Part shown: one piece after another, positions 1 to 32,258 of the stretch
How positions within the stretch are numbered: the stretch's first letter is position 1
Layout: each line of letters begins with the position of its first letter
Assembly (NCBI GenBank): GCA_036784855.1
Contig: JAZDSV010000096.1
Coordinates: 1 to 32,258, forward strand
Direction: 5' to 3'
DNA from: Aphelidium insulamus
Taxonomy: Eukaryota > Aphelidiomycota > Aphelidea > Aphelidiaceae
Length of the DNA stretch: 32,258 nucleotides
Notes under the pieces: model-generated
Database searches by the model: none
What the model was told of the DNA's origin: nothing
Seen by the model: only the letters and a program-made list of their open reading frames with translations
Translations under genes and position numbers: made by a program

Positions 1-159
1 ATACCCTTTCTTGACTATTGAGCCGTTACGCGGTCTTTGCCACAAACAATCAATACATTTTACCACCCGCACCTTTACAGAAACACGCAGCTATGTGGGC
101 GACAATGACAGCACGGACGGTGCTGTTGTTAACTGGCTTCAGGTGAGGCAAATAGACTT

Positions 160-767
160 CACCAGGAAATTTAAAGCGCTCATGAATTTGACGGCCACGT
201 TCATCAGTCGCGCCTGAAGTCGGTCTGCGTCACTGCAGCTCCTGAATTGTAGTAGCCGCCTGTCTGCGCAGATCGCCGCCTGCACTCCATGTAGCTTTTT
301 TGTGTGCAGGCAACAGTACACGTAATGCGAGAAGTTGTAGCTCACCACTTCAGCGGCACTTAAATGTACTGAGCGGATTCGTGGACCGCGTCAGAGTCCA
401 GCAGCGCATCAGCAAACACGCCCAGTAGCCAGCGCGGACTGCGCCGTCATTTCTTTAACAGACGATGGCATTCCGGGTTGAGCAGTGTGCACGGTAACTT
501 GCTTTGGGGCCTCTTCCGCTTCGACTTTGGGCCAGTGGCTGCTGATGGGCAACTCGGCTGGCGAAGCAGCGTACGCGTGTTTTCTGCATCCACACTGATC
601 TCTTCACGGGATCTGCCACTTCAGTCTTGCCATTTCGACTCGCTTCCATCATCGCTATCATCACTGTCATTGTCGTCCTCTGCCGCGGCATCCACTCGTC
701 TTCTGCATCAGCCGTAATGAGTGAAACATCGGCGCGTAGTGTGCCGGCTTTTCAGCAGCGGAAGCTG
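160..767 (-). pseudogene. Relic of amplicon gene A (leftmost copy)
   Basis: The minus strand resembles the intact gene A at 9609-10241. The C-terminal half is recognisable around 160-350 and the acidic N-terminal half around 560-720. The frame is broken many times by small insertions and deletions, and the start region near 760 no longer has the two adjacent ATG codons of the intact copy. Positions 1-160 match the sequence downstream of intact A. No product is expected. This is the most decayed A copy in the window. The function of gene A is unknown. The abundance of small indels could also reflect poor sequence quality near a contig end. Confidence 0.75.
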
Positions 768-864
768 CACCGTTCTCCTCTGAAAGGTTTTACGAACAGT
801 GAGGGTTGTCCAGCACAACCTCGACACTGGTCTCCAACGGTGCGGTGCCTGCGAAAACCCTGCC

Positions 865-1660
865 GCGTGATTTTGTAGTGTCAAGGCCAACAGGACGCAG
901 ACACACACAGCTAGTAGAATCTAACACTTCATTTAATTGTCGCGTGGACTTTGGGCACCGGGGTCAAGACCAGCAGGACGCAGACGCATCGTTGTTAGGT
1001 AGAATCTAAATACCCTTGTATTTTACCTGTCGCGTGATTCTTTAGGCAGTGTCAAGGCCAACAGGACGCGGTGACACAGCTAGTAGAATTTAACACTTTA
1101 TTTACCTGTCGCGTGGATTCTTTTTAGCAATTGGCTCAAGACCAATTGCGATGCAGACGCACACAGCTAGTAGAATCTAACACCTTTATTTACCTGTCAT
1201 AGGATTCTTTAGTACTGTCAAGACTAACAGGAGTGTATCATCACGTTGTAAGTAGAATCTAACACCTCTGCGATACCGGTCAGTGGATCTTTAGTAGTGC
1301 TAAGACCAACAGGACGGGTGACACGCTAGTGAATCTAACACCTTTATTTAATTAATGTGTGATTCGTGAAATATGTTGTAATAGGATTGCTGACGCACAA
1401 TGTTAGTAGAATCTACACCCTTTATTTCTAATTTGCTGCGTGGATTTCGCAGCAATTGTCAAGACCAACAGGACGCAGCGGTTTACACACAGTAGAATTT
1501 GTACATCCTTTATTTACCGGTCGCGTGATTTTAGTGTGCCAAGACCAACAGGACGCAGACACAATGTTAGTAGAATCTAACACCTTTATTTCACTCAATG
1601 CGTGGATTCTTTAGTAGTTCAAGGCCAACAGGACGCTGACAATATCATTGTTGCAGAATA
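865..1660 (+). repeat. 83-bp minisatellite, array 1 (degenerate)
   Basis: About nine or ten degenerate copies of the 83-bp unit seen cleanly in array 2, in the same orientation. Recognisable cores are 'caagaccaacaggacgcag', 'agtagaatctaacacc' and 'tttatttacctgtcgcgtgg'. Unit lengths vary and substitutions are frequent. The array lies between a minus-strand A relic on the left and a plus-strand D relic on the right, the same divergent arrangement as the other arrays. No coding potential is visible. Confidence 0.85.
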
Positions 1661-2400
1661 TAACACGACGGTACTTCATGCCGTTTGCCACCCAGGTAGT
1701 CAGACGAAGGCATCGCTGCCATTATTACGTAAGCGGTCGCGATAAGGTGGACGCGATGACGTATCATCTACAGATCGACACGGCAGAATCTACCCAGAAG
1801 AAATGCAAAGTCGAGCTGACGACCCTGCTCGGCTTCCCACACCCCAGTCGACTGAAGGTCGCTGGCGCTGCGCGTACCGCGTCGAAGCGCGTGCCCAAAT
1901 CGCCGTCAGACGCCTGAAACCGGGGTGTCGGCGTAACACCCAGTCGGCGAGGACCCGCGCGTGGCGATGACTTCGAGATCGCAGTCTACGAAATCATCAA
2001 ATTGGGCGAGACGCCGACATATGACCCGCAGCTACAGCATCTCCACCATCAGTCGATATTATCTGCCTGCCAGCTGGTCTGCACCAGCACCTCGCGCACC
2101 CATTCTGGGCAGAAGCCCAATCAATCGCTCTGTCAGCCATGTGCCGCCTATGGAAGCCGATTTTGCAGCGAACCCACGTCCACCAATTGCTGAACCACTC
2201 CAGCGCCGCCTTTGATTGTCCATAAAGCGCGCCACAGGGTGGTTTCGTTGCTTTCTGCGAATTGCAAATCCGCGCGACATCTGGATGTGATTGACGTTTC
2301 TGCCTTACCGGATCATATATTCACCAATAAGCGCAGGTTTGGGCTGAACGTGGTTGTACATTCTGCTTTTCCGGCGACAGTTTGAGGTCTGAGTATCTGA
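1661..2400 (+). pseudogene. Relic of amplicon gene D
   Basis: Plus-strand copy of gene D (best copy 12227-12796, minus strand), heavily broken by indels. Matching segments include the basic N-terminal region near 1790-1910, the central region near 1930-2110 and the proline-rich C-terminal part near 2140-2215. Frame shifts and stops separate them. It follows array 1 directly, as D follows its array in the other units. No function is known for D and no product is expected here. Confidence 0.75.
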
Positions 2401-2496
2401 CATTGAGCAGCGCTATTTATAATACAGCTCCATTGTAACGGAAATGAAAATACAGGCACCATCAATACCAACAACATTATCCAGGCACAGGTACCA

Positions 2497-2790
2497 CGCA
2501 GTCAATAGCGGCTGAGGCAAACGCATTGAGCGTCATCAGGCTGATGAATGCTTCAACCGCTGTACGCTTAACGATCCTTCAAGGGCGACCTGACGGGCAT
2601 CAGCGTGCCAAGAGCCATTTGAAGAAAGTACAAGGCGGCAAAGCTGGTGCGTGGCTCTTCTATTGCACGCGGTTGGCCGGTGCGTGCACTATCATTGCAG
2701 GCACGCACCCAATACTGACTGGCGGTGACGGTGACGCAGAAGATAGAGTCACAGCCAGTGGAGGCGACGCGGAGAGCACCACCGGTATTC
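2497..2790 (+). pseudogene. Relic of amplicon gene C (TRIAP1/Mdm35-like)
   Basis: Plus-strand degenerate copy of the twin-CX9C gene found intact at 11414-11629. The stretches 'gatgaatgcttcaaccgctg' and 'caagggcgacctgac' correspond to the first CX9C helix and the loop after it, but the start and frame are disrupted. It lies between D and B relics, as in the other units. The 430-bp insertion found between C and D in the right-hand unit is absent here. Confidence 0.65.
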
Positions 2791-2918
2791 GTAGCGGGGC
2801 GAGCGACGGCCGAGATGGCGGCCCGGCAATGGGCGCTGTAACGGTGTCAATTTTCACGTGGCACAGCAGATGGGCGCGACAAGATCGGCGTACAGCGAGA
2901 GTTTATTGGCGAAGTAGA

Positions 2919-3690
2919 TTAAACGGGCCTGCGCAGAACCGCGCCGACGCCTGCTGGTTCCGGGAGTGACGGCTGCGGCGCAGTCAGGGCGTGGAGGCAT
3001 CTGGCCTTGCGCGGGTCAGGTCGTAGTTTCGGCGTCGCTCGGCGACTTTGTAGCGCCACAGCTTTTGGCGGCGTGGGCGGTGCTTGCTGTAACGTCGACT
3101 GCGCCATCGCCACAGCGGAACTGGTAGGAAAAGGATCCGTCGGCTACGGTGCTGTTTGCCGCAGCAGCGAGCTGCATCATGCTGTCGCCTCCGTCACCAC
3201 CTCGCAGCATCTCGACAGTGCCGCTCATCGACCGCTTTGCGTAAACTAGTTCGGGGCTTCACGGCGCCGGACGCTGCGGATCCTCTTGAGGAACAGGTGG
3301 CGCTTGGCTATCCACTGGCTGACGCGCATCATCCACGGCTCCCGCGGTCCGCCTGTATCAGGAGCGCGCGCGCACTTGGCCTCGTAGTCGCGCGCGTCCC
3401 GTATCTGCGACTCCTGGGTACACTTTGAACATTTTCTTGCGCAACTCCAGTGTCCCGTGGATGTCTGCGGTACGATCACCAGAGGTGGCGCTGTTGTCGG
3501 CGGCCACGTCGCGCAGCACGATACTCCCAAAGCAGCTGCGCGTCAGCGTGTATCGGCGTTCGTGTGGCGGGTGCGCTGGCATGTCCCCGGCGGTCACCAG
3601 CGCCGCCATTGCGCTGCTGATGGGGCTGTTGTTGTTGTTGCGGCGGCGGCGCAACTCTTCGCCGATGCCGCGCCCATTGGTTAGCCCGCA
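2919..3690 (-). pseudogene. Relic of amplicon gene B
   Basis: Minus-strand copy of gene B (intact at 10360-11206). Similarity covers the Gln/Pro-rich N-terminus (near 3600-3690), the central helical region (near 3250-3480) and the Pro/Ala-rich C-terminus (near 2930-3110), spread over different frames. It ends at a TAA whose complement is 2919-2921. Multiple frameshifts make it a pseudogene. It is convergent with the C relic at 2497-2790, as in all units. Confidence 0.75.
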
Positions 3691-3955
3691 AAAAAGTGCC
3701 GCCGCCAGCCGGCCGTCCAGACGAGACCGGGATGCACCGCAGCGTGGTAAAGATAATCCAGTAGGTGGCCTGACACGACGCTCACGAAATGCCTTCTTCT
3801 TGACTTGCTGCGCCGTTGCTCGCTGGTCGCGGTCATTGGCATCAATTGCACAGGATGCACACTGGCACTTGGCGAGAAACACGGCATAGGCAAGACAATG
3901 ACAGCACGGACGGTGCTTGCTGTTAACTGGCTTTAGTAGAGGTGGCAAATAGACT

Positions 3956-4576
3956 TCACTGTAGAGCCGCAGCGGCCAGTTGACGGCCACGCGTTCATCG
4001 GCCGCGCTGAAGGCTTATCTACGTCACCGCAGCCTGAATTGTAGTAGCCGCTCGTTTGCGCAGATCGCCGTTCTCCTCGCACTCCAGGTGCCAGGTAGAA
4101 AAATAGTGACACGTAATGCGAGAAGCGTCTTCACTACCAGCGGCACTTAAATGCTCAGAAAACATTCGCGACCGCGTCAGAGTCCAGCAAAGCATCAGCA
4201 AACACTGCTCAGTAGCCGCAGGTGACTGTGCCGTCATTTTCTTGAACAGACGCGATACATTCGGGTTGAGCAGCGGGTGCACTGTAACTGTTTTGGGGCC
4301 GCCTCTTCCCTGCTCGACTTTAAATAGTGGCTGCTGATGGGCAACTCGGCTGAAGCAGCTGGTGGCGGCATCGCCGGTGTTTTCTGCATCCACACTGATC
4401 TCTTCACCGGGATCTGCCGCTTCGATCTCGGTCATTTCGACTTCAAGCCCATCATCGCTATCATCACTGTCATTGTCGTCCTCTGCCGCGGCATCCACCG
4501 GCTCCTCCGCATCAGCCGTAATGAGTGAAACATCGGCGCGTAGTGTGCCGGCCATTATGCGAAGTAGCTGCATCAT
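3956..4576 (-). pseudogene. Frameshifted copy of amplicon gene A
   Basis: Minus-strand copy of gene A. The first roughly 70 residues, including the start MMQLLR and the acidic stretch, are nearly identical to the intact copy. A short out-of-frame segment of about 20 codons follows, restored by a second indel, and then the frame is lost again near the C-terminus so that reading stops at about 4019 rather than at the normal stop at 3956. It starts next to array 2, as intact A starts next to array 3. Function unknown; probably non-functional. Confidence 0.8.
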
Positions 4577-4665
4577 GTTCTCCTGAAAAGGTTTTACGAA
4601 CAGTGAGGGTTGGGTTCAGACAACCTCGACACTGGCTCTGTTAAACAGTGCGGTGCTCGCGGAAA

Positions 4666-5240
4666 CCTGTCGCGTGGATTCTTTAGTAGTGTCAAGGCCA
4701 ACAGGACGCAGACACACACAGCTAGTAGAATCTAACACCCTTTATTTACCTGTCGCGTGGATTCTTTAGTAGTGTCAAGTCCAACAGGTCGCAGACGCAC
4801 ACAGCTAGAATCTAACTACCCTTTATTTACCTGTCAGCGTGGATTCATTTAGTACTGTCAAGACCAACAGGACGCAGACACACACAGCTAGTAGAATCTA
4901 ACACCCTTTATTTACCTGTCGCGTGGATTCTTTAGTACTGTCAAGACCAACAGGACGCAGACACACACAGCTAGTAGATCTAACACCCTTTATTTACCTG
5001 TCGCGTGGATTATTTAGTACTGTCAAGACCAACAGGACGCAGACACACACAGCTAGTAGAATCTAACACCCTTTATTTACCTGTCGCGTGGATTATTTAG
5101 TACTGTCAAGGCCAACAGGACGCAGACACACACAGCTAGTAGAATCTAACACCCTTTATTTACCTGTCGCGTGGATTCTTTAGTAGTGTCAAGGCCAACA
5201 GGACGCTGACACACACAGCTAGTAGAATATAACACGACGG
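4666..5240 (+). repeat. 83-bp minisatellite, array 2 (7 units)
   Basis: Seven head-to-tail copies of an 83-bp unit, period measured from successive 'gcgtggatt' occurrences (for example 4676 and 4759). Each unit contains 'ctttatttacctgtcgcgtg', a 'caagaccaacaggacgcag' core and 'acacacacagctagtagaat'. It separates the 5' end of minus-strand A (4576) from the 5' end of plus-strand D (about 5250). I infer that it is the intergenic spacer of a divergent gene pair and may carry promoter or enhancer functions. That is not shown by sequence alone. Confidence 0.95.
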
Positions 5241-5247
5241 TACTTGT

Positions 5248-5786
5248 TTGCCAGCTACCTTAGGTAGTCAGACGGTAGCCTGGCATCGCTACATATACGC
5301 CTGGAAATCAAATGGCGCAAAAATCGTCTCAGTGGCCGGCGAGGACATGGCAAGTGTGGCGATGACTTTGGAGATCGCAACTACGAAATCTACCGCAATT
5401 GGGCGGAGACGTCGACATATGACCCGCGAGTTACAGCTATCTTCGCACCATCAGTCGATATTATTCGCTCGCCGCTGGCTCCTGCACCAGCACTCGGCGT
5501 ACCCATTCTGGCAGAAGCCCAATCAATCGTTTGTCACTATGCGCCGCTCATGGAAGCCGATTTTGCAGCGAACCCACGTCCACCAATTGCCGGTCCGCTT
5601 CCAGCGCCGCCTTTTGATGTCCATGTGCAGCATGCCAAGGTGGCGGTTTCTGCGTTGCTTTCGCGAATTGCAAATCCGGGTGCGACATTTCCGATGATTG
5701 ACGCCTTGCCTACCGGATCATATATCTGCACTGTCATGCAGGTTTGGGCGAACGTGGTTGTAGACATTTCGCTTTTCAAGCATTGA
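5248..5786 (+). pseudogene. Copy of gene D with an internal deletion
   Basis: Plus-strand copy of gene D. The 5' leader up to 'catcgctacatatacg' (about 5308) joins directly to 'cctggaaatcaaatggcgc', removing a segment of roughly 240 bp that encodes the basic N-terminal region in other copies. Downstream the C-terminal 78 residues (5550-5786) are intact and match the right-hand copy at 7953-8189 essentially throughout. Positions 5787-5902, as in the other units, separate D from C. Probably a pseudogene. Function of D unknown. Confidence 0.8.
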
Positions 5787-5902
5787 AGTTTGAGGGTTTG
5801 AGCATTCGACATTGAGCAGTACATATAATAAAGAAATCGCATTTGCACGAATGAAAATACTAAACGATCAATACCAACAACATTATCCAGCAATATACAA
5901 CA

Positions 5903-6019
5903 ATGCAGTCAATAGCGGCCGAGTGCACCGATTGAAGCACACGTACGATGAATGCTTCAACCGGGTGGTACGCCAACGACTTTCTCAAGGGCGACCTGAC
6001 GCAGCATCCGTGCCAAGGT
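5903..6019 (+). pseudogene. Truncated gene C at the inversion junction
   Basis: Plus-strand copy of the TRIAP1/Mdm35-like gene. The ATG at 5903 begins as in the intact copy, but one T is missing after the first cysteine motif, giving an in-frame stop. The homology ends abruptly after the codons for HPCQ at about 6019, where the sequence switches to the interior of gene A. This is the breakpoint between the inverted left part and the right part of the block. Confidence 0.8.
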
Positions 6020-6025
6020 GGCGAT

Positions 6026-6450
6026 GCCGCCACCAAAGCTGCTTCAGCCGAGTTGCCCATCAGCAGCCACTATTTAAAGTCGAAGCGGGAAGAGGCGGCC
6101 CCCAAAACAGTTACAGTGCACCCGCTGCTCAACCCGAATGTATCGCGTCTGTTCAAAGAAAATGACGGCACAGTCACCGCGGCTACTGAGCGTGTTTGCT
6201 GATGCTTTGCTGGACTCTGACGCGGTCACGAATGTTTTCGAGCATTTAAGTGCCGCTGGTAGTGAAGACGCTTCTCGCATTACGTGTCCACTATTTTTCT
6301 ACCTGGCTTACCTGGAGTGAGGAGAACGGCGATCTGCGCAAACGAGCGGCTACTACAATTCAGGCTGCAGTGACGCAGACAAACTTTCAGGCGCGGCCCG
6401 ATGAACGCGTGGCCGTCAAATTCATGGCCGCTTTAGAAGCTCTACAGTGA
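6026..6450 (+). pseudogene. 5'-truncated copy of gene A
   Basis: Begins inside gene A at the codons for GDAATKAASAELP; the acidic N-terminus and start codon are missing because of the junction with gene C at 6019-6026. It also carries a one-base insertion near 6160 (four A residues more than the intact copy allows in frame) and a two-base deletion near 6319 that creates a TGA. The original stop is retained at 6448-6450. It cannot give the normal product. Confidence 0.85.
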
Positions 6451-6568
6451 AGTCTATTTGCCACCTCCACATAGAAGCCAGTTAACAACAAGCACCGTCC
6501 GTGCTGTCATTGTCTTACATAGCTGCGTGTTTCTGTAAAGTGCCAGTGTGCATCTGTGCAATTGTGCA

Positions 6569-7415
6569 ATGACCGCGACTAGCAGCAACGGCGCAACAGT
6601 CAAGAAAAGGTATTTCGGAGCGTCGTGTCAGACACATACAGTTATCTTTACCACGCTGCAGTGCATCCCGGTCTCGTCTGACAGCCGGCGGCGGCGGCAC
6701 GGTAACAATGGGCGCGGCACGGCGAAGAGTTGCGCCACCACCGCAACAACAACAACAGCCCCATCAGCAACGTAATGGCGGCGCCAGACCGCTGGGACAT
6801 ACCAGCGCACCGCCACACGAACGCCGATACACGACGCACAGCTACTTTGGGAGCACGTTGCGCGACGTGGCCGCCGACAACAGCGCCACCCTGGTGATCA
6901 TACCGCAGACATCCACGGAACTGGAGTTGCGCAAGAAAATGTTCAAAGTGTACAAGGAGTCGCAGATACGGAGCGCGCGCGACTACGAGGCAAAGTTGCG
7001 CGCTCTGATACAGGCGGACGCGGAGACGGTGGATGTGCGCGTCAACCAGTGGTAAACCAAGCGCTACCTGTTCCTCAAGAAGGATCTGGCGTCCGGCGCC
7101 GTGAAGCCCGAACAGTTTATAGCGTTCGATGAGCGCACTGTCAAGATGCTGCGAGGTGGTGACGGAGGCGACGATGATGCAGCCGCTGCTGCGGCAAACA
7201 GCACCGTGCCGACGGATCCTTTTCTACTAAGTTCCGCTGTGGCGATGGCAGTCGACGTACAACAAGCACCGCCCACGCCGCCAAAAGCTGCGCCACAGTC
7301 GCCGACGACGCCAAAACTACGAATCGACCCGCGCAAGGCGAATGCCTCCGCCCTGACTGCGCCGCAACCGTCTCCGAACCAGCAGGCGTCGGCGCGGTCT
7401 GTGCGGCCCGTTTAA
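6569..7415 (+). pseudogene. Copy of gene B with an internal stop
   Basis: Nearly identical to intact gene B at 10360-11206, including the possible first exon (ATG at 6569), the 52-nt candidate intron and the Gln/Pro-rich start of exon 2 at about 6708. At 7053-7055 the intact reading 'ggataacc' is replaced by 'ggtaaacc', which gives a TAA after residue W in the central helical region. The frame stays open after this stop to 7415, so this is a recent or single lesion. A sequencing error is possible. Confidence 0.75.
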
Positions 7416-7554
7416 TCTACTCAATAAACTCTCGCTGTATGCCGTCTTGTCGCGCCCATCTGCTGTGCCACAGTGATATTGCAGTTACACGCTCTATTGC
7501 CGGCCGCCATCTCGGCCGTCGCTCGCCCCGCTACCGAATACCGAGGCGGTGCTC

Positions 7555-7835
7555 TCACGTCGCGCCTCCTGCAGCTGTGACTCTATCTTCTTGCGTCGCA
7601 CCGTCACCTGCAGTCATAGTATTAGTGCGTGCCTGCCAATGATAGTGCACGCGCGGCCAACCGCGTGCAATAGAGAAAGAGCCACGCACCAGCACGCACG
7701 CCTTGTACTCTTCAAATAGCTCTTGGCACGGATGCTGCGTCAGGTCGCCCTTGAGAAAGTCGTTGGCGTACCAGCGGTTGAAGCATTCATCGTACGTGTG
7801 CTTCAATCGGTGCACTCGGCCGCTATTGACTGCAT
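7555..7835 (-). pseudogene. Frameshifted copy of gene C (TRIAP1/Mdm35-like)
   Basis: Minus-strand copy with ATG at 7835. One base is missing at 'gtgcttcaatcgg' compared with 'gtgcttcaaatcgg' in the intact copy, so the natural frame stops right after the first cysteine. An upstream ATG reads in the downstream frame and gives an apparent 113-residue ORF in which the first CX9C is disrupted, while the second ([11 protein letters not shown]) is intact. I regard it as a pseudogene unless the missing base is an error. Confidence 0.7.
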
Positions 7836-7952
7836 TGTTGTATATTGCTGGATAATGTTGTTGGTATTGATCGTTTAGTATTTTCATTTCGTGCAAATGC
7901 GATTTCTTTATTATATGTACTGCTCAATGTCGAATGCTCAAACCCTCAAACT

Positions 7953-8695
7953 TCAATGCTTGAAAAGCGAAATGTCTACAACCACGTTCGCCCAAACCTG
8001 CATGACAGTGCAGATATATGATCCGGTAGGCAAGGCGTCAATCATCGGAAATGTCGCACCCGGATTTGCAATTCGCGAAAGCAACGCAGAAACCGCCACC
8101 TTGGCATGCTGCACATGGACATCAAAAGGCGGCGCTGGAAGTGGACCGGCAATTGGTGGACGTGGGTTCGCTGCAAAATCGGCTTCCATGAGCGGCGCAT
8201 AGTGACAACGATTGATTGGGCTTCTGCCAGAATGGGTACGCCGAGTGCTGGTGCAGGAGCCAGCGGCGAGCGAATAATATCGACTGATGGTGCGAAGATA
8301 GCTGTAACTCGCGGGTCATATGTCGACGTCTCCGCCCAATTGCGGTAGATTTCGTAGTTGCGATCTCCAAAAGTCATCGCCACACTTGCCAGGTCCTCGC
8401 CGGCCACTGAGACGATTTTTGCGCCATTTGATTTCCAGGCGTCGACGACAGATTTAGGCACGCGCTTCGACGCCAATTTTGCGCGCTTGGCGCCAACACG
8501 ACCTTCAGTCGACGGGGTGTGGGAAGCCGGCAGATCGCGATCGCTCGACTTTTTGCATTTTTTCTTCACACAAAGTGGAATTCTGCCGTGTCGTCTAACA
8601 GATGATACGTCATCGCGTCCCGCCTTATCGCGACCCGCGCTTACGTATATGTAGCGATGCCAGGCTACCGTCTGACTACCTAAGGTAGCTGGCAA
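7953..8695 (-). pseudogene. Copy of gene D with a one-base frameshift
   Basis: Minus-strand copy of gene D. The N-terminal two thirds read from an upstream ATG at 8695, and the C-terminal 78 residues occupy 7953-8189 in another frame. A missing A near 8209 ('gacaacg' against 'gacaaacg' in the right-hand copy) explains the break. The poly-T run near 8550 is two bases shorter than in other copies and opens the leader frame, which is closed elsewhere. Unlike the copy at 12227, the C-terminus here reads on to SLFKH. Function unknown. Confidence 0.75.
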
Positions 8696-8704
8696 ACAAG
8701 TACC

Positions 8705-9521
8705 GTCGTGTTATATTCTATCAGCTGTGTGTCAGCGTCCTGTTGGCCTCGACACTACTAAAGAATCCACGCGACAGGTAAATAAAGGGTGTTAGATTCT
8801 ACTAGCTGTGTGTGTCTGCGTCCTGTTGGTCTTGACACTACTAAAGAATCCACGCGACAGGTAAATAAAGGGTGTTAGATTCTACTAGCTGTGTGTCTGC
8901 GTCCTGTTGGTCTTGGACAGTACTAAAGAATCCACGCGACAGGTAATAAAGGTGTTAGATTCTACTAGCTGCGTGCGTCAGCGTCTCTGTTGGCCTTGAC
9001 ACTACTAAAGAATCCACGCGACAGGTAAATGAAAGGTGTTAGATTTCATTAGCTGTGTGTGTCTGCGTCCTGTTGGTCTTGACACTACTAAAGAATCCAC
9101 GCGACAGGTAATAAAGGGTGTTAGATTCTACTAGCTGTGTGTGTCTGCGTCCTGTTGGTCTTGACAGTACTAAAGAATCCACGCGACAGGTAATATAGGG
9201 TTGATATTCTACTAGCCGTGTGCGTCTGCGTCCTGTTGGTCTTGACAGTACTAAAGAATCCACGCGACAGGTAAATAAAGGGTGTTAGATTCTACTAGCT
9301 GTGTGTGTCTGCGTCCTGTTGGTCTTGACAGTACTAAAGAATCCACGCGACAGGTAAATAAAGGGTGTTAGATTCTACTAGCTGTGTGCGTCTGCGTCCT
9401 GTTGGTCTTGACAGTACTAAAGAATCCACGCGACAGGTAAATAAAGGGTGTTAGATTCTACTAGCTGTGTGTGTCTGCGTCCTGTTGGCCTTGACACTAC
9501 TAAAGAATCCACGCGACAGGT
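8705..9521 (-). repeat. 83-bp minisatellite, array 3 (about 10 units)
   Basis: About ten units of the same 83-bp minisatellite as array 2, in inverted orientation ('aaagaatccacgcgacaggt' is the reverse complement of the array 2 core). A few units have small deletions. It lies between the 5' end of minus-strand D (8695) and the 5' end of plus-strand A (9609), so the arrangement mirrors array 2 exactly. Confidence 0.95.
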
Positions 9522-9608
9522 TTCGCGAGCACCGCACCGTTTAACAGAGCCAGTGTCGAGGTTGTCTGAACCCAACCCTCACTGTTCGTAAAACCTTTTC
9601 AGGAGAAC

Positions 9609-10241
9609 ATGATGCAGCTACTTCGCATAATGGCCGGCACACTACGCGCCGATGTTTCACTCATTACGGCTGATGCGGAGGAGCCGGTGGATGCCGCGGC
9701 AGAGGACGACAATGACAGTGATGATAGCGATGATGGGCTTGAAGTCGAAATGACCGAGACTGAAGTGGCAGATCCCGGTGAAGAGATCAGTGTGGATGCA
9801 GAAAACACCGGCGATGCCGCCACCAAAGCTGCTTCAGCCGAGTTGCCCATCAGCAGCCACTATTTAAAGTCGAAGCGGGAAGAGGCGGCCCCCAAAACAG
9901 TTACAGTGCACCCGCTGCTCAACCCGAATGTATCGCGTCTGTTCAAGAAAATGACGGCACAGTCACCGCGGCTACTGAGCGTGTTTGCTGATGCTTTGCT
10001 GGACTCTGACGCGGTCACGAATGTTTTCGAGCATTTAAGTGCCGCTGGTAGTGAAGACGCTTCTCGCATTACGTGTCCACTATTTTTCTACCTGGCTTAC
10101 CTGGAGTGCGAGGAGAACGGCGATCTGCGCAAACGAGCGGCTACTACAATTCAGGCTGCAGTGACGCAGACAAACTTTCAGGCGCGGCCCGATGAACGCG
10201 TGGCCGTCAAATTCATGGCCGCTTTAGAAGCTCTACAGTGA
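9609..10241 (+). CDS. Amplicon gene A, unknown protein, intact copy
   Basis: Open frame of 210 residues and the only full-length A copy in the window. I do not recognise the family. Residues 22-66 are strongly acidic (repeated D/E/S), followed by a more hydrophobic, probably helical region with an HPLLNPNVSRLF segment around residue 101 and a C-terminal helical part ending EALQ. There is no signal peptide or membrane segment. The start is the first of two adjacent ATG codons; 83-88 bp upstream lies the end of array 3. It is divergent from the D copy at 7953-8695 across the array and co-oriented with gene B 119 bp downstream. That the reading frame survives while sister copies decay suggests past or present coding function. 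Confidence 0.65.
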   Translation: MMQLLRIMAGTLRADVSLITADAEEPVDAAAEDDNDSDDSDDGLEVEMTETEVADPGEEISVDAENTGDAATKAASAELPISSHYLKSKREEAAPKTVTVHPLLNPNVSRLFKKMTAQSPRLLSVFADALLDSDAVTNVFEHLSAAGSEDASRITCPLFFYLAYLECEENGDLRKRAATTIQAAVTQTNFQARPDERVAVKFMAALEALQ

Positions 10242-10359
10242 AGTCTATTTGCCACCTCCACATAGAAGCCAGTTAACAACAAGCACCGTCCGTGCTGTCA
10301 TTGTCTTACATAGCTGCGTGTTTCTGTAAAGTGCCAGTGTGCATCTGTGCAATTGTGCA

Positions 10360-11206
10360 ATGACCGCGACTAGCAGCAGCGGCTCAATAGTCAAGATAAG
10401 GTATTTCGGAGCGTCGTGTCAGACACATACAGTTATCATTACCACGCCGCAGTGCATCCCGGTCTCGTCTGACAGCCGGCGGCGGCGGCGGCACGGTAAC
10501 AATGGGCGCGGCACGGCGAAGAGTTGCGCCACCACCGCAACAACAACCACAGCCCCGTCAGCAACGTAATGGCGGCGCCAGACCGCTGGGACATACCAGC
10601 GCACCGCCACACGAACGCCGATACACGACGCACAGCTACTTTGGGAGCACGTTGCGCGACGTGGCCGCCGACAACAGCGCCACCCTGGTGATCATACCGC
10701 AGACATCCACGGAACTGGAGTTGCGCAAGAAAATGTTCAAAGTGTACAAGGAGTCGCAAATACGGAGCGCCCGCGACTACGAGGCAAAGTTGCGCGCTCT
10801 GATACAGGCGGACGCGGAGACGGTGGATGTGCGCGTCAACCAGTGGATAACCAAGCGCTACCTCTTCCTCAAGAAGGATCTGGCGTCCGGCGCCGTGAAG
10901 CCCGAACAGTATATAGCGTTCGATGAGCGCACCGTCAAGATGCTGCGAGGTGGTGACGGAGGCGACGATACAGCCGCTGCTGCGGCTAACAGCACCGTGC
11001 CGACCGATCATTTTCTACTAAGTTCCGCTATGGCGATGGCAGTCGACGTACAACAAGCACCGCGCACGCCGCCAAAAGCTGCGCCACAGTCGCCGACGAC
11101 GCCAAAGCTGCGAATCGACCAGCGCAAGGCGAATGCCTCCGCCCTGACTGCACCGCAACCGTCGCCGAACCAGCAGGCGTCGTCCCGGTCGGTGCGGCCC
11201 GTGTAG
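10360..11206 (+). CDS. Amplicon gene B, unknown protein, intact copy
   Basis: The main exon reads from at least 10502 (234 residues). A likely first exon is 10360-10400, with a 52-nt intron (10401-10452, GT...CAG) joining in phase to give 264 residues in all. The same exon and splice signals are conserved in the sister copy at 6569. I do not recognise the protein. It has a Gln/Pro/Arg-rich N-terminus, a central charged helical region (from about ELELRKKMFKVYKESQIRSA to FDERTVKMLRGG), an Ala run, and a Pro/Thr-rich basic C-terminus with TPPK and TPK motifs. No membrane or signal segment is visible. It follows gene A in the same direction and converges with gene C. Confidence 0.6.
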
Positions 11207-11413
11207 ACTGCTCAGCATACTCCCGCTATTGCCGTCTTATCGCGTTCCGGCGCACTGCACAGCAGGAAATCCCATTTACACACACACACTCTCTCTATTG
11301 CCGGCCACCATTCTCGCCCGCAGAGCCACCAAATACCGAGGCGGTGCTCGCGTCGCGCCTCCTGCAGCTGTGACCGAGCTTTGCTCTCGGCACCGTCACC
11401 TGCAGTCATAGTA

Positions 11414-12110
<697 letters not shown>

Positions 12111-12226
12111 TAGTATTTTCATTCGTGCAAATACGATTTCTTTATTATATGTACTGCTCAATGTCGAATGCTCAAAGGGTCACCACTTCAGTGCTTGAAA
12201 AGCGGAATGCATACAACCACGTTCGC

Positions 12227-12796
12227 TCAAATCTGCACGACGGTGCAGATATATGATCCGGTAGGCAAGGCGTCAATAATCGGAAATGCGGCACCCGGAT
12301 TTGCAATTCGCGAAAGCAACGCAGTAACCGCCACCTTGGCATGCTGCACATGGACATCTAACGGCGGAGCTGGAAGCGGACCGGCAATTGGTGGACGTGG
12401 GTTCGCTGCAAAATCGGCTTCCATGAGCGGCGCATAGTGACAAACGATTGATTGGGCTTCTGCCTGAATGGGTACGCCGAGTGCTGGTGCAGGAGCCAGC
12501 GGCGAGCGAATAATATCGACTGATGGTGCGAAGATAGCCATAACTTGGGGGTCATATGTCGACGTCTCCGCCCAATTGCGGTAGATTTCGTAGTTGCGAT
12601 CTCCAAAGGTCATCGTCACACTGGCCAGGTCCTCGCCGGCCGCTGAGACGATTCTCGCGCCATTTGATGTCCAGGCGTCCACGACAGATTTAGGCACGCG
12701 CTTCGACGCCAATTTCGCGCGCTTGGCGCCAACACGACCTTCAGTCGACGGGGTGTGGGAAGCCGGCAGATCGCGATCGCTCGACTTTTTTTGCAT
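12227..12796 (-). CDS. Amplicon gene D, unknown protein, best copy
   Basis: From the ATG at 12796 this reads 189 residues. A GTG-initiated extension of five codons is also open. I do not recognise the family. The N-terminus is basic and Ser-rich (about residues 1-40), followed by a segment with VVDAWTSNGARIVSAAGEDL and FGDRNYEIYRNWAE that could be a small globular domain. A proline-rich linker follows (about residue 120), then a final hydrophobic part. A TGA replaces the Trp codon found in the copy at 7953-8189, so about 13 C-terminal residues are lost. It lies 5' to array 4, as D does in all units. It may be functional or slightly truncated. Confidence 0.55.
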   Translation of the reverse strand: MQKKSSDRDLPASHTPSTEGRVGAKRAKLASKRVPKSVVDAWTSNGARIVSAAGEDLASVTMTFGDRNYEIYRNWAETSTYDPQVMAIFAPSVDIIRSPLAPAPALGVPIQAEAQSIVCHYAPLMEADFAANPRPPIAGPLPAPPLDVHVQHAKVAVTALLSRIANPGAAFPIIDALPTGSYICTVVQI

Positions 12797-12944
12797 TTTT
12801 TCTTCACACACAATGCAATTCTGCCGTGCCGTCTAACAGATGATACGTCATCGCGTCCCGCCTTATCGCGACCCGCGCTTACGTATATGGAGCGATGCCA
12901 GGCTACCGTCTGACTACCTAAGGTAGCTGGCAAACAAGTACCGT

Positions 12945-13285
12945 CGTGTTATATTCTACTAGCTGTGTGTGTCTGCGTCCTGTTGGTCTTGACAGTACTA
13001 AAGAATCCACGCGACAGGTGTTAGATTCTACTAGCTGTGTGTGTCTGCGTCCTGTTGGCCTTGACACTACTAAAGAATCCACGCGACAGGTAAATAAAGG
13101 GTGTTAGATTCTACTAGCTGTCTGTGTCTGCGTTCTGTTGGCCTTGACACTACTAAAGAATCCACGCGACAGGTAAATATAAGGTGTTAGATTCTACTAG
13201 CTGTGTGTGTCTGCGTCCTGTTGGTCTTGACAGTACTAAAGAATCCACGCGACAGGTAAATAAAGGGTGTTAGATTCTACTATCA
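12945..13285 (-). repeat. 83-bp minisatellite, array 4 (4 units)
   Basis: Four units in the same orientation as array 3, marked by 'aatccacgcgacaggt' near 13003, 13076, 13158 and 13242. The first unit lacks the 'aaataaaggg' part. The array ends abruptly in a partial unit at 13281 and is followed by the second copy of the 380-bp segment, not by gene A. Confidence 0.93.
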
Positions 13286-13299
13286 TCACATTCTACATC

Positions 13300-13685
13300 A
13301 TCACAGGCACGAAGTCATGCCTATGACGATGCATCGCCCAAACCACTGGACGATGTCCTGCAGTGAGCAGTGATATACTTTAGAAATGTATCCGTATTCA
13401 CTCCACTGCACATCTTGGAGTATCCTCGTGATTAGTCTACATAGTCAGATAGCTTCAAACAAGCTTCAGTTGGGAAGAGTATGGTTTGTTACGGATGCAT
13501 CGTCGCCACGGGTCTCAGGAGAGTATGGGCCGAGAAATCTATGATATCCGGCAACGTATCACACGGCAATTAAGTATTCAGGTGCACAGTCGTTTGAAAA
13601 GTCAAGTGACTCCTCCAACCTCGAGCACGTCAGATTAAACAAGAATAATTCACATTTCCCAGAAGTATTGATCGTTTAGTATTTT
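13300..13685. repeat. 380-bp duplicated segment, copy 2
   Basis: Second copy of the segment at 11731-12110, with scattered substitutions and small indels. Here it is joined directly to a broken minisatellite unit on its left and to the 3' end of a gene D fragment on its right. This suggests that the segment and the D 3' end were copied together from a unit like the one at 11731-12227. No gene is recognised. Confidence 0.7.
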
Positions 13686-13689
13686 CATT

Positions 13690-13979
13690 TCGTGCAAATG
13701 CGATTTCTTTATTATATGAACTGCTCAATGTCGAATGCTCAAAGGGTCACCACTTCAGTGCTTGAAAAGTGAAATGTGTACAACCACGTGCTTCCATGAG
13801 CGGCGCATAGTGACAAACGATTGATTGGGCTTCTGCCAGAATGGGTACGCCGAGTGCTGGTGCTGGAGCCAACGGCGAGCGAATAATATCGACTGATGGT
13901 GCGAAGATAGCTGTAACTTGGGGGTCATATGTCGACGTCGACTTTTTTTGCATTTTTTCTTCACACACAATGCAATTCT
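13690..13979 (-). pseudogene. Gene D fragment with two deletions, left of the mobile element
   Basis: Minus-strand remnants of gene D: its 3' end (13690-13789), a middle piece starting at 'gcttccatgagcggcgcat' (to about 13938) and the poly-T leader piece (13938-13979). The second deletion joins 'gtcgacgtc' to 'gactttttttgc' and probably used the shared TCGAC. The fragment stops at 13979 exactly where the mobile element starts. Its continuation is found at 20241. Confidence 0.85.
13973..13979 (+). repeat. Direct repeat CAATTCT, left flank of the element
   Basis: The heptamer lies at the end of the left gene D flank and is repeated at 20241-20247 at the start of the right flank. Uninterrupted D copies read 'tgcaattctgccgtg' (about 12815-12829), with the heptamer once. 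It is therefore either a target-site duplication or a shared recombination core. Confidence 0.85.
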
Positions 13980-13986
13980 TCTTCCG

Positions 13987-14030
13987 ATTGTGCACCCAAT
14001 CTCGGCCCATTTTGCACCCTGAAAGTGCAC
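13987..14030 (+). repeat. Left subterminal ATTGTGCAC-type motifs
   Basis: ATTGTGCAC at 13987-13995 and AAGTGCAC ending at 14030, with a partial TTTGCACC between them. The same motif occurs five times near the right end. The inverted form TGCACAAT at 20217-20224 lies about 16 bp from the right boundary, and the left motif lies 7 bp from the left boundary. Possible binding sites for an element-encoded protein (inference). Confidence 0.6.
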
Positions 14031-14536
14031 CCGGCGGCCCATTGTCCGCCGCTGTCACAGCCGCCACACACTGCACCGCAGCCAGTGCCGCCACCACTAC
14101 GCCACGGCACCCTATATGCCACATGCAAGCTCTGCTCCGGGCTACGTACCATTCTTGCCATGCCTTGCCTCACCCGTCTTCATAGGCAGCTTGGTGTTGC
14201 GGCCCTGGGATGCACCCAGCCGTCCACTGCCACAGCCGCCACACTACACTGCCGCCACCACTGCCAGAACTACGCCATGGTGCACTGCTTGCAGCCCTGA
14301 CACAGCTACGTACAATCATACGCTGTCACACTCACCTACTATGCACAGTCATGCCAGTACTAGTTGCCCATGGCCATTATGATTCCCAGCGGTATGTCAC
14401 GTGATGTGCAGCTTCTCATCATGTAGTACAAAGCAATATAAGCAAGCAATATCATTGGCTGGCCAGCTGGTGTCACAATGGTTGAATGAGTGACTTGGTG
14501 AGCTGCACTGCTGCACTTCTCTCAAACTGACACATA
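14031..14536. other. Left terminal region with a diverged internal repeat and resolvase upstream region
   Basis: Two diverged direct copies of a CA/GC-rich segment are visible, about 14030-14150 and 14210-14310. They share 'cacagccgccacac', 'gccgccaccact', 'ctacgcca' and 'gctacgtac'. ORFs here are low-complexity and I do not believe they code. A possible TATA-like 'atataagc' lies near 14437-14444, about 95 bp before the resolvase ATG. Confidence 0.5.
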
Positions 14537-15340
14537 ATGCCACAGATTATTGATCTGACCGCCGACTCTGACATTGAACTGATGTCATCTGCACTGCCTG
14601 GTCAACATATGCAAGTGGTACAAGATACAGCTGGCACTTTGGGCATCTCTGATCCTTTTTCTAGTGAAGATGGTTGGTCCAGTGACAGTGGCACTGAAAC
14701 GGCCAGCACCAGCAGCAGCACAACAAGTACCACCACTCGTGGAGTGCTTCGCATCTCGTATGATATTGGAGTTATCAATGCTGCTGTGTGTGCCATTGAT
14801 GAAAGTAGTCTAGATGTGGTCCTTTGGCAGATGGTTGGTTTTGGCACTGAACCGCTGGCAACAGATGCTCTTGCTCGAGACGTAGTCAGGCATGTCAACT
14901 GGTTGCTGGCAACAGTGACTTATCCACGAAATAGCATTGTTGTCTGTGTGGAGACTCAGCCAAAGAAAATGCAAGGCAATTTCAACCTGAAGACTGTTCT
15001 CAATAACAACATGGTGGCACAGGCGGTATGTGCAGCATATGAGGCTTTGGGCGTGACTACTACTTGTATTATGTCAGCAAATGTGCAGACATTCTTTGGT
15101 CTGCCCAACACCAAGCAGAAGAAGGCAGCAGCTACAAGAGTGGCTCGATTCTTGGTCAGTCAGGACAGTGCAGTATCTGGTATCAACATTGGTCAGCAAT
15201 TTGCAGCTTACTTTCTAGCTTCACAGAAGAAGGATGACTTGGCTGATGCTCTGCTGCAGTGCCTGTTTGCAATCGAGATGTGGAAGCAAAAGGTTGGAGT
15301 GCATATGGAGAAGATCAAGGCATCAGTTGTGGTAAGCTAG
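14537..15340 (+). CDS. RuvC/A22-like Holliday-junction resolvase (RNase H fold)
   Basis: Single exon of 267 residues. From about residue 71 it has the layout of the poxvirus A22/mitochondrial Ydc2 resolvase family: an aspartate in ISYDIG (D76) in the first strand, a glutamate in VVCVETQP (E139), and a C-terminal KKDDLADALLQ (231-241) with D233, D234 and D237. These are the expected acidic metal-binding positions of the RuvC-type RNase H fold. Known members cleave four-way junctions and related branched DNA. The first 70 residues are disordered and Ser/Thr-rich and begin with IIDLTADSDIE, a good match to a SUMO-interacting motif. The gene is convergent with the recombinase gene, 94 bp away, and a polyadenylation-like AATAAA follows the stop at about 15376. 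It is the only plus-strand gene of the element. Confidence 0.85.
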   Translation: MPQIIDLTADSDIELMSSALPGQHMQVVQDTAGTLGISDPFSSEDGWSSDSGTETASTSSSTTSTTTRGVLRISYDIGVINAAVCAIDESSLDVVLWQMVGFGTEPLATDALARDVVRHVNWLLATVTYPRNSIVVCVETQPKKMQGNFNLKTVLNNNMVAQAVCAAYEALGVTTTCIMSANVQTFFGLPNTKQKKAAATRVARFLVSQDSAVSGINIGQQFAAYFLASQKKDDLADALLQCLFAIEMWKQKVGVHMEKIKASVVVS

Positions 15341-15434
15341 TAAGCCTCATTAATCCAGTGAATTAGTTGAAGTGAATAAAAATCAAGTAATAATTTATAA
15401 TTGAAAACTGAAAAGGTGTCATATATTGAAGATA

Positions 15435-16659
15435 TTACTGAGCACATCTAGGGCAAGGCATTTTGCAGGCCTGGCAACTGCGTGACAGCTCTATCTTCTT
15501 CACATGATGCAGAAATTCACCTCGAGGGCATGCCTGTGTGTCAAGCAGACTTGTGAGGTATCGCACAATTGTCAAGTTGTCAAATGCTAATGACCAACCA
15601 CCCCAGTCACATAGCTTTTTGAGATCCCAGCGTTCTTCCTTTGGCTCCATAAAACAATGAAAGTATTGACATCCTCCGCGTCTAAAAGAATGTGTTCCAT
15701 ACTGATCTTCATTTAGTACCCCCGCCAGCTTCAGGTTTTGGTGGAGATTCAAGCAAAATGCACGGGCAGTCAACTGGCTACCCATCATTCCTGGATAAGA
15801 GCCTTCCTCATGCGCTAGATATGCCACAATCCTTTCGGCCAGTGCTTCATTTTCCTTGGACCCATGGTTATGACTCATACCTCATAGGCAAGAGCAGGAT
15901 TACCACGCCATGAATTTCCTTCACGATGGTAAAAATTTTCTCGCGTTTTGTAATGCTCGGCAAACTTTTTTGATATTGCTGCTCGAATTTTTCGACCGGT
16001 TCCAAAGGATAGACCTTCGCAGCCAACGTATTTACCGCCAGCAACAGTATTCTTATTTTCACATTTCTTCATGATATACATCGTAATTAAATGTGGAGTC
16101 TGTTCGTCGCGGCTCAGAGGATTATACGTCGGCGACTGCAACGTTTGTTTCACAAACGCGGTATAATTTTCAAATATTCTGCATTGTTATGTATGTGTTT
16201 CTTTACAATCATGTAGCATTACCTGTCCTGTTCCGCATTCCCTCTTGGATGATTTGCCTCCCGTCGAAGGGTGTGTGACAAGGCTGTCACTTCCTCGTAA
16301 CCCGCCAAATCTGCCTCATCATCGGTGTCATTGTCATACTCGGCAAATGCCTCCTCCCCCGTCGGTCGAGGCACCCCGGTATCACTTCCTTCCTCAACGC
16401 TTGCCACATCAGCGGTGACCGGTAAAACAACTTCACTCGAGCTACTGCCTTCTTGCTCGGCAACTACTGGTGAAATATTGTTCATTGGCTCGTCATTTGG
16501 AGGAACAACAGGCACAGTGGCATCAATTGGTGCGCCATTTTTCATAATCTTGATGCGCTTGTTCAATGATCCTATAGTGCGCACCTGCTGGTTGATGCCG
16601 GCCTGGTTGATGCAAGAGGTTGCAGATGTATGTGTACGTGATGTAGCTGCGCGCGGCAT
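15435..16659 (-). pseudogene. Tyrosine recombinase, apparently lacking its box I region
   Basis: Exon 1 is 16659-16223 (acidic, disordered, about 145 residues). A 44-nt intron (16222-16179, GTAATG...TGCAG) joins in phase to exon 2 (16178-15881), which encodes IFENYTAFVKQTL and later LSFGTGRKIRAAISKKF and GNSWRGNPALA, typical of the N-terminal SAM-like domain of eukaryotic tyrosine recombinases. The remaining ORF (15878-15435) holds box II, YGTHSFRRGGCQYF, then LCDWGGWS and LTIVRYL with the expected catalytic His, Arg, Trp/His position and Tyr. The roughly 100-150 residues normally between GNP and box II, including the first catalytic arginine, are missing, and the two ORFs are in different frames. 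The C-terminus carries CQACKMPCPRC, a possible zinc-binding knuckle. I call it internally deleted; an unseen splice pattern cannot restore sequence that is absent. Confidence 0.75.
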
Positions 16660-16706
16660 ATTTTTGCGAAGATGATTGAAGAAAAATGGTCAAAAGGGGG
16701 TTGCCT

Positions 16707-18143
16707 CTATTGGGCGCTTTGATCAGGAGTCGATTCTTGCAAAAGGCTTTGATGAAACGCACACGCCGTTTCATTTGCGCGAATTTTATGTGGGTTGAAA
16801 TTAGCAATAGTTAATCCCGACAAGCTTTTGACGCGAGAGAGGGCAACATATATCTGGCCCTCGGCAAATGCATCTTCAAGATCGACGTGCACTGCATCCA
16901 GTGACATTCCTGGAAAAAAATGAAAGGTTACATGTAAGTGGTATGCGGCATACCTTGACTTTTGTGTACTGTTAAAGCATGGGCCAAGACTATTGGAAGC
17001 TGATAACGAAAGCTCCTTGTGGCGCCTGGAATTTCAAAAGAAACTGCCGCTACAATGAACATCTCTACCAACAAATGAATTCAAGAATACGATGCTTGTA
17101 CACAAATCTTCTCACCGGAAGAGTTGTCCACGCCTACAACCGGGTAGCCTGAGCGAAAGTCAAGTACAGTGCCAAGCGTTCCATTGCATACTCCGCGACT
17201 GGGAAAGTTTCGAGTAAACATGATTCGAGATGATTTCTTCAAAGTTATCCTTGGCGCACAAACTTTGTCCAGCGCAGACAAAACATTCTTACGAAGCACT
17301 CCGTTATGCCATTCGTCCACCGCGTCGTACGTGTAAACGTCTCCACGTGTTGCAAATAATTTTTCATTATTAAAACGGTTGACATAGTCAACCTTGCAAA
17401 AGAGATGAATGCAATGCTTCAACGTTGGCGAAGTTGGAATTGCGTTAAAAAACCTAATAGTGTCCGTATTGGCCTGGAAATTAAGGTTGTATTCCTTTGG
17501 TAATATAAGAATCGTACCTCACCAATTCGGATGAGATTAAGATGCTTTACCAGAAGATCGTCATTCTGGCGATATATCGTGTCAAGAGATATTTGATTTG
17601 TGCCAAAAACAAGCGGCCAGCTTTCCGCTTCAAATGCAAAATGCACGGGATTTGATACAGGCGGAAGTTGCAGAAAGTCCCCGCAAGCAATTACTTGAAG
17701 GCCTCCGAATGGCTTCCTCTGATCTAGTAAGCGACGCCCGCACCACTCTAAATTTGTGAAATATCGTTTGGATATCATTGATATCTCGTCTATAACTAGC
17801 GTTTGCGCTTGAATCCAATTAGACTTAATTTTCTTCAGCTTCATGTTGATGGACGTTTCGTCATCGCTGTCGCCAAATCCAGCCCAAGAATTGATGGTCT
17901 GGCCAGTGGGAAGCATTTCGGACGCTTTACCCGTAGATGCCGTAACTTTTACCTTCACATGACGCGCTCGGAGCCCATCAATAATTTTCTCAAGCAGGAA
18001 CGATTTTCCCGAGCCAGCGGGCCCTGTAATGAACACATTTTTGCCCTTTACAAGATAAGATAAATCTTGTTCATACTTGCATAGCTTACCTCATTAGCCA
18101 GCTCCAGGACACGTTGCTGGGCAGCTGATGGCGAAAAATCCAT
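16707..18143 (-). CDS. PIF1-family DNA helicase, five exons, complete
   Basis: Exons 18143-18090, 18045-17518, 17473-17116, 17064-16954 and 16909-16707 sum to 1254 nt, 417 residues, with all phases matching. Introns are 44, 44, 51 and 44 nt. Motifs in order: Walker A GPAGSGKS (residues 26-33), motif Ia-like TASTGKASE, Walker B VIDEISM (about 102-108), GDFLQLPPV (about 140-148), a YRQNDD arginine-finger region, then ALTVHKSQGMSLD and YVALSRVKSLSGL near the C-terminus. These are the signature motifs of PIF1/RecD2-type 5'-3' helicases of SF1B. The protein is shorter than cellular PIF1 and lacks an N-terminal extension, like helicases of mobile elements and viruses. It starts 27 bp after the neighbouring gene's stop and ends 47 bp before the recombinase start. 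Likely role: unwinding during element replication or transfer (inference). Confidence 0.88.
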
Positions 18144-18170
18144 GGATCAAAAAGAAAATTTTTATTTAGG

Positions 18171-19461
18171 TCAATGTTCACTATCAAGTCCTTCAGCCGA
18201 ATCTTGAAGATTGTCAGACGGTGTCCAGTCGTCCCACGCAGTTGGTAACTTCTGATAATCTCTCAACAAGGTGGAGGCAATCGTCTTGTTACTCAGTATA
18301 CGATCTGAATTTGGCGCACGATACTTGGTGGAAAATTGATCTGGAGTAAGTCTTGCAATTTCTTCCTGTAACAGTTGCTTTTGCTTTTGGGCGTTTCTAG
18401 TACCAAGAAGACTGCAAACTTTGGAGAATGTCAAGCGTTTCCCTTGAAACCCATAAAGTTGTTCAAATCGCTCCAGTGTCAGCCGCTTCACTTCGGCGTT
18501 GAAACGGCGAATGTATCCAATCTTATTACGAATATTGTGCCGCAAACGAACCACATATTTATCAGCTTTGTGGATTTGACATAATTCCTCGATTTTTTCG
18601 ACGACGGGGAGCGCATTTATGGCATCTTCCCAAGATTTGATTGATGGAACGGCCGGAATCTCAACGGAGTGTCCGTGTTTTGTGCCTTTATGCCTCTCAC
18701 GTTCTTGGTGAGAAGATGTTTGCGAATCGACTGATTGACTTGGTGCAATCTGCGATAATGGCAGCTGAATTGAGCTGTGTGGAAGACGGTCTGCATTCAT
18801 TTGTTCGCCCGATGTAATAGTCACGGCGTCATTGGTTAATGGCTGAATTTCGGTTCGGCTGCGAGAAGATACCTGGTGAACTGCTGGCGCAGTCTCAACC
18901 GCAACAGTAGCAAGAGGAACTTGCGTTGCTTGACTCAACGTAATGCCTACATGGTTGGCTGAATATCTTACTGACAATTTCTTACTTGGCATGCGTGGAG
19001 TTACAGTCGCCGCTGTGTTGACACGAGCAGCCTTTTGTACCCTGGCAAGATCATCGTCTTCCAGCCACTCCACATCACGTTTTTCAACTGCCTACATAAC
19101 TCATCGTACGAGTGTGAAATCATGTTCCGTGTCTTACATGATCAAGGTAGCCACTTAGTTGTAGGTACGTGCCGGGATTTCGCCGTGTGTTCTGGCGCGA
19201 ATTCGGTAGTTCCATCGTCTTTCTGGCCGGAAGAGATAAGAAGTCTTGTATAGCTTGCACATAGTTTGCCTTGTTATTTTTCGACGGTTGGCAGTACTGC
19301 TTATCAAACAATTCTGGTGACTGTTTAGAAGCCTTCTTGCATGCCAAGGATATTTCTTGCAGCGCTTTGTTCTTCAGGCACAGTAGCGACATTTTGGAGT
19401 CTACGAGATGTTTCTCCAGCACCAAGTTCAGATTATTGTCGTTAGTGGCGCGATAAGTCAT
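18171..19461 (-). CDS. Element protein of unknown family with three helical repeats
   Basis: Exon 1 is 19461-19138 (108 codons) and exon 2 is 19091-18171. The 46-nt intron (GTAAGA...TATGTAG) is in phase 0, giving 414 residues. I do not recognise the family. Three segments share a pattern of a helix (EI..L), F/Y positions ('F...Y') and an ending near LP: about residues 32-79, 304-339 and 348-391. The first and third are the most alike ('ELFDKQY', 'DQFSTKY', then 'FLSLP' and 'YQKLP'). Between repeats 1 and 2 lies a Ser/Thr/Pro/Gln-rich, probably disordered linker with a basic patch. Such small repeated helical units often bind DNA, and the protein may recognise the subterminal motifs of the element (inference). 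Confidence 0.65.
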
Positions 19462-20240
19462 TTATATTCAATAAAGAAACGTGTGCCGTCGCTGGATCGT
19501 TGTGTTAATCTACATCGAAGCCGGATGCATGGCAATCGCGATCTTATTTCCACCAATGGCGCAAAAGATCGCATTGGCTGCATCCGCTGGTGAAGTCGTT
19601 AAAATATATGTACAATTATATCATAAAGTATTGTTTAATAAGAACGTATAGTATAGAAAAATGAACCTATTGCCATAATATAATAGAACTACAGGCTATA
19701 GCCATATAATGGCTGCGTATAGCTGGCTGCGTATAGCTGACGTGTATAGCTTTAATGCATTAGTATTAACATTGGCACTAAATGCACTAAATAAAGCTAA
19801 AAGTTTACGCTAATTCGGGGGATAATTTCAATTAAGGGGTGCACAATTTAGTCTTAGCTAGAATAAGAATGACATTATTGTGCACTTTTTGCTTGTTAAT
19901 TATTGAGTTGCTGATTGAGCAAAGTGCACAATGCAGCACGCGTTTTTGTGGAAGCTTTGAAATTGTGCACTTTTGGCTGATTGGCTGGCGCAGTATTAAG
20001 CACCGTCGTGCTTGACATGCCATAACTCACTGACCAGAGGTCCATATATCATATAATTTACATTAACAGATAGCTTATTTCATGGGCTTTTATTTGGTAT
20101 TACTGCTGGCGTCGATACTCTACTGCTGCCGATGTAATGCTACGCCGACACATTTTTCATACTTAGCGAAATTAATGTGAATCAATACTTAACAAATACC
20201 CATACTATAACCCACCTGCACAATACATACCGCGAACACC
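19462..20240. other. Right terminal non-coding region of the element
   Basis: AT-rich sequence of 779 bp with no convincing ORF. It contains a short direct repeat, 'ggctgcgtatagctggctgcgtatagct', followed by a third related 'gacgtgtatagct' (about 19710-19750), then the ATTGTGCAC cluster at 19839-19970. It probably holds the promoter of the three-repeat protein gene as well as the right recombination end. The last 20 bp before the boundary are 'aatacataccgcgaacacc'. Confidence 0.6.
19839..19970. repeat. Cluster of two inverted ATTGTGCAC pairs
   Basis: GTGCACAAT at 19839 and 19924 and ATTGTGCAC at 19877 and 19962 alternate in orientation. Start-to-start spacings are 38, 47 and 38 bp, so they form two equally spaced inverted pairs. 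The same motif is found at 13987 and, inverted, at 20217. This symmetric layout is typical of binding sites for a multimeric DNA-binding protein (inference). Confidence 0.75.
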
Positions 20241-20385
20241 CAATTCTGCCGTGCCGTCTAACAGATGATACGTCATCGCGTCCCGCCTTATCGCGACCCG
20301 CGCTTACGTATATGTAGCGATGCCAGGCTACCGTCTGACTACCTAAGGTAGCTGGCAAACAAGTACCGTCGTGTTATATTCTACT
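20241..20385 (-). pseudogene. 5' leader part of the interrupted gene D copy
   Basis: Continuation of the D copy split by the element. 'caattctgccgtgccgtcta' and the following leader match 12823-12955 closely up to the start of array 5. The first seven bases (20241-20247) are the second copy of the CAATTCT direct repeat. No coding capacity remains. Confidence 0.85.
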
Positions 20386-20553
20386 AGCTGTGTGTGTCTG
20401 CGTCCTGTTGGTCTTGACAGTACTAAATTATCCACGCGACAGGTAAGTATAAGGTGTTAGATTCTACTAGCTGTGTGTGTCTGCGTCCTGTTGGTCTTGA
20501 CAGTACTAAAGAATCCACGCGACAGGTAAATAAAGGGTGTTAGATTCTACTAG
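20386..20553 (-). repeat. 83-bp minisatellite, array 5 (2 units)
   Basis: Two units in the orientation of arrays 3 and 4, marked by 'tatccacgcgacaggtaa' near 20430 and 'aatccacgcgacaggtaa' near 20512. The array ends within a unit at 'gattctactag' and joins a gene D fragment directly, which is a recombination junction. Confidence 0.93.
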
Positions 20554-20883
20554 CGAATAATATCAACTGATGGTGCGAAGATAGCCATAACTTGGGGGTC
20601 ATATGTCGACGTCTCCGCCCAATTGCGGTAGATTTCGTAGTTGCGATCTCCAAAGGTCATCGTCACACTTGCCAGGTCCTCGTCGGCCGCTGAGACGATT
20701 CTCGCGCCATTTGATTTCCAGGCGTCCACGACAGATTTAGGCACGCGCTTCGACGGCAATTTCGCGCGCTTGGCGCCAACACGACCTTCAGTCGACGGGG
20801 TGTGGGAAGCCGGCAGATCGCGATCGCTCGACTTTTTTTGCTTTTTTTTTCACACACAATGGAATTCTGCCGTGCCGTCTAAC
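20553..20883 (-). pseudogene. Gene D fragment, right edge of the duplicated block
   Basis: Minus-strand internal part of gene D, closest to the copy at 12227-12796, starting at 'cgaataatatc' next to the minisatellite and extending to 'gccgtctaac' at 20883. Reading from the D leader it gives the basic N-terminal region and the FGDRNYEIYRNWAE segment, then stops at the junction. Sequence after 20883 is unique, so this is where the duplicated block ends. Confidence 0.85.
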
Positions 20884-21036
20884 CAAATCGACTTGATCGA
20901 TCAGGCGTGGAATTATTTATAACCTTAATGCAAAGAAATTAGGGTTGTAATTTAACAGTCAACCTTTACCTTTACCTCTGCTTCCCCTTTTTTCCCTTTT
21001 TCACCAGCAGACTTGCACACGATAAAAAATAATAAT

Positions 21037-21420
21037 ATGGCCGCCGTAGTCAACCCGAAAGCGTATCCGCTGGCCGATTCCGACCTGTCCAACAAGATTC
21101 TTGATTTGGTGCAGCAGGCGGCACACTACAAGCAGCTGAAGAAGGGCGCCAACGAGGCCACCAAGACCCTGAATCGCGGCATCAGCGAGTTCATCGTGAT
21201 GGCCGCGGACGCGGAGCCAATCGAGATCCTGCTGCACCTGCCGCTACTGTGCGAGGACAAGAACGTGCCGTACGTGTTTGTGCCCAGCAAGCAGGCATTG
21301 GGACGCGCGTGCGGTGTCACGCGCAATGTGATCGCCACCAGCGTGACCACGAACGACGGCAGCGAGTTGAAGCCGCAGATTAACGCGCTCAAGCTGAGCA
21401 TCGAGAAGCTGCTCATCTGA
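21037..21420 (+). CDS. SNU13: SNU13 / NHP2L1 (15.5K), U4 snRNP and box C/D snoRNP protein
   Basis: 127 residues in one exon, the usual size of this family. The protein binds kink-turn RNA in U4 snRNA and in box C/D snoRNAs and is needed for splicing and rRNA modification in the nucleus. The signature [13 protein letters not shown] (about residues 37-49), the following [13 protein letters not shown] and [12 protein letters not shown], and [10 protein letters not shown] are the L7Ae/NHP2 fold with its RNA-binding residues. The ATG at 21037 follows an A-rich leader; the frame is open to a TTG upstream but the family length favours this ATG. AATAAA lies at about 21539. It is the first host gene to the right of the repeat block, 153 bp away. 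Confidence 0.97.
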
Positions 21421-21681
21421 GCGGCGCGTGGGTGTGTGTGTGTGCGTGTGTCTATACCAAGCCGCATTCATGATCCCCGCGCACACGGGTGAAGTGCCAA
21501 CCAACAATTCTCCTCGCCGTTAGATCGACTTCTATTCCAATAAAGGCCTAGACTTATAGCCCTATGGTACTACTATCTGTATACTGTCTTCTATGCGTTG
21601 TATTGGTATCACCATGATATTGACACAACTGACACAATAAAGGCTTTATGAATTAAAGAGACAAAAGGAGTAACTGCCAGA

Positions 21682-22944
21682 TCACTTGGCCGTGGACTGC
21701 AGTTTGTTGGCCAGCTCGCGTTGAATTTCATTCTGTTTGGCCTTGTCGGCAAGTGACTGGGCGCTGCGCAGATCATTGCAGATATCCTTTGTCTTGCCGA
21801 AATAGATTTCCTGCAGCGAATGGCGCATCTTGAACTCGTGGTCCTCAATGAGTCGGCCCATATTGGCAATGTGCGCTCCAGCCGTATCCGTGCCTTCTAA
21901 CGGGAGTTCTTGCTCGATCTACGAACAAGAGAATGTTTAACAAAGTTATCCACAATATAATTATTCACTAACTTGTCTAGTCATGCTGCCAGACAGGTTG
22001 ATGTTGCCAGTGGCCGGCTTGCTGGTGAGCATGTACAGCATCACTGTGGATGTGAGTTTGTAACGAGCACTCCGCTTGTTATCAGCGATTTCCAGCACGT
22101 GAATAGAGTCCCAGCTGCCCTTCAACTTCTTGCTATTATCACCGACTGCACACAAGGCATGATGACGAGATATGAAAGACACAGACACAGTGAGACACCT
22201 ACCCTTCTTTATAAGCACCACGGCGGCAAATCCAGACTCCAGGTCCCATGTGTATACGGACGACACTCCGCCCTCGTAGTACCTGCACATATAGTCAATA
22301 CAGTACGGTATAATTATGTAATCAACTAAATACTACATTTCACGGTATGTCTCGAATGCATCGTTGGCGGCAATTTCCAGTTTGCGCAGCGAGTCAGATG
22401 GCCAGGCGCCGTCTTCCAACTTCGGCTCGTACTCGTTGGACCACGGCGACCTGCAAGTATACATAATCACATAAATAACGGTGTATATAAGACAGCCAAA
22501 CGTGCCTGTAAGAGTCGCCATCGCGGTTATAGTCACAAAGCAGGAACTCCTTGCCAGTCTTCTTGCACTGCTGCACCTTGAGCGGCTGGTCCACACTGGC
22601 CAGCAAATCCTCCGTCAACTCGGGCACCATATCAATCAGGTTGGCCAGGTTCTCCTCCACCTTCTCGGGCGGCAGGCGGCGCATAAGGTCCAGCGCACAG
22701 TCCAACCGGTCAGCCTGGCAGACATGTGTGTGGTTAGTGGCTTATGATGGTCAATGTGGCGCAAGGGTGCTAGTGAGTGTGGTGGATGTATGTGTGTATG
22801 TGTGTATATGGCTACAACGCTACAGCCAGTCAGACACCGAAGCCGACATACACACATACACACACACACACACAGCCACCTCACAACGATGCATCACAGA
22901 GACACATAGACACCCAGCATAGACAGACAGAGGAGACGCACCAT
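21682..22944 (-). CDS. CAPZB: F-actin capping protein beta subunit
   Basis: Binds actin barbed ends as a heterodimer with the alpha subunit. Exons read as 22714-22506, 22450-22337, 22282-22203, 22145-21973 and 21918-21682. With a proposed first exon consisting only of ATG (22944-22942) the total is 271 residues, matching the usual 270-277. Conserved blocks include [50 protein letters not shown] and [11 protein letters not shown], then GRLIEDHE and FGKTKDI. Introns are 54-57 nt except the first (227 nt). The second intron begins with GC (ACAG|GCACGT at 22505), and the protein is uninterrupted only if this GC-AG intron is used. The first exon is the weakest part; an alternative ATG is at about 22893. 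Divergent from the homoserine kinase gene. Confidence 0.93.
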
Positions 22945-23018
22945 GGCAGCGATATCCAAGTTGCGCCACGAGCTTCGAGCAAGCAAGCCAATTGGAAACA
23001 AATCAGGTCTAAACAGCA

Positions 23019-24203
23019 ATGCCACTGCAGCGCCGATGGAAAGTTCGCGTGCCGGCTTCCACGGCCAACCTCGGTCCCGGCTTCGACACGCTGGGTTGTG
23101 CACTCGCACTCTATCTGGACCTGGAGCTGTCGGTGGTGCGACGGAAGGTTGCGATGGCGGGGTCACCACGTGTGGATGGTGCTCCCGACACAGATTTCGT
23201 GGTCACTTATGAGGATGGCGCCGCTGATGGGGACAGCCAGGCGCCCGCGGTCCCTCTAGACAGGTCAAACCTGGTGGTCAAGGCTATGCTGCACTTGCTG
23301 CACCGGCGGCGTCACGTGCATAGCGGCAGTAATGCCACCCACGCGGACGATAACGCCGATGACCTCCCCGTGCCATATGACAGCGTGGTGGTGCCCGCAC
23401 TTGACTCAGAGTCGCCGCCCGCACAGTACTCGCTCCACCTGCACATACATAATTGCATACCGCTGTCGCGCGGCCTTGGATCGTCTGCAGCGGCCATCGT
23501 TGGCGGAATGATGCTGGCGAATGAAGTGTTTCAGCTGGGCTGCGTGAAGGACGACTTGCTGGACTATGCACTACAAATGGAGAACCATCCGGACAATGTG
23601 GGCGCCGCGCTGTTTGGCTCCATGGTAGCGGGCATGGTCAGGACGGAAGCCGAACGGCAGTTCTCGCCAGGTGTCGCCAATGCTTTCAGTTCGACAACAG
23701 TTCGCAGGCGGTGTGCGTACATGTGCCTCCCATGGAACATGGCCATCAAGCACGTGTGCATTGTGCCGCGCTTTTCCCTGAGCACGGCGGCGGCACGTGC
23801 AGTCCTGCCCGACCACTATACCCGCGCCGACACCGTGCACAACTTGCAACGGCTGGCCATGCTTGTGTGCGCCCTGGGTGCCGGCAGTGACACTTTGCCC
23901 GTGCGGGATCCACATCTGTATCAAGATTTGCTCATGGATCGCGTACATCAGCCATACCGCAAGGAACTTGTGCCGGGTTTGCAGGACATTTTGCACAGTG
24001 TAACCAGCTTCACGTGTGACGGCCTGCTGGGTGTGGTGCTTAGCGGGGCCGGTCCGACTGTTTTGGCACTTGCCACCGGCAACTTTGACACCATCGCCTC
24101 GCGGATACAGGCGATATTCACTGCTCACGGCATACACACCGACTGCCTGCAGCTTTCTGTCGATGTGCATGGCGCCGTGGTGCAGCCAGTTGAAGAATCA
24201 TAA
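23019..24203 (+). CDS. THR1: Homoserine kinase (GHMP family)
   Basis: 394 residues in one exon. It phosphorylates homoserine with ATP in the threonine branch of the aspartate pathway, in the cytosol. VPASTANLGPGFDTLGCAL (residues 11-29) is the homoserine kinase N-terminal motif. PLSRGLGSSAAAIVGG (148-163) is the GHMP ATP-binding loop, MENHPDNVGAALFG (187-200) the following conserved block, and LGVVLSGAGPTVLAL near residue 345 the third GHMP motif. The protein is longer than most (about 310-370) because of a variable insertion at about residues 64-135. The start fits the family because the core motif follows within ten residues. Its presence supports an organism that makes threonine, not an animal. 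The start lies 75 bp from the proposed start of CAPZB on the other strand. Confidence 0.95.
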   Translation: MPLQRRWKVRVPASTANLGPGFDTLGCALALYLDLELSVVRRKVAMAGSPRVDGAPDTDFVVTYEDGAADGDSQAPAVPLDRSNLVVKAMLHLLHRRRHVHSGSNATHADDNADDLPVPYDSVVVPALDSESPPAQYSLHLHIHNCIPLSRGLGSSAAAIVGGMMLANEVFQLGCVKDDLLDYALQMENHPDNVGAALFGSMVAGMVRTEAERQFSPGVANAFSSTTVRRRCAYMCLPWNMAIKHVCIVPRFSLSTAAARAVLPDHYTRADTVHNLQRLAMLVCALGAGSDTLPVRDPHLYQDLLMDRVHQPYRKELVPGLQDILHSVTSFTCDGLLGVVLSGAGPTVLALATGNFDTIASRIQAIFTAHGIHTDCLQLSVDVHGAVVQPVEES

Positions 24204-24573
24204 ATCAGTGTGGTTTGAAAAGAAAACCCAGTGCGATGTGCGATGTCTCATTCGGCGCTTCCAATTATGATTATGTTCCATTCGGGTCATCAATTATGAT
24301 TTGCTATAAGATCACTTACTCTAACTTGGCTACTGCTGTCACAGCAATACGTAACCCTGCGTACATACTATGATATTGCCATGTTGCTGCACAGGGAGAA
24401 ACTGTTATATGTTTACTCGTATTACTGTGCAATAGTGCTGATGCAGCGACACGATTGGACGCTTCGTTGGATTTAATGCGTCGTGTAACAATCACGCTGC
24501 GCGTATAAAAGCCGACACACTTCCGCTTCCATTTCATCTCACGTAAATTACATCAACTCCAGAAACATTGAAT
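24204..24573. promoter_or_regulatory. Intergenic region with TATA box for the secreted protein gene
   Basis: TATAAAA at 24504-24510, 64 bp before the ATG at 24574, in 'gcgtataaaagccga'. The paralogue at 31441 has the same TATAAAAGCCG element at almost the same distance, 63 bp. Nothing else is recognised in the remaining 300 bp, which also contain the 3' end of the kinase gene. Confidence 0.75.
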
Positions 24574-25179
24574 ATGAAGTACATTTTGGCAATTGCTGCA
24601 TTGTTCGGGGCCTCACTGGCTAACCCAAGTCCAGTTGGAGTGCGTGATACGATTACGTATGAGCTGGATGGATGCAAAGGCAAAGTACAGCACGTTTATC
24701 GCGACTTTGTTCATTACGTCAAGTCTTATGACACAATCTGTGCCGATAATGGGTTGGCAAAGCCAGTATGCAATGGCAAAGTGATGACAACGTGCCAGAA
24801 ATCAATGTTCCCCGGGGACAACACGTTTGAAGCGATCAAGCCTATGGGGCTCACCAAGGGCGAAACATACGCCTCGTTTTTCACTGCCGGTCCGTACGGT
24901 TGCTCAACCACAGCTTACGGCGGTAATTTCAATTTGTTTCTGTCATCGCCGGGGCTCTCGATATACAAGCCAGAGGCGTGCAAGCCAATTGTGACCAAGG
25001 ACAAGAAGCTTCGCTACTTCACGGCGACTTGCGACAAGTATGCACAAGTCAACTATCACGATGACGACAAGTGCGTGAGCAGCAGCAAGTACACTGGTGG
25101 CGTCAATTTTAGCGGACTTGGATGCATCTCTACCAGCTACAGCCACATTGCTCGGTTCGCTAGTTGCATAAAAGCGTAA
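24574..25179 (+). CDS. Secreted cysteine-rich protein, family member 1
   Basis: 201 residues. The N-terminus MKYILAIAALFGASLA is a clear signal peptide. The mature part has ten cysteines in the order shared with the genes at 29297 and 31441: GCKGK, then C, GLAKPVC, TTCQK, YGC, EAC, TATC, DKC, GC and a final C. Shared wording such as 'GC.GK....R', 'GLA...C.GK...TC' and 'Y.TATC..YA.VNY' shows homology, but this copy is the most divergent and has insertions of about 20 residues. No enzymatic motif is recognised. Likely exported and disulfide-bonded; possible roles (surface protein, effector, defence) cannot be separated. It stands apart from the three minus-strand members and has its own TATA box. 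Confidence 0.85.
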   Translation: MKYILAIAALFGASLANPSPVGVRDTITYELDGCKGKVQHVYRDFVHYVKSYDTICADNGLAKPVCNGKVMTTCQKSMFPGDNTFEAIKPMGLTKGETYASFFTAGPYGCSTTAYGGNFNLFLSSPGLSIYKPEACKPIVTKDKKLRYFTATCDKYAQVNYHDDDKCVSSSKYTGGVNFSGLGCISTSYSHIARFASCIKA

Positions 25180-25318
25180 AAGCGTAATGCTGCCACGGAG
25201 TGGCGAGGTTACAAAACAAAGACAGATAAATGAATGAACTCTTGCAATGAACTCTTCGATATATCTGTTACTTATTTACTTTTTGTGCAGTACACGCAGA
25301 CCTGTGCATTTGTATGGA

Positions 25319-25326
25319 TATAAATA
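25319..25326 (+). promoter_or_regulatory. TATA box of the PCI-domain gene
   Basis: TATAAATA lies 32 bp before the ATG at 25358, so the untranslated leader would be very short or transcription would begin close to the ATG. Functional use is inferred. Confidence 0.55.
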
Positions 25327-25357
25327 GTGACAGGACCTAATATTTACACTATATACA

Positions 25358-26072
25358 ATGGATGCCACAACGTGGTTAAATGCCGCGCTGGACGCCATTG
25401 CGGCAGAGGATGCGTCGCGGCTGGTACAGCTGGTGCGCCAACCACCCACCACCATGCTCAACTCCATGTCGCCGACACTTGCCGCCGACACCATACGTGG
25501 TCGTGGCACCGGCAGTGGGGACCTGGCGCCGTGGGATCGCTTCCTGCAGGCATTCCTCAACATGCAGAAGCAGCTACTGCAACGTCAACTACTCCGCCAA
25601 CAGCAGTCCAGCACCGGTGCCGACATGGACGCCATGTTGGAGTGCGCGCAGGGCCTGTGCTACGCATTCGACGCGGCCTGGATGCTGCCCCTCATCAAGC
25701 TGGTGTACGGGCGGCTGGTGCAGACTGCGTTCGCCGTGGACAAGGAGCGCGTGCGCACGCAGCAACGTCCCACCGCAGTCAAGGCCGTGTGCGTGGCACT
25801 GGACGCCGTGCGCGCCAAGATGCAGGACCGGCACCCGTTGCCGCACTCACGCAAGGCCGGCATTGTCTTCCTGCTCAACTACATTTTCAAGTGTTACATG
25901 CGGCTGCAGAACTTGGCCCAGCTGCAAAAGGTGCTCGACTATGTGTTTCAGCATGTGCTGCCCGCGCCGGAGCAGGTCGACCTGCATTTCAGCCTGGCGG
26001 ACCGGGTCACCTTCCACTTTAACATGGGCCGCCTGCTGCTCATTCAACACAACGTTCCCGCGGTATGGTGTA

Positions 26073-26107
<35 letters not shown>

Positions 26108-26999
26108 GTAGAATTATTAAACCTATGCATAGGCACTGCCGCATCTATTGACCGCAAACCAACTGTGTCACCGAGACTATAGAAAGCAGCGGCGATTGAT
26201 CATGATATACTTGGTCAGCGCACAGATTGTGTTGGCCAGGTTTCCGCGTCGACAACAGGGAACTGCGCAAATGCCTCTGCTGGAGAAGTATGGAATCGCA
26301 CAGCACTTTTGTCCCGCAATAGCCGCTATCAAGGCCGGTAATATGGGCGAGTTTGCGCGCGCGATGGATGGCCCTGACAGTCGTGCATTCTTTGTTTACT
26401 TTCATATCTACAACCTCATTCGGAGTCGCTGTGAGATGCTTGTATATCGCAACTTGCTCAAAAAGGCGAGTTATATGTTTGTGCGTGTTGCATAGCTCAT
26501 GCGTGTAGGTGTTCGTCGTTGGCAGCGCTATTGGCAGCACCACGTTTGGCTACAGCGTAGGCGGTGCAGATACGTCTATATCTGTATCGGGAGATACTGG
26601 CGCTGTTGGTGGCATGGACATTGATGGCGGTGCGTCTTTGACGCAGACTCCACGAATCGGATTTGGCGATGTGGCCGCGGGGCTATTGCTGGCTGGCGGC
26701 AAGTTGTGGATACGATCATCTACTATAGCTGACCATGTGCAGCATCGCAATTCACATACGTTCCATCCGCGACGCCCAGCACCCCTCCCGACTACACTGG
26801 TATAGTAGCGCTGCTAGCACAACTCATCGATGCCGGCCTGGTGAAGGGTTACATCAGCTTGGGCAAACAGTGCCTGGTTGTGAGCCGCAAGCAGCCCTTT
26901 CCCGATCCAGCCGACACCATGCGCCGGCTGATGGACCGGGAAAAGTGGTGGGTGGCCAAGGTGGCCAGGCGGGACCTTGTGGATGATGACGATGATTAA
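25358..26999 (+). CDS. PCID2: PCI-domain protein of the PCID2/Thp1 (CSN12-like) family
   Basis: Four exons: 25358-26062, 26133-26465, 26509-26698 and 26743-26999, summing to 1485 nt and 494 residues with all phases matching. Recognisable parts are the helical region with NYIFKCYMRLQNLAQLQKVL and FHFNMGRLLLIQ, the block RKQRRLIMIYLVSAQIVLARFP, PLLEKYG, YRNLLKK, and the winged-helix end LIDAGLVKGYISLGKQCLVVSRKQPFP. The family belongs to TREX-2, acting with Sac3 and Sem1/Dss1 in mRNA export, with CSN12 a close relative. Introns are 70, 43 and 44 nt. Introns 2 and 3 start with GC (AAG|GCGAGT at 26466 and GCG|GCAAGT at 26699); no GT donor keeps the frame. Between YRNLLKK and the end there is an unusual Gly-rich insertion of about 50 residues. 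The first intron contains a TA microsatellite. Confidence 0.88.
26080..26108 (+). repeat. (TA)n microsatellite in PCI gene intron 1
   Basis: Run of about 14 TA dinucleotides within the 70-nt first intron (26063-26132). Length variation here would change intron length but not the coding sequence. Confidence 0.9.
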
Positions 27000-27047
27000 C
27001 AGAGTGTGTGTATAGTGCAATCTGCCGTGAATGAACGCCTATCTGTA

Positions 27048-27870
27048 TCAAGCACCGTATTCAATGGACGGGTGCAGGAACATTGGAGCGGCCACGCGGC
27101 GTGCACAGTCGGCGCCACACATCTCTGTCACCAGACGCAGTGAGAACTCCAATGCCGTGCCGGGCGACTGACTGGTGATCAACCGGCCGTCCACCACCAC
27201 ACGCTCATCCACCCACTGAAAGTCTGAACAAAGACAGTGTAAACGTAAATGTATGTGTGCACCATTATAGAAATATATCAACTAACCGCCAGCTTGGGCA
27301 AACTGTTCGCGCACGCTGGGATGCGATGTGAGGCGCGCGCGGGCAAATGCATCGCCGGCCCGCTTGAATGCAATCGACGCCGCGCAAATTGCCGCCACCC
27401 ACTTGGACGAGTCTGCGCGGAACTGCTTCAACACCCTCAGCACGGCCTCACTCTTAATCCAGATAGTGAGTGTGATAGTAGCGTTGAATGTCAAGAGTGC
27501 ATGATGCGTACGCCGGCAAACGCTTCGCTGCCCTTCATGCCACCGGGCAGCACCACCATATCAAATGTCTTCAACTCCTACATACGAAGCTGTCATGATG
27601 AAATCTCTGCCACCCAGCATGCATACCGCGTCAGAAATGCTGCTCAGCAACGTATCCGCGCACAAGTTGACACCGCGGCTGCACTTCACACAGGTCTCGG
27701 CCTTTACGGCGGCGCAGACTACGTCAACCTGGGCATGTCAAGTACCAACAAGAATTAGATCCCGGAGAGCCTACTTCTGCACGGCGCAGCACATCGACCG
27801 CCGTCACAACTTCAATCTCCTCCGAGCCGTCGGCGCAGAGAACCAGTGCGCGGCGTTTGATTTGCGTCAT
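27048..27870 (-). CDS. PARK7: DJ-1/PARK7-like protein (DJ-1/PfpI superfamily)
   Basis: Five exons: 27870-27775, 27728-27627, 27577-27512, 27452-27287 and 27223-27048, 606 nt, 201 residues (human DJ-1 has 189). Introns are 46, 49, 59 and 63 nt and all phases agree. RRALVLCADGSEEIEVVTAVDVLRRA matches the N-terminal strand and helix with the conserved acidic residue (E in GSEEIE). VVLPGGMKGSEAF and WVAAICAASIAF give the nucleophile elbow with the reactive cysteine (human Cys106), then LTSHPSV and LITSQSPGTALEFSLRLV. Family members act as redox-sensitive protective proteins with glyoxalase or deglycase activity reported. It lies on the same strand as TIP41, 245 bp downstream of it. Confidence 0.95.
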
Positions 27871-28115
27871 GAGTAATCTTGCAGTGCTAAAGTCTCACTG
27901 CCTGTGTATGTATTAACCAGCCAGGCACAATAACAGAAACTAAGTCTGTCATAAATGTGCCTATTAACCAGAACAAAAGTAGAACCTGGGCCTATGTACT
28001 AGCCAAAAGACAAAATCTAAAGGACTACAGATGCGTCGAGACCCCGTTACTCTTCTCTGTTTACAATTCATGTGTTATCCATAAACATACATATGTATAC
28101 ACAACACCACACACT

Positions 28116-28514
28116 TTATTGTGCCGATAATGACAATATCTCGTGGCAGACTGTGCGCAGAGCTGATGCAGTATCAAGCCGCGTCACTGCCTGCGCCACC
28201 ACATCCATTTGGGACATGGCTTCTGCTGCTCGCACCGAGTCAAAACTGCTTGCCTTCAATACCTTTGACCAAAAGTTAATGCTAGCAATCAAAGTTACCA
28301 ACTACGAATAAATGTGCTATACCTCCTGGCGAACTGCGGCAAAGTCTGCCTGGTACTCGGTGTAGTCGCGCGCCACAGTGTCTGCGCCAAACTCGTGATA
28401 GAGACGCGTTTCATGCACACGAACCACCACCGCCTCCAACTTCATTGTCAGCCGCTGCAGCACTAGCAGACAGGTGGGCATGACGCGCACTTTGACACTA
28501 TGTATGTCAAACCG

Positions 28515-28564
<50 letters not shown>

Positions 28565-29181
28565 ATGCCAGCAGACCACAACGGACCAGAGCTGGCTGAT
28601 ACCATTGTCGGCCAGCTCATCCTCAAACAGTATCAAGTCCGTGTCGAAGAAGAGAATGGGGTCCGTGCGCTTCAAGCGCTCCATGTCAACCCGGCTCTGT
28701 GGCACAGACACCCAACTGCCTGGCGTGTCCAGTGTGGTTCCACGGTACCGCGTGCTGTATGTCCAGTCGTACGGTGAGATAACGCTCATGTCAGCCGTAT
28801 CGGGCCTGCACAAATGTTTATTATCGATATGAGTGTATGATATATGTAACACACCGGCTGGCAGTCCACGCATCCGCCATGGGCACTCGCAGGTCGGTGC
28901 GCGGGTCCAGGTGGCGCAGAGCATCCAGTCCATTGAAGGTGACCTTGGGGCCCTGTGGGGCAAACTGCACCGACAACCCACTCCCGCCAAACAGCATGGT
29001 CGGCATTGGGTGTCCCAGCTCTGTCGTCCACCTAGAGAATGGTGGCGATGAGCACACGGGATTGAACACGAGTCCCGCACCTATCGAGGTCGGCAGAGGT
29101 GCTGATGGGCGCGCGCCTTGTGGTCACGGTCACCCCGCCCTGCGTATATGAGCGCTCAGTGGGCGCGGGCGGCGCCTTCAT
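28116..29181 (-). CDS. TIP41: TIP41-like protein (TIPRL), regulator of PP2A-type phosphatases
   Basis: Exons 29181-29081, 29031-28855, 28805-28587, 28497-28323 and 28262-28116 give 819 nt, 272 residues, the same as human TIPRL. Introns are 49, 49, 89 and 60 nt. Family blocks: ELGHPMPTMLFGG, ALRHL, SPYDWTYSTRYRGT, DPILFFDTDLILFEDELADNGISQL, VKVRVMPTC, VHETRLYHEF and a C-terminal helix. TIP41 binds the catalytic subunits of PP2A, PP4 and PP6 and acts in TOR signalling. The start at 29181 has a good context (CCACCATGA); in-frame ATGs at 29238 and 29271 would add 19 or 30 residues. The stop TAA lies inside an AATAAA (28115-28120, complement). The third intron holds a GT microsatellite; its donor CTG|GTCCGT is weak, and the last exon is the least certain. 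Confidence 0.92.
28518..28551 (+). repeat. (GT)n microsatellite in TIP41 intron 3
   Basis: About 17 GT dinucleotides followed by TATG repeats, in the 89-nt intron 28498-28586. On the transcribed strand it reads as an AC-rich run between the donor and a CATAG acceptor. Confidence 0.92.
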
Positions 29182-29296
29182 GGTGGCACCGCCGGCAAGG
29201 GGAGACGCCGCGGGCAAATCAGGGCGCCCAGCCAGCATTGACACGATGTCACAGTTGTCCTCTATTGTCATTGCAGGCACTCTCGCACAACACCGG

Positions 29297-29854
29297 TTAA
29301 ACCTTCTTGTAGCACGTGGTGATGTAGCCGTATATGCCGTCATTTACACAGTCGGCGGTGGTGTTTTGCATGATGGGCGGCAGCACCCACTGGCTGACCT
29401 TGTACTTGTAGGAGCAGGCGCTGTCCTCGTAAAAGTTGACAAAAGCGTAGCCGGTACACGTGGCAGTGTAGTAGATCACCTTGCCCGCCACTGTCATGGG
29501 GTTGCAGTTGCCATCAGCGACAAAGGCGCGGGATGCCGCGAGTGATGTGTACCCGCAGCCAGTACTGTAGTACATGGACTGCAGCACGCTGTACGGCGCA
29601 TTCACCTTGTCCAGAATGGAGACGGCGCCAGTGTCGGAGCAGGTGTCCAGCTTCTTGCCGGTGCATGTGCTGGCCGCCAGCCCTGAGGTGCTGCACGCAC
29701 CATTCTGTCTCTCGCGGAAGATGTACATGGCCTTCCCAGTGCACCCATTGCCCTGGTACTGTACCGTTGTGCGTGTCAGACGCGAGGTGTCGATAGCATT
29801 CACACAGCCCACAGCCAGCGCCACCGCACCCAGCACCACCTTCATCATCAACAT
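29297..29854 (-). CDS. Secreted cysteine-rich protein, family member 2
   Basis: 185 residues. The N-terminus MLMMKVVLGAVALAVGCVNA is a signal peptide, with a second possible start three codons later. The mature protein has ten cysteines in the family order: GCTGK, C, STC, DTC, GC, NC, TATC, AC, DC and TTC. The central part FRERQNGAC and ASRAFVADGNCNPMTV is the best conserved among the paralogues. Function unknown. A TATAAATA box (29955-29962, complement) lies about 100 bp upstream. It is the first of three members on this strand, and its stop is 115 bp upstream of the TIP41 start. Confidence 0.87.
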   Translation of the reverse strand: MLMMKVVLGAVALAVGCVNAIDTSRLTRTTVQYQGNGCTGKAMYIFRERQNGACSTSGLAASTCTGKKLDTCSDTGAVSILDKVNAPYSVLQSMYYSTGCGYTSLAASRAFVADGNCNPMTVAGKVIYYTATCTGYAFVNFYEDSACSYKYKVSQWVLPPIMQNTTADCVNDGIYGYITTCYKKV

Positions 29855-29954
29855 CTTGTTATTATAGTATAGTATAGAATAATATCTATATGCAAGTGTG
29901 TAGTATAGAGAGAGAGAACGTGCGTATATAGACAGCGGCACTGTTCAGACTGCT

Positions 29955-29962
29955 TATTTATA
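29955..29962 (-). promoter_or_regulatory. TATA box of secreted family member 2
   Basis: TATAAATA on the minus strand, about 100 bp upstream of the ATG at 29854. The spacer contains CT-rich sequence near 29905-29915, common in fungal promoters near transcription starts. Confidence 0.65.
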
Positions 29963-30175
29963 GACGGCTGTGGCGTCTGCGTGTGATTGGGCGCGGTGCA
30001 TTGATTGCCTGCGTGGGTTCTGATTGGCTGTGACACTGGCGCGGGCTAGTCTATTAATTTGTGATTATAGCACCAGACTAACACTATAGCAATCGGCCTA
30101 GACTATGCTGGCTGCGAGATGAGCCGTGGAACTGCCACGTGAAAGCATATCGTCTTCGCGCCATATGTGCCGCTG

Positions 30176-30682
30176 TCAATGCACTTTGCTGACGGCTGGT
30201 TTCGATATCGGTGGCATCAACCAGTGACTTATGCGACGATACCGTGAGCATGTCCTCTCCTCGAAATACTCCACCGAAGCCATGTTGTTCGTGCAGATGG
30301 CAGTGTAGTAGAACACTCTGCCGTCCAGCGTCATGGGATTGCATTTTCCGTCGGCAGCGTATGCCCGCGACGCCGACACCGTAGCAACTTGACAATCCGA
30401 ACTATTGTACAGCACTTGGACAACGTTGACGGCCGCGTTCAGCTGGTCAAACACGTAGACAGTGCCGCGGTCACCGGTGCAAGAATCCGTGGTAGCCCTT
30501 GTGCAATTTCGCGGAGGTAGTCCGAGTTCGGTGCAGCGGCCCGGCTGGCGTTCACGGTATGCATACAGCACCCGGTCTGTGCAGTTACAGCCCTCATACA
30601 CCAGCTGCGTTCGTGTCAATGCCGATACGGCACTGATTAGTGCGTGTAGCAACAGCGCGGTGCCGTATGGCTGCATCCACAT
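30176..30682 (-). CDS. Secreted cysteine-rich protein, family member 3, C-terminus frameshifted
   Basis: 168 residues with a signal peptide (MWMQPYGTALLLHALISAVSA). It shares with members 2 and 4 the pattern FRER/YRERQPGRC, ASRAYAADGKCNPMTLDGRVFYYTAIC and a W(L)PP block near the end, but stops at SKVH. In the next frame, immediately after AGCAAAG, the sequence reads CIDSGTYGAKTIC, which matches the C-terminal cysteine block of the paralogues (DCVNDGIYGYITTC). A one-base change near 30180 has therefore removed the last two conserved cysteines. Either a recent lesion, a sequencing error or an altered functional C-terminus. Confidence 0.75.
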   Translation of the reverse strand: MWMQPYGTALLLHALISAVSALTRTQLVYEGCNCTDRVLYAYRERQPGRCTELGLPPRNCTRATTDSCTGDRGTVYVFDQLNAAVNVVQVLYNSSDCQVATVSASRAYAADGKCNPMTLDGRVFYYTAICTNNMASVEYFEERTCSRYRRISHWLMPPISKPAVSKVH

Positions 30683-31440
30683 CTGGAGTGTGTGTGTGAG
30701 CGTGAGTCACACGCCGTCCAACCGCTGAACAGTCTGTCATCAGTCGGTTAAACCTCGCGCGCATTCGGCTAAACTCCATCATATAAGATCACCACGCGCC
30801 TATTCAACGACCGTTTGACGGATTACCGCTGGTCAATATATTGAAATATTTGCCTGGACAGTGTCCATTTATTGCCCCGTTGTCCAAATCGTTTCTTGCT
30901 GCGTACAAGGCGGCGCATGATGACTCGACGAAAACGGTGTTTTCTGAAACGGTTTCCGCCGTGAAACGTTTAGATTGGGTCACCTTTCAGTTCGATCCTT
31001 TAAAGGATAGCTGCTGCACGCCGCGTGGGACAAGCAGAAGCGGCAGCATATGATACGGTACAGCGATTTTCGAGTCATCCAGCATCATCACTTCGGCTGT
31101 CCATGGACGCCCAAAGACTGCACTTCCAAGAAGCCCATAATCTCGATACATTTGTGTGGGCCTGCGCAAATAAGCTGGAATTGAAGGCAGACACTGAAAG
31201 TTCGGCCACATTTTTAGGCAACTGCAGTTACACAACTTGGCGCGTCGGAGCAGAAACAAGTCGGTAATAACTGCGACTGAATGCTTGCGGTGATGCGGCT
31301 CGCGAAAATGGTTGCCTCACATGCTGCCATGAACCTGAGTGGCTACTTAACGGAGATACTGAATAGATTTCATGGCATTAGGTAAATACTATATTCAGAA
31401 ACATCGAATGGGCACTCAGTCGCAAAATTGTTCCTAACGA
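30683..31440. other. Intergenic region with unassigned ORF fragments
   Basis: A possible TATA ('tataaga', about 30782) lies upstream of family member 3 on the other strand, but nothing is certain. The region 30841-31267 has two plus-strand ORFs of 70 and 80 codons in different frames and one minus-strand ORF of 90 codons over the same bases. None is recognised. The plus-strand pair could be one relic gene with a frameshift near 31020. Nothing is seen in 31270-31440 beyond the 3' end of member 4. Confidence 0.35.
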
Positions 31441-31992
31441 TTAGGCAAACATGGTCTTTACGCACTCGGTCTTCACACCATAAACGCCATCGGACACACA
31501 TCCGGCAGTCGCGTTCTGGACCACAGCTGGCAGCCACCACTGGCTGAGCTGAGAAGCATTGGTGCACTCACTGTCATGGTAGTATGTTACAAAGGCAGAG
31601 CCGGTGCACTTGGCCAGGTAGTACAGTGTCTTGCCACCGAGCGACCAGCGATTGCACTTGCCATCGGCTACAAACTCGCGCACTGCAATCATGGCGGTTG
31701 GAGCGCATGTGGAGCTCATGTAACGAGTTTGCAACACGTTCACGGCCGCGGTAGGCTTGAGAACAATGTCCTCTGGTTTACCATCCACGCACGACTGGCG
31801 CTTGCGTCCCACACAAGTGCTGGAAGCCAAGTTTGAGGTGGCGCATGAGCCGTGTTTGCGCTCGCGGAAGATATACGACAATTCGCCGGTGCAGTTGGTG
31901 TTTGCAAACACTTGCTCCGTGACAGTCATGGTCGGGATGACAGTGGCAGACACGGCGCCAAACAGAACCAGTGCAATTGCAATAAACTTCAT
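31441..31992 (-). CDS. Secreted cysteine-rich protein, family member 4
   Basis: 183 residues starting MKFIAIALVLFGAVSA, a typical signal peptide. An upstream ATG at 32160 is in frame but would translate through the TATA box and hide the signal peptide, so I reject it. Ten mature cysteines follow the family order (NCTGE, SC, STC, SC, TC, KCNR, KCTG, EC, GC, EC). Motifs shared with member 2 include IFRERKHGSC, ASSTCVG, AAVNVLQTRYMSSTC, REFVADGKCNRWSL and SQWWLPAVVQNATAGCVSDGVYG. Several N-glycosylation sequons are present (NCT, NAS, NAT). Function unknown. Confidence 0.88.
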   Translation of the reverse strand: MKFIAIALVLFGAVSATVIPTMTVTEQVFANTNCTGELSYIFRERKHGSCATSNLASSTCVGRKRQSCVDGKPEDIVLKPTAAVNVLQTRYMSSTCAPTAMIAVREFVADGKCNRWSLGGKTLYYLAKCTGSAFVTYYHDSECTNASQLSQWWLPAVVQNATAGCVSDGVYGVKTECVKTMFA

Positions 31993-32054
31993 GGTCGCTT
32001 GTTCGAGTGGGTGATGAATTTGCTGATGGCGTCTCACCTCGATCGCATATCGGC

Positions 32055-32061
32055 TTTTATA
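32055..32061 (-). promoter_or_regulatory. TATA box of secreted family member 4
   Basis: TATAAAA on the minus strand, followed by GCCG, 63 bp upstream of the ATG at 31992. The same string and spacing occur before member 1 (24504-24510), suggesting a shared core promoter inherited with the gene. Positions 32062-32258 show no gene. Confidence 0.75.
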
Positions 32062-32258
32062 GCCGCAATAGACCACTTTCCGATTGGCGGCACACATTGA
32101 TTGCATATTGCAGAATTCTGTGAAGCCCATCAGTGGATTGGTCAAAAAGATTGATTGCATTTAAAGTTGCCGCAGAGCAACGATTACAGGCAAACGATTG
32201 GTAGCACAACATTAATTGCAATCTTTGCACTTGGCAATGACGTCAATGTTGCCTTCTG

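Follow-up and report, generated by a model that had tools for sequence, protein, structure and literature searches.

A Crypton-like tyrosine-recombinase transposon of the aphelid Aphelidium insulamus that carries a predicted Holliday-junction resolvase

A run of four genes, filling positions 14537 to 19461 of a 32,258-nucleotide stretch of Aphelidium insulamus DNA (the window, which is the whole of contig C3, JAZDSV010000096.1), forms an unusual set. The original prediction read them as a tyrosine recombinase (YR), a PIF1 helicase, an A22/Ydc2-like resolvase and a three-repeat protein belonging to one element, and we confirm four genes at these positions, with gaps of 27, 47 and 94 bp. Do they indeed form one mobile element and, if so, of what kind, and what would a junction resolvase be doing in it? 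To answer this, we delimited the element, searched the genome (17,953,404 bases in 169 contigs) for its relatives, and compared each protein with known families.

The element, its ends and its copies

The element is larger than the gene set. Namely, it spans positions 13973-20247 of the window, i.e. 6,268 bp with one core counted, and is bordered on either side by the 7-bp core CAATTCT. The left core (13973-13979) follows a host repeat and is the point where homology to a copy on C18 begins, while the right core (20241-20247) is the point where homology to a copy on C112 stops and host repeat resumes. What is more, a related host repeat elsewhere in the window (12774-13118) lacks the element and serves as an empty site. 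The left flank (13933-13979) aligns with 12774-12822 and the right flank (20241-20554) with 12816-13118, and what the two alignments have in common is precisely CAATTCT (12816-12822), meaning that this sequence occurs once in the element-free repeat but twice, at either end, in the element. The C18 copy likewise begins, and the C112 copy terminates, at CAATTCT, each in a flank unrelated to that of the window. The junction therefore lies at CAATTCT in all three insertions examined, C18 and C112 each showing one end only; in a decayed fourth copy, on C82, neither end is reached. The C18 insertion lies within an open reading frame that looks ankyrin-like as judged by eye. Judging from its core repeats, its empty site and its further copies, the element is, by its structure, a Crypton-like YR DNA transposon, and the proposal of a Crypton-like element integrating by means of a recombinase is upheld. 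That the four genes share one element also stands, with the addition that this element extends well beyond them.

The copies on C18 and C112 are nearly identical to that in the window. In particular, the C112 copy differs by 12 mismatches in 2343 aligned columns, and the C18 copy by 6 in 2061 and 14 in 1827, so few that the element must have moved recently. Synonymous and non-synonymous differences between these young copies are too few to be informative, and many of the differences are short indels, which may be sequencing errors (32 of the 35 gap runs are of 1-2 bp). In the window copy the resolvase frame is open, and those of PIF1 and the fourth gene are open once spliced. The introns of the YR, PIF1 and fourth genes have GT...AG ends, and those located by script measure 44-54 nt. 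The C18 copy has a fuller YR than the window's, its resolvase frame is shifted, and it lacks everything to the right of window position 17922.

The recombinase itself (15435-16659, minus strand, with introns, the first at 16222-16179) is where the window copy is damaged. Its family has the residues of Cre-type recombinases and matches the Cre profile, so the gene was correctly recognised from the start; however, an 81-bp stretch (15782-15862), with no similarity to any other DNA compared, here replaces some 540 bp of coding DNA that the C18 copy retains and that encodes the first catalytic Arg and the Lys. Having lost part of the catalytic domain, the window copy is probably unable to move alone. 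The closest YRs that we found are agaricomycete and aphelid proteins annotated as "DNA breaking-rejoining enzyme", with up to 44% identity over 94%. Pfam scans of the window-type YR gave no GCR1_C/NDC10 or DUF3504 match at E <= 1, nor was there a DUF3435 match at E <= 1 for the 374-aa protein. Among the prokaryote genome contigs scanned there was one relative, a fungus-like YR contig (L084) in a Bacteroidetes MAG, and this single contig, when read, had no resolvase.

The resolvase and its pairing with recombinases

The resolvase gene (14537-15340, plus strand) is a single open frame of 267 aa with an IIDLT motif at its N-terminus. Taken alone, its product says little: Pfam Ydc2 is matched at E = 0.34, and a single-sequence search returned zero proteins at E <= 0.001. 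It is the relatives, the profiles and the predicted fold that carry the assignment, rather than any single-sequence match. Namely, profile comparison gives a Ydc2 match at 8.6e-21. When 8000 candidates were scored with an alignment of five element resolvases as query, 240 proteins had E <= 0.01, and the 120 of these that were listed mostly have Ydc2 or Pox_A22 domains. The structure prediction that had been proposed as a check gave a model with pLDDT 81, whose fold matches the RuvC/Ydc2 kind and is also matched by giant-virus resolvases. As to the active site, the catalytic acids of the Ydc2/A22/RuvC enzymes are D, E and DxxxD/DD. In the window protein they correspond, by alignment to the acids of 1kcf, to D76, E139, D233, D234 and D237, each of which is invariant or conserved to 90% or more, the resolvase on C33 being the exception. 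The window protein is thus predicted to have a RuvC/Ydc2 fold with the catalytic acids of junction resolvases, in keeping with the A22/Ydc2-like identity first suggested for it.

The N-terminal motif deserves a separate remark. In all five aligned element resolvases (four lineages plus C33, a near-copy), DLT preceded by V or I lies near the N-terminus, while the tails are otherwise unlike. Among the 120 database relatives listed, the five-letter pattern occurs within the first 80 residues in 6, ahead of the fold in P0001-P0003 and at about residue 30, probably inside the fold, in P0008, P0063 and P0116. Several Ydc2 relatives have a SAP domain, in place of which the element resolvases have the [VI]DLT motif. 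A motif of this type represents the consensus of SUMO-interacting motifs, and the C48/Ulp1 peptidase family includes SUMO proteases. A C48/Ulp1 peptidase is encoded by some Cryptons (PMC3212892). A connection of the resolvase N-terminus with SUMO is no more than a lead.

Is the resolvase a chance neighbour of the recombinase? Two protein searches of the genome found resolvase matches on 10 contigs (C3, C18, C82, C167, C93, C86, C63, C33, C113 and C139), and on seven of these (C3, C18, C82, C93, C63, C139 and C167) sequence coding for a YR catalytic domain lies within 3 kb of the resolvase. As for the other three, C86 is internally deleted and has part of a YR gene of the C93 type, no YR is present in the 3.5 kb examined on C33 (which has just 931 bp in common with C63), and C113 had no match in the genome-wide YR search. 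That search found YR matches on 13 contigs overall, 6 of them without a resolvase match. Since the 3-kb neighbourhoods of the 13 YR loci make up, by simple arithmetic, about 0.4% of the genome, pairing on 7 of 10 contigs is far beyond chance, even though some of the loci are copies of others. The independent lineages number about four: the window type, C63, C93 together with C139, and C167, whose partner YR is of the CryptonF type (NDC10_II 3.7e-18, GCR1_C 8.4e-13). On C63, an unusual 760-aa helicase-domain frame and a RING-finger frame precede the pair and may or may not belong to the element.

The element resolvases are strongly diverged, the aligned ones being 27, 29, 27 and 36% identical to that of the window, and those of C139 and C93 34% identical to each other. 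In the resolvase tree, C3 and C167 group together (support 100/99) despite having YRs of different types, as do C93 and C63 (99/92). All element resolvases formed a single clade in 0 of 200 bootstrap trees, a result with which one origin might still be reconciled. Exchange of modules and repeated recruitment of the resolvase are both possible. Elements of the C93 class probably have 6-bp direct repeats, TATTTA, as seen in the C86 copy; the right end there is tentative, being placed where C93 reaches its contig end, and a second TATTTA lies 35 bp further.

Helicase, fourth gene and terminal motifs

The original prediction made its case depend on finding the four genes together at other loci. 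The pair of YR and resolvase does recur, on the seven contigs named above, while the full set does not behave as a general combination. In particular, a PIF1 profile gives 21 matches genome-wide, and it is only on C3, C18 and C112 that PIF1 accompanies the pair, while the fourth gene was located on no contigs of the genome other than C3 and C112. The helicase and the fourth gene thus look like additions of one subfamily (C3, C18 and C112).

The helicase (16707-18143, minus strand; 416 aa once its four introns, 44, 44, 54 and 44 nt long, are spliced out) is securely a PIF1, as had been proposed: its main exon matches Pfam PIF1 at 5.7e-31, and residues 7-406 of 416 match the PIF1 of solved structures at 8.5e-61, i.e. 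the helicase core takes up the whole length. Against Helraiser, a Helitron helicase, the same protein scores 4.5e-25, far weaker than against cellular PIF1, and it may be a captured host gene. This brings up the possibility of a cut-and-paste Crypton of the ordinary sort that carries cargo, with PIF1, and perhaps the resolvase too, as host genes that were captured and have no role in movement. The closeness of the helicase to cellular PIF1 and its association with the pair in a single subfamily are what one would expect from such cargo, and the element resolvases do fall, with weak support (82/80), into a group with Ydc2-like proteins, those of Allomyces included. However, the YRs that the resolvase adjoins are of three types or more, the resolvases share 27-36% identity, and their frames are open, with the catalytic acids kept, in four lineages (C3, C93, C63 and C167). 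Chance capture would not repeat itself in this way, and we regard cargo as an unlikely explanation.

The fourth gene (18171-19461, minus strand) encodes 414 aa, interrupted by one 46-nt intron (19137-19092), and has no Pfam match at E <= 1. While the gene is present as predicted, the weak threefold repeat for which it was named is weakly supported, with two of three pairwise comparisons giving shuffle p values of 0.007 and 0.003. The structure prediction proposed for it brought nothing usable, the single-sequence model of its second exon (pLDDT 45) being too poor for a structure search. Comparison with the third genes of the other element classes gave no convincing link. A resemblance to the gene beside the L084 YR (p 0.003, with several comparisons made) is a lead only.

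Both ends of the element share a short motif. One TTGTGCAC lies at 13988-13995 on the plus strand, 8 bp inside the left core, and four more, in alternating orientation, at 19839-19970 (19839-, 19878+, 19924- and 19963+), 271-402 bp from the right core; a partial motif, ATTGTGCA, lies on the minus strand at 20217-20224, 16 bp inside the right core. The four-motif array has identical letters in the C112 copy. The motif has 7 occurrences in the window (one at the left end, four in the array and two outside the element) where 2.9 are expected, and as many in 6 of 100 shuffles. TTGTGCAC and an overlapping neighbour are, besides AC-rich ones, the sole 8-mers in the window that pass a filter of four copies spanning 31-140 bp with at least three different letters, and plain shuffling of the end regions, repeated 500 times, in no case put any left-end 8-mer four times into the right end. 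The C93 class has a motif of its own, ACTGAATC, all 5 of whose copies in the 6.3 kb examined are close to an end, no further than about 70 bp on the left or 220 bp on the right. Two classes thus each have their own motif near both ends, the arrangement one would expect if an element protein binds there.

The joint presence, in a single unit, of an alternating motif array and of genes for a helicase, a YR and a resolvase also recalls an integrating circular plasmid of the 2-micron type, one that replicates extrachromosomally from the array, uses the YR for copy control and leaves integrated copies as by-products. That all 3 of the examined sites show precise insertion at CAATTCT speaks against this, as does the fact that several classes of YR and resolvase are integrated, and we find such a plasmid quite improbable.

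Known relatives and a possible mechanism

How does the element compare with known systems? Its likeness to Cryptons lies in the YR being the only recombinase recognised, with no transposase or reverse transcriptase in Pfam scans of the element genes, and in its ends, for which no terminal inverted repeats are reported and which carry short direct repeats on both sides. Cryptons have end repeats of about 4-6 bp and no long terminal repeats, and we found 7 bp for CAATTCT and 6 bp for TATTTA, with the right end of the latter tentative. The NDC10_II and GCR1_C domains of the C167 partner YR add a likeness to CryptonF. In contrast to Cryptons, the element has a RuvC/Ydc2-type resolvase, the window subfamily PIF1 and the fourth gene as well, and none of the Crypton Pfam families gives a match to the window-type YR at E <= 1. 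In the part of Kojima and Jurka (2011, PMC3212892) available to us, the accessory gene named for Cryptons is a C48 peptidase, the YR being otherwise their gene, and Cryptons are proposed to move as excised circles. The agaricomycete and aphelid YRs are closest to the element's in sequence, the resolvase being absent on L084, the one contig read. Starships, as far as the consulted part of the literature describes them, are YR-driven eukaryotic DNA transposons of up to about 700 kb; the present element differs in its 6.3 kb and in a YR that gives no DUF3435 match at E <= 1. The resolvase, in turn, is like the mitochondrial Ydc2/Cce1 and poxvirus A22 enzymes in fold, catalytic acids and family profiles, and unlike them in being encoded in a transposon beside a YR. 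That recombination is carried out by this RuvC-like protein, in the manner of IS110 elements, with the YR as its accessory, strikes us as hardly credible. Two further kinds of element were considered and set aside: a Helitron (Pfam scans found no HUH Rep domain, and the 416-aa protein is helicase core at residues 7-406) and a DIRS-like retrotransposon (no reverse transcriptase in Pfam scans of the element genes).

Viruses come close in gene content. Some phaeoviruses and Polinton-like viruses combine a YR or integrase with an A22-like resolvase or a PIF1-like helicase: in the portions of the two reports at hand, endogenous viruses of Ectocarpus have an A22-like resolvase and integrate via att-site recombination (PMC13236599), and Tlr1 has a PIF1-like helicase while some Polinton-like viruses have a YR (PMC4642659). 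The original prediction also offered the remnant of an integrated virus. Could the element be what is left of one of these, retaining its integrase, helicase and A22-like resolvase? The giant-virus resolvases that match the predicted fold and the 760-aa helicase frame beside the C63 pair might be quoted in its favour. However, the ends are exact at 6.3 kb, which marks a unit and not an arbitrary remnant. Among the genes of the element we recognised no capsid or polymerase gene, nor any other for structure or packaging; viral contigs, when scanned, yielded no relative, and the relatives of the YR are fungal and aphelid. A viral origin of this kind thus finds no backing in our results, and we consider it very improbable.

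In the open-licence PMC full text that we searched, a scope that leaves aside Repbase, preprints and most subscription papers, we came across no YR transposon carrying either PIF1 or a Holliday-junction resolvase. The same is true of the accessible parts of PMC3212892, PMC5718144, PMC13236599, PMC8647823 and PMC4642659, none of which describes one.

The reading that we favour, with a probability of roughly 0.75, is that of a Crypton-like YR transposon with the resolvase as a working accessory. In such a transposon, the YR would exchange strands between two CAATTCT cores, freeing a circle with one CAATTCT, which would then be re-inserted at another CAATTCT. The resolvase would cut the four-way junction that arises when the YR exchange halts after one strand pair, so that the element is copied and not merely excised; alternatively, along the lines of the replication through branched DNA put forward in the original prediction, it would cut junctions arising during replication of the circle, for which the TTGTGCAC array may be the starting point and in which PIF1 may assist synthesis. 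The fourth protein would be a candidate binder of the TTGTGCAC motif. Which particular junction the resolvase cuts we can suggest only tentatively. Still somewhat more speculative is the notion of a branch of YR transposons, recognisable by the resolvase, whose members copy themselves by a single exchange, cutting of the junction and a PIF1-assisted second copy, with [VI]DLT perhaps drawing the resolvase to SUMO-modified repair or replication sites.

How Crypton-like elements gain copies is, to our knowledge, not settled, and if this doubtful but attractive notion of self-copying were true, the resolvase would provide a genetic answer to the copy-number gain of YR DNA transposons. More generally, a junction-cutting enzyme that recurs beside different types of YR suggests a second enzymatic step, and the Ydc2/A22 resolvase family would then stand in eukaryotic transposons as well, outside mitochondria and large viruses.

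A common stop point in the element copies

The copy of the Crypton-like element on contig C18 stops at C18:12438, equivalent to window position 17922, while contig C112 ends within its own copy at C112:112640, equivalent to 17906, so that the two points lie no more than 17 bp apart in element position. The likeliest cause of this common stop is an assembly break where the copies diverge, and the copy number of the element may therefore be underestimated.

Host sequence around the copies

Several related ORFs, ankyrin-repeat-like by eye, occupy C18:12439-21052; one or more of them begin with a hydrophobic stretch, and the C18 element copy interrupts one. In the window, arrays of an 83-bp tandem repeat occur in both orientations (4665-5235, 8708-9521, 13017-13282 and 20371-20554) and adjoin the host repeat in which the element sits. 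Two further blocks (6020-7806 and 9810-11599), spaced approximately 3.79 kb apart, share 90-100% identity; no frame within them had a match in Pfam.

Other tyrosine recombinases and a neighboring gene group

A second tyrosine recombinase (YR) family is present at C94:22568-24436, where a single open frame encodes 623 aa; copies 94-99% identical to it lie at C82:4222-5752 and C105:2259-3039. In protein searches of the genome, neither C94 nor C105 matched the resolvase. Separately, contig L084 (VBAU01000226.1), which is fungus-like and carries a YR of agaricomycete type, is filed under a Bacteroidetes MAG, likely through contamination.

Upstream of the resolvase and YR pair on C63, the region C63:4000-7711 (L082, L062) contains an ORF of 760 aa that encodes an SF1/PIF1-like helicase domain, as well as a RING-finger ORF. 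Helicase motifs continue in another frame that follows the 760-aa ORF, and this frame has an HNH-like end, as judged by eye. These genes may represent another element, perhaps a virus-like one.
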